Assembly: GCA_030248295.1 (NCBI GenBank) | Contig: JASANH010000626.1 | Location: 1,302,001 to 1,366,000 of the forward strand | Origin: Mesodorylaimus sp. YZB2_4 | Taxonomy: Eukaryota > Nematoda > Enoplea > Dorylaimida > Dorylaimidae | DNA length: 64,000 nucleotides | Reading direction: 5' to 3' | Shown here: one piece after another, positions 1-64,000 of the stretch | Layout of the letters: each line of letters opens with the position of its first letter | Position numbering within the stretch: position 1 is the stretch's first letter | Notes under the pieces: model-generated | Seen by the model: the letters and a program-made list of their open reading frames with translations, nothing else | Database searches by the model: none | Told to the model about the DNA's origin: nothing | Position numbers and translations under genes: made by a program

Positions 1-1028
1 CTATGTACCTCAAGATTTAGGTCCTACCTAGATCCCACCTAGGCCTACTACAAAATAGTACGATCTCACCTTGCGGATGCGCCCGTCACGACTTGAATAT
101 ATCTGTATTGCAAGCAAATATGAGATCAGAAGCGGAAAGTGTGCTTTCTACCAAGAATGGAAGTCAGTTCAAACAACGCCTCTTCAGTCCCTGGCGCAAA
201 TGATGACCCCGACTCGTCCCGTGCATCATATAGCCCGGCATAGGAATGAGCCATATTTCGTGGAATCGCCGATCATGAATGCCAGCTGTATCAACATTCC
301 CATTCTCCTCAAAATATAGAAAACACCGACAGTCCCGACAGTGCAGCCCCAAACTGCCTGCATGCTACTACCAACCAGCCGTTCGCCAAGTTTTAACGGA
401 TTTCGCACACTTGTACCGGAAACACTATCGTTTTGTCATAAGCAGTAAATTTAAATTTTTTACTCCATCGATTTTTAATTAATCGATAATGAATCAAATT
501 TATTCAATTTCTTGAAATTTTACGAGAAATTTCACTCGTATCTCACAAACAAAATTATCGCGACACAGGAAAGACGCCAATTGCCACAGCCATTAGCGTT
601 TACCCAGTCCATTCATTTCTTCAGTTTCCTGACGTAAGTAGATCTAAAATGGCACGTCAACTGGGCCAGGCAACCTATTGTCGTTCTATCCAGCACGGGA
701 CAAGAAATGTTCTATTCAGTACCAATAAAAAAGCAAACACCGCCAACTCTGCTCACGCAAATCCAGAGTGTTTACGTTTCAAAAAAACCTCTCGAACGCA
801 CGAGTCGGCCAAGTGTGAAAAGGACAATGTCACTTTCCCAAGCGACTGGGAGGGCAATTGGAGGAACTTACTGTGGAGCAGTGTAAAGTGGGCACCACTG
901 CCAGCACATCCCCTCACTTCAGTGTTGTCCCCAGCCGCATGTCTGGTCGAGACGTCGTGTCATGTCATATTTTATCAATAGCCAGCAGCATAAGGCGCAC
1001 TGGGAACACATAAAAGACAATCATTTGT
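1..1028. other. Intergenic sequence, nothing recognised
   Basis: I see no coding region, splice structure or repeat that I can name here. Short open frames occur on both strands (for example a 110-codon plus-strand frame from 649), but their translations match no family I know and have no signal peptide or splice context. Confidence 0.5.
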
Positions 1029-1116
1029 TACCCAGGCGGGAGTCGAACCCTCCCCAGCAGGTGTGCGCCCAGCGTGAGAGGCAGACGCCCGAACCCGCTG
1101 GGCCACGCTCAGACTT
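1029..1116 (-). repeat. tRNA-derived SINE head
   Basis: On the minus strand this stretch carries both internal RNA polymerase III promoter elements of a tRNA: an A box (TGGCCCAGCGGG, positions 1105 to 1094) and a B box (GGTTCGACTCC, positions 1049 to 1039), 56 nt apart. The acceptor-stem ends do not pair, so it is not a functional tRNA gene. A related copy with the same GCCTCTCACGC block lies near 61.93 kb, which supports a SINE family rather than a decayed single tRNA. Divergence from any functional tRNA is inferred by eye. Confidence 0.6.
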
Positions 1117-1538
1117 TGCGCCCATATGGCTTCAAAAAGTGAGTTAATTCAGCCAGAGGGCTTAAACCATCTTCTCCATAACACCTACTTCAAATAACCG
1201 ATTTGTTGGCCAATAACCCTCAGCTTTAGCTCGCACATAATGAACATACACAATGCATAAAATAAGGATGCACAAGATGAAGCGGCTCACCTAAGCTAGT
1301 GGCTGACTGTAAGCGACACACGACTAAGCAAGAAGAGGCACTTCCGAGAAACAAGCAAACCACAATCGCTTTTCAGTCCTATCATGGATTCCCGCCCAAT
1401 ACTATGCTCATACTCAATGCATTGCGGCAACACATAGACAGCCTATCAGCCAGATAAATAATAATACTCTGCAGCTAACAAGTACATGAAGCTAAATCTG
1501 ATAAATCACTGTTCTTTGTACAGTAGGACGCGAATGAA
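1117..1538. other. Spacer 3' of the sugar transporter gene
   Basis: This is AT-rich sequence between the SINE head and the stop codon of the minus-strand transporter gene. It should include the transcript's 3' UTR, but I cannot place a convincing polyadenylation signal. Confidence 0.4.
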
Positions 1539-2964
1539 TCATATTTTTCCATTTTCGGCCACTCGATTTGCATTGCCACTACTTTCTTTCACCTTGACGT
1601 AGGTGTAGAGACAGCAGCCAATTGAGTTGATCAAAATTCCTACCACGTTCCAGAAACTGGGTACCACATCGTAGAACAAGTATATGCCCATCACGTATCC
1701 TATGATCGATTGCGCTACGGCCTTCGCATTCCCGACAACCGTCGTCGTTAACGCAGAATTGCGAGTCGTGCACAAGAAAATCGAGAAATTCAACATGGCT
1801 CCTACAAAGATCGCTCCCAAAAACGCCGCCCAAAACATAACTGATGCCGACGTCAAGAAGTACATGAACGCGTCGCGGATCTCGTCGTAAATCAAGTCGG
1901 CGATCAAAAAGAAAATAAGGCCGTTAAAACTGTTCAAATAAATCATATCCAGAACGGAATATTGGGAATTCAACGATAGACGTTCGATCAGAATTAAATA
2001 ACACGCTTGGAACACAACGCTGAGGGTACCATATAAATAGGCTGGGCCGTCGAAGGTGAAGTCGTAGACGGCTGAAAAAGACCACAAACATTCAAAACAG
2101 TCTTTTAACTAAGAGTCGCAATGGCACTTACTTGCAAGGACGGCTCCAGCCGTGATCAGGGCGATCGACATGACCACGCCTCGACTAGGTTTGCCTTTCT
2201 TCAATAGTAGATAGCCCAAATAGAGAGTGACCATGGGGACGCAGCGTTTCAACGTGCCGTACATTGGTATGTTCATTCCTTGCAGGGCACTCAACGAGAA
2301 ATACGAATTCAGACTGTACAACAGACTCGGAATGAACATGTCCTTGCCCCGCTCCAGTGTGTACGAACCGATCGGAGCTATATTCAACAGCCTGAAATCA
2401 TAAGTACATTAGACTTTGGAGTGCCCCTTAGCTTACCGCCATGTACTGTAATAGGAATGCGCTAGTCTCTCCGACCTATCGGTGGGTTCAAGGAACCAGT
2501 CCACCTCTCTTAAGTCAGGGCCGGCACGAGATCAAGAGCGAGTGTCCAGTTTTGGCTCGCAGACATCGGTCGAGTTCCTGGTCTGCACTGCTGAGAACCC
2601 CTTCGACGGGCGACACGTGCGGCTGCTCCCTGAATTGTGAGTCTGCCAAGCCATCTTGGAGTGTGGCTAATAAACTGTGTCAGTGGGCTGCGTGGGGTAG
2701 CTCCTGTGGCCGTAGGGCGAGAAAAAGGATTTTCACAGCCAACTCCAATGATAACCCAAGAGATCCCCCTTTCCTCAGTCAAACCTACCTCGCTACTTCC
2801 AAGAAGAACAAACTAACAGCCATTTGCAACATCATTAAAACGATAGTATAATCGAAAAATAACCGATTAAACAAAACTTTGTTCAAAATCGTGGATCCAA
2901 CCGACAGACCACCGTATAATAAAATACTGAAGATGCAAATCCCGCGGGCTATCGCACGATCCAT
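1539..2964 (-). CDS. Nucleotide-sugar transporter, SLC35D type
   Basis: Predicted 322-aa multi-pass antiporter that would carry UDP-sugars from the cytosol into the Golgi or ER lumen in exchange for nucleotide monophosphate. Exons are 2964-2789, 2391-2132 and 2071-1539. The joints (AG|G and A|CC) keep one frame, and the start ATG at 2964 opens directly into the first membrane helix. The signature near residues 230-270, reading NSALTTTVVGNAKAV followed by a GYVMGI-like helix, is the SLC35D/UST74C block; the middle exon carries the matching NIPMYGTLKR-type segment. Length fits the family (about 320-355 aa). Intron 1 (2788-2392) is 397 nt, longer than most here, and may hold an old insertion. 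Substrate is not readable from sequence. It is adjacent to SGT on the same strand, with no sign of a shared transcript. Confidence 0.85.
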
Positions 2965-3091
2965 TTTCGTTTTTCTGAAAAATCAAATGCATTTCTAAAG
3001 ATCAGGGGAAAAACGACATGGAAAATCACAGATACAAAGCCGATCGATAACGTTATCAGGCAAAAATTCTAGCCACACAGAATAAGCAATT

Positions 3092-3097
3092 TTTATT
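3092..3097 (-). terminator. Polyadenylation signal of the SGT gene
   Basis: AATAAA on the minus strand lies about 165 nt past the SGT stop codon and about 130 nt before the ATG of the downstream SLC35D gene, a plausible 3' end for SGT. Confidence 0.5.
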
Positions 3098-3261
3098 CCA
3101 TGAATACATATCCTGTAGTCAGACTCCTAGTGAACCAGAGATGAATGGTCTTCGTGGGAAAGGACTGAAATAAACTACATAAACCTCGTAGCTAAAATAT
3201 TCCATGAAGCCCATTCCAGGCTCACAAATACGATCACGACCCGACCACAGTATTGACCTTC

Positions 3262-5299
3262 TTACGACGACGGCGGAGGCTGATCAGGCCGATCAGGCCG
3301 ATTTTGCGGATTCTGAGGATCATTGGGACCTTGTCCACCGCCGCCTTGGCCCTGGAACTGACGGCGCAACTGTTCAATCAGTTCCGGATTTTGCTGCTGC
3401 ATTTGGCTGGCCAAACGCTGTCCCCTACAAAATAAACCTTTCTTGCAATCGTACTGAATAATCAAAAATTTCAAATCGCGTCGAACTTACGCTTCCAAAA
3501 GGCCGCCAAGATTCTGCGGGCCGCCTTGATTCATGGCGCCGGACATCATGTTCGTCATCCTGGAAAAAAATTAAGATGGGATTAAGGAACTACAAAATCT
3601 TAGAATCCAATAAACTTACATATTCTGCATGGCCGGATCCGACATCACTTGCGACGCAAAATTCATAATAGCTGGATTGTTAAGAATGTTTCCGATATCT
3701 AACCCGAATGGATTCGCTGTAAAACACGATTTGGGTGAAACAAAGGAAAAAAGACGGGAAAACTTACCTCCTCCCATACCCATTCCTGGTGGCATGCCCG
3801 GCATTTGTGGACCAGTGCCTCCACCAGCACCAGCTCCCGACGATTCGGTACGTATCTTTTCCTCGGCAATAGCCAGGTTGTTCTTAAATCCTTCATTGGA
3901 TGGATCTAATTCTAATGCCTTTTTGTAAGCGTCACGAGCCTCTCGATATTTATTTAGACAAGAATACGCCAATCTGAAACGTTGAAAAATGTACAGTAAA
4001 TGCTGCGATGGACATAAAGACGCATTTACCCCATTCGGCCGTAGGCTTTACTGTACGACGGGTCGAGCCTAAGCGCTGTTTGGCAATCGTTTATGGAATC
4101 TTGATGGCGTTCCAGCTTGCTATACGCGGCTGCCCTAAAAGTATAATGCACACTCACATAAGCTTGTATTCAGTAGTGACTAATCCATTGAAGCCGGAGT
4201 TTCCCGTCCGAGGTCACCCTTGCCGACTGACGCAGCCTTTCTTGGTGAAGGCAAGTTTCAACGGCTGAGCTGCGACGCCTCAGCTGGTTAAAGTGTTAAT
4301 CCCGCATTGCTTGGGGCAGGAACCCTGACCGGGAGGACGGCAATTTAGTGAGCCCGTTCTCAGAGTGGGAACCGATCATCGACGGTGATTTCGTAAGTCG
4401 CTAGCCTTGAACACCTGGTTCAGGGTGACCCAAGTGGCGAGCGCCAAACGAGGAGAGAATGAGGAAACTGGTCCTCGAACACCAGTCGGAAAGGACCCTC
4501 CCTTCTCGCCCATTATCATCCTGGGGCGCTGGTGCTGGCACAGAATGCCCTCGCGTGCAGCTGCACAGAGGGAAGCTGCCGTGAGAGCTGGTCACCTCAC
4601 GGCCTGGCTTATCAATCATGACTGCTGGCCGGCTAAAGGCAAACCGGGTTGGAAGTCCAGTGGGAAACTAGGGCGGCACGGGCCCAACCCACAAAAACTT
4701 TGAAAAAAGTTTCAATAACTCGAGACAATCACTTACCGATTGCAATAAAAGATCGGACTCTTATGCAAATCCAACGCTTCGGTGTATTTCTTTATAGCCT
4801 CGGTGAACTTGCCGTCTTTCATCATATCGTTGCCCTCGTTCTTCAGTCGTTCAGCTTTAACCTTGTCTTCGTCACTCGGCTCCCGTTGTGACTATAACGT
4901 ACGATACATAAAACTAGAGCCTACAGCGTCGCGCTAATTCCTTCGTTTCATCGCGCAGTCCTAACTACCGACAACTTACCGATGAGGCTTGTGATCCCGA
5001 ACTATTCGCAGTAAATAAGGAAAATAGTGGAACTGGTGATCGTAGCGATTCATCGTTAGGATTTATATTGAAGCTAGCCTCCAAACATTGGATCGCAACT
5101 GCAAAAAAAGACAGCAATACAATTTTATTGCGTAGTGTATTTGAAAAAACGTGAGCCCAAGAAAATACACAGTAAGCCTGAAACACGACGAACCTTCCAA
5201 ACTTTCTGGATCTGGACCATCGGTCGAATTTGTTCGAAGTTTCTGACGTAAGAATTCAACGAAAGCAGCTACGAAACGTTGCTCGTCTCTGGAAGTCAT
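3262..5299 (-). CDS. SGTA: Small glutamine-rich TPR co-chaperone (SGT)
   Basis: 339-aa co-chaperone. The family binds HSP70/HSP90 tails through TPRs, and its N-terminal dimer contacts the BAG6/GET machinery that hands tail-anchored proteins to the ER. Eight exons: 5299-5194, 5098-4980, 4891-4737, 4134-4030, 3973-3768, 3716-3620, 3559-3491 and 3424-3262; all phases agree and the total is 340 codons with stop. Residues 1-60 form the dimerisation domain (ESLEVAIQCLEASF is the classical motif). Residues about 85-200 hold three TPRs (AERLKNEGNDMMK, NRAAYSKL, YGRMGLAYSCLNKY). A Gly/Met-rich segment and a QRLASQMQQQNPELIEQLRR-type Gln-rich tail complete the family architecture. A TTG codon 15 nt upstream is in frame, but ATG 5299 matches the family N-terminus. 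The 602-nt fourth intron looks enlarged by inserted sequence. Confidence 0.95.
4140..4735. other. Enlarged SGT intron with possible SINE remnant
   Basis: This intron is about ten times the local norm. Near 4275-4300 it contains a weak tRNA A-box-like stretch (CTCAGCTGGTTAAAGTG), but no B box at the right distance, so a SINE origin is only a guess. Confidence 0.25.
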
Positions 5300-6552
5300 T
5301 TTATCTAGTTGCAATTTTACAAATTACTGCGTCGCCCTTCGAAAATGTAAAAATCGTTTCAAAGTTCCTGTTCTTGATCCGCTAAAGCAACGTCATCGAA
5401 AAGAAGATTGCACTGGTATCTTCAGAAACGTGCGCTGTGTGCGCCTCTTGCTCATCCTGAGGGTAAAATTGAGTTTCCGCTCAGACAGAAATGAGTAGAA
5501 GGTGGGTCGGGGTCAGGGGGAACAGTCAGGTATGCTCGTTTTCAGAGACGCCGTGATCAGTGCGTGGGATGAGAAATATCTGCTATTTGTGAAGTCTTTT
5601 TATTTTGCATGCAGCATGTGGGATTGGGGATGCATTGTCGCCCCCTTCAGATCTAATGAGCTAAAGCCAGCTCATTGCCAACAATAACTTTTGTAAGTGT
5701 AATTTGTTCCAGAGTGTGACTTTTGTAAGTGTGATCCGCACATCGACCGAGCACTGCACATATCTCTTCAAAATCAGCTACACCTGGGGAGCTCTACTTC
5801 GATTCTGCTGTGACACTGGTAACCTCAACGGAGCTTCACAGAGGACCTAGCCCCGACACGGCACACGGAACAGTTCAGCGATCATAGCGAGGCAAAAGGA
5901 TACGTTTCGTTGCTTTGGGACACCACTGCTACCTCCTGAAATGCAGACTCACAGCTAGGTCATCCAGAGTGGGCCACTGTAGTGGAGGCTGTGATCGGAG
6001 TAAGGTACTGTACGAAGCCCCTCTCGAGCAGACATGGGCAATTTTTCACTGTAGTTGCAAATCTGCTACAGCAGCTCGCTTTGATAAACGTACTCGCACG
6101 ATTAACCCTGCAGAATATGCCACATGTCTTATGCACGACACCCTGACAGTTTGAAAGAATGTTGCCTTTCAGTTTTCCTAACGGTCTCATGGACGAGTGG
6201 CAGCAGCTAAGGAAAATCACTAAAAACGCACCTGTGGCGGCGTAGTGTGGTCGGATCTTACCAATTGGTAAAACTCGGGTACCATTGAGGATTGTGCCCC
6301 GTTTAGGCCAGTGTCCTTCTCCAGCCAGTGACACGTCTCGACCAGAAAAATTCCCACTTCGACTATAGAGTCCCGTTTGCCAGAGCTCCCTTTTGGCCAG
6401 CCTTGTTTCAGCCAGAATATTTTTTATAAAGATAGCCAAGCATTCTTTAAAAGAACGTTTTCACTTCAACGCCATTTTTACAAAATGAGCTTAGTGTCCG
6501 AGCAAATGAACCAAGTGACCCAAGGAAGCTTGAATTTTTTGCACCAGCACAT
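5300..6552. other. Intergenic sequence upstream of SGT
   Basis: No gene recognised. The first part should contain the SGT promoter and 5' UTR. At about 5685 and 5715 an ACTTTTGTAAGTGT motif occurs twice in direct orientation. From about 6270 to 6420 there is a diverged short-period repeat (see the separate entry). Confidence 0.4.
6270..6425 (-). repeat. Diverged CTGGCC-type minisatellite
   Basis: Read on the minus strand, this stretch repeats variants of CTGG(C)NAAANGGGA at irregular spacing of about 20-30 nt. The same style of repeat, in better condition, occurs at 8510-8710 on the other side of the transposon. Confidence 0.3.
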
Positions 6553-8067
6553 GGCGAGCAGCCAGGTCCGACCGATATATCGGCTGACCGATAATATCGG
6601 CCGATAATTGCGTTATCGGTTATCGGCCGATACCGATAATTAGTGTTGCCGATAATGCCGATAATGTAGATTTCCCTATCAATAAGAGTTTAGGGCGAGC
6701 ATACCGGCCTGTTGATAGTGATTATGACGAGGAGCAGGGAGCTACGGATTCTCGATCAGAGAGGTCAGTGCCCAAGAACAGTCCGGAGCTAAATCACGAC
6801 AAGTCACGATCACCATGATCATGACTTTTCTTACTGGGATGCCCGCAATGGCACCAAAGCAGTTTACACTAAAAGCAGCTGGTTGTCTGTGTGTTGCATA
6901 GGCTAAGGTTATGGGAAGGAGGTAGGGCTAGTCCTGTCTTGTTACTTGCATGCTTCTCAATAAAGGCGACCTCTTTGCCTCGTGTCGTATTGTCTACTGT
7001 ACACTCAGAGACAGGAGTCCTTCTTAAGCCCCCGCGGCACAATAAATTACAGGTTAGTCTGACTCAAAAAAAAGGGCTATGACTACGAATTATCGCTGTT
7101 AGTCGTAGCATTCACCCTTGGGTGAGACTTTGGGGATGAGGTTAGTCTTTCCCCATTTGGAGTCAGGGACAGGAATGGTGATGGCCTTCAGGGTCTTCTG
7201 GGGTTCGAGATAACCCTGCCGGGGCTGGGATAGAAAAAGCTTTCTGGCTGTTTACGTCCGTCTATCTGTTCACTTCTTTTCTTGACATGTTCTAAAAACT
7301 TCATGAAGTTTGCCCTGCATCGGAACTATTTTTTATAAGTATAAACATCTCAGTCATCTCACAACATTGCACATAATGCTGATACTATGTTTCGTGGGTA
7401 TTTTCGTTTATCTGGACGTGGAAAAGTGTTTGAGGGTGAATCCCCGATGCATGCTGTATGGGATGAGGATCAGGGTCAGGACCCTAGTCGAAAACTAGAG
7501 CCCTCAAAAAGTTGTGAAAGGATCTGCTTTGCATATTTCACTCATTATCCCTACCTAGAGTCTAACAAAATGAGTTTTAGACGGTTCTGGGTCTCATTCA
7601 AGTTTCCAGGGTGTGCATGTGCACATAATGTACCTCCGCCTGTAAGATAGAAGCAACAAAATCCAGTTTATATTCCAATTTAAATAAAGGGAACTCTGCT
7701 GTTTCATGCCCACATCCTGACAGTGTCATGCGGCTGGTCCTAGAGGTGTCATGCGTTGCCTCAAGTGTATGACATCTGCGAAGAGGAGTTTTTAGTTGGG
7801 ATATTGCAACTTACATAGTCTTCGGTCCCGAGATTTTGGGCTACCAGATTGATTCAAATTGGTCTTCAAAGGAAGCATAGCATGCGAAATTAAAAAATTG
7901 TATGTTAAAAGGATGGCGATCTGACCAAAATTCAAATTTCCCGCCATAAAACTTGAATTTTAAGTTTTCAAAAATTATCGGTTTTATCGGCCGATAATTG
8001 CGTTATCGGTTATCGGTTATCGGCCGATACCGATAATTGCCTTATCGGTCGGACCTGGGTGAGCAGC
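6553..8067. mobile_element. Non-autonomous TIR transposon with 10-bp TSD
   Basis: The element runs 6563-8057 (1,495 bp). Its ends are perfect inverted repeats of at least 15 bp (CAGGTCCGACCGATA at 6563 and its complement ending at 8057). The flanks GGCGAGCAGC (6553-6562) and GGTGAGCAGC (8058-8067) look like a 10-bp target-site duplication with one mismatch. Both ends carry a dense subterminal array of CCGATA/TATCGG words, including a shared block of about 40 bp (near 6598 and 7985). No long coding region lies inside, so it is probably a deletion derivative moved in trans. A 9-11 bp duplication is typical of Mutator-like elements, whereas hAT elements make 8 bp, so the superfamily is left open. 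Confidence 0.8.
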
Positions 8068-8882
8068 ATCAACGGCGAGCACATGATCTGGCCTGTGTAT
8101 TCCAGCAGGGCAGTCTAAAATGTCCTATCGCCAATAACGTAGATATTCTGATCTTTCGAGAGTTCACAAATCAGTGCCTTGATGGAACAAAAGGCGCTGG
8201 TTTTTGAGAGGGTCATCTGGATTCCGATTGCGGGATTCACGAGTATTCAAAATTACAGTAAATTCTACTGTACTTGTCAGAAATTGGCAATACAAGCGCA
8301 CTGACTCGCCTACAACATTGTGACTGTTTGGCATTGCGAGATGACCGATAATTGGATCGGTAACAATCTGCCCGTTTTGTAGAATCGCCTGAGCTTTTAC
8401 TGTAGTTCTCGATTATGATTGCTGTTGGAATTTTGACCATTGCTGACCAAGTCATGGGTGCGGGTGCAGGCCTAGAGCCCTAAGAACGGCGCAAATCGGG
8501 AATGGAGGATCTTGCCATCCCGGTTCAAACACTACCCACCATAAGAACTGGCCGTAAAGGAGCGCTGGCCGAATTGCGGCTGGTCGTGCAGGTACTTTGG
8601 CTGAATCGGGACTGGCCGAACAGGAACACTGGCCGAACAAGAACACATGAAAGAAGCACTGACCAGAAGGGGATTCTGCCCGCAACGGGTCGCTGGCTGA
8701 ACCAGGATGGGCCCCGTTGAGGTGCTCCATATGTGAGTGCCATGGCAGCATGAGTGGAAGCCATAAGTAGGGTACAAACCCCACCCGCCATTGCAACGAA
8801 GTCAGTGTCAGGGCCGTAATGCCTCATGTGGACACCCAAGTCCGCTCGAGTGCTAAAAATAAGATGGCTTCCAAAATACGGC
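8068..8882. other. Intergenic sequence with minisatellite
   Basis: No gene recognised. Between 8510 and 8710 a loose tandem of ACTGGCCGAACAGGAAC-like units is visible, two of them adjacent near 8618-8650 and differing by a base or two. Open frames across it on both strands are products of the repeat. Confidence 0.5.
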
Positions 8883-8957
8883 GGGAGTTCAAAAAGTTCG
8901 TAGCCTGAGTACCTTCCGCATTAACATGTGGTCAGGCTACGAACTTTTTGAACTCCC
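8883..8957. repeat. Perfect 26-bp inverted repeat (hairpin)
   Basis: Arms 8883-8908 (starting GGGAGTTCAAAAAG) and 8932-8957 are exact reverse complements, separated by 23 nt. Such a foldback could come from a small transposon end, a hairpin RNA or a cruciform-forming site; nothing in the flanks decides between them. Confidence 0.75.
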
Positions 8958-9174
8958 CTCGTATGTTCAAAATTATTCTAAACCTTGATGTTCGACTGGC
9001 GCCTATGCATAGTGACCGAGGATCTGGTATCGCAGAACGCAGAAAACCACGAGTGCCACATGCAGTGGTTAGCTACACTTTCCTAACCCAGGTAGAATTC
9101 TCTTTTAGGATCTCGAACAGCGTGATTCGATTGGTCGTAGGACCCAGGATTGGATGCAGTACAGAGTGGTGTTG

Positions 9175-9725
9175 GCAGGCGTTTGGCGGCTAGGTGACTT
9201 GTGGACTTCTTCCTGCACCCAAGGCCGTAGGTCCTATATTCTTTCTTGTAGCTTTATGAAGACAAAAGTGATAATTTACCGCATCACCAAACGCGGCCAT
9301 GGATATCCGCGTTTGGTGATGTGATAAATTATGAACACGACATGCGCAACCAGATAAAAAACTCCGTCTTTTGTGGTGGAACACGGTGACTCGAGGGACT
9401 CTGTATCTGCCCCAGTTGCTAATATGAGTACTGCATAAAATTGCAATTGTACTCGCATTACATTTGCCCCAGATCTCCCGTAAAAGCGAAACAGGCATAA
9501 AAGTTTTGGGTCGAACCGAATGGCTTCTGTGCCAAGAATGGCTCTGGCGGCCGCGTGTAGTGCAGTATGGCGTGTCTACCCGTACCTACTGTATTGCTTA
9601 TCGTTAGGACGAGCTAGCGCCTGTGCTCGCCCTGGACTGGGTTCAAGAGAAAGCGGCAAATCCTCACTGGCAGGCGTTTCGACTAGGTGGCATTTTTTTG
9701 TGGGCTTCTTCCGGCTTCTAAGGCT
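9175..9725 (+). repeat. Two diverged copies of a short dispersed repeat
   Basis: A stretch beginning near 9176 (GGCAGGCGTTTGGCGGCTAGGT) recurs near 9670 (GGCAGGCGTTTCGACTAGGT), followed in both by a GTGG-CTTCTTCC-GC--C-AAGGC pattern over about 55 nt. The copies sit about 490 nt apart in direct orientation. Confidence 0.4.
9271..9332. ncRNA. Hairpin with 26-bp arms and 10-nt loop
   Basis: Arm 9271-9296 (ATAATTTACCGCATCACC...) pairs with 9307-9332 at 24 of 26 positions around a 10-nt loop. Size and near-complete pairing resemble a compact microRNA precursor or a foldback element. The lack of further pairing outside the arms argues against a standard animal pre-miRNA, so the RNA label is tentative. 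Confidence 0.35.
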
Positions 9726-11661
9726 TGTTCTTTGTTCAAGATTCTTTGCTCCTGTCCGTAGCCTCAGTTCAAGAGAACGTACTTGGTCGTGCTACACTTT
9801 TTGTGCACTTCACGATGGGACTACTTGTCTTCAGGCGCCTCTGCGATGTACATTTCTCGGGCGCCAGCTCTGTGTTTCAACAATAGTTCCTTCGTAGCAA
9901 ACAGCGATTAGCTAACAAGCTGACAGCTAAGCTCACAAAATTGCAATAACAACTTCATGTTGTCGACGTTACTAGCACAATATAGAGAGTGCCATTGGCG
10001 TCGGTGGCGTCAAAAATGCAAAATAAACTCGCCGCCAAACTGTAGACGTCTCAGAGACCGCCTGGCAAGAGAAGTGGCAGCCGGGTCGGTTGTCGCGATA
10101 GTAGATCTAGTCGGCGTACCGTGTGTTTACTTTAATACATCCTGCGATCGAGTTAGGGCTGTGCACAAAGAAAAAGTTAGTTTTGCGTCTTACAGCCATC
10201 CGACGTGACAGAAGTTATGCGACCTGCTCGATGGGGAACTGGGCGTTGTCGTAGGCACGAGCTGGCTGGTAGCAAGGTTCGAGCTCGGGCTAGTTCGAGA
10301 TAATACGAGTTCAACCTTTCAAATGCATCCAATCCCAAAGCGGTGCTTTGTGCTGGCTTTATCTACAGTTTACTTTTCAGCTCGGCGTATGCTTGTGGTA
10401 AGTCGTAGTGCCAAAATTCGGTGGCCGGGTGAAGATGAAGAGGCGTGTCGGAGGCGCGGCACTCGGAAAGTCGGAAAGGAGGCACTTGAGGATAGCTCAT
10501 TTGTCTGATGACTGACTGGCGATGCTGGCAAAAAGCACTCGCGGCCGTCCATTAGCCCTTTTTAATTCGCTCGGCATTTGGGTGCCATCTGCAAGAAACA
10601 TTTCTTTTTGCACCCCCACTGACGACAGGGTTCCATTCCTGGACGTGCTCCCCCCTAACGCCTATAACGCATTTTGATTTGCCCGTGGTCACCACTTGCA
10701 GAAAGTAATCCATGACGACAGAATAACTGCCCGAGGCGATAATGCCATTTATGGACCTCCTGAAATGGGAATAGCTTTCGGCTGCGAGGTGGCCACACAA
10801 GACGGGGAAGAACCTATTTGTGAATAAGCACAAATGATAAAGTGACTTTTTCTCGTACAGCAATCACTTTTTAGCGTAAGCTGTTGGGAGGGTATGGCAG
10901 TGGGTCGGCAAGCCTGTGAAAGTGACGAACAATATAAGCCAGGACTGCGTTGAGCTCTGCTCTTAAATGGACCAGCTTTGCTTAGCTGTCAGAGGGATCA
11001 CTTCCGTGAGCTGACAGAGGCTCTGGAGCTAGATATGGCTAACTTTGAATGGTGTCAGAGTGGGATCGATTGCAACAAGTGTTAGCCGGGGCAGATAAGC
11101 CTTCCCAGTATCTCCCGGCCATTACGGCCCTTCCTGCCAATCTAGTCGTTGGCCATCGAGTGAGCGATCGACTTCGATTTTTCCTTTTCCATAGCACTCT
11201 TTGCTCGAGATTCCCGTGGGCGGTTGGCCGGGATGGCTTGTCCAACACACGAGCATGTTTCCGGCTTTAGTTATTACTCACGCGACACAGCCACTGTTGT
11301 TTCTGGCGCCGCTGATGGTGAAGAAACCCAGCTTTGGAATGGGAAAAGTCTTTTATTTCTTGCTGCACTTCATTTCCGGAATCCCACAGAGCCAAGTTTC
11401 GTTTTTCGCTTCCCTTAGCTGCTCGCTCGAGCGTTTCTTCGTGGTGGCGGAAAATAAGAACAAGGCTAAGGGCAGTTACACAAGCTCATGTCCTTTTTTC
11501 GTTCTGCTCTTTGATTCTTGGCCACTGATGGAGCCATTCTTACTTCGCCCAGGCTTTTTCTTTGCCAGGGCAAGACAAGACATTCTCGCTAACTATGTTT
11601 CGTTCGCGTCAAGCGCAATACCTGTTCATCACACCGGTCTCGTGTTTACCAAAGTCTTTAC
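9333..11661. other. Intergenic sequence upstream of the SLC6 gene
   Basis: No gene recognised. A frame of 125 codons at 9520-9897 and one of 196 codons at 11201-11791 look like chance openings in GC-richer DNA: no domains, and the second overlaps the SLC6 start in another frame. The last few hundred bases should include the promoter and 5' UTR of the SLC6 gene. Confidence 0.45.
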
Positions 11662-14600
11662 ATGTTTCAGTCACCGAGCATGTCTGCACCCTTGGAAGCC
11701 AACGTTCGCCAAGACGAGTTTGGGGTCGAGAAGATTCCCCTGCGATCTCCTGCCGGCGACGCATTGGCCGAAGGAGAGGTGGTGTTCATAAACGGAGTGC
11801 CTCAACCTGTTAACAGGGCTTTCGACAAGAGACCGTCGATCGAGGAGCAACATCACTTGGAACTTCGTGGTCTGCCAGAACGAGAGAAATGGTCAAACAA
11901 ATTCGAGTTCTTCTTGTCCTGCATCGGATACTCGGTCGGTTTAGGAAATCTCTGGCGCTTTCCTTATCTGTAAGCGACCTCAGTGACAGTCTGCAAATCG
12001 CTTTCTACCCTTTATTGCAGGTGTTACAAGAACGGAGGGGGTAAGTGGCACTTGCACGAATACTCTTCCTAATAATTATCCAGGCTCAGTGCACATATAG
12101 AGTCCAAGTTGGCATGGTGTGCGCTTGATTGGGTGACTGATTGGGGAGCAGACATCATCGAAACAATTTATCGTGCCATCCTTGCTTGAGCGGGCAGTCA
12201 AATGGGGCCTTTCGAATGTGATTTACGAGTCCCAATCGTGCATTACGTGTATTGGCGACCGGGCCAATGGCCGAAGGGGACACGGCGGGGACGTCTCAAT
12301 CCATCTTAGGAAAAATCCTATTTAGTTTCTCTTCTCCCACGTCGTGCATCTATCACTGATCCGGTTTTTCTTTTCGTTACTTTGTCTCCAACAGGGAGAC
12401 GCAGGCGATTCGAAGAATGCATGCTGAGAGAAAACCCCATCGGATAGAAGGCCAAACCGTGAAAACAAGGTTAATATGCACTAAAATTAGCCCTAAAAAG
12501 GACAAGCACTAAACAGATTGATGCTTGACAGACTAGAGCCTCGGGGAAGCAGGAGGAAAGACCGTTTTTGATCTTATGCCACACATTTTTCTGAACACCT
12601 ATCCTTCACTGACCGATATACTTGTTGCTCTTTTTCCCCTGTGAGTTGTTCAAAGGAGCTACATGTTCAATGGGGGCTCCTTCTGGCAGTAAGCCTCTTA
12701 TCGCTATGCAATTGGTTTCAAGGAAACTGCCGCAGTGGGTCCTAGTCAGGACGGTTTTCTTGCTGCCTGAAGTGGCTGGAGTAGAACACTTGCCTCTTCT
12801 ATTGTACATATAAGAAAAACGACAACTTGCAGAGGAAAAGACATTAGAGGGCGCCTTAACGCATGCAATTAACTTACCGTTCCACACTGGATACTCCTCA
12901 GCTAAATCAACTGTACCTGATGTCTGGTTTCAGGCGCTTTCCTCATTCCTTACTGCATCTCGCTGATTTTCTGCGGCGTACCCATGTTCATTTTGGAAGC
13001 TTCCTGGGGTCAGCTGCTTAGCATCGGCGGTTTGGGAATCTGGAAGCTATGTCCTATTTTGAAAGGTATGGGTGCTTACCAGGCGCCATGGTTGACACAG
13101 ATACACGTGCCACTTGATTGCAGGGGTGGGATGGTCGGCAGTGGTCATGGCATTCTGGCTGAACATCTATTACATAGTAGTCCTGGCCTGGGGCATATAT
13201 TATTTCTTCAAGTCCTTTTGGTTGCCCTGGGAAGCCTGTAACGGATGGTGGAACACTCAACTATGCCGTAGCGCGTTCATAAAATGCAAGACTTACAACG
13301 AGTCAATGGAAGCTTTCTATAATGCTAATCTGTCCCACATTAACGAAACCATGAAACAGAAATTTGTGAACGAAATAGCCCCAGAGTGGTTCGTGAACAG
13401 AACCGATTGGAAATTCTGCGAGAACAGAAGCGCTTATCCCTCGCCGAGCAAGGAGTTCTGGGAGTAAGCTTGCAGAGACTCGAAAACCACACTACTCTCA
13501 GAAATGCAATGACTATTCTAGGAGAGAAGTCCTCCGCGCAGATGGAAAATACGTTGACGATGTCGGTGGTTTGAGATGGGAATTGGCCCTGACTTTGTTA
13601 TTGGCTTGGATCTTCTGCTATTTCGCCATTTTCAAGGGTGTCAAGTGGACTGGAAAAGTAGGCGATGACAGTCCGTGCTGACAAAGGCCCCACCTCCTAG
13701 CTTGTGTTTTGCAGGTCGTGTATTTCACAGCACTATTCCCATACCTACTTCTGCTTATTCTGTTTTTCCGCGGAGTCACTTTGGAAGGTGCCGGTCAAGG
13801 AATCGCATTTTATATAACTCCTAACATGACCAAACTGTTGGAGTCGGATGTGTGGATCGAGGCAGTATCCCAGATCTTCTTCACGTATGGTCTCGCGTTG
13901 GGAGCCATCGTAGCTTTAGGAAGCTATAATCCTTATCACAATAGCATAGTCAAGTAAGCTTGCCCAAGGCCCCAAGTGTCCTGTCATCATCGAAACCTCA
14001 CCCCAGGCAATCAATCTTGATTTGCTGCCTGGACAGTGGCACCAGCTTTTTCTCTGGTTTCGTCATTTTCTCCTTCCTTGGATTCATGGCTAACAAGCAG
14101 GGCGTACAGGTCGGGGAAGTGGCCGATAAAGGTAAAACCATTTTTACTTATTCCTCTGCCTATCACTACATCGCGCATGTTTTCAGGGCCCGGCCTGCTC
14201 TTTCTGGCTTATCCCACTGGAATTCTAGAACTGCTGGGCAAGCATTTCTGGTCTGCTCTCTTCTTCTTCATGATCTTACTGATCGGTATCGATTCACAGG
14301 TTAGACATACTGTTCCGAATGTTTACCGTTCCTACCAGAACATTGTCCTTTCAGTTTTGCACAATGGAAGGCTTTTTCACGGCACTGATTGACGAGTTTC
14401 CTCGCGTTCTCAGAGGAAAATACAGAAGGGAGATATTCATTGCTATCGTCAGCTTCATCTCTTATTTGATAGGCTTGAGTATGGTGACAGAGGTGAGAAT
14501 TTTCTGCCCCTTGCTGCAGGAAGTTATCTATGTTGCGATCTAGGGCGGTATTTTCGTGTTCTCCATATTCGATTATTTTTCGGCCAGCGGTTGGACGTTG

Positions 14601-15455
14601 CTGTGGCTGATGTTTTTCGAATGTATTGCCATCGCTTGGCTGTATGGTAAGTGGGTTGCTTGCCTTATCGGCGGAGCAAATATTTGGCCTCCATGGTTGA
14701 ACCACGCTCGCATGGCCAAGCACCCTGACGTGATGACCTGAAACAAGAGGACAGGGAGAAACATCATTTGCAAAAATAGGCGATGAGAAGGTTTGCCTTT
14801 TGACCTCGAGTTAAAATTGGCCAGACTGATTGTCAGATGAGTCCCCCTCCACAGCAGGGCTGGCTGATTATGCCCAGACCTCAGGGCAGCATAATCTAGA
14901 TGGTATCTACATTGCAGGCGTAAACAAGTGGTACGATCACCTCCAGGACATGATCGGGTACAAGCCAAGTATCTATTGGAAGTTCTGCTGGGTTTTCATG
15001 TGTCCAGTCGTCTGTGCAGTAAGTGCGCATAGTGTACCGTCAGGGTGTACAACGCAATATATGCGCTTGTTTCAGTTCGTCACCGTGTTCAGTTTAGTCA
15101 AATACGAAGGCGCCAAGTATAAAGACCAAGCGCTACCACCTTGGTCGCAAGGAGTCGGATGGTTCATGGCATTGTCGTCGATGCTTTGCGTCCCGGCCTA
15201 CGCACTCTACATTTGGATAGCCACTAAAGGCACGGCGCGTGAGGTATGCTAAATATAGTCGTGCTGCATCTACTATGATAAGGCTGTGTTTGTTCCTCGC
15301 AGAAACTTCGTCAACTCGTCCGACCTAACTTCAATGTTCGGGCATTCCGCGAAGGGGGGACGGAAGATCATTTTGCAACCGAACAACGCCGCCTGAGCCA
15401 ACAGCAACCTGGTTACCAGCATCCGTACTCGAAAGCTGAAGGTGGTCACAACTAA
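11662..15455 (+). CDS. Sodium-coupled GABA-type transporter (SLC6)
   Basis: 691-aa plasma-membrane transporter that by homology takes up GABA (or a related amine or amino acid) with Na+ and Cl-. Thirteen exons: 11662-11969, 12021-12040, 12934-13065, 13124-13463, 13522-13657, 13715-13953, 14007-14131, 14187-14299, 14355-14492, 14544-14646, 14918-15018, 15076-15243 and 15303-15455; every phase closes. Twelve membrane helices are expected. Visible landmarks: [15 protein letters not shown] (TM1 Na+ site), [63 protein letters not shown] and [13 protein letters not shown]. The large extracellular loop after TM3 has a C-x8-C pair and N-glycosylation sites. The order and wording are closest to SLC6A1/GAT. 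ATG 11680 is an alternative start. Exon 2 is only 20 nt. Confidence 0.92.
12041..12933 (+). other. Long second intron of the SLC6 gene
   Basis: An 893-nt intron following the 20-nt microexon. No repeat or nested gene recognised; short frames on both strands have no recognisable content. Confidence 0.5.
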
Positions 15456-16125
15456 TTGGATTGCACTCGGCTTAATCAACTGCCTCGCAAAACCAAGGCG
15501 CCCTAATACTACATCGGACAGAACAGCAGACCTGATAAAATGCAGGCAGTGATCTAGCCTTGGTGTGTGTCCCAAACTAGAATATTTTGTACTTTACATA
15601 GTGGCAGTTTTGTGTGCGCAGCTGTTTATGCTCTTCTTATTTTGGTACAGCCTCGTGTCAAAGTGGTAGATCTTAGAATAGTCTACGAATGTATAGCACC
15701 TCTGGTTTTATGTGTTTCGTCGCGTAAAGCACAAGCTCGTTATCAAATTTGCCTTGTAGCAGCAGTCACGTAGCAGCTGTTGCGAAGCCGGAAGAGCGAC
15801 TCAGACATCGACTCGATGAAAAAGCAATGAACTAAAAGGCCTCGTTTTCCTCAGATTGATTGAGTTAGATTTGGCTGTCTCCTTTTTTTGCATTTTCACA
15901 TCGAGGTTTTTATGCATTCCTTGTCCGAGTGCAATCTGCAAAGCCTCCTGCCGGATTCTAGTGCTATATTTCCTTCAGTTCCTAGTCTCATTGCTAGGCA
16001 GTCAGTGGAAACTTGGATTGTGCACCACTCATTAGGCCCGGCATCGGGGCAGTTTGTATTTTTAGACTTTCCCAATTCACGACATCGCAAGGCCTGTATA
16101 CCAAATAGAAATTTTCTCAAAAGCA
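15456..16125. other. Convergent 3' spacer between SLC6 and insulin genes
   Basis: The two genes face each other across this spacer, so it should hold the SLC6 3' UTR. No clear AATAAA for SLC6 was found and no further gene is seen. Confidence 0.4.
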
Positions 16126-16131
16126 TTTATT
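16126..16131 (-). terminator. Polyadenylation signal of insulin-like gene 1
   Basis: AATAAA on the minus strand, about 75 nt downstream of the insulin-like stop codon. Confidence 0.5.
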
Positions 16132-16205
16132 TTCAAAGCATAAATGCTAATCGATTCTCCCAAGCGAACCTTGTCTAATCCCAATAGCGGCATAAGCTAC
16201 CGTTT

Positions 16206-16698
16206 CTAAGATGGACTGCAGCAGAACGACTTCAAATAGCTGTACGAGCACATTTGTTCACAACACTCCGTCGCAATACCCGAACGCCTGGTCTGACGGC
16301 TTCCGAAGACCACCTTCTCTGACTCGTCTTGCCACAAGTAATTTCTCTTTTCCGGCGAAATTGCAAGCTCAAATTCTTTGGAACGGTCCGACACTAAAGC
16401 AGAGACGCCTTGAGTCAACACATTAGTTTGGGTCATAATCGCATACGGGCTTACCCAGATTCCTCTTGACTGGTTCTATTTTGGTTCCCTGTACGCACCC
16501 TTTACAAATGGCCGTCACCATTTTTACTAGTTTCGCGCCGCATAATCGCATCTTTGCGCTGTTGGCTTCGGCTTGATATCGAGGGGTAGATAAGGTGACG
16601 CACAGGACCAGGACGACCAGCAGAGACCATTTGGCCAAGACGGTGGTGTAGGAGGCGTGTCGTGAACGAAATAGGCGTGGAACGGTCGTCTGGGGCAT
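16206..16698 (-). CDS. Insulin-like peptide precursor 1
   Basis: 143-aa secreted prohormone of the insulin family, expected to act on an insulin-type receptor tyrosine kinase. Exons 16698-16455 and 16393-16206, with a 61-nt intron in the C peptide (an acceptor 17 nt earlier would also keep frame). A basic N-terminus leads into a hydrophobic signal (about residues 22-38, LLVVLVLCV). B chain: RLCGAKLVKMVTAICKGC, with the C-x11-C spacing, plus an extra Cys three residues on. C peptide ends in a RQTRR cleavage site. A chain: SGIATECCEQMCSYSY through FCCSPS, with the CC-x3-C-x8-C pattern and an extra final Cys. Eight cysteines imply four disulfides, as in nematode beta-type and molluscan insulins. 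An acceptor-like TTTCAG just before the ATG suggests a 5' UTR intron. Confidence 0.93.
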
Positions 16699-16712
16699 GG
16701 CAACTATCCTGA

Positions 16713-17277
16713 AATCAAGACTAGGTCAAAATGGTTAAAGCACCAAGGACCGAGGACCCAGAAGAAACAGTCGGAGTGATCGATTGCTGCCTAGCTGACC
16801 ACAAGAAACAATGTCAGTTCAATAGGTAGGTGACGAGATGGGCGCCAGCTCCATCGGAGACATACACTCGTACCTTTACTTAGGGCGTTACAAATCGTGT
16901 GCGGGTGACGAGCAGTTTTGAGAACATAAAATGAGGGTACAGTGAGCAATGGGTGCGTCTGATTGGTAGCGGGTTCAGACCGAGGCTTGAGACGTCAGCG
17001 AATAGTAAGGACAGGAAAAAGATGAGTCGCAGGAAAACGAACTCGCCGAGCCCATCGACGATGGCGTCAGCGATGGAAAGGGGAGCCGAACAAGACCCGT
17101 AGGCGTCAAGAATAGGCTCTCGATTTTATGGAAACTCCAAGGTGAGGATAGATATCTGACGCCGTTAAATTCGAAAGAACAACCACCTCGCACCACCGTT
17201 TTTCTATTGTTGCAAATATGTGCGCCCTTTGTGTGAAATTCTCCTCCACCTCCTCTTCACCGTTTCGTCGAACCTCT
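16713..17277 (-). other. 5' UTR and leader region of insulin-like gene 1
   Basis: Lies between the probable TATA box at 17278 and the coding exon. Ends in a GATTTCAG acceptor-like site (about 16712), so part is probably a 5' UTR intron. A TGACGTCT (CRE-like) word occurs near 16990 on the minus strand. Confidence 0.35.
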
Positions 17278-17285
17278 CTTATATA
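17278..17285 (-). promoter_or_regulatory. TATA box, insulin-like gene 1
   Basis: TATATAAG on the minus strand, about 580 bp upstream of the insulin-like ATG. It matches the core-promoter motif also found upstream of insulin-like gene 2. The distance requires a spliced leader exon or a long 5' UTR. Confidence 0.45.
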
Positions 17286-18597
17286 CAGGACCTCGAAGCC
17301 CCCATTAGCTTCTGTCAGCATCATAAGAGCAAGAGGAGCCGCATTTTCCTTTGAATTGAAAGGACGAGCGCCAGAGACTCATTATGGCCGTCGGTGCGGG
17401 ATGGAAGAAAGCAGAGAGAAAAAAGACTGAGAATACTAGAGCAAGCAGAAGTGGCTGAAAACAGGTTTAATTAGACGAAATCTGACGCGCTGGATGGCCT
17501 TATGAGGGCCTCGCCCAACTATCCTTTCACAAACCTGCACGGCCTAAATACGGTTTTTGACTCATGGAAAAGGCGTGTACGTGCTGAAGACGCTGCTCAA
17601 AGCATCCTGGTTCGAGCCTTGTTTGAATTCGCTTAGGACTAAACTGGACGAATGCCGCATCGCAACAGCCATCAGGAAATAGTTGAATTGATGGACGATC
17701 TTGACAAAGTGAGCTCTGGGCACGGCGGCTGCAGTCACTTCCGATTGGCTTTAGCATCCCGGCAAAAGGACAGTCAAAGGCCCTCCATCATTAACACCAC
17801 CCGCGCACTCTAACACGTGCCAATACGGAAATGTCATAGTCTTGGATATGATCAGGTTATGAAAAGCTCCAAATAAATTATGAATTGGGGAAATCCATGA
17901 CTACTATTTGGGACAAAGAGTTCTTTCGAGCACGGAACCCGCGTGTTTAGTCGGGAATACTGCTCACCATACCAACCACTAACCATCTACCTCATACGTC
18001 AGAGCGAGTGAGAAAACATTTGCCTGGACTTATATACTGCGTGCAAAAACATCGTAGAGCCTTTCTTGTCATCTGACACCACAGCAAGTTACATGATGCA
18101 GCATTTCAATCGGGCAGGAACATTCCATCTATCGTGAGTCCGTCATGATGCGAACATCTGATGACTTACAAAACCTCAATTACTCGAGTCGGGGCAACTT
18201 GCACACTCCGCATGCCAGTGTGCATTGCAACTAATTAAATCTAATCGAACTTTTGCAATCAGAGCACTCTTTTGGACCCGAGGTTTAGTGCTGATCTCGT
18301 GCGACTGTTTTCAGAATACGTATATTACGAATCGGCCACATTGCCAACACAGAGAACATGAAATTGCTTTTATGCGCGTCACATGGTTGTGCTACACCCG
18401 TCGATATATGCTCGACATTAGGAACGAATCTGATCGAACAGCAAAGGACAATCAGGCTTTATATTTTCTCCTTTTCCAACGTGCGCGCGAAAAAATTGAC
18501 CATGCACAGCCCAGCTCTGAAATAAAAGCCCGTTGCATCAAAAGGTCAAAGAGGAGACCTGCGTCAGCACTTACCCTGCCTCCATCCCCGTCAGCCA
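17286..18597. other. Spacer between insulin-like gene 1 and the Ig gene
   Basis: No gene recognised. It should contain the upstream regulatory DNA of insulin-like gene 1 and the 3' UTR of the Ig-domain gene, both on the minus strand. Confidence 0.4.
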
Positions 18598-20280
18598 TTA
18601 TAACGGCAACTCCAAGTCCGGCGTTTGGCTGAGGTCCAAACTGTTGCTTTTTCGCTCCTGCTGTTCTTCCGTCTGCTCCCCGCCAACGTCCGATGTGTCG
18701 TCGATGATCTCCAGGAGCATCGGTGTTACGCTATCGCTGCCGTGCTTGTTGGCAGCTTCGCACTTGAACATGCTGAGCGGCACGTCGGCCGGTGTTTGTT
18801 TGACCAAGAGATCTCCATTCGGCAACAACTACAAATGAAACAGCCATGTAGGCAGCGGAAAATTCTTGGTGATCGACATGCGTGCCACGTACGGCAGGTA
18901 TTATCATTAGTCATTCTGATGCCGTACAGAGTGTCATCATCTATAGAGCACCAAATTATTTTTCGGGAGAAAGTGAATCGTGGAAAACGATGCTCAGCCC
19001 ACGTCTTCTGGACTGTTGCCTCCCGCAAAGTCAATCTAAGTGTTGCGTCCTCGCTTGTCTGATTGCTTGATTACGCAAGTGTCTCGGTGCGGAAGCCTAG
19101 GTGTAGTCATTTTTGCAGGCACCTAGTGCCAATTGGATAAAACACTCTTCTGTCCGTACCATCAGAGCAAAGCGCACAAAAGCAATATCTCATCCCTAAC
19201 TACTAATCTCGTTAGGCCTCCTATCTGCGTCAACAGCGCTAATTCAATTGATCCCATGAACATCCGTTCATGCACTGAAAAGATTAAAAGTTGAGCGCCG
19301 CATTAGCGAGACTTATTCTAAAAAGCGGAGCTCGAAGGCCGAGGTACAAGAAAGAAATGCAGAGTTCAGACCCCTCAATCTGCTTACCGTATAACGAGGA
19401 TTGTCGCGACTGATTGGCCGTAAATTACTGGAATCGCCTTCAGCATCCAGGGTCTCATACCACACAATTTTAGGAGCTGGTGTGCCTGAAGCTCTGCACA
19501 TCAATTGCACCGAGACACCGGGACGTTCCATTCGTGAGTCGGTCCACATATAAATCTGGCCGGCTGCCGCGTGGTCTTCTGTGCAGTATGCAAGGAGGGC
19601 ATAAGCACAGAAGAACGTGTATCTCCCACCTTGGCTACTTACCAGTTCTTTTCCTTTGGCAGTCGCTTCCAGACCATAACAAATTGCCTAAAGCAATGAA
19701 CATGTTTGAGTATGATTTAGATGGCTTCCTACAACCTACCGAAATAGCTGTATAAGGATAGGTGCTGCAGCCAGTAGGCGTATGGTTCCGCGGAGAACGA
19801 GTGACCCAGAGAGTATAGCCTACGGAAGTATTTCAGCAGGCCTTTACCTTTTTCGACGAGGCCGATAGTGGCGTTGGCCGTGACCGTTTCTCGGCCATTG
19901 CTCGCCACACAAGTGTACAACCCAGCGTTATCTTTGCCCATGCAAGGAATATGGAGCTTGGAGCTGGTGGTCGACATTTGGAACGTTCGAATGCCGTAGT
20001 TGCTGATTCGCTCCGCGAAGACGGGCGATGCAAGAGCATTGAACTTCTTTTGTTGGTGTTGATGAGCGGTGGGCACAGGGGCATCTAGTCGAATTAGTTT
20101 CCCATTTTTTAGCCATTGAATGGTTGGCACCGGTGTCCCGAACGCTTCACAACTCAGTTCCAAACTCGAGCCGCTTAATACCTCGGTGCTTTTCGGTTCA
20201 TTAACGATGCTCAGCTGTGATCCAGCAGCCAGGTCTAGAAAGGTTAGGGCCGTGGCTGCGCTTACCAGGAAGGCGATCAT
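18598..20280 (-). CDS. Secreted two-Ig protein, ImpL2-like
   Basis: 284-aa secreted protein. Exons 20280-19848, 19578-19388 and 18828-18598; phases G|AA and 0 close exactly. A signal peptide (MIAFLVSAATALTFLDLAAG) is followed by two C2-type Ig domains: Ig1 about residues 24-130 (ELSCEAFG, IQWLKNG, AGLYTCVASNG) and Ig2 about residues 150-250 (VQLMCRASG, KIVWYE, MFKCEAANKHG). The strand before the last Cys reads LLPNGDLLV, the VLANGDLLIS-like hallmark of Drosophila ImpL2 and nematode zig proteins. No membrane anchor or GPI tail; the C-terminus is acidic and hydrophilic. ImpL2 (267 aa) binds insulin-like peptides and dampens signalling. The adjacent insulin-like gene on the same strand makes that role attractive here, but binding is inferred. 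An in-frame upstream extension exists; I chose the ATG that opens the signal peptide. Confidence 0.88.
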
Positions 20281-20806
20281 TCTCGAAAAAGACCGTCTAT
20301 TCGAGCTCGGTTTAGTACAGTGAGCGAACGAATGAGATGCAGAAACGTGCGTGGGAGGATTCGTCCAATCAGTCAACCTATTTACAGATTGATCGAGGGG
20401 CCTTCCTTTGTGCTCAATGCAATTACATCCCAGGCCTGCTCAGGAGGCAATACGTCGTGAGAAATCATGCCTTTTTCGAATCATCGAAATCGGCTAGGCT
20501 TATCAAATATTCATGCAATGACGTGGGTTGAAGCTGTTCGTCTTCATCACACCCGTTCCGAGCGCAAGTGATAGGAGGTGGAAGACAAGGAGGTCACGTG
20601 ATAACTGTATTCTTGATGGCCCCAGGCAACCCAGTGTCCTCACTTGGCTTCGAAGCCCCCACAGCAGAAATCATAAAACCGAAGGTCCTAGGAGTGACGG
20701 GTGCACCTGTCTACTAGTATATTTCCCAGCTCACCTTTATCTTCATCTTTTATTGACTCCAACGGCAAGGCCTAGAAAAAACCTCGAGTAGGAAAGGTCA
20801 TGAGAA

Positions 20807-20995
20807 TCAAATATTGACAGCCCACGACGAGCCCCAGGGATAAGTTTTGTATCTGGGTGTTCTGCTGCTGCACCAAAGGGTACTTTCGGGACAGGCTGTA
20901 GCAAAAGAGTGACTCACTTCGACTGTCCATCCACCAAAACCCAGCACAATCGCCAAGATCAGGCAGGGTGTTCGAATTGACCGCATCTCAACCAT
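20807..20995 (-). CDS. Candidate small secreted peptide (62 aa)
   Basis: ATG 20995 opens a good signal peptide (CLILAIVLGFGG core, residues 11-22) followed by a short tail with a CPESTLWC loop and basic residues, the outline of a disulfide-looped neuropeptide. AATAAA follows on the same strand near 20750. However, a consensus donor (GTGAGT) sits right after the signal peptide (near 20918), so this could instead be a signal-peptide exon of a gene whose other exons I have not found, or an alternative 5' exon of the Ig gene. No family recognised. Confidence 0.3.
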   Translation of the reverse strand: MVEMRSIRTPCLILAIVLGFGGWTVEVSHSFATACPESTLWCSSRTPRYKTYPWGSSWAVNI

Positions 20996-23900
20996 CTCTC
21001 TCGATCAAAATGCTGTTTTGGCTCTCACCTCGGACGAGTCAGCCGACGGTCGTTCCAGGCGAAACCTGAAATGAGCCGACGCATAGAAACTGTGTTAAAA
21101 TAAGAATTTAGTTTCCTCAAAAGGGCCATTTTATTGAAATTGAACCCGTCGGAGCGTAACAGCTAGTGCCAGCTAAACTGATCATAAATTGACGTCCGTA
21201 GCTAATGAATGCAAATTGCTGATATACTAGTGCCAACAAGACTTGGCCGAAGATAAGCCTATCACGAAGCTCATGCCAATCTCAACCTCGACCATACATC
21301 AAGCCGCCACTCTTGTGGCTTATAAGCTGGCGCTGGCTCAGATATTCTCAATTAGCGAGCGGATTAGTAAAGCTCGATGAATATATGTTCGAACGTAGAT
21401 AGCTTTTCGACTTGATAGCCACGCAGGACATCAAGTCGAAACATCGTCTTGAATATCCTGTTCATAGGTGCAGATGACGTGAGAGGATAACCAAGTAAAA
21501 ATGGTGTAACTGTTTGCGCAAAATTTGGTCGTCAGGCTGACGGGAAATAAAACCGACAAACATACCCACGTGCGGATAGCTTATGCCTCGGTCAGCACCA
21601 GGGTTCCGGTCAGCTTACGGCTCGGGAAAAGTCGTCTCGTCGATAAGAACTTTTCAGCCGCTCTTACCGGAATATATCCTTCCTTAATTACGTGTATCAC
21701 ACGTTTCCTTTGACGCAAGAGAGTCCAGCCTCCATCCGTTGAGAGGATTAGGCAGCACTTGACCTAACATCCACCGTTAAGGGACTATCGTCACCAAGCC
21801 TTGTTTATCCGCAGCTATCGCGTGCAGAAACTCACTTTCGACGCCCGGTATAGGTCAGAGGGAACAAGAAGGTCACGTTGATCTTGGGGCTTGTGGATAT
21901 CGCGCACTGTGAGAGCAGCCAAAGATCATTAGGAAACCTGATCGGATCTCGCCCATAAAGGTAGCCGTCAATCGTTGCGGGAGGGGCCTATATTTAAATC
22001 GTTCAGAAGCCCGCTCTGGGGACAGTGGGCGGTTGGGTGGCGATTTCGTTCGCGGCACCATTTAATTGATTCCGGTCTGTCGCAGCCGGCTGCCCACCCA
22101 CACGCGCTCCTTTGACGTACACGGTGTGAGCGAATGATAATACGGGTCTCAAGTCTAAATGCTATGCAAGATGGAGGGGGCGTGGACATGATGTGACCAA
22201 AACGAATAGCACTTGTCTCATTCCATTGTGTTTGGCAGGTAGGCGACCTTTCCAGAATGACACGTGATGTGCGGATGATTGCTTGTTCTGTTCTGGCAAC
22301 AAATACACTCATTATTGTCGCTTACTCCAAGATAAATGCACTTGATTACGCGCTTGCCTTCGATTCATTCTGTGAAAAGGTCAAATGTTGACTTTGGAAT
22401 AAACAACACGAAAGCAAATGTTGTCCCTGTCTTGGCTCAACCTGACTTCAAGTCCTAAACTTCTCTGTTTACAGCCCCGTGCGGTGAGCATCTGGTCGAA
22501 CTTTGTTTTTCTACATACATTAAGTAAAACCGTTGAAAAGCAGACTGGGCCAGCAAATACTCACGACCAGAGCTATCGCAAGAAGAAAACTAGCAAACCA
22601 TAATAAGAGTAATCCCCACACAAATTTGCACGTATTCTCCTGCAGTTTAATCAATACGTAATTCTGCGAATAATTGCAGAGAAGGAGTTCCGGCTGTCAT
22701 GTCATATCAAGCTTCCACGTGCCAAATGGGGTAAGCCCATTTGGGCATGCAAATACAGATGGCTAACACAACATATTTTTGTCTAGCAAGGAGGAAGTCG
22801 CTCCCTGGCGAGGGTCAGACCAAATAAGGTGGCCTAATCGACCATACAGTACAGCTATATTCTCATTTTGTCATCGCAATGCACAATGGCCACCTGCACA
22901 GCTAGCTCTGTCACGAGTAGCTGTTAGCAGACTTATAGCAACAGCATGTTTGGCAGATTCGGGAAGCCGAAATGAAGCAGAGTGAAATGAAAAAAGGGGA
23001 GGTGGCGGGGGCGAACTTTGATTGGGCGAAATAATTCTTATCCCGGCAAATCGCCTGACCAAAAATCTGCCTGGGTCTTTATCTTAAAACTCAAGTTTCC
23101 GAAGTTTTTGAGTCATTCTCCACTCTCAGAATCTTGAACTGTCTCAAGGCTGGAATTGCAGTGTGCTCACAGATTTTAGAAGTAATTTTCTCAGATTTAT
23201 TGGAACGCAAGAGAATTTAAATTTGAACTCCTTTTTTAAAATTTTATTATAACTCAGCAGACAGCTTTTACTAAAACCTCGTCATCTCGCTTGTACTCGT
23301 ACATGGCGCCAAAAGATTTTTCTAGCCCAAGGATCTAGTATCCCGGCATCAATACTTGGCTTCAACATTACTCCTCAATTCTAGCATTGCTCCATCCAAA
23401 GTGGCGGCAGAAAATGATAGACACGTGTTTTCCCCAACTCTGGGCTAATTGGTCGCAGTGTGACTATCCAACTCGAGCGACCACTTTTCGCGTCCTCACG
23501 ATGCTAACAACCGATGCTGGTGCGTTCGGGGCCTAACGTTATGTCACGAAGGACTAAACGAAACTACCTATCCTTATTGATCTGTCATCCACACAGCTAT
23601 ACCCAAATATTACCATCCCACTCATGAAAGGCGGGTAGCTGAAAAGATCTAATCGTATTAGCTAATCTTGTCGAAGGCACTTAACAGCTAAGTCCAGAAG
23701 AAGCAGAGGACTATTTGACACCCACTTGCACCCACCATCCACTGGTCAGTTCAGCAGCGAAGAGCTGCTGGGACATTTATATGTATTGGACACCGTACCA
23801 TGGAAACTATTCGTGTCCATATCCTCCCGGATTCAATGTCGGCCCTCAACTCTTCTGTCTATACAGAAGAGGTTTAGACAGGAGGAGCGACTGCGCACAT

Positions 23901-25221
23901 GCAGACGTGGCTCAAGATTACTGCAGGACAAATCACGTGTGGGGTATACAGCGGGCAGTAGCCGTGGTCTGCTCGCTCCAGAGTCGGTTTTATTCCCAAC
24001 AAGCTCCATCTTCATGAAACATTCGCCATTTATTGATGTCGGGCGTGGCTGTGGCGCAGTCAGGACATACAGCAGGAGTTTTGGATGCTAGCCGAGTAAG
24101 GACATCGGACAAGCCCATTTATACACCTCGCTCGAGCGGACGGTGTCGTAAAAAATAAATCAAAATTTCAGAAGACAACGAAATGAGAGGGATTTTTCAA
24201 AGGTCTCACAACTGTAAATCTCAGGAGTTCTAAGGGATTTAGAATTTTAATCTTTTGCTGAATAATTACTCAGTGATCCAGCTGTGAATAGTTCACATTC
24301 ATAATCTACTTTTACGTCACCTGAAGGGGACGTCAGAATACTAAGCGCCTCATGCGTGGCGTCATGTGGCGCTACTTTCGTCATTGACTATCACTCTATA
24401 AAATTTGTCACGATTTTTTTGCCTCGACGCTTTCCTCATATAATAGAAAACTCTGAGCCGGTGCTTTTGGAATCGCAGAACTATCTTTTTCGACACAGGT
24501 GATCAAAAAACAATACCATTCATGTCTTTGTGCTCATTTTAAAGAGACCACGTGGGCAGATGCACCGGCTCTTACATTAGCTTGTCCCCAGGGATTCCAG
24601 TCAATTACAGCAATTACCCGATGTAGAATTCAATGACCGTTCCCCTGATGTAGTGCTGTTTCTGATTGATTCACTGGGACCGCGCGAAAAGGCCATTTGG
24701 AAACGCATACGTGGAGCTCACCTACAGTATGATTATTGCAAACTGACTTTCCGATTTCCAGCTATTTCATTATTTTTGTGCGCACACATGTTTTTCTTCT
24801 GTCCCGCTGAGGTTTTTAGTCTTCTACAATGGCAATGGCCATTTTCTGCCAACCAAAGACCCAAGTTTTCTGCTCGTGTGGGAAAAACCTTTGTCATAAA
24901 TTTGTTATTGATTCTCTTGTTATTCTACGATGCCGCATGACTTTTCGTAAGCAACCAGAAAGGCCACAGTCGCTGAAACACAATAGCGCAAAATTGAACT
25001 AGGGTATTTTCGATGAAAGAATACATTATCTACCTCTGTGTATGTGTGTGCACGTTATTTCGCATTACAGGTATTGCATCTAGCCAAAGAGGACATTCCT
25101 TACCAATATGGTACAAAATTAAAAGGATGTTCGGCTGCTGATATGTGTGCAACATATACGCACATTATTATCTCTGATTTACGTATACACGTTGAATAGA
25201 ATGAAATAAGAATGAATTACA
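20996..25221. other. Gene-poor interval
   Basis: About 4.2 kb without a recognisable gene, RNA or mobile element. Composition is mildly AT-rich with scattered short frames only. Upstream regulatory DNA of the Ig gene is the most likely content at the left end. Confidence 0.45.
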
Positions 25222-26463
25222 TCAGGCCGCAGCAGGATAATAAAAGAAGTCCCCTTCCTGAAATCTTAGAATTACGTCATTGGCGCTTTTGAGTTCATTC
25301 ACAGCTTCTTCAACTTTCTTGGATTTCCACACTTGTAAGCATCTGTCACGAATACGAACTTTAAGCTTCCTTTTTAGAAGCACGTTGAAAGACTTCAATA
25401 TGCCCAAAGCCACGTCGTCTATCTCGACGTCCCTGATGGAATTGATCCATAAAAAGCTTAGCCATGGACAAGAGCGCATCAGCATAATAAGTGTAACTTG
25501 TGTCATATTGACGCAAAATTGGGCAAATTCAAGCGTAGAACATTTTGCCATCTGTCTCACGCCGTCGTCGATGTCGTTATCAGTCTTGTTGCACACCAGG
25601 GTGAGCTTCCTAATGTATTTTAGGTTCGCCAACGCAGCCACACCGACTCCAGTTACATTCATGCGAGCCAGGCAGAGAACTTCCAGTTGAGGGAAGGATT
25701 TTGCGATGGTTATCAATATGCTATCAGTAACATGATCAAAATCGCTGTTCCAAGCTAACAGTGATCGTAGACTGCTCAATCGCCAAAAGTGGAGCGAAAC
25801 ATAAATCGAACAATTGACACATTGCAGTCTCTTGAAGACCAATGTTTGAAGCCTCGGACAGTTGATAAAAAATTGATCCGTGATTTCTTGCGAGGCTAAT
25901 TGAGTCTGACTAGCTTCAAAATGCTCTAAATTTTGGCCAGAAAAAGTACGCAGAAACAACTCATCACAGTTGCATAAGTCTAACCTTCGCAAATTGTCGC
26001 TGGCCGCATCTTGGGGATAAGACAAGGCGCTTATCCCATTCGAAATAAGGTGATCTAATTTTGGCGTTCTCTTGATGAGTTCTCCAAACATTGGACTTCC
26101 AATTGGGGCGTCACCAAGATCTAGTTCGGTCAGACGAGGATAAAAGAAACTCGAAAATGTCTCAATCAGCAAGTCACTCTGACCATGATAAGATGAGCTC
26201 GAAGGAAAATTGATCCGCTCTAAATTAGTTGAACATAAATTCAATAAAATCGATAGTGATTCTGGCGTTATCCGTTCATAAACGTTGTCTTTCAAATTCA
26301 GCACTTTTAGCTGAGTAACGCAGAGTAATGAAATTCCGTTAAATCTTTTACTGACACAGCCGAGGCGTAAACGTTCTGGAAACTGGAGATGGTGAAATAT
26401 TTGAAGAAGAACATTGTCTGGCAAGGAGGAGAAGTCCATGATCCCAGATCGCGCCTTCAACAT
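25222..26463 (-). CDS. F-box/LRR protein 1
   Basis: Intronless 413-aa protein. Residues about 9-50 form an F-box (DFSSLPDNVLLQIFHHLQFPE then LGCVSKRFNG), which docks on SKP1 in SCF ubiquitin ligases. The rest is about ten irregular leucine-rich repeats (for example LTELDLGDAPIGSPMF, LRRLDLCNCDELF, LEVLCLARMNVTG) that would bind the substrate. ATGs at 26463 and 26439 both fit; the second begins exactly like the paralogue at 28228 (MDF-LPDNV). Two relatives lie in this window, one decayed (27.1-28.2 kb) and one intact (52.4-53.7 kb). Substrate unknown. Confidence 0.85.
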   Translation of the reverse strand: MLKARSGIMDFSSLPDNVLLQIFHHLQFPERLRLGCVSKRFNGISLLCVTQLKVLNLKDNVYERITPESLSILLNLCSTNLERINFPSSSSYHGQSDLLIETFSSFFYPRLTELDLGDAPIGSPMFGELIKRTPKLDHLISNGISALSYPQDAASDNLRRLDLCNCDELFLRTFSGQNLEHFEASQTQLASQEITDQFFINCPRLQTLVFKRLQCVNCSIYVSLHFWRLSSLRSLLAWNSDFDHVTDSILITIAKSFPQLEVLCLARMNVTGVGVAALANLKYIRKLTLVCNKTDNDIDDGVRQMAKCSTLEFAQFCVNMTQVTLIMLMRSCPWLSFLWINSIRDVEIDDVALGILKSFNVLLKRKLKVRIRDRCLQVWKSKKVEEAVNELKSANDVILRFQEGDFFYYPAAA

Positions 26464-27090
26464 GACGTGACCGCATTCACAAACTAGACTCCCTTAATTT
26501 TGGCCTCATTGTCGTGCGAAGAAAGGATTTTGATGAAACGTTGATTAACACTCGAAGTCGTCATGTGTGGGGATTTGAAAGACAGTACCAGTTCGCCAAC
26601 GCATTTTTGTCATGCCAGTGGCGCGTCGCATTTGTCATGTAACGACTACTGTACTGTAGTAGTGGGAGAGTTCTAGGAGGCGGCATCCGTCTGGACTGGA
26701 CGTGGTTCTTGAATGGGCGTACGAGGGCGCCATGAATCCTGTACTCATTGGCCTTGCTCTAAAGAGCTACCTACGAAATACGTGCCGTATTTCGACTATC
26801 TTTCGCCGAATAGCCAGATTCACCTCGCTCAAGCACCAGACTTGTATCAGCAGAAACTATGTACATAACTACAGTATATATACAGTAATTATATCCAGAG
26901 CCTCACAAGGAATGCTTACCAAGTGTTATGTGTTTCCCGGGATCGAGACTAGCGTCAAAATGGACAAAGGAAGACGAGTAAAAAGTTTGACATCAGTTTT
27001 CTGTAACATGCAAGAACACACTCTGAAGCATTTTACAATACGCTCTCGGCTCTCTAAAGCTCGCGGTCTTCCAAAACTATATCATCACAA
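26464..27090. other. Spacer between the two F-box copies
   Basis: Upstream region of F-box/LRR gene 1 and downstream region of the decayed copy. A 209-codon plus-strand frame starting at 26702 runs into the antisense of the pseudogene and shows no domain of its own. Confidence 0.45.
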
Positions 27091-28228
27091 TCAGAGCAGA
27101 TCATCTATTGGAATGTGGTTTCCATACTCAATGACAACTGTCCACTCGTTTTCACTCCTAACTCGGTCCAATGTGTTTCTCACAAGTTTCAAGTCCCACA
27201 CGCCTCCGGTTTTGACCCAGTCACGCTCAAGACACGTTTCGACGATCGTGCAATTCTGTCTGCATATTTCACCAATCGATTTAGCAATAGATGCGGCTAC
27301 ATCATCAGCGGTCATACTTGTAATCTCATGAAGACTATGTTTGGGCAATTACGAAGGAGTGCCAATAATGTATTTGGGGTGATCGAGGCATTGATTTGAA
27401 GTTTTTCCAGGCGAATACATTTTGAAAATCGTCTTACAATCTGATCAATGTCATTGGCACTACTCGTAATTAGGTCGTTGAAGATCGATGTCAGATGACG
27501 AAGACTTGCCATTGACGATAGTGCAAGCAGAGCTTGGACGGAATTAGCTTTTCAGAGTTTGTAAGAAACGATGTAAAAAAGACTCAATGTTACAAAATGT
27601 ATGAGGTGCCAAGTGAAACTTGAGAGAAATGAAAGATTGAAGATGTGGGCAACTCCAAAGAAAGTCCTCTGTTGTTTGCAACGATACTAACGACACTGAC
27701 TTAATCATTTTCACAGATTTCAGGTTTAGACATCGACCAATAAATGCAATAAGGACAGTGTCGTTGCAGCAATGCAGGAACAGATCGGTCAAAGATTCGT
27801 TGACGCAGCTCCCTCGGCTTTGCCACAAACGGTGGTACGTTTTTCGCAACGCCGAGTGAGTTTGCGCAACTTCACCAGATTCTGATCAAATGTTGGCTGA
27901 GTGAGGGGACTGCTGGCCAAGTTAATTTTGGACAGACGGGGGGGGGGGGGACAAACAAAAAAAAACGAGGGCACTCACCAAAGACTGGTCGCCGTCTTCT
28001 CGAACGCGCACTCTTTCCAGTCTTTGACAGCACAATAAAAGCAAATTTTTGAAGATTGCAGGCGAATCTAGACAATAAGTATCATTTCTGAAGACACGGA
28101 AATGGAGATTTTTGAGACTTCATAAAAGCGTTTGCATTCGCGTTCAATGCGGAGCGGACAAGGTCGTCTAAAGGAAGACACTGCAATATCGTTAGGGACA
28201 CATTATCTGGCAGACGAGTGAAATCCAT
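27091..28228 (-). pseudogene. Decayed F-box/LRR paralogue
   Basis: ATG 28228 opens an F-box (MDFTRLPDNVSLTILQCLPL) that runs into a stop at 28084-28082. Further pieces with the same LRR style follow in different frames: a fragment around 27800-27950, LLALSSMASLRHL around 27500, SITPNTLLALLRNCPNIVFMRL around 27350 and the C-terminal block ending near 27091. The last two align with the C-terminal modules of F-box proteins 1 and 2. A run of 13 G (27938-27950) and an A-rich run interrupt the middle. Stops and at least two frame changes make a pseudogene most likely. A spliced gene is possible but I found no donor/acceptor pairs that repair it. Confidence 0.75.
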
Positions 28229-28467
28229 CGCACCTGAGAGAGCCGCAATGGACTGTAGGTGTCAACTACGGATACTAGCGACTGGAAACGTAAAACCAAG
28301 CGACCAGTCACTTCCTGTGCGATATACAGTGACTCTTCCCGCCAACATACTGTATATCTTCGAATTGTGGCTGATGCAATGTTGCATGCATATGGTGAGG
28401 AAACAGCGAGGACAAGAAAAATGCGTCAGTTAGCAAAAGCAAAGTATCTATGCACAGCGCAACAATG
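28229..28467. other. Upstream of the F-box pseudogene
   Basis: No feature recognised. Confidence 0.4.
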
Positions 28468-28503
28468 CCCTCTTTTACTTTGGTCCCCCAAAGTAAAAGA
28501 GGG
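28468..28503. repeat. Perfect 16-bp hairpin with 4-nt loop
   Basis: CCCTCTTTTACTTTGG (28468-28483) and its exact complement (28488-28503) are separated by four bases. The tight loop is typical of snap-back events or foldback insertions; no terminator role is expected in this genome. Confidence 0.7.
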
Positions 28504-29205
28504 ACGCAGCGGTATTGTGTTGGCGTAGACCACTCCTTATCGGCCTGCTATATGCTTCCCTGTTCGGCCGACTCCTAAGTACCTGAGGTAGTTGCCCCAA
28601 TGAGACTGCTATGACAAAATTAAATACTGCACATGCCTTCACTGTGCATATGACTGCGTGAGCGTTCCATATACCGTATGAGGAGGAATACGAAACATTC
28701 AATCCAGCCAACGATCTCCATATATGCGCTCCTCAAGTGGTCAGCAGTTAGGTACCGAAAGTAACAAACAGTCTGTGCTCCTCTATGATCTCTAAGGTCG
28801 AAAGGATGAGTGTTTCAATGAGTGAGCGCTAGCAACTTTAGAAAGACATTAGGTGCATACAGAAAAATACATCTTTGTGTCTTCCATGCTTGTGATATTG
28901 TCAAGCAGTTTATCTAGCCTTGAGCATGGTCAAGAGCTTACATAGATCAGATTTAAAAAATTATACACGACAGGAGATATACCTCTTTAAGGTACCAGGA
29001 TCACGAGTGCTAACGGGCAGTATTAGCATTGACATGAAGTAGTCACTGTACACACAAACCAAGGTCAAAGTCCATGGCACCACTTGTACGCGCGCATATT
29101 TGATTAGTGTAGCTTGGCTCCTCAGAGGGAGTATCCGACTACAGCACAGTACGCTACGTCGTATGTTGTTACTGCCAAATGTGTGTATCTCTTCTAATCG
29201 ATTAA
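28504..29205. other. Spacer 3' of the class C GPCR gene
   Basis: Should contain the receptor 3' UTR. No other gene recognised. Confidence 0.4.
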
Positions 29206-32200
29206 TCAATGAGCTGAAGAAATGGTGTCTTCGAAAATAGTCATACTGGGTCGTTGACTCGGGTCACCGGTTACAAAATCAGAAAGGGTATTTGCCGCTG
29301 ATCGGCGCTTGTTTCGAGTTTTCTTTCGGGATGGGGAAATCGGGCTGGAAGAGTCGTCGCTGCAAGTGATCACAGAACTTGCCGAACTGATGGTGTGTGA
29401 TAAGGTGCGTGCGGACTTGTTACTTCCAACACTGATGACGCTTTTACGCCCATCCTCCTCATCGTTGTCGTCTAGGTCAAATTCGCGAATGCCTGCGTCG
29501 TCCTTTGGAGCCGTTGTCAAAGCGATGCTGTTCCTCTTCTCGATTTCCGCAGCTCCATAGACTGGTCCAGTGGATGGCAACTTCAAGTTAGCGCAACTGT
29601 CGCTCATCATGGACTCGTATCGAAGTAAAATATACAACTTGGGTCCAAACATGAAACACAAAATGACCGTACCGCAGGTCATCAGCTCCATGACCACCAC
29701 CGTGTCTTTGAACTGATCAGGTGTGGCGGCATAGCCAATCATCCAAGCCACCCAAGTAGCGGCGCATATGAGGGAGGTGTACATGAGCCAGCGGGTTTCC
29801 TTATAATTTCTTTTCACATTGCGGTTCAGCAATGCCAAAAACGAAGCCATGCACAAGAGGATGACGACGTAGATTTGGGAAGCCAAGAATTCGTCGTTGC
29901 TCCAACTACAGCGCATGACCACGGTGGGCGAGGACGTACCTGCATCGTCCACAACAGAGACCGCGACCGGGTGACGAACTATGGCCCATTGAATGCTCAG
30001 TGCCATTTGGACGGCGGCAATAAAAAAGAGTAGCAGCCAGTAGTTCCAATAAGATATGTAACCATTGAAACCCAACGTCTCGCTATTTCGCAATTGAACT
30101 GCTTTGGCGATCATGACTCCGAAGCAGACAGCGTACGAGAAACTGTGCGAGATGTATCGAAGACGACACAACGTTTCACACGCGTCAAATATGAAGAAAT
30201 AAGCAGTGCTGTAGAGTAAGATGACTCCGAACAAGAGGCAGATACCCAACGATTGATTTCCCTTTACGATTCCGCAGCATAGTTTCACACTGACAATGGT
30301 CAGTACCAGTGAGGCGGCAAAGAGCAGGATGGTATTGATGACCAAGAATATGTATGCCCGCACTTGTTTTTTCCATTGCTCTCTATTAGCTGGAGTGGCG
30401 GCTGCTGATCCACTACCCTCTTCAGCATCGTTACTGCTAGAGGATTTGATCTGGAAGGCCCCGGACGTATCGATTTCGTCAGGAATGCTACCACTTCCCA
30501 TGTGTCGCAGCTCTTTGTGCATAGCTTGACGGGGACGACAATAGCACGAGGGCGGTTTGCAGGTTGATTCCGGGGCAGTATAGTTGGGATTCCTGTCCGA
30601 GTCAAACCATGCCCAAGTATCGTTGAACTTCAAGCCGTCTTTGTCCGACCAAGTGGCGATCTGAAACGTAAAAGGGGGTTATCTGCAGCTATCACAGGTT
30701 TCTGCGACAATAGCGTTTTCTGACAGGCATGGTACAGTATATACGAGTAGTTACTAGGCAATCAGCAGAAGGACATTGCTGATTCAAACTTGGTGCAAGA
30801 TGGATGTCACATTAGCTCTTATAACAGCACATACCTCAACATAAGCACCGCCATTCATGTTATCCACATTGGGTCTGTAGTTATAAATGGTAAATTGGTC
30901 AGGTGTGTCCATTCGTGACAGCTGTTCATTGACACTGGCGATGTAGTCGCTGCCAAAAAACCCATCGCAAAGTCCTCCCTGTGCAGGGCATGCCTTCTTG
31001 TAAAACCTGTCCAAAGCTAAGGCGAATTTCTCGATGTTCGACATAAAATAAGCCTCGCGAGTCAAGCGTCCTGTCAATCGATCAATGGGCAATCGCTCCT
31101 CTCCAGTGCATGCCTTTTTGTGAGAGCTCTTTTCGTTATTGAGTGAGCACTTGAAATAATCTTCCCAGAAGCTGATAAACCATTTATCGGACATCTTTTT
31201 TGGATTGAGTGATGCCAAGAAAGTTTTGAATTCATCACCAGCTTCTTGCCGGAACTGAACTGATAACGCGCCTAAGGCCAACGATTTCCAGCTGCGTGCT
31301 CCACTTTGCTGTTTCGCTTCGACCTCCCAATCGTGGGCGTCACCCACAAAGATGTAGATTGGTCGGTCCTGACTATGGCCGTTATATGATTGGTGCGTTT
31401 TCAATATCAAAATCGTGTCTTGAGCTGTGGTGAAGGCCACGGTTATTCTGGTAGCTTGAGAGTTGGCACCACGGATCGATTGAATTCGTTCTCCTGACTG
31501 TGCGTATACCACGTCAGCGATACAGATCCGACCATCCGCCTCAGCCATTCGACGGAATGATTCGTATGATCGCTGGCAATCTTCATCATGCTCTGACAAC
31601 ACCACTGATACGTAATCCCATTTTTGTTTGTGTAGCAGAGAGATCAGAGCTTGTGATTGAGTGTCGAATGTGGGAGCAAAAGACGGGTCATTGTTGCGAG
31701 AGATGTCCGACTCGAAATTCGTACCAATAAATGGTTTCTTGTTCGCTCCTTGCCGCTGAAAAATTCGCTTAGCAAGATCGTAAATTACGCCTCGCTGTCC
31801 AGATGCCACTGCAGCCACGTTCTTAGACGGAATCGTAGCAGAGATACCGGGCGTCCCGACGACCAGGCATCTATCCGAAGCTGTGGCTGTCAGTGACTCC
31901 ATGGCTGCAATCCGATCGAAGCAAGAGTCCAATAGAATGGTACCGAGTTCAACCCCAGGTAGTAGATTCAAATTAGGGTGCTTTCTGCGTATATTCTCAA
32001 GCGTATAAATGAACGCGGCTGGCATTAAAATTACACTCGAATCATTAATCGATCGATTACAGCTGGATGAATCGGCATCGAATCCTTGCCTCATATCAAA
32101 CAGACCAACGATGTACAATTCGGATGATTTCTGTATCCATACCTGATCCGAGGCCAGTACATGAGACCGCTCAGTTGCACAAGTCTGACATTCTGGAAGC

Positions 32201-34977
32201 CAGGATTTGCAACGAGCTCTAATCGCCTCTCCGTCCGTCCATCGTATGACTGAGGAGTGAACGCGACTCGGATCCATCTGCGAGTTGGTCGTATGGTTTA
32301 GTATTGACTCCACGCGGAGGTCCGTGTCTCTTCTGACATACAGTCCTTCTATCGGCAGCGAAGCCAAGGTACGGTCAGCACCAAACCGAACCACATATCC
32401 GCGATAGGATGGCGGATCGGACTCCCCGAATGTATAAGATACCTTCTTCTCCAAGAAATTCAAGATCAATTGCGTGCACTCTGGTCCGACAGTGTCGCAT
32501 GTGTCATCTCTATCGGCAGCCACGTATTTTGCCAGGGTGCCGTAAATATAAGTCGCCAAGACAGCTGATTCGACTTGACGATTCATGCGGAACCCCCTGA
32601 CCATATCGTCGTAGTCTACGTCCTCGCAATCGATCATGCCCGCAGTGCCGATCAACGTACAGTTATACTCTTGCTGCATGTAGGTGGCCAAAAGGACGTA
32701 CGTCTCATAGTTGTTTCTTAAAATATCCAGGAAATAATCTCGGAAATCGTCTTCAATAAACAAATTGGACTGTTGTATAATGGCCAACTGATAAGATGCA
32801 CCCTGAGGGATTAAGAAATCGGCCATCTCCAATCGACTCCACGTTTCGCCCAAAGCGGGTATCAATATGAAAAATTTTTTGAGATTAGATCCTGATAACT
32901 GCGGACTCGTCATAAAAAAATTGATCATCTCGTCTTTGGAAGCTATCACGACGACTATTTCGCTTGAATTGTTATCGATCAATTTTGGATCATTCAGAGG
33001 AACGACCTTGGTGTACGATACTCTGGCTTTAGATAATGTAGCCATCTGCTTTTCCAATGTCACCTTCTCTACGTGTTGATCACTATAGATTACTGTGATC
33101 AAATCAGTTTGCATCGATTTCAGTAGGCTGATGGCAGCCTAGAAAAAATTGTTGTCAGTCTAGAAATGTTTCTTTCTAATCTTCACTAGCTCTCGATCTG
33201 TTAGCACTGATACGTGTCGCATGTTCAAAGTACTTGTATCTGCTCTGTTTTGCTGCGTAAGATTTCATGCGGAATACGTGCAGGGTGAGAGCTACCAGTG
33301 AAACTAACTTGTAAGTGGGCTATGTTCCATCTCCTCCATTTCCTCATACCTGCATGTAATGATCTAAAGTAGGCGCAGTACTGAACGCAGTTTGCACTCC
33401 AGCATCGAAAAGGGCCTGGGCTGTCGACCCCGAGTAGGCAAGCATTGGCACTCGAACACTGAGCAATGCTTCTTTCAAACCTTTCAAGCGTCCGTCTTGC
33501 GCCATTGGCATGACCAAACCTAAGTACAAGACAGGTACATGCATGATCTAACCAACAAAATCAAGTATTTACCCAAGGGTATTCGTCCGTTGGCATCACC
33601 TGATCGACATTCTTTGGGACTAAAAAAGCCACTTTCGTGCAGGAATGCCATGGTTTGACTCAAGCTTTCCTGTCCTCTCGAGCATGTATCAAATGCGGAG
33701 AGGGCTAAAAAAGTTCCAAATTGAGCTTCAAAAGTGTCATTCAAAAAGTCATTACAAATTTACCTAATTTGAAATTGGCATTTTGTGGATTTTGATTCCA
33801 GCGCGAGAGGGCCCATTGTACACCAATCAACTCTTGCACGGCGTCTGGTCGTACGTGCAAACAATCGTCGGTATGCAGTGGAAAGGGCCCTCCAATTTGA
33901 AACTGAAAAACAATGTAAATTTTTTTAATGTTGTGAAAACCTGCTATACTTCAATAAAGGCTTGTCGGCTTGGCATGTACGCTTTGTAATTTCCTCGAAC
34001 CTACAGCATTAATTTACATTCTTAGGAGTACTTTTTGAAAGTTTTGTTCTCATGTTTAGGGTTTGTGGGGAAATGAAGGTAACCAGTCGAATGTGCTCTA
34101 TTTGCTGCACTCTATCGGCTGGCGTAATGGTCTCATTTGAGTTGTACAGACTAGCGCGAAGGTGAAGAAAAACTGGCCATGGCATCCGATATAGAACAGC
34201 ATCCGGCCCGATTTTCAGTAAAAGTATTATGGGTATGTGCTCAAGTGTCGGTGTTTAGGGCCCATTTCGGTCGTTTGATGGAACATAAACAGGCAGCCGA
34301 ACGATAGAAGCAGGGCGTGAAATTTAGTACGGCCTTTTTCCGTCCAGTTTTATCATACATACAGTCCCGTTCTCTCGCTTTTGACTTGTGGGACTGTACA
34401 TGATTGATTGGACTGATGGAAGTATCTGCATATTGCCAAGATGGATCGAGTTTAGGACTCGAAATTAGACTGATAGCTGTTTTTTAAGATGTTGGCGGAT
34501 AGCGACAAAACGGAGAAAGTAAAATCGGAGAAAATTGACGGCATAATAATTGGTGCACGTCTTGATTTTACTCGTTCGGTATTTACTTTTTCCATCTTCC
34601 TTTGATGGTGGGTCCTTCGACCAAATTTTAGGGACAACCAAAAAAGGCTTTTGGACTGGATCTGAAGGCCTCGAAAATAATGATAAGGATTCTCTCAACT
34701 AGTGCCACAAAACTTACCCGAAAAACAATGGGTGAAAACAACAACACCTGGCTTTAAAAAATGTGAAAAGCAAGTCACTGCCAGTGGACACAGATATGAT
34801 ACCTTGATTTGGCTCCAGATCCCAATCAGGAAGGCTGGTTCACACAGAACTTATGCCAGCACTCACCTTAGCATTCTCCGGTGTTACTCTGAACGGTTGA
34901 AACACGGTGCACAACTGTCCGTGGGACAATTGTGCACTTCCCAAAATAACTATCAGCCGTATTGGCCAAACACTCAT
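29206..34977 (-). CDS. Class C GPCR with tandem Venus-flytrap domains
   Basis: 1,436-aa receptor. Exons: 34977-34867, 33902-33764, 33704-33573, 33519-33350, 33138-30835 and 30660-29206; all junction phases fit. Exon 1 encodes a signal peptide (IRLIVILGSAQLSHG). Residues about 38-470 form a first ligand-binding Venus-flytrap of the metabotropic glutamate type (GGPFPLHTDDC, AFDTCSRG, PMLAYSGSTAQALF). Residues about 520-945 form a second one (LYIVGLFDMRQG, ELGTILLDSCFDRIAAMESL, WDYVSVVLSEHDEDCQRSYE). A short CKPPSCYC linker replaces the usual nine-Cys domain. Seven helices follow (about 1054-1305), with FGPKLYILLR at the end of TM7, the class C PKxY motif, and a Ser-rich tail. The orphan receptor would signal through G proteins at the plasma membrane; ligand unknown. 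The 964-nt first intron holds no gene. Confidence 0.85.
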
Positions 34978-37900
34978 GCTGACTCTCCTCAGGTGACCTT
35001 GAATACGCTCCCCTGAAACATGGTATTGAATCTGTCTTCACGCTCAAATAGAACAGCTAACAACGAGTACTGGGCCGAAATATGGTCATCAAAAAAGCAT
35101 AGCTAGCTAGTACTGCATTTCGTACACGAAGCGCGCAAAACCGCTGATGCTACCACTGCATGACAAATAACGCAGTGAAGTAGGGCCACGCGATAGGACT
35201 TAAAAAATGTGTGATTTACCACGACACGCTGATCAAAATTCTAACCGCCAGAAAGGCACAGGGCCGAAGTGCTTGAATCTGTTTTCAATGGACACGCGAC
35301 GGGTCGTGTGGAAACACTCGCATTCATCCCAGTGGTCAAACGAGTCCTTGAAAATCAGATGGCATGCCCAATGTCCACAGATTAGCGTGTAGTGGTCTAC
35401 TATTGACCTTGATTGCCCAGCGTCTTGGTGAGTACGGGTAAGTACGCGTGTGCAACAAGAGCCTCTCAATGTGGTCAACTATAACCTAAACTCACCTATA
35501 CTCGAGCTTCCTCGCGTCGCTCTCTTGCTTTGCTGCTAATCCAAGAAACTAGGCCGCTTGCTCGCACAATCGAGCCAGTTCGAGAACTCGAGGGCCTCTC
35601 TTTTTAAAACACAGATTTATTCAGGGGGGGGGGGGCACTTTCAAGCAAATCACCGTCCGCCTACATAGAGGACCAGCTGGTCGAAGCAGACTAAATCGGT
35701 AGCTGGTAACAGGTGTGGCTATGGACGAAGGTAAAGAAACGGAGGACCTGTTCTAACCAAAGGAATTCCAGTATATTGCCCCACTCGGACGCATGATGAT
35801 GGGGAATACAGGGCGAGATTCTGAGGAAGCAGTCTGCATTCAAGCTTCAGTTGGCCGGGCGTCAGCCGTGTCTTATTTCCATAGAAATAGATCGGCTAGC
35901 CTGCTGGCCTTTGGACATGAGTTAAGCGAAAGTGAGTAAGAGAAAACTTTAGACATGAAAATGGTGCAAAAATATCAGACTGGCATAATAGCATTCTGCA
36001 CCTTTCCAGTTCCGTCTCTTTTTCCAGTAGCAAACATCAGCAAGCAAACACGGGCGAGGTCGTTTTGTCGACATTGTTCAACCTTTCTTGTCCCGGCCGC
36101 CGACAATGGTTCCATTCCATTATGTTGTCAAAAATGCGGGCGACAACAACAGCTTCGAATTGGACTCCCCTCGGCTATTAGGACTGTTGTGACAAGATGA
36201 GGCACGATGGGACAAGTTGCGCACAAACGATGCAACTCGATAAGGACTGGCCGCATAATTTGGATTCGTCCCGGGCATCAGTGTTGAAGAACGCGTTGGA
36301 GTTGGCCTTGCCCGAGCAGAAAGTGTGTCACTCGGCACCTTACTCCCCGAAATCGTCGTGGATAATAAGAAGAGCAGTTCATAAACGTGTCCACACTTGG
36401 TGTTACGGTGATTGCATTTACCAAAACATCGTCTCACGCCGCGTAACACAGGTTGGGACTGTTATAAAAACACAGCCACTACGCAATCTCCTTACTCGCG
36501 CTCCAATATTCTTTCTTGACGATATGGAACGGATGGACCGTGTCTGTCGGAAGTCGACTCCGCCGGGCGATCACACTGGCCTTTTTGCCCAAGACAAAAC
36601 TTCTAGAACGAGGACGAACTCGCGATGACATTTCCAACGAGAATCAAAATGCGCGTGAGTTTTTCCAAATCTGGGTTATAGGCGCAACGAAATGTGAACG
36701 CGAGAAACTGTTTTTTCGGACCTCGCAATAGAAATATTTTCTGCAAAGATCAAAAACTCGCCATAGTATAAATTGGCTTCGCCACGCCGATTCCATCGCT
36801 GCAGCCACTAATGACACATTTCTATCACAAGGTCGGCCACTACAGAATCTGAATATGGATGCGGCCTAGTGGCCAAGTATACAAAACAAACAACTCGCAC
36901 CTTCACCTAAAAAGTTTACGGGTACTCTACCCTGGGTTAAATGGACCAGTCAGGTCCTTGATTCAATTCCATCATTACTAGGCAAAGGGTCAATAGAGTG
37001 GACGTTGACCGTCAAAGCATCCCGACTTGTACTCGTAAAGGGTACGATGTAATACTGGATGGTCTGAAGGGCGTGGGGTCTAGATGCGGACGGGTCTTTC
37101 GGAACTTCCTCCCTACACAGCTTGATCACCATTGTTCCATTGGTTCCAGAGGCCATACGACAGAAAGGGGATAGAAAAGACCAAATGATGAAGACCGTTG
37201 GTCTTTATCATTTAGTATGTTAGCCCGTTCTGTCCTACCCGCTTTTTGTGGTAAGGGTCAGGTAACAAGCGAGCCGAACTATTCAGCAGAGGCATCATGC
37301 TCAGCAGAAAGTGCCAAAATGATGGTCCAGAATTCCGACTTCATAACCTTCCTATGCGCAAGCATTCCTAATCCATCCAACAGAAATAGAAACCGGTGCC
37401 TCGCCTGAAAATGGTACCTACTTTCCTAAATCGGTCCTTAAACTGCTCACCCGTCGTCGCACTTGCCACTTTGTCCTTCCTTCACACTCTAGTGTCATTC
37501 GGAGGCTAGTTTTTCAGCAAAAATTTTTCACGCTGAAAATGCCATTTCAATCAGTCTTCCGAGCCCGCCTCTTGCTCTTTGTCCAGGCGAGTCTAAAAGG
37601 GATGAGCATAAAAGGATAAGATCAGAGAACGCCTTTTCAGTTGGATGCAGCGAACAAAGTTTGAGAGCAGCTGAATAGGTGACTTTGTGCAAGCGATCAA
37701 AATGCGACCGATTTTCGGAAAGGGCAATGCAAAGCCAGCGCGTGACACCTTTGTCCAGGTATCATCAAGAAGTGGAAAAGTGGTCAAATACCCAAAAGTG
37801 GCTGTTGCAGAAAATTACCTGTAGTGTCATTTCGGAGATGTTTCCTGTGTTTTTGACTCCCAGTTTTTCATTAGCGTCTCAAATGTGACGCGAATTTCTC

Positions 37901-39911
37901 CTGCGTTCTTCAGGGAATCAATTTCACAAGAGGATCCTATAACAATCGATCCTCTACAGATTTAGATTTCAGCTTACAATTTCCATCAGAAAAGTAAAAC
38001 ATGCCGCCGTGTTTATCTAAAAGGGCGCTCTTATTCTACACTCTGGCGTAAGCGTATTGCTTACAAAGCTGCGAAGTTCTGCCGAGCGGAGATCAAGCTA
38101 ACAACAGCCTTCGTTAATATGTAGCATACTTAGTTTCCTGCTGGTCTTATAGGCGATAGCTCGTCTTGCTAATGAAGTCATGATTTGTACGTGACCGTGA
38201 CCGACACTACGGGTGACATCGCACACTGACGAGCACCAGCACACTCGTGACCTGTCTGACATTTCCAATCTCCTTATTTCTCTCAACCAATCAGTCTATT
38301 TTTATGTTATAACTACAGAATAGCCACGATGAATGGCCTAGACACACTGTCCTAACGCTGCCTTCGCCAGAGGTGGCCCACACAGTACATGCATGCATTC
38401 CTAGCTTGATGGTCAAAATTTCCGTTGAAAAACACTGATTTTTGGATAGCTCCTCTAAAAACATGCCGAATATCGAGCCTGAGAGAATAAGGATGACAAA
38501 GCTCAGAAGACTGTCCCTTTTAAGGCGCTTGGCCTTTGCAGGCAGGAAGCTTTGTATTCTCCCAAAGCTTTGAGATGGATCAATTTGATATTTGTATTCC
38601 GCTTTGTCAGATGGATCAAGTAATTGACAGCACTAAATGAAAACTAAAGGCATAAAAAAAAACAAGCAAGAAAGTAAGAGTCCCCATGGGAGCTGAATAT
38701 AAGGCACACAGTTTTTGTGTTAACTACGGCATTTTCGCCTATTCGCCAAAATTACCGCCTATTTTTATGCTAGCTTGGCAATTTATAGCTTCGTACAGTT
38801 GCTAACTGTTTTTGGACTTTTATCAGCTGGCTGCACAAATAGATCAACTAGGGCTCCACCTCCAAACGTTTTGCGTTTTCTTCCTTGTACCTTGTCTCAG
38901 CATCTGACTATAAAAAACTTCCGCCTCACGTTCGTAGTCCTTTGGCAGGACAACAAGACCAAGGGCTTCTTCCGAGAGGATGTTCTGCGCACGAACACAT
39001 GTTTATCCCTCAAAAAACGTGTGGCAATCATCCTTTGTCCAAACTAGGCTCCTTGGAACACGAAATCGTCGTATCGTCATGTATTTTCCAGTTAGGTCAA
39101 ATCAGGGCAAGAAAACATTCTTCACATGTCAATCTGTCATGATCACGTTCGACCCTTCTAAGTTTGTGAGCAATAGTACCTATTTGTAGCCGAGCATTAT
39201 CGATACTGTTCACAAATACACACGGATTGACGTGCATTGTACCTTTCTTGAAAAACAGAAAGGACGCAGCTAATTTAAGAGTTTTCGTTATAGACAGAAG
39301 AGGATGGATTCCCGACGCTGTTCAAGGACCAATGCTTTGTTGTCCTATGAATAAAGGGGGCTATTAACACTGACGTAGACGGAATTCGCCTTTTGAGTAC
39401 AGTCACCAATTCATTCGAATAACGACAAAACAGTTTTAATGATCAAGTTGAACTTTGTTAGCTAGCCCAGTTTTATCCGCGCTCTTCTGCCTCTTTGGAC
39501 CGATTTTCACTTTTTTTACATTTACATACGTCATACGTACATCCGACCTTCAATTCTCTAATCATAGAGCTCATTCACGCTCTTGTCTCGCATTGCTTCT
39601 CGTATGTCGACAAATGAGGCTATGCAAGTGCGAGGCTTGACCATAGAGGTCTACTCGGAAAGTCCTTGCTGGACACTTTCGCTCAATCACTAAAATGCTC
39701 GTATCTTAATTGGCCAAGCCGACATAACACAGAAAAACTTATTTTAAAGGACCCGTTGCCAAAGTAGGATACTCTGAAAGTATGATAAAGACTCCATGCC
39801 TAAAACAACACCACAATCACCATGGAAGCAAGTAAAGATTCTGATGTACTATCATTTCTCTCATGATGACCGTCATGCACACTTGCCCCGCAATTTTGAT
39901 ACTAACTCCCA
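34978..39911. other. Gene-poor interval
   Basis: About 4.9 kb upstream of the receptor and downstream of insulin-like gene 2, with no gene, RNA or element I can support. It contains a run of about a dozen G near 35626. Frames of up to 143 codons (36197-36628) show no domain and overlap antisense frames of similar length. Confidence 0.45.
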
Positions 39912-40418
39912 TCAAGTAGCGTTGCCATTGACGCAGCAGTAACCCTTCAATGTGTTATACGAGCATTGGTTTATGCAGCAGTCATCGACTATGCCTCGCT
40001 TTTGTCTGTGGCTGCCCGATATCCACGGATCTTCATCCTCGACTTGAGCGTTGCCTCTGCTTGCTTCATCCGCCCTGTGCATTAACTCGGGTTCATCGTC
40101 GGATAGCTGGTTCGCTAAGGAGATTTTGTTATCGTCCAAAGACCCTATAAGGTAAGAATCTATTTACTTAGCAAATTTAGAACAGAACTTTCAGGGCTTA
40201 CTTTTTGCAGCGGCTGTGCTTTGCACATTGTCCATGTAGACACCGTGGACGCAGTTATTACATATAGAGAGAACCATTTTAACCAACTTCTCACCGCATA
40301 ACCTGACACTGGCAGCACCAGCACTCGGTGTCACAAGACTGGAGGCCACGCAGGCAAATACCAAGACAGTCGCGGGTCGGAAATGGCTGGAGCAAAGAAG
40401 AGTTGTCATACTGGTCAT
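39912..40418 (-). CDS. Insulin-like peptide precursor 2
   Basis: 149-aa insulin-family prohormone. Exons 40418-40202 and 40144-39912, with a 57-nt intron in the C peptide at the same phase as in gene 1, so the two are paralogues. Signal peptide about residues 12-35 (TVLVFACVASSLVTPSAGA). B chain: VRLCGEKLVKMVLSICNNC (C-x11-C plus an extra Cys). An acidic C peptide ends in RQKR, and the A chain is GIVDDCCINQCSYN through GYCCVNGNAT. It keeps the canonical GIV start of insulin A chains, unlike copy 1. An upstream in-frame ATG at 40469 lies before a GCTTTCAG acceptor-like site and is probably in leader or intron sequence. Confidence 0.94.
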
Positions 40419-40527
40419 GGCTGTCGGTCCGAGTGGTGTATCTGAAAGCACAAAGGCCGATTGACACACGCAACCTCGCCTAGACCTGTATATCGCTTTA
40501 CCGAAGCTAGAGTCAGGCCGAAGCCAG

Positions 40528-40534
40528 CTTATAT
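40528..40534 (-). promoter_or_regulatory. TATA box, insulin-like gene 2
   Basis: TATATAA on the minus strand, about 110 bp upstream of the ATG. The implied transcription start is near 40500, and a short 5' UTR with a possible small intron ends at the TTTCAG before the ATG. Confidence 0.55.
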
Positions 40535-43500
40535 AGCAGTCATCATAACCTAGTCCAGGGGGCGTGGAAAGAGAAGCTAATTAGAGTCGTCCAGCAAGGA
40601 CTCGGCGAAGAGAGACGGAAAGACGTAGGTAGGGAGATGACCTTTACCGTTCCAACGGTGCCACTCACAAGATGGTCACCGAGCGATTCCCAATCGACAT
40701 AGGCAGCGTTGATGACAACTTAACCAACTATGTAATCTTCGAAACACTGAAATTGCAGGTCCTACTGATCGCGAATTAGTGAGCGAATCGTTTCGGGGAT
40801 CTGCTAATGAGCGTCACTTTATTGCCCCTCAGAGCGAAACAAAGCACGTGAGAAGAAGCACAAGGAAGTTACTGGGTTTGTCTTATAATAAGCTACGAAA
40901 TGTCAGTCATGCGCTCGAGAATGCTGGCGTCAATGCACGAGGAAGCTAGAGGGCTATGTCATGCACACAGCCATACGCCCCGTTTTTATAGCAAGCAAAG
41001 CAAGACCGCACGCAGTTTTGAAAACCTAGAGAAGGTGTGCCTGGGAAGGAAAACTTCCTATTTCCACAAGGATCGTGCATGATTAAAACTTTTCTTCGCC
41101 TGCCCGCGGTAAGCTTAACGTTACTTACAGTGTAAAGCAGATTTCAGGAGGCGAGGAGTGCTCCAATCCCTGCTCCAGCCAACGAAAGATAACCGGCTCG
41201 ATTGGACTGGCACGTGATGTAGAGCGGAATTTTGATCCTCATCAGTTTCGAGAACAATGTCTACGCCCCCCGCAAGTCATCTGACGGGAGGGGGAGCGCG
41301 TGAAGACATCGCAGGACACAATTTGTTAGGCCCGAATAACAAGTTCCATATTTGATCTGTCAGTGAGTCGCCTTATATTTTGAGAAGCCGCCCCGCTGTA
41401 CTCGCCCATCTGGGAGTTAGTAGGCTGTGAAAGTGCGTCAGCCAGATTCAAAGAAATAAATTATTGCCCTTCGCAGATGCTAGACGTAAACACCTTTGGA
41501 CATGCGTAGGAAGACATTGCACATTGATCAGACAGACAGTCTACGACCTCTGCGACCAATTGTGTCAGATTTCCGCTTACTGATGTTCTGATAAGGTAGC
41601 TTAGTATTAAAAGTGATAATGGCGCATTTTTTACTTCAAGACGCTCATCCGGTACATCGCGAAATAAAAACGGTCCATTCGAACATGCCTGGCAAAGAAC
41701 TGGCCCGGGACATAAAGCAGACGTAAGCAAAGTGGCTCGAGTGAACAGCATGGCAAGAGGAGCTTGAGATGGACAAAGAATAAGGTACAGTAGAGAATTT
41801 TAGAAAATCTGAGATCCTTGCTAATAGTTCTATAGTAGGCATTAAAAATCAGCCCTCTGACGGTCAGCCCATACGTTCGTGAGTTCCGCTTTTTCTGCTA
41901 GGTTATTTTAATAAAAGCGACTTACAAGAAGCAAAAACTAAGGCTCAGTAGTATTGTCTCTGGCCGTAGGAACCCTGATCTACACAGGCTTGTGTGGGTG
42001 TCAAGCCGCTATTCAAGGACGTAAGGTACTCCGAGCAGGCGGTCGCCAACTAAGGGCGTTAGACTACTTCAGAATAGCTAATACGCGCTTTTGTAACAAG
42101 GTACAATTGACAGACCAATAATAGGAAAGAATGAATGAGGGTTGTCTTTATTCGCAGTCGGCAATTGGAAAATCCCTTTCCGAAGCTCAGGATTTGTTGG
42201 TCATAATGTTTTGACGAGTTATCCCACGGTCATTACAGGTTCGAAAACGACAGACTTCTATACATGAAAGTAGCGGATTGTGTATGAACACAAAGCTGCA
42301 AAGGGCATCATCTGTCACCTACAATCTTGTTGATTCTATTTGCTCATTTCATACAGTATCACATTTCTAAACATTGATTAGGAACGGCAATGATGGGGCA
42401 AATGCCGGTTACTGGCCCGTGGTTGCTGACACGTCTAGACACTCTGAGAGGATAGGCAGCTTGTGCATGTTTTCATTCCTGTGCTGCTTTATTCCTATAG
42501 GCTCACTCGCCGCTATTGGGTTCGTTGAGTACAGTGGAGCACAGAAGGCACATCTAGTTCTTACTCAATCACAGTAACTTGGTTGATAAGATCTGCAAGA
42601 TTCTCTTGTGCTCCTTATTAAGGTGAGAATTTGCTAAATTAGTTTAAGGCTGCTTAGATAAGGTGCTTTGGGGTTTTTATGCGGTGCTATTACGAATATG
42701 TGAAGCTTATGATAGCTCGCACTATAACTGCGTCCAGATATTCTCGGAAAGTACCAGTACAGTACATTCGAATTTTGAGTCCTTTCTGGGTGCATCGGTA
42801 GGCAGAGTTGCACTGCGCTAGCAGACTCTACCTCAGCTGCGCCACGCATGCTATCTGGCTCCATATCAGTGGATAGCACGAGAAAGCTGACACTCACAAT
42901 GACGGTACCAGCCTATGATTCGTCAATTCTGCAAAAAAGCTAATAGTTTTTCTTGCGCAAGCTCTGTACTCGATGGTGCAGTCTGGATGACCTGCGACTC
43001 TACAGTAGTTTGACCACTCCATCACGTGACTATATCTAAAGGCATGCCATATTACTCACATTAAATAATTTACACGCAGACACGTTGACTCAACAAACAT
43101 CACATCCGCTTCGTTTGGACATGGGATGGTATTGTATTGTAGATAGCAAAGTACTGGCACCAGAGACCACTTGGTGGGCTCTACCATAGAAAACGGGTTT
43201 GAGCAAGCCAAACTGAATAACAGGACAACCAAGTGGTACGAACGGATCTCTCGACCTACAGTAGGATTGATAGGACCGCCTTGAGTAGGACCGCCTTTAC
43301 CTTCAGATACCTCTATCTGTTTTCTGTGGTGCGGCCTCAGGTCGCATACGTATTCGATCTCTCCACACAAGGTTTTCCAATCTTGAGGATCCCGTCACTC
43401 GTTGGCGAGTTAAAAACGAGCAACCGCGGTGCTGCGGACTCAGTGTTGGTCTACCCGTATTTCTGGCTGATCGTCCTCGGCTGACCTCTCAGCATGTAGC

Positions 43501-44538
43501 CTACTGTACATACTGTACCTCAGTGAGCTTACAAACCAGGCTTGTGATTCACCCAGTACTGTCGGGGCTGTAGAGGCTCTACTGGCAATCGATACTCGGC
43601 ACGGAGCCGGCAGCTGGGAGCGTCACCGTCAGGATGACGTTTCAGCCATATAGTAGGTCGGAAGACTTGGTTGGCTGCCCTGGATTTTTGTCACGGAGCA
43701 AAAGCTCCGCCGGTCACTCCCTTTAGTAACACCGACACAGTCGTACTACAAGATGGTCAGGATGGAGAGTCGGTAGCCTCCGGCAGAGCAGACATTCTAG
43801 GACGTCGGGCAACACGGATGAGCCTCAAATTTAACGTGAGGGAGCTGCGGTCAGTCTCTCCATCACCTGCCTGGGGCTGGGGCTGGGGCTGGTTTGCAGT
43901 CAAGGACATTCTCCATACGGAGATGCAAACTGCCCTAGCGAAGCCTCATTGAGGGGGAGCTGCCGCGTAGCTGGCCCTCCCACGACCTTTTTTGTAAGAC
44001 TTGATTCCTGGCCAGCTGTAGATAAAACGAACTTGCTCGAGTGGGCTATGAACAAAAGGTTTCTGGCCTTTTCAATATACGCTGCCACACTAACCCACTT
44101 GGAGCAAAGCCCTAAGTAAAATCATTATACAATTTACTGTCTACCCATCCATGCACTAATCACCACATTTCCAACCGCAATCACTGGTCTACCATTCTCG
44201 TCTGACGGAAACCTTTGCACATACGAGTAGCTTAATAAGCACAAGCGTGTTTACAGCTTATTCTCATTCCTGCATCACCAAGAATCCGTTTCCGCCGCAC
44301 TGCATCAGATATGCATATTGACCCAGCCTCCATACACTAATTACAACATACAATCAGTGACTGAACATCTAAAAGGGACAGCTGGTTCAGAGAATGGTCC
44401 TTACTCAAGTTGTAATATTCTATGTCCAAACACTTCCAAACCTGATACATCACCAAATCATAAGACTTCCAAATTCAAAATTGTTCAGATTCATGGTGGG
44501 TGTACTCATCATGTAAGCGCTTCTCATTTTAAAGCAGC
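40535..44538. other. Gene-poor interval
   Basis: Four kilobases between insulin-like gene 2 and the 3' end of the nuclear receptor gene. No gene recognised. A short (GGGGCT) triplication at about 43873-43890 could form a G-quadruplex; otherwise only small unsupported frames. Confidence 0.45.
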
Positions 44539-47500
44539 TTATGGAGAATTGCGGTCGGTGTCATCGACAGTGGCCCCTTCTTCATCATCCTCGTCATCCA
44601 TTCCAGTCGTCTCGATGCAAGCTGGAGAATTCCCATTGTCGCCCATACTCGCCCCGCTGCAAGCGGCCATAGTACGCATTGATGAGCCCAATATGTTGGT
44701 GCCACCATTTGAACCAACGCTGGCAATCGACGAGGACATTTGAACCAAAGATTCTTTACCAAAAATTTGTAATACGTCCATTTTCAAAATGAAAGGAATG
44801 ACGTTCTCGATTTGTACATTGCCGATAAGACCGGAGAAGAATAATTCGACCAAGATTTGTTTGTTCAATGATCTCAATGTTGGCAGCATCAACAACAGTT
44901 CGCTGAACCTTTCATCGCCTGCTTTAGTATCCTGCAATTTGCATGTCTCCGATTGACAATTAGCTTTACTGGACGGACTCTCCGATCGTTGGTTGTTCGT
45001 CGATGTGTATTGCTCATCATCATTTTGATCGCGTTGCTCCTCGTCCAAAGTATTTTCGTGACCGTTCTCCCCATTAGCTTCTTTCGCCTCTGCCACGTCT
45101 TGCGTAACCACATCGATTATTTTCTCGTTTTGAGAAGCTTCTTCCTGATCCATAGCGTCATCGGATTCGTTTTGACGTTCATCGTTGACTTGGCTGATAC
45201 AAACTTGACGTAATTCTTCGCAAGCACGCTTTCGGATAATACGGAATCTCTGAGAATTCGAAGTGCTGACTGAATCTGAAACGAGACACACATAAGCCAT
45301 AACGTTACTAAAGACCTAAGACTGGCAAGCCATGTATCACACAGCCCCATAGGACCTATCTGAACAGGAAGGCCTGCTATTCTGCTTATTCGTGTAGTTT
45401 TTTAGCCTGAATTCCAACGGATACATTGCGAACGTGCTTCCCTCAACCCGTTCCTTCAAGGCGCGAGCTTACCAGTCGCCGTAAATGCGATGACTTTCAA
45501 GTATCCAAATTCCGAATTGGAAATATTCATTTCTTCGTACAACCGAAGGAAGGCTTGCAAGCAGCCAATCTGTTCTTGAACCTCCTCGTACTTCTCCATT
45601 TTTAGTTGTCCCAATAAGGTGCAGGTGTGCAGATGGGTGGCCATGGCCGTTAGCATGCTGGACAAGCAGAACTGGTTCGCGCATTGCAACAGGCCGAGAA
45701 TGAATATTTCGCACCAACGTTGCTTCAAGACAGTCTCGCTTGTAGTATCAGGCCTAGAATAAGTAGACAGTAAGCCCTAGGCACGCCCGACCATTAGGCC
45801 TAAAATGGCTTACTTTAGATTCAGAGGCGCAATACTTTTCAACCAATGGACGGATAGGAACAGTAGTCGACTGGCCGTTTCGCATATGTACTGCATATTC
45901 AATACGGGGGGCATGGGCAATGGGCTGGGCAGCTCGAACGAGGCCATATCCGTGGTCAATAATGGGGCGCTGTCGAGCACGACCGTATCGGTTTCTTGTT
46001 GTTGAGCGAGCTCCTTGTCCATGCGCGCACCGCTCGACGACGATGAATCATGAGTGCGTCGTAGTTCGTCCTCGTCGTCATCCTCGTCATCATCGGCCGT
46101 GGCATTCGATCGTCCAGCGGTGACCGACATGTTGTTTCTATTATCGCTGTCGCCGTCCTCAGAATTGGCACCGCTCGAGCGTCCATTACCATTTCCGAAA
46201 GCGTCACTCGGACTTGTAGAAGGTCTCTGGCGACTTTGCTCGTCGGCGAAAAAGCCTCGACTCAACTGATGACCATTGTTATGGCCATTCAGGGCCAGCA
46301 AGACGGAATTTCGATTGCTTTGCACCTAAAAGGAAAACTTTAGGTTTACACCCTTCGGTAGCTGTACACAGTCAAGGGAGGGAGAAACATTAGCCGTCCC
46401 CCCGCAATGCCGACCTTTGCTTCCCCTTTGCATCCGCATGAATAGCACATTTTTCATAATGCTCTCAGCCCTGTGCGTGGTAATACCCAAGCCTAATCTG
46501 TTTTTGCTTTATATCTGCACCAAGTTCTAACGTCATTTTCAAAGGGGATTGTGATAAAGGTGATCCCACCCCCTCACATTGACAGAATTGCAAGTCCTCT
46601 GCCTTACCTCTCCATTTATAGCATTTCCCAGGCGTTGTAGCTTAGCAGGCGGTGGGAGGTGTTCAGAGTCAGCTTTCATATCTTCAGCCACACTTTCCAA
46701 GGCCGTTATGCCGCCCGAACCTGGACAAGAACCCGGAGGGCGCCTTTCAGCTTGTACAGCTACAAGCGAAGGACAAAAACGTTAGTGCTAGCCAGCTAGA
46801 AGTCACCTCTCGAAGAAGCTAACTTACACTCACTGCGCATGCCGCTGGCTAAACATTTCTTTAGTCGACAGTACTGGCAACGGTTTCGATGAAATTTCGT
46901 CACCGGGCAGTCTTTGTTACCGCGGCAGAGGTAGCCAATTTTCTGAAACAGAGGAGACGCGACATGTGGCAAGGAGACTACGGACAGTAGTAGAATGTTG
47001 TGCATGTAGCAAAGTAGAAGATGAGACGAGTAGGTACTGTCGGAGTCTCTATGGCACGTTAGTTCAACGGGCTCGAGTTTTGTGATTGACAAAGCTGATG
47101 CCCCAATTTTGGCAGGGGGCCCGAGAAAGGTATGTGCACGACTTACTTTGCGTATTGATCGCTTGAAGAATCCTTTGCAGCCCTCGCAACTGACCACGCC
47201 ATAGTGACGTCCCGAGGCTTTATCACCGCACACCACGCACAGGTCAGCCAAGGTGGCGGGGGTAGAGGGCGAGTTGGTGGCGGCAATGATGGCCGATGAT
47301 TTGTTCTGCAGAGGTTGTTGTCCTTGACTCGAATTGATCGGCGTGGCATTTGCCGATGACCCCGTCTGCTGCCGTGCACCATGACCCATGACTGTGCGCA
47401 TAAATTGCTGTAGAAGCGGCGACGCGCCAGCCGCTCCCGTCGAGGATGTCAGCTGCGGCTGTTTTTGCTGCGAACTCGGGGCGACAGTTGGCGTCGACGA

Positions 47501-47928
47501 GGACGCGGAAATGAAACTGGCAGTTGACTGCTGTCGTTGTTGCTGTTGTAGTAAACCGGCGGCCGCTACCTGTACAGTCAGTGCACGGCTAAACAAACGG
47601 CGTGATAAGACGTCAGAGAGTGGCGCATACCTGAATCATTGCCAACATAGCGCTGGGAGAACTGTACAGGTCGGTTAGGGAGCTCGGCGATGCGTGATTA
47701 TTGTTCATGGCGTTGGCCAGCAGGGACGTGGCCGTGGCCGATCTGCGAAGGTGACTCAGCGTCGGAGATGATGGCGGCGAGCAGGTCTGTCATGAACACA
47801 TCAGCAGTTAGGGCCTTATAGCGACACGCGAGTGGCTTAGGTCAGAATCGAGGATGAAGGGGGCGTAAATCAGCGGTAAGCAAAGATCTAATCAGGGCAC
47901 TTACCTCTCGTTTAATGACACCCTTCAT
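44539..47928 (-). CDS. Nuclear receptor, NR2C (TR2/TR4, HR78) type
   Basis: About 797-aa transcription factor. Exons: 47928-47905, 47786-47631, 47569-47147, 46942-46834, 46759-46608, 46325-45814, 45753-45473 and 45275-44539; phases all close. DNA-binding domain about residues 171-238: [15 protein letters not shown]-box [37 protein letters not shown], closest to Drosophila Hr78 and vertebrate TR2/TR4, which bind direct repeats of AGGTCA. The ligand-binding domain starts near residue 425 ([19 protein letters not shown]) and ends with [15 protein letters not shown] before the AF-2 region. The N-terminus is Ser/Gln-rich and opens with IKRE, a possible SUMO site. The reading frame stays open upstream of ATG 47928 to an acceptor at about 48029, so a further N-terminal exon is possible. 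Confidence 0.9.
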
Positions 47929-48028
47929 TTGTGACGAGATACAGTTCAGTAGGAAAGTTCCCACCACATGGACACCGGCGCTAGTGAGTTGGTTCGAATA
48001 ACAGAAGCGACCGCCGCGTTCCGAGGAC

Positions 48029-50030
48029 TAAAAACAAAAGAAGCCATGAGGAAGCGTGCTGGCTAATCAGTGCGGCCAGTTCAAGCGCGTAGGAGGCGAC
48101 CTCGGCCGTGTACTCGTGTATGCCTAGGTAGGTTCTAGGTACACAGAGGGAAAAAGAGGAGGACTGTCGGCTTTGACCGAGAGAGCGAATTATAGCCGAG
48201 CCAGATTCAAAAATAGAATTCTAAAGTCCTGTATAAATAACGGACAGGCCATTGTGCGCGCCAGCGACCAGCCGGCTCGGGCCAGGGTTAGTTGGAGGGG
48301 AAGATGAAAGGGGCGAGTTGGAAAACAGCGCCGATGAGGTGACATCCACAGGAGAGTATGCATAGTCGAACGGTCGAACGATTGGTAGAAAGATTTCGGA
48401 GGGAAACGTGTTTCGAGCATGAAATAGAACGGCCGATTCGCTCGGCCGCCGGGCTATGCGGTGCAAAGAAGTGCAACCGAAACGGCCGGAACCGGCGCCC
48501 CGACCTCTACTTCGCTGGTTTTTCCAGTTCCAATGGAGGATTGTTGTGCCACCAGCACGTTGTTTTACATTTCACGCGGCCCGTAGCACGCGCTGCTGGC
48601 GACATGTCCACTCCATACAAGGCGTCACGAGCGATCCTAATGCCAGCCGGCCGACGGACCGCGGTCAATTCTGTTGTCCACGGAGGCAATCGTATTTTTG
48701 CCGCCCGGCTGCCAGTAGAAGCACGACTGGCGAGAAAGACAGAGAACACGAAGGCGGTCGGGTCGTGTCGGCGACTGGCTGCGGCTGACTGCGCCAAGGG
48801 TTACGCGCGGTGAACTCATTACTATTGACACAGAGCACACGCGTCGTCGACTGCACCCCGGCGAAGAATGACGGGCGGCAAAGAGAATGGCAGTCGTCTG
48901 TGTACGGCTGGCAGCAAGGGCGTACACACAAGCGCGCCCTCGCCCTCGCTCGGCCACGTCTGCAACCTGGCCCGACCTCTTCTCCGGTCGAACCCGGCTT
49001 TGTGTACCTATGCACCGAGCGCACAGAACATTATGCGATGCGCCAGCCGTCCTAGTACACACCGCCCTCTCCTTGTGGGAGGTTTTGAAATGATCAATAA
49101 ACTTCAACGACTATAACACTGAAAGGGGAGGGCGAGGACGCGAAACAGAGCGTAAGCATAAACCACAAACCATCACCACGGACACTGGACCCCGCCGCCC
49201 GCGATTAGGTTCGCTCGGCCGAGGTCACGTTCGGGCCGAGGCTAGGGCGCACGGCCTCCTCCATCTCCCGTCTCCCGGGTACCCTCTTTAAAATTTCACT
49301 CGCTAATACCAGTCAACAGGGGTCGAAGCAGCCAGCTGCCCTCCTGCGCCCACACTCAACACAACGGTGTTTGGAGGGCGAGCTCGAAACAACCGACTCC
49401 TCCGACTCCCAACAAGCGAAAGAAATCGCGGCGGAAGGAAGATAACGGTCAGCCAGCAACGAGCGGTTTTTGGACAGCGTTCACGGTTTGGACCATCCGT
49501 CAAGGCGAATGTAGGGACTGCCCGTGCACCAATATCATCGAAGCGAATCGAACCGACCCCAAAAATGTAGGCCGACCGCAGTGCCCGAGCCGAAGAGCAA
49601 GCGTTTTGAAACGAGGCCTTTGAGAACGGGCAATTGTTAAATTTATAGGAAACCGGTCCCATCCTCTCTCCCGACAACGTGCCTGTTCGCGGTGGAGCCC
49701 GCACAACTCGTTCCCACAGTCTACACAGACCTCTGCCCGTGACCAAGTCCCATATACGGACTCGTACAACTGCCTACGCACCGCTTGAACTTTGACCAAC
49801 GCCCCCTCCCCTGCGAGTATCTTCGTGTGCATTGTGCGAGTGCCGCGCCAGGCCGACTTCATAACCGGCGCTCGAAAACGGAGAAAATTTGGAACCGGTT
49901 GGATTCACGGTTTTAAACTTTTCGGACGCGGCAGCCGGGCGAGTGGCAAGGCCAAAGCTGTGTCCTAGTCGAGGGCACGGGCACCAATACCATTAGACGA
50001 AAGGGGCGTATAATAAAAGTTTCTCTACCA
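48029..50030. promoter_or_regulatory. CpG-rich region upstream of the nuclear receptor
   Basis: Base composition and CpG density rise sharply from about 48.1 to 50.0 kb compared with the AT-rich spacers elsewhere. Long overlapping frames on both strands (for example 48358-48813 and 48637-49107) are what GC-rich DNA gives by chance; none has a domain. A minus-strand TATAAAT at about 49644-49650 could be the receptor's core promoter, which would fit a non-coding first exon spliced to the acceptor at 48029. Promoter identity is inferred. Confidence 0.4.
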
Positions 50031-50973
50031 GGAAAAGTGTGTGCGCGCTCTATTTCCTATCAAATATGCGTCCGCTCGGCGAATGGGCTCTCATGCGAGA
50101 CTTGAACTCGAGCCGAGATGGCAACAGACAGTTCTCGGTCACCCACCACCCGACTGGACAACGGCCAAGTCCAGCCTCGAGTCGCAAAACTTCACACCTA
50201 TACGTCAACCAAATATCATTCTGGCCTTGAAAAATGACAGTGAGCGCATCGATGGCCAACTGCGCGCACATGCCTGCCATCCGCCCGCTGGAACAATCGC
50301 CCACTACCACCAATCATCGCGTTCTGATTACTCCACATCTCAGTCAGCAAAGTGTTACTTCTCGCCAACCACCATTCCTACAGTTTGTGCGGATCGTTAA
50401 GTCTCTGATCCAAAACAATGGCACCACTCGGAGCCCAGGGGCTGACAATAAACCCTTTCAGCCCGTGCACAGTAAGCAGCACTCCTACGCTCAACTGCGC
50501 GTTAAGTGACCTTTTCAAGTGAAGTGACCTTTTTAGAACGCGCCTGAAAAGCTTCTCAAAGTCAACAAATCTCTTGATTGAGCTATTTTATCAGCATGGA
50601 AAGTGTATCAAAGGCCCCTAGTCTAATTATCAGAGGGTTAGTGGGTGGAGATTAGGGTACGTTGGGACTTGTCACAGAAGTGTGACCGATGTGCACGGAT
50701 TGGTAACTAATGCTGTGCACGGTTGCACGTGCGCCCTCATTATTGTTTGGTACGTTATGGCAGGCGGTGCAGCTGTGCAGGAGACCAGGCCAGATATAGT
50801 AAGGACACTGGTCCGAAATAGTTTGCGCGGACAGTCGGGCTCACAATCAGTCCCACTTGGCTCTATGACAATGCAGAGACGTGAAGAAAAAGCATCATGT
50901 CATGCAGGACATTCATTTAGGTTAAAGAGGCAGTACTCTTTCCAGCATTATCACCGCTCATACGCATTGGAAT
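50031..50973. other. Intergenic sequence
   Basis: No gene recognised. Should include the 3' UTR of the Ly6-like gene at the right end. Confidence 0.4.
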
Positions 50974-51612
50974 CTAGATCAATTGGTCAAATGGAAACGG
51001 CTTCCCCCTTTCACACGGTCCATACGATCGCGTGTCTTCATTGCAGTTGTGGCCGTATCGACAGCAGTTGACGGTGACCGAGGCGTTGAACAAGCTAATT
51101 CGATAACCAGCTAATGTGCGGCCAGGTATGCTGACGTCAGGCGTTCCAAATTGAGCGTTTCGAATATTGTCCCAGTGATAACAACGGCTCGATGGCAGCC
51201 GTTGGTTCCAGTCCCACGAGGGCTGACCGCCCTCTACCTCGCGGCATATCCATCCGACCCATCGATCACGTTGGCGCGCAACCAGACCAAAGTCGCAACT
51301 GTAATAGTTCAATTCCTCCGCATACCCGTATACATCGTTGGGCAGACCAGCCCGTTTTGAGCCATCGATAGCAATCTGGCCTCGAACAATTAGCGAAAGG
51401 CAAGTGGGACTCGTTTCTGAGGCGCTATCGCAGTATCCATCGATGCCGTCAGACTCACGGTCGGACACATAGTATTGGAACGGACTGAGGTCAGTGATCG
51501 GGTAAGTTTGACGGACATAGACGCTGGTGTAACATTTCAAACCACAGCTACCTCCTATGCCACTGAAAAGTACAGACAGGAATAGAAAATACGATAGCAT
51601 GGTTTTTGCCAT
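50974..51612 (-). CDS. Secreted Cys-rich protein, Ly6/uPAR-like
   Basis: Intronless 212-aa protein. A signal peptide (MLSYFLFLSVLFSGIGGSCG, residues 5-24) is followed by LKCYTSVYV, the LxCY opening of three-finger (Ly6/uPAR) domains, and ends with VNCCRYGHNCNED, their CCxxxxCN signature. About a dozen cysteines and a Trp-rich middle (RWVGWICRE) lie between. The spacing is longer than one standard three-finger fold, so this may be an expanded or nematode/arthropod-type variant. The C-terminus is polar with no GPI signal, so free secretion is likely. Function unknown; assignment rests on the two end motifs. Confidence 0.65.
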   Translation of the reverse strand: MAKTMLSYFLFLSVLFSGIGGSCGLKCYTSVYVRQTYPITDLSPFQYYVSDRESDGIDGYCDSASETSPTCLSLIVRGQIAIDGSKRAGLPNDVYGYAEELNYYSCDFGLVARQRDRWVGWICREVEGGQPSWDWNQRLPSSRCYHWDNIRNAQFGTPDVSIPGRTLAGYRISLFNASVTVNCCRYGHNCNEDTRSYGPCERGKPFPFDQLI

Positions 51613-52430
51613 TTCCTTCTCGCTAGCAAAGTCAACTCTACACTAAAAACGGCCTAGTCCACAGTGGCATTTTTGTAACTAGGCGGCGAACAATCAAACG
51701 GCTGATAGCCTACTTTTGGTCATGTTATCTTATCTTCACATTGAACTTTTGTGTTGGCACACCATGGCATGTGTTTTGAGTTGACTTTGCCACATTTCAG
51801 CAAGCTTAAAAAGCGTGTTAAGCTGAAAAACGAGTTGAATTATGCAAGAAGCTGGGCCACTCATGCCTCCTCTTCAGATCCAAGCATTGCTCATTTAAAT
51901 CATGCGAACGTGAATTGGTCCAGTTGAGGTGTGCCTTAGAATAACTGTAGGAACACAGCAGCCAAGAGCCTGATCTCCTTAAGTATGACGAAATGTAATT
52001 TGCAACGGGTGTTTTAATAAATCAGAGATAAGGTGAGTCACTGAAAAGGTGACTCAAAGGCTGCGCAAGAGATGCAGAGTGAAGAGTTGTGTAGGTACAG
52101 TAGAATGACGGCAGCAGCTGCTAAAGCTTGTTGCTGCTACTGCTTGCTGAAATACTCGTATGCACGAAATAAAAGGTTCCAAATGGCAGTATTTTCTTGG
52201 AGCCTCTAAATCCTACCGCTCACTATCCATCTGGGCAGCCAGGCACTGTTATTTTAATGTAGTCAACTGGGCGTTCAAAGCATGCATCAGGTGACCAGCT
52301 ACTTTATGATCATGTAACTCGAAATACCCTAAGCAAGGAGGAAAAAAACCATAAGCAGGTCAGCGACCAAACGTTAGTACCCAAGCCAGGCCCACTAGTG
52401 CATTACCAATAAAACCACTTGCATATCCAC
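51613..52430. other. Spacer between Ly6-like and F-box genes
   Basis: No feature recognised beyond probable promoter and 3' UTR sequence. Confidence 0.4.
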
Positions 52431-53654
52431 TTAGATCATCACGTCCCAAAATCGGACTGCCAGTCCTTCTTCAAACTTGACCACACCTCCACCACTGAGT
52501 TGCAGCTGACCCCACGCCGCGTTGACCACTGGCGATGTCCATATTACGGCACTGACCTCGTGGCAAATACGTATGACCACATTCACACTACTGTGTAATC
52601 CTTGCAGGGACTGAACGAAGGCAGCAGCCGTCTCTGGTGTCGCGATCTCTTTCACTTTCCAAACATACACGAATCTGAGTCCTGTGCAAACTGTGATCAG
52701 TGTTCGCAATGTGGCCGGACTAATACTGTAGTAGAATTGCAATTCTTGCAACCTGCCACCCTCAGCAATACGACGTATGCCCTCATCGATGTCTCCCTCG
52801 CCAGTGTTATAGGTATTCTCAAAATATAGCTTCTTCAGACTCGGTAAGGTCGCCAGTGCGGAAACTGCTTCTTTGGTGACGTACAACCAAACAAGACCTA
52901 ATTCCTCCAACTGAGAAAAACAGTTGGATATCTTGGTCAATTCCACGTCAGTGAATCGATGCATGGGATCAGCGCATATGATCAGAGTGCGTAATGAGGA
53001 AAGCTGCCAAAAATGTGGCACATGCTCAAAGGAAAAGTTGCCACTCATTTCTCGAAATATCAAGGCATCTAGGTTTTGATAATTGGCAAATGTGGCGTCC
53101 AGAATTTCTCTAGATACATTGGTTTGAATTTCAGTTTCAAAATACTTCAAATTTGGAAATCGATCAATAATAGATCGGAACGAGTCATTATTGAAACCAT
53201 TAATTTTTAAAACCTTTAACTTTTCCAGAATGCAGTCTTGGGGGAAGACGGGCGATGTGCCGTTGTGGTTCCACATAAAACTTTTTAGATTTTGGTGATT
53301 GCGCAATAAGCTAGCAAACAGGTCGTTCCCGATTCTGGTGTGATCGATACGTATTTCAGAAAGGCGGGGACATGAAAATTGGGAAAATGCCTCTATTAGG
53401 GATCGATCGAATGAACGTGGAAAGATGATCCGTTCCAGACGATTGCTGCAGAGTTTGAGCAAAGATGACAAATTCGATGGTCGAACTCGCTTGAAGATCG
53501 GATCATTTAAGTCCAAACTTCTGGTTTCAGACAAAGCTATGCATGAAATTTGGTGAAAACGAGGACTAGTGCTAGATATACGCACTTGCTGGTCCAATGA
53601 TAAGAAACGAAATACATGAAGCAGTGCCTGATCTGGTAGCAGATCTAGGGACAT
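52431..53654 (-). CDS. F-box/LRR protein 2
   Basis: Intronless 407-aa relative of F-box protein 1. F-box at residues 3-45 (LDLLPDQALLHVFRFLSLDQ, then STSPRFHQIS), then irregular leucine-rich repeats (LSEIRIDHTRIGNDLFASLL, LEELGLVWLYVTKEAVSAL, LKKLYFENTY). It probably selects a substrate for an SCF ubiquitin ligase. The C-terminal module SISPATLRTLITVCTGLRFV matches those of the other two copies, showing common descent. Start at ATG 53654, directly before the F-box as in paralogues. Confidence 0.85.
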   Translation of the reverse strand: MSLDLLPDQALLHVFRFLSLDQQVRISSTSPRFHQISCIALSETRSLDLNDPIFKRVRPSNLSSLLKLCSNRLERIIFPRSFDRSLIEAFSQFSCPRLSEIRIDHTRIGNDLFASLLRNHQNLKSFMWNHNGTSPVFPQDCILEKLKVLKINGFNNDSFRSIIDRFPNLKYFETEIQTNVSREILDATFANYQNLDALIFREMSGNFSFEHVPHFWQLSSLRTLIICADPMHRFTDVELTKISNCFSQLEELGLVWLYVTKEAVSALATLPSLKKLYFENTYNTGEGDIDEGIRRIAEGGRLQELQFYYSISPATLRTLITVCTGLRFVYVWKVKEIATPETAAAFVQSLQGLHSSVNVVIRICHEVSAVIWTSPVVNAAWGQLQLSGGGVVKFEEGLAVRFWDVMI

Positions 53655-53688
53655 TTTGTCAGGGTGTTTTCCCAGGTGATAGCTATGA

Positions 53689-53900
53689 TTAACACCACCT
53701 GTTAGTGTTTGCTGTTGCCTGGAAGACGAGACGTATGCTTACGTTCCTTGCTTCTATAGTACGCAAGTTTCTATAACCAGCTAACAAATTTGGCGGGAAA
53801 TTTAAAATCTGCACCTGATTGAAATGCAAAGTACGTACTGCCTTGTTGTGATTTGAGACATATGTACATATTAGCAAGAGACTTTGCTCAATGTATGCCA
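53689..53900 (-). pseudogene. Orphan leucine-rich-repeat exon fragment
   Basis: The minus strand encodes VRTLHFNQVQILNFPPNLL followed by GYRNLRTIEARN and then a GTAAGC donor (near 53742). The L-x-F/L-x2-N-like spacing suggests an extracellular LRR protein rather than the F-box family. Nothing upstream continues it, because LINE sequence begins within about 300 bp. It may be a gene piece cut off by that insertion, or chance. Confidence 0.3.
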
Positions 53901-53949
53901 CGCCGGTACGCCAATTTGTTTCTACGCTGGCTCCATATCTTGCCAAAAA

Positions 53950-56518
53950 TAGTCAACGGCGTCAGGAACGTCTTACATGCACACCATTCCAAGGGAGGCC
54001 TACAGATGCCACTTTCGAGCACAAATTCATTCGGTAACCAATTGTAACCGATGCCAGCTCAACATAACGAGAGGTGCGCTCCGCACTCTGCCAGTTCTAG
54101 ATTGGATGTTGCGCCTAGGCCTAACTGAGGACCTAACTGAGGACCCGATTGATTGGCTCACTGCGTCACTTCTGCGGACCCAAGCTTGTAGCCTTATTGA
54201 CGACATTGGAGGAGTACAAACTGTGGTGGGGACCCGACTCGCCAGGGTAAATCGCTATTCGATTGGGTAATAGTGGGTAATCTCGTCACCGCTACACTTC
54301 TGTCTGTCCGCCCATTTCTACCTCTGATCATAATGTGATTGGTATCCAGATTTCCCGTTCTTTTGAAGTGTAAAAAACAGCATCAAGATTTGCGGAAAAT
54401 ATGGTTGCTTCGAGATATAGATTGGGAGACTGTGAACTGTCGTATTGCTTCTGCGAACTGTACTAATTTGGTCAACTCTGCCGAGACTATCGACGTGGCT
54501 TGCCATCTATTGACGACTAAGATCTCTAATATTCTGCGTGAACTAGTACCGCAGCGGACTGTTAAGATAGCAAATCGTCAATTATGGATGACAACTGAGG
54601 TGTTGGCTATGAGTCGGGCCAAGAATGAGACGTATATACGATGGAAACGAGATCGATCGACCAATGATCATCACTGATTTTTGAACTTAAGGCGTCAATG
54701 TCGCAAGATTAAAGAAGCAAAATCTAACTACATTTCGGCCACGTTCTCAAATTGTTCGAGCTCCACTGATTTATGGTCTACCTATCATCGTCTAACACCA
54801 GACGACCGATCGATTCCAACGCTGTTTGTCCACCCTGACCGCCCATTAATCACGGCAGGAGAGAAAGCAAATGCTTTTCAAAAGCAGTTTCTTTCCAATT
54901 TTAACGACAGCGACTACGGCTCCTTTGGTCAGCTTCTGAAGGATCCGGATGATTTTTGCGAGTATTTGGCGACCGTCGCATCGGTTCTCAGTGATCTACA
55001 ACGACTTAAACGTCAAAAGGCTCCTGGCGACGACGGTTTATCCCCATCGATCATAAAAAATATTGCACCGTCAATCGCAGGCCGATTAAGTGTCCTAATT
55101 AATCGATCAATTTTGGAAGAGAAGTTCCCATCGAAGTGGAAACTAGCTCAAGTCATTCCGATTCCAAAGTCAAATGAAAAGTCTGACTTGAAGAACTTTC
55201 GGCCGATCTCACTGTTGTCAATTCTGTCCAAAATACTCGAACGGCATATTGAACGTCTTATTCGTCCTCGAGTTAATTTGTCCCAACATCAGCACGGATT
55301 TTGTGAACGACGATCGACTACTGGGGCCTTATTAGTTGTACACAACCAATGCATAACTGGCTTAGTCAACGGCAGTATTCTGCAGTGACTGGTATTTTCT
55401 AGGATATTGAAAAGGCCTTCGATCGCGTCCCGCATTCACTTTTGTCAGAGACACTACAAAGGCATCATCAGATTCCTCCGACTCTGCTCAACTGGCTACA
55501 CTCGTATTTTTCAGATCGTCAGCAATACATCAGCGTGAAGGACTGTGCATCTTGCACTGAACGAGTGGTTTCTGGTGTGCCGCAGGGCAGTATCCTTGGT
55601 CCGCTGCTCTTTGTGGCCATTACTGATCCATTATTGCGACAGTTTTATAAGAAGTTCCCAGATTTACGCCTGCAGTGCTATGCGGACGATACCTGTCTCT
55701 TGGTTCCCGCTCGAGACATTAGAGAAGCTGAAAGCACGATTCAACCTGCCCTTGAATTTGTTATAAACTGCATACGATCAGTCGGTTTGTCAATTAACCG
55801 TCAAAAAGTCAAGCCACTCTTTTTCGATACAGCCCTCGTGCACCTAGCAGCACACCTTCGATCACTATTAACGGGCAGAAGCTTATCTTCGTCAATACGG
55901 TATTTTATTTGGGGGTGACTCTCTCTGGTGACATGAAATTTGCAGAGCATGTCACCAATGTTTGCTCAAGCACGCGACGCATGTTAGGAGTGCTGCGTCG
56001 ACGACTTGGAAGACATGCTCCGTCGAAGGTGATGCAAACTGTTTACTCTGCGTGCGTTCGTACAAAATCGGAATATGCCCGTCAGGCGTTGGATCCCATT
56101 CTGAAATCGGACATCGAAAATTTGGAAAGCACGCAAAGGTGCGCTCTTCGGCTCATCACAAAGGACTGGATAGATACTTATGATGAGCTTTTGTGTCAAT
56201 GCGGCTGGAGTACCCTAAGCAGGAGGCGAAAAGAACTGAAACTGGTCCAGCTTCATAAATTTTATCACGGTGCGCATGATTATGGAAACGCTTGTTTTTT
56301 TTGCACGGTCTGGACGTAAACTCTATAAGACACAGAAGCCGGCGTGTAAATGGAGCATACGTTACATATACCTACCCTGTAATCAGACCAGGACTAAGTC
56401 GTTTGAACAGTGTTTTAATTACTCTGCTATTCGTTTGTGGAATTCGTTGCCTTGTGATGTGGCCTGGCTTTACGATGCCAGCTCTTTTGAAGAAGCACTC
56501 ACCAGTCAGAAACTGTAA
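53950..56518 (+). mobile_element. Degenerate non-LTR retrotransposon (LINE)
   Basis: Remains of an ORF2 of the Jockey/CR1-like group. The end of an APE-type endonuclease is visible at 54323-54334 (SDHN then VIGIQ). Reverse transcriptase runs 54681-55900: KRQKAPGDDGLSPSIIKN, FRPISLLSILSKILERHIE, DIEKAFDRV (motif A), GVPQGSILGPLLF, and YADD at 55679-55690 (motif C). The thumb and C-terminal region continue to SFEQCFNYSAIRLWNSLP and end near 56518. It is broken: at least three frame changes, and a TAG at 55400-55402 directly before the motif A Asp. The 5' part is too decayed to delimit and no poly-A tail is clear. Confidence 0.88.
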
Positions 56519-58136
56519 TTTTTCTGATCATGACAAATATTGCATTGGACTTGATGATGTTTTGCGATTTTACGTATTTTCTTTTTCCATTTTATTGATC
56601 TTATGTATCCCACGATCGAAGTGCGCTTTAGCGTTTCCGTGCGGAGTAAACAGTGACAGTGACCTCCAAGAACCGGTCATCCGCTCGATCATGAATCGCT
56701 GGACAATAGATTATAAAGAAGCCACAAACCTCATCTCATTGCGCCAACGTCGAGACAAATTAGCTTGTTCAGTTTTAAAATTATTTTTTCATGCCATTGC
56801 ATGTACAGTTTGTACCCTGGTATAAGGTGCCCTTGAACGACCTCAAGTTCTTGGTTATCGAAAGATAGCAATAGCCACTAAGCCTTGCAGACGTGGGAGA
56901 AAATGTGGCCAATCGAAGTTGGCCATGAGGGACAAAAACTCTGACTGGTGCAAAGACACCTGAAAATAAGCATCCACCAGAGGGGGTTACTTTTCCCAGT
57001 CAGGGGAGATCAATAATTCTCTTTCACCCGCCATGACAAGGGTACAGGCACAAGGGTTACACAAGGGGCCTTGAGGAAGTGACTGATGATGGTGAACAGA
57101 AGTCAGAATCTGCCGTGCTTTCAACTTTTTATATCGCGGGCTCAATGTTAAATGCACGCACAGCTAAAAGCAGAACACACATTAAAAAGCTTTGGTGTAT
57201 GTGGAAGGGACAGTCAAAGCTGCCATCTCCTTGTGCTTTTCTCACTTTAGTAGGTACAGTATGCATACAAGAAGAAAAGTGTCTTGACGCTGCTGTGCTC
57301 TCTTACCGTTTGTGCAAAACCCATCTAGGCCTTCTGGCTAATGGGCACTCGATCACCATGTATTCAGCCAATGCATCAATCTTCTAAAAGTGTTCGATTT
57401 TCAAATGCCACGGCGCTGTTTACTCTTTCTGCATCTTTTATGACTTTATCTCACCTAATAATTAGTCATATTCTTTCTCGATTTTTCCTGAATTGACGTC
57501 ATCGAGTCGAATAGGTGATTTATGGGAGGGCTGACAGTCAGAGCAAGTAATACTAATCCATCCGGTGAGGGTTAGGGGCATCGGAGACGGGAAACATCAC
57601 TGACGGTGGCACTGACACTGATCTTTCTTACCCTATCTGGGGGCGCCGTACTGTAATGGACGCTATGTACAGGAACACCACCGTACAGGAAATGTTCGTA
57701 CGAGGGAAAGGGCACAGTTTGACGTAAGAGGCTGGTACACAGGAAGAAGCTGGATTGTCTTATTGCTCCCTGGGTAACACGCAACTTATTTAGATTAAGC
57801 ATGAGTGGGTGGTTTCGCAATGTGTGCCCGATACTGGGAAGGATAACCTAAGGCAATGGCAGGTATACGGATAGAATGAAGGCATTTTTCTAGTCTTGGC
57901 AACTGCGGTGATGGGTGTTGTTTGGCTAAAACGAGTAGTTTGATAATTAAGTTCGCTACTCAGCCAACGATGTGACATAAAATCGAGAAGGCATGTCGCT
58001 CTTTCGCCTGTATAATGTCACTTGGAAAATGGATTCTAAATAGTCGTTGCGAGGGTGCGCGTGGGCTGCTCGAGAGCATATAATCGAGACCCGCCGGCCA
58101 TTTCAGTCACATTCAAATTAACTCTAGGAAACGAGG
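56519..58136. other. Intergenic sequence
   Basis: The first 300 bases may be LINE 3' UTR (a frame to about 56825 continues but shows no domain). No other gene recognised until the TATA-like box of the peptide gene. Confidence 0.4.
58077..58084 (+). promoter_or_regulatory. TATA-like box of the small peptide gene
   Basis: CATATAAT lies about 55 bp upstream of the ATG at 58137, suggesting a very short 5' UTR. Confidence 0.4.
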
Positions 58137-58438
58137 ATGAAGCTCGCCTCGTGCGTTGTAGTAGTCACTCTACTCTTGTTTTCTTTCGCCACCGTATCCC
58201 AAGGCTTTGTGTTCAACTTGCGCCAATTGCCGTCAGAACGCTTTCGAACTAAACAAAAGCAGAAAACGTGAGAATTGTTGGATTTCTCTTACATTTTCAG
58301 GGACTCATCTCGTTTCACTTTATCTTCAGGTCGATGAAAGGCCATGTGAACAGGGCGAGTAGTGGTTTCAACGAAGACTCACTCTATGTAGATGGAAGAT
58401 GGAGAAAAGGAAAACATGAGAAACAGTGGCTGTACTAA
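58137..58438 (+). CDS. Candidate neuropeptide-like precursor (79 aa)
   Basis: ATG 58137 opens a strong signal peptide (residues 1-23, LASCVVVVTLLLFSFATVSQ). Exon 1 ends at 58267 before GTGAGA. Two acceptors are possible: 58329 (TTTATCTTCAG), giving the 79-aa product with exon 2 at 58330-58438, or 58300 (ACATTTTCAG), giving a shorter product that ends SSRFTLSSGR. The long form has basic stretches (KQKQK; RWRKGKHEK) that could be cleavage sites and a C-terminal QWLY. No cysteine occurs in the mature part and I recognise no known peptide family. A single short peptide after a signal, with basic residues and a compact TATA promoter, fits a hormone or neuropeptide precursor, but antimicrobial or other roles are equally open. 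Confidence 0.55.
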
Positions 58439-59929
58439 ATATTGGAAAGCCAAGTGGCGCTACATGGTTCATCGTATCTGACGAATCAAGAATTTAAGCT
58501 TGAGCTTATGGCCTATGTGACTTGCTTTTCTTGATGCAGTTGCGACTGACACTGCAGAAAAGGGAGAAACAAGAATAATGGTCGAGTCATTATGGATTTG
58601 ATGCTTACAACAATGTTTGAAAATTATCATGCCTGCACAGCAAAGTAGATAATACCTGGCCCACATTATCAGTGCGAATGAATGCGGGTATGTTTTGCAA
58701 GGGGGGGGGGGAGGATGGAAACATGCTGTGAAGGTGGGCGTGTTTCTCTGACGGAAATCAACCTTTCATCCAGCAACCCTTTGAAAGGCTGGCCTGTCAA
58801 CCACTTTCGTTTTCCCATTCGCTTCGAAAGGTGGACGCGAACTTTTGGAGGAATGCGTCCATCGCCAGTTGCAGGTGATAGGTGATAAACTACTCGGGCA
58901 ATTTTCTCTATTTTTGGAATTTCAAAGATCATCTTATTAAGAAATCCCTTGGAGGCAACTTAGGGCCTTACATGTATCCGGTATCCCTTGGACTGAAGTT
59001 CACTCTCCACGAGACTTTAGGCTCACTCTTAGCTGCATGTGAAAGGGTCAGGGAAGTTTACCCGCAAGGGATTAGGGCTTAGATGGAGCGCTGGGGTCTG
59101 ATCAGACCCATCCTATACGCTCATTAGGAGCCGTGTCTTAGAGATTCTACAGTACATACAAGTTGGAGTAAAATTCTGCATACCTTACTTCAGGCCGCTT
59201 CAGCTCGAAGCTAACATTCACCTAGCTCGTAGCTTTTTTCGCCAAAAGCCTGGCTTCGCCAGCTGTAATGGAGTTCCATTTCCGAGTCCCTCTGAGAGAA
59301 AGCGTCGCAACTCAAAGCAGTGATTATCCCCATTAAGGGTGCCTCTGAGATTGGTGTGCGTTGTTGGATGAATGGAGTTTTCACTCGTAGTAAACCTGAA
59401 CAATGCCATGACAGGCCGAATACAAGATGCTGATGAATGAAGCAGCATTCATCTTCTGAATGGCTCGGGAATATAGCTAAAAAAAAAGTCCTGTGCATAC
59501 ATTGCTTTTTACGAACTCTAGTGCATCAAGCTCTTTTTTGTAAGTCGAACGATAAGGCTCTTCATGCTCACACCCCGAGGGCTTGTACAGACTCATACAG
59601 CAGCAGATCAGCCAACAAGAAGGGGAAAAAGGCGACCATGGTGCCCACCATTTGCCGAGTCCCCAGTTTCGGCCATTTCTTCGTCGTTTGACGATGCTTG
59701 CAATCACTTCTGCTTAGACGATTTTACCCAGTGCAATGTCGGTTCCTTGCGCTACGTCAGTGGATATTTTGGTGTGGGGGCAAGGTCCAATCAGGATAGG
59801 ATATGACGGAACCACGCTCGTAATTCGAGTCAGTAGAGGGCACTTTGCATAATGCGGTAGGACCTGATTTAGGTGTGCACAAACATGTTGTTCGTGAGGC
59901 AAGGGGATCCAACCCCCCTATGGTTAGTA
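58439..59929. other. Intergenic sequence
   Basis: No gene recognised. Contains a G run near 58701. The stretch 59880-59920 includes an imperfect B-box-like word on the minus strand (GGTTGGATCCCC), too isolated to call. Confidence 0.4.
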
Positions 59930-60350
59930 TGTAAGTGTGATTTGCATATCGCCCAACTTGCTGGGCGACCTAGGAATTTCTAGGGTGTGTAAGATCAGGT
60001 CGTTTGTGTTAGGTTAGGAAACTGGTTGCACCCTATACCCATGTGTATTAGAAATGTATATAAGGAACCCATTCTGCCATGCTCAGTCAGTAGTAGAGTT
60101 GCAGTCACTCGCTGGTACGTCGTAGTCATTCGTGATCTTCGTATTTCTTGCTTGTACGTCGGCTCGTATTAAACGATTTCAGTTGGTTGTCCGTGGTTTT
60201 CTTTTGGGCAATGTTCCGTGTGCCGAGTGGACGGCGATTCCGCCCATATCCAGCCCGATCTTTGGGTAAGCAGTCTTGTTGAGTGTAACCGTTTACTGTG
60301 TCCATATTAGGCTAGGCCAGTAAACTACGTTACACCAGCGTGGTGATGCA
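59930..60350 (+). mobile_element. LTR-like sequence (solo or 5' LTR)
   Basis: The segment opens TGTAAG and closes either at TTACA (60334), an inverted match to the opening, or at GATGCA (60350). Inside are a TATATAAG box (60057-60064) and an ATTAAA signal (60168-60173), the order expected of a U3-R-U5. TGGTGTCAGAGG at 60353-60364 resembles a primer-binding site for tRNA-Leu (usual form TGGTGTCAGAAG). No gag or pol follows, so it is a solo LTR or a stump. Boundaries are uncertain by some 20 bp. Confidence 0.5.
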
Positions 60351-60664
60351 ATTGGTGTCAGAGGAAGGCTCGACGTTAGTATTCTTGAAGCTGACCTCTC
60401 TTTGGCGTTACGGCCCATCGAGGGCTAGGGTCATGTTTCAACTATCTGAAATTTCTAATACGCGTACACCGTCGTCTGCAGGAAGTACAGTAGATCACAA
60501 GCGTGTGGTAACATGCTCATCAAAGATTATTCAAATTCTGCACGCGATCGGCTTATTTACGCAGGATGCTTATATTCTTTGTATCAATAATACTTCCACC
60601 GATGGCCCAAGAAATCTTCGAAAAGATCGACGCCACCGCCGGCACATCGTTGGCTCCGAAGGCC
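60351..60664. other. Possible internal remnant after the LTR
   Basis: Sequence after the primer-binding-site-like word. No retroelement protein can be read in any frame. Confidence 0.35.
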
Positions 60665-60733
60665 GGTGTCATGACGATGGCGGACACATTACGATGTCGA
60701 AATGTGTGCGGGGTTATCGTAAGGTGTCCGACC
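60665..60733. repeat. Imperfect palindrome, GGACACATTACGAT family
   Basis: CGGACACATTACGAT and, about 25 nt on, ATCGTAAGGTGTCCG are inverted at 14 of 15 positions. The same motif recurs at 61.29 and 61.50-61.58 kb. Confidence 0.65.
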
Positions 60734-61284
60734 AAAATAGACATTGTTTCTCCTCCATGACAACACGATTTGCCTTTTCCAAGCTTTTTACTGGTTATGT
60801 CTATCTAGTTATGCCACCACACTGTAGTTACTGTAGCTTGTCTCGGGTTTCCAAATTTATCCCTGTGTTTGATAAAGATCATACTTATAAATAACCAGCA
60901 ATCAGGTCAGAACTAATTGATATACGAGTATATGCTTCTGAATAACTCATTAGTATCAGTACTAACGTTAGTTCACACTTCGCTGTAGCATATACTGCGC
61001 TCTACCACACTGTACGACACTAAAAAAGAAAACACTTATTCCAGCGTTCTGGTGTTACAGCATTCTTGTTTTTAAAATGTCTAACAAGCCTTTAGAATGA
61101 GGAGCTCGTCAAACGGGGAGATGTATCACAGCTTATCCGTACAGATATTCCATTAGTAAATAAAGTCATTAATAAGTACTCATTCCAGGTCTAGTGCAAT
61201 TTGGCTATGCCTTTGCTCTTTTATAATTCGACCTTTTCTGTGAGGCTTTTGGCGTGTTCTTGGTTTGATTTCCCTAATTTAGCA
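60734..61284. other. Spacer between repeat copies
   Basis: AT-rich sequence, no feature recognised. Confidence 0.4.
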
Positions 61285-61580
<296 letters not shown>

Positions 61581-61779
61581 GACATCGGCGCTCCCGCTGC
61601 CGTCCCCGCCGCCCAATCAAAATGCAAGCAAGTCGAATCGGTCGATCGAGGAAGGCAGAAGGAATCGAAGTGATTCGATGATCTCGTGATCTCTTGTGTT
61701 CCGTGTGCTTCGGTAGTGTCATTCGAACCATTTCCGTGCGAACATATGTAAAATGCTTTCTTGTGTTAAATTGTGTTTT

Positions 61780-61975
61780 CTAGGACAGGAGACAGTTTGC
61801 CTGGGTCGAACTGGGACTCGGGATCGAACCGCACTCTATGCATTGCGTTTCTGCCTAGGCTCATGTCCATGAGGGTGAAGTTACATGAATTGAAATGTTT
61901 CGCCAGACTAACTGCGTGCCTGCGTGAGAGGCATACGCCTAACCTATCAGGCCACAAGTTCAGTTTTACCGTACC
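61780..61975 (-). repeat. Second tRNA-derived SINE fragment
   Basis: The minus strand shows an A box (TGGCCTGATAGG, 61954-61943) followed by the same GCCTCTCACGC block as the copy near 1.08 kb, and a B box (GGTTCGATCC, 61830-61821). A-to-B distance is about 124 nt, more than twice that of the first copy, so this one carries an insertion or is a composite. Confidence 0.5.
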
Positions 61976-64000
61976 GAACGTAGAGGCTCAACGCTGCACA
62001 CTCTTCGATGAAGCACATAAATTCGTATTTTATGAACAAGAAAAACAGGTAACCGCTGGTCCTGACGTGTCCCAGATTTTGAGATATTGATCTACTGGTC
62101 CCATGATTGCTCCTCACAACAGCTTGCATTAATCGGTAGTTCTAATCCTACTTGCCATAGTTGCCTTTCACTGCTGACCAGTCGACTCCCTATAGGCGCC
62201 AGCTTTTTCCAGGATATACAGTACTGTATTTATGCCAGTTCTGCTGATCGTGAGTGTCAACCAAAATACTAGGGGTGCCTATGAATATTTGACGACACTG
62301 TATTTCCTGATTGTCGTTTGTGATATACTGTAAGTGATTTGAATATCGCGCGCGCATGTTATACGCATCGATTCTCGTATGCTGTTTGAAAATGATTCAT
62401 CCGCAGACTAGAGGAGGCATAGGAGCGGAGTGCAAGCAGACTGTTGAGTGTTTGCTGAGACTTTGAGGTAAACGGCCTGGTTTGCTCATTGTACTTCAAT
62501 GTGCAGTCAGAATACCAATGCGCGTAAGATCGCTAACGCTACATCGTTCATACTGGGCCACACGTTTATCCAATCCACAGGGTTTCCAACACTCCAGCAA
62601 CAACCAAGAAAAAGGTGGAAATCTAGTGTTTCTACATATGTACAAAGATTCCTGCATCGAGAATCACTTACTGACAGTGAATAGGTACCCCATTAGTGAA
62701 GCCAGTGCTAAAAGATTCAGGGATGGAAGAGCCCCTAATATCCCAACGGCTGAACCTGTGGCGAGCCATTCACTTCCATCCACCAGTGGCCATTCCACCC
62801 AGAAAATTCAACGGTCCCTCCTTGCCTATTAGGTCAGAAAATGCTGACGGAAATCCGACGACAAAGTGAGAATACCTAGTTTTTTCGTACAGAATATTTT
62901 ACAAACAAAGTTTACCATCAAACAGGAAGAGTCACAAAGATGACTCATATTTCAGCGTCACAGCTAGAAAGGAAGCAAACGGTGCATTCTTCGTCCAATC
63001 CTGCTGATGATGATGACTAATAAACCTTTGAGAAGGAATGATAATGATTACCTTACCTACTTGTTATCATATTTTACATATAACAGTCTCACCGCTTGTG
63101 AAGCCTCCTTCTGGGAAGGTAAAACAGCATTGAGCGTAAGGACGTCTTGAGAAATTCAGAGACTTCTCTTCTCCAGTTCAGACCTTTCTGGTGCGGACCA
63201 GGAAGCAGTGTGCGGCGGTTTCGTTCATAAATCTGTCATCGTGTTTATTATTGTGAACATGCTGGTGACAAAGGGGGACTTTATCAGCCTGATGCATCTT
63301 ATAGTCTGGGATCACCACATCGCTGAGCTCCGGATTAAAAGCGGGGAATCCAAAAGCACAGGATGCACTTATGACGCACGGTGTAGGCCACTTTCTAATA
63401 TGTACTGTAGGTGCCCTAAGAGCGTCCGGCCGATAATGCGCAGACGATAGATTGTTCAAAGTTCGTGCGCTCGATGCAGAACTGCTACAATTTTTCGAGC
63501 GTACAACGCGATAAAGTAGACTGATGATCGACAGAACGCGATGGCAATGTCAGCCACGCTGATTCTGCTGAACATCTCCGTACCCTTGCATATGCACTAG
63601 TTATTGCTGCCAAGCTGAAACGAAGAGAAGCCGTCAAAAGTATAAAACTGGCACCAACATCAATTTAGACTCGATAAAGAGCAATTTTCATCAATTTAGC
63701 CATAGTTAATTCATTGTCATCAAAAGCTTTTCGGTTTAACACTCCCAAGACCAGATTTTTGAGGGTGAGCATAGCCCATACAGAACGAAGGCAAATGCCT
63801 GGATTTAGAGTCATTAGTTGGTTTGGATGAAGATGTACGGTACAATGCGGAGCGCAAGTGGTGAGTCGGGGGTACTGTGTTCACTAGGTGAGCTCCCATG
63901 AGATATTGTTTCGACTTTTTCAAACAAAGAACAAACGACAAGTTAGAAAATGACTTCATAAGCCCTGACAAAAGCATCCCGCTTACTTAGATACCGGGTT
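61976..64000. other. Gene-poor right end of the window
   Basis: Two kilobases with no recognisable gene, RNA or mobile element. Frames of up to 116 codons (62482-62832) have no domain. Confidence 0.45.

Follow-up and report, generated by a model that had tools for sequence, protein, structure and literature searches.

A candidate class C receptor with two Venus-flytrap modules in series on a single chain

The window analysed here, a stretch of 64 kb of nematode DNA, contains a gene that, judged from its sequence, very probably encodes a one-chain class C GPCR in which two Venus-flytrap modules of the mGluR type follow one another. We consider the best explanation of the whole, with a probability of about three in four, to be a single-chain receptor in which two modules with their linkers precede a seven-helix domain (7TM) and which would work by the two-storey mechanism proposed below. 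The usual class C receptor is a pair of chains with a single flytrap on each, and class C GPCRs are obligate dimers. No tandem-flytrap class C GPCR was found in the literature that we searched.

The gene lies on the minus strand at 34977-29206 and comprises 6 exons encoding 1436 residues (Table 1), with the ATG at 34977 and the stop codon ending at 29206, an exact fit to the interval 29206-34977. All 5 introns have GT-AG borders and the phase is consistent. The ectodomain measures approximately 1,050 residues, close to the 1,000 estimated in an earlier sequence-only reading of this DNA, with module 1 and its linker at residues 38-509 and module 2 and its linker at residues 522-995. Both the joint between the modules and the joint between module 2 and the 7TM fall within one exon each. 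A pseudogene was considered and rejected, the model having no internal stop and both modules and the 7TM showing constraint. Scans of the 64-kb window for RNA families and tRNAs found none.

Table 1. Coordinates of the candidate receptor gene and its parts within the window
Feature	Positions	Strand	Basis
Exon 1: start codon and N-terminus resembling a signal peptide (MSVWPIRLIVILGSAQLSHG)	34867..34977	-	frame open, GT donor present; signal peptide judged only by eye
Exon 2: opening part of flytrap module 1 (FQIGGPFPLHTDDC)	33764..33902	-	splice sites; profile positions 3-65
Exon 3: module 1, DTC motif	33573..33704	-	splice sites; profile 57-100
Exon 4: module 1	33350..33519	-	splice sites; profile 106-160
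Exon 5: latter half of module 1, then linker 1 and nearly all of module 2	30835..33138	-	768 uninterrupted codons; profile 160-487, then 2-449
Three-cysteine linker 1 (CKSWLPECQTC), after module 1	32179..32211	-	
Flytrap module 2 and its linker	30538..32127	-	crosses the 30834-30661 intron
Exon 6: final strand of module 2, then linker 2, the seven-helix domain, the C-tail and the stop codon	29206..30660	-	7tm_3, 118.2 bits
Three-cysteine linker 2 (CKPPSCYC), replacing a full cysteine-rich domain	30538..30561	-	no NCD3G match
Seven-helix domain of class C type, with FGPKLY at TM7	29623..30357	-	7tm_3

Pfam searches of the spliced protein identified all three domains above the cut-offs (25.4 bits for ANF_receptor and 33.5 bits for 7tm_3). 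ANF_receptor matched module 1 with 38.8 bits (E = 7.6e-10; profile positions 5-196 of 353) and module 2 with 50.5 bits (E = 2.1e-13; positions 5-254), the 50.5-bit match of exon 5 sitting in its module 2 part, and 7tm_3 matched with 118.2 bits (E = 6.5e-34). The 2 successive modules described in the sequence-only reading, each with its own opening strand and motif, are present as FQIGGPFPLH...DTC and LYIVGLFDMR...DSC, and the short cysteine linker followed by a seven-helix domain corresponds to linker 2 and the 7tm_3 match. The separate search of each half that had been proposed returned mGluR flytraps in the PDB for both: with phmmer, module 1 matched mGlu7 (E = 1.3e-5), module 2 matched mGlu6 (E = 7.3e-21), and mGluRs led both sets of matches. 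The Pfam and PDB scores are well beyond what chance would give. These profile matches to both halves contradict an arrangement of one flytrap and an unrelated spacer. A profile of module 1 aligns with mGlu7 over positions 4-379 of 476, and hhalign of module 1 against mGlu4/6 gave 94.6%. The last ~100 residues of this module gave no alignment to mGluRs and are not recognisable as flytrap; they are conserved in a paralogue of the gene (C128). By eye, the 7TM contains an FxPKxY-like motif together with the TM3 and ECL2 cysteines, as in mGluRs.

The paralogue, located on another contig, has an identical two-flytrap layout with an extra intron elsewhere, and its alignment with the window protein begins where module 1 starts, takes in linker 1 and runs to the C-terminus. 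A single exon contains its module joint as far as the first strand of module 2, and no Pfam match was found in the exon that carries the latter half of its module 1. A further gene model, C19, comprises 17 exons and at least 3007 residues, with 5 flytraps ahead of the 7TM and every module joint inside an exon. The flytrap profile passes 2 times in the window gene, 2 in the paralogue and 5 in C19, and once in each of 8 independent class C loci that lie outside the training set of the profile. We place the window gene in a subfamily of this genome that is small and divergent and in which units of flytrap plus linker are added to the ectodomain (2, 2 and 5); a fourth member probably has one such unit. 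The two-flytrap paralogue, the five-flytrap relative and the cysteine linker that also follows module 1 extend what the sequence-only reading had described. No relatives were found among 120 pattern matches in GTDB contigs or among 85 in viral contigs. Genome-wide, we also recorded 133 Col_cuticle_N (cuticle collagen) matches, which by themselves indicate a nematode, or perhaps a close relation such as a horsehair worm, and not the tardigrade that was considered at first; a heat-soluble-protein query had no match, which taken alone says little, and lipocalin loci were uninformative. A search for the C. elegans-type SL1 sequence found none at zero mismatches.

In a tree of the modules, the two module 1s of the window gene and its paralogue pair with each other and so do the two module 2s, each with support of 100/100, which indicates that the module duplication is older than the gene duplication. 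Module 1 grouped with the first of the C19 modules (C19_V1) with support of 74/91 when mGlu4/6 were in the tree and of 86/94 without them and with C19b added. Module 2 grouped with the fifth (C19_V5) with 84/89 in one tree and was absent from this position in the best tree of a second analysis, where forcing both together was not rejected (p-AU = 0.478). Forcing the 4 modules of the window gene and its paralogue together gave a p-AU of 0.055, and forcing the 5 modules of C19 together gave 0.069.

Two readings would make the gene itself something other than a tandem receptor. One is that prediction or assembly falsely fused 2 genes, one for a secreted protein with a flytrap and one for a receptor with a single flytrap, as might be suspected from the unspliced genome-wide Pfam search, which at this locus detected only module 2 and missed module 1. 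We consider this extremely improbable, as the joint lies within an uninterrupted open exon of 768 codons, the layout recurs on the other contig in a gene with an extra intron elsewhere, and the module joints of C19 are all inside exons too; with both joints inside single exons and the arrangement present again in a second gene, the chain reads as the product of one gene. The other reading, an ordinary orthologue of an mGluR or of CaSR in which the extracellular part has expanded locally, would account for the 7tm_3 domain and for the mGluRs as best matches, and is very improbable because the cysteine-rich domain was not found (NCD3G had no match in the window protein at E values up to 0.1, and linker 2 has only 3 cysteines) and because the 7TM tree, of 12 rows with some partial sequences and long branches, groups the window gene with its paralogue and C19 (97/94), apart from 6 mGluR-like loci of this genome.

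Next, we examined the cysteines and the ligand pocket. A three-cysteine linker closes all 10 modules compared, and both linkers of the window protein look like a truncated start of a cysteine-rich domain. The mGluR-type fold cysteines are mostly retained. The cysteine that in mGluRs ties the flytrap to the cysteine-rich domain is kept in 8 of the 10 modules, module 2 among them and module 1 not. As glutamate contacts we took Ser159, Thr182, Tyr230 and Asp312 of mGlu4, of which module 1 retains none or 1 of 4 (Thr), depending on the alignment used, and module 2 retains 1 of 4 (Thr). The ligand is probably not glutamate, and, with these contacts mostly lost in both modules, it may be that one or both do not bind any amino acid.

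In the mechanism that we propose, closure of the membrane-near module would be coupled to the 7TM via linker 2, and the outer module, standing above it, would serve as a second sensor or as an allosteric cap, by analogy with the amino-terminal domain above the ligand-binding domain of ionotropic glutamate receptors. Receptor dimers would still form, with an ectodomain of 2 + 2 flytraps on two storeys. We infer this geometry, since the AlphaFold models are poor: the model of unspliced exon 5 has a mean pLDDT of 47.6 and its Foldseek match (E = 4.2e-15, query TM-scores ~0.2, rmsd 24) is uninformative on geometry. For the model of exon 10 of C19 (mean pLDDT 49.7), the ectodomain of mGlu2 was matched (E = 1.4e-24, target TM 0.58, rmsd 9.8), which we read as agreement with the sequence evidence and not as a structure. 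We lean slightly towards a two-storey arrangement over a side-by-side one within the chain. In both the window gene and its paralogue, linker 1 and module 2 are separated by ~20 residues, a spacing that is easier to reconcile with stacked modules than with one folded back beside the other.

If the 2 modules of one chain instead lay next to each other and formed an internal pseudo-dimer, a single chain would do the work of two mGluR chains and the receptor might act as a monomer. What speaks for it is the apical-loop cysteine, which bears the intersubunit disulphide in mGluRs and which is found in all 4 modules of the two-flytrap genes and only in the first of 5 in C19. Its presence in both modules suits a side-by-side pair in one chain as well as interchain dimers, and homodimers would retain both cysteines too; moreover, a connection of ~20 residues would have to lead from the bottom of module 1 back up to the top of module 2, which by our estimate is about as far as an extended chain can reach. 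We regard the pseudo-dimer as unlikely. A stronger competitor, though we give it somewhat less than an even chance, is that only one module senses a ligand and the other is a structural stalk, an adhesion surface or a partner-docking domain. The loss of most glutamate contacts in both modules would be in line with this, as would the missing flytrap-to-linker cysteine of module 1 and its unrecognisable end. Against it, module 1 is conserved between the paralogues at least as well as module 2 (55% versus 49% identity; pN/pS.291/.781 versus.329/.794, and.173/.764 for the 7TM, with synonymous sites saturated), which argues that module 1 is under real constraint.

There is an even chance that a lineage of animal class C GPCRs has gone beyond the rule of one flytrap per chain through repeated flytrap-plus-mini-linker units, yielding multi-input chains with 2 or 5 sensors. 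In these receptors the module next to the membrane would drive the 7TM, and the outer modules, whose pockets have diverged, would gate it. Natural chains with 2 and 5 flytraps offer a direct test of the activation picture of one flytrap per chain and two chains, and pose the questions of which module couples to the 7TM, whether the outer ones gate it and whether a second chain is still needed. They also show a simple route to more receptor inputs, in which the sensor-plus-linker unit repeats and the 7TM stays single. Two modules per chain, or five in C19, could let one receptor read several signals, and if ligands for several modules were found, a single gene would in each case provide a multi-input sensor.

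Among known systems, mGluRs share with the window family the mGluR-type flytraps with most fold cysteines and the class C 7TM, whereas the window family has 2 (or 5) flytraps per chain, no cysteine-rich domain that we could find and mostly lost glutamate contacts. GABA-B receptors obtain their second flytrap by heterodimerising. The window receptor resembles them in having no NCD3G between flytrap and 7TM, and differs in its mGluR-like flytraps, its three-cysteine linker and its 2 modules on one chain. In ionotropic glutamate receptors, 2 bilobed domains are stacked on one chain and the outer one is regulatory; these are ion channels and serve as an analogy of mechanism only. For GABA-B receptors, a flytrap joined to the 7TM without NCD3G is described (PMC12716839). 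Tandem flytraps on one chain, as in the window receptor, are described for bacterial BvgS and CdgH, in which 2 bilobed periplasmic-binding-type modules stand in series (PMC4352136, PMC5431781); unlike it, these proteins have a kinase or cyclase output and are not GPCRs. Finally, the Venus kinase receptors of invertebrates carry a class C-type flytrap (PMC3703292, PMC4026697). They have a single transmembrane segment and a tyrosine kinase, in contrast to the 7TM of the window receptor.

The hand-built model of the window gene has GT-AG boundaries at all five introns, consistent phases and a stop-free product of 1436 residues. Pfam searches (cut-offs of 25.4 bits for ANF_receptor and 33.5 bits for 7tm_3) gave 38.8 bits with ANF_receptor for module 1, the first flytrap in the chain (searched as residues 1-514; matched part 64-261, positions 5-196 of the 353 in the profile), 50.5 bits for module 2, the one next to the 7TM (exon 5; match within module 2, profile 5-254), and 118.2 bits with 7tm_3, confirming the tandem of flytraps in one chain that the sequence-only reading had claimed. 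When the halves were searched separately against PDB sequences, as had been proposed, each matched mGluR flytraps: module 1 found mGlu7 (E 1.3e-5) and module 2 found mGlu6 (E 7.3e-21, over 14-476 of 488). A two-sequence module 1 profile also matched mGlu7 (E 9.5e-8, positions 4-379 of 476), and hhalign aligned module 1 to mGlu4/6 with a probability of 94.6% (2-318 of 472); flytrap likeness was not recognisable in its final ~100 residues by PDB sequence, profile or hhalign searches. The joint between the modules lies inside exon 5, which has 768 stop-free codons, and that between module 2 and the 7TM inside exon 6; the locus reads as one gene, not two. These joints inside exons, together with the same layout in a paralogue, support the reading as a single-chain class C GPCR with two flytraps.

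This paralogue (L013, contig C128) shares the domain order and aligns with the window gene from YQIGGPFSLH/FQIGGPFPLH through the C-terminal ISSVH/ISSAH, linker 1, the three-cysteine stretch after module 1, included. Its model, taken from the start of module 1 onward, has a GC donor at one intron. An additional intron interrupts module 2 in its first loop, which leaves the opening strand of that module on the same exon as the end of module 1, as in the window gene. Identity between the two genes is 55% for module 1, 49% for module 2 and 71% for the 7TM, with pN/pS of.291/.781,.329/.794 and.173/.764, respectively; all three regions are under constraint, and no dN/dS is quoted because synonymous sites are saturated.

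Contig C19 carries a longer relative, modelled as 17 exons joined across GT-AG introns and coding for 3007 residues or more. In this model, which lacks the 5' end and the first strand of V1, five flytraps (V1-V5) precede the 7TM. All five exceed the ANF_receptor cut-off (38.2, 90.6, 113.7, 72.8 and 65.5 bits from V1 to V5); an exon-wise search gave no Pfam match for the exon that spans the end of V5 and the first helices. Every joint lies within an exon: exon 8 holds V1/V2, exon 10 (809 codons with two ANF_receptor stretches) both V2/V3 and V3/V4, exon 12 V4/V5 and exon 13 V5/7TM. By eye, several Cys linkers are followed by Ser/Thr/Pro-rich spacers.

In the genome to which the window belongs (145 Mb, 1067 contigs), 7tm_3 had 19 matches, grouped into 15 loci, namely the window and 14 retrieved with flanks. 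As a control for the flytrap counts, a profile built from ten modules (window 2, C128 2, C19 5, C19b 1) plus mGlu4/6 was run on the six-frame open frames of these loci within the retrieved flanks. It passed twice in the window gene, twice in C128 and five times in C19, and once each in C13, C171, C249, C3, C327, C40, C45, C47 and C19b, with no pass in the retrieved flanks of C318, C57 and C82. Since the window, C128, C19 and C19b loci trained the profile, they score by construction, and the control consists of the other eight single-pass loci. Distant flytraps escape the profile, as it left unreported a GABA-B-like flytrap stretch seen by eye in C318. C19b, a separate locus ~90 kb from the five-flytrap gene, has a divergent flytrap-like stretch besides its class C 7TM, and its count of one is weaker because Pfam does not recognise that flytrap.

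In a module tree, the module 1s of the window and C128 genes pair at 100/100 and so do their module 2s, which makes the tandem older than this gene pair; the two window modules share only 15% identity. A 12-row 7TM tree grouped the window gene, C128 and C19 (97/94), joined by C19b at 90/93 on a long branch.

Features located in the window and in related loci of the same genome
Feature	Position	Strand	Remarks
Class C GPCR gene, six exons	window 34977-29206	minus	open frames and splice sites, hand-built
Five-flytrap class C GPCR (L009/L010)	C19:439289-449590, stop a few bases further	plus	modelled exons
C19b (L011), 900-codon frame	C19:540433-543132	minus	7TM 72.1 bits, three-Cys linker
7TM-kinase frame (L012)	C40:280500-290000, ORF 284597-281880	minus	906 uninterrupted codons
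Nuclear-receptor-type zinc finger	window 46796-47635	minus	zf-C4, 95.6 bits, two stretches
Two F-box genes	window 25222-26493, 52431-53738	both minus	similar lengths, leucine-rich-repeat-like matches
Immunoglobulin-domain protein	window 19729-20439	minus	Ig_3 58.4 bits, I-set 54.1 bits
Reverse-transcriptase-like fragment	window 54678-55388	plus	under Pfam cut-off

The C40 frame runs from a flytrap end through a cysteine-rich stretch and a class C 7TM (70.9 bits) to a protein kinase domain (PF07714, 180.4 bits) with HRDVKSQN and DFG motifs by eye; further upstream, the flytrap start reaches 66.3 bits. Elsewhere in the genome, the nematode cuticle collagen domain PF01484 had 133 matches, which points to a nematode, and the C. 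elegans-type SL1 sequence was not found at zero mismatches. Eight lipocalin matches (L024-L029), some sharing contigs, include four complete frames, as read, with a common QENF...RYxGKWxENY start. COX1 gave 15 matches, which suggests several mitochondrial insertions. One copy reads well under the invertebrate mitochondrial code (the sole mitochondrial code tried). L030 (C73:253316-254668, on a contig of >250 kb) is a long COX1-like stretch that contains ten TGA codons, and after it comes a mitochondrial-looking frame.

All ten modules end in a three-cysteine linker, CKSWLPECQTC (linker 1) and CKPPSCYC (linker 2, after module 2) in the window gene. These linkers resemble the opening of the mGluR cysteine-rich domain, which reads SSLCSLP where the mGlu6 match ends, but Pfam found no NCD3G match in the window gene; judging from sequence, the linker is probably a truncated remnant of that domain, copied along with the flytrap. 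The cysteine and contact readings that follow hinge on alignments whose identity to mGlu4 is 17-28%. All ten modules have the LB1 cysteine pair, with the FHC/KCT pair in 9/10 (C19_V4 lacks both cysteines) and the LCP/GLC pair in 8/10 (absent from C19_V3 and C19b). The mGluR cysteine that links flytrap and cysteine-rich domain is found in eight modules and is absent from module 1 of both the window gene and C128. The apical-loop cysteine, which forms the intersubunit disulphide of mGluRs, occurs in all four modules of the two-flytrap genes, in one of the five of C19 (V1) and in C19b. Among four glutamate contacts (mGlu4 S159, T182, Y230 and D312), window module 1 keeps none or the Thr alone, depending on the alignment, module 2 keeps the Thr, and C19_V2 keeps the Tyr and Asp.

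Module 2 and linker 2 retain the mGluR cysteines that help to pass flytrap closure on to the 7TM, which itself scores as class C. The connection after linker 1 is ~20 residues in both two-flytrap genes, a length that should be easy for stacking and tight for module 1 folded back alongside. Given these features and a module 1 conserved without the linker tie, we prefer a receptor that would probably be a dimer with a two-storey ectodomain, in which module 1 would lie outermost and may act as an outer sensor or allosteric cap. Structure models were poor, both for the window gene (Foldseek TM ~0.2) and for C19 exon 10, which matched mGlu2 (Foldseek E 1.4e-24, target TM 0.58, rmsd 9.8).

No class C GPCR with at least two flytraps per chain appeared among the papers listed, in open-access titles and abstract openings; a case annotated without remark may exist in subscription papers or domain databases. 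The five-flytrap relative makes the case more striking than the sequence-only reading had it. In excerpts from PMC12716839, animal class C ectodomains are ANF+NCD3G, ANF alone or Cache+EGF, a constraint on ectodomain architecture is suggested, and 7TM-tyrosine-kinase fusions are placed in choanoflagellates and sponges and not in other animal lineages. Tandem flytraps do appear, among the papers listed, in bacterial sensors.
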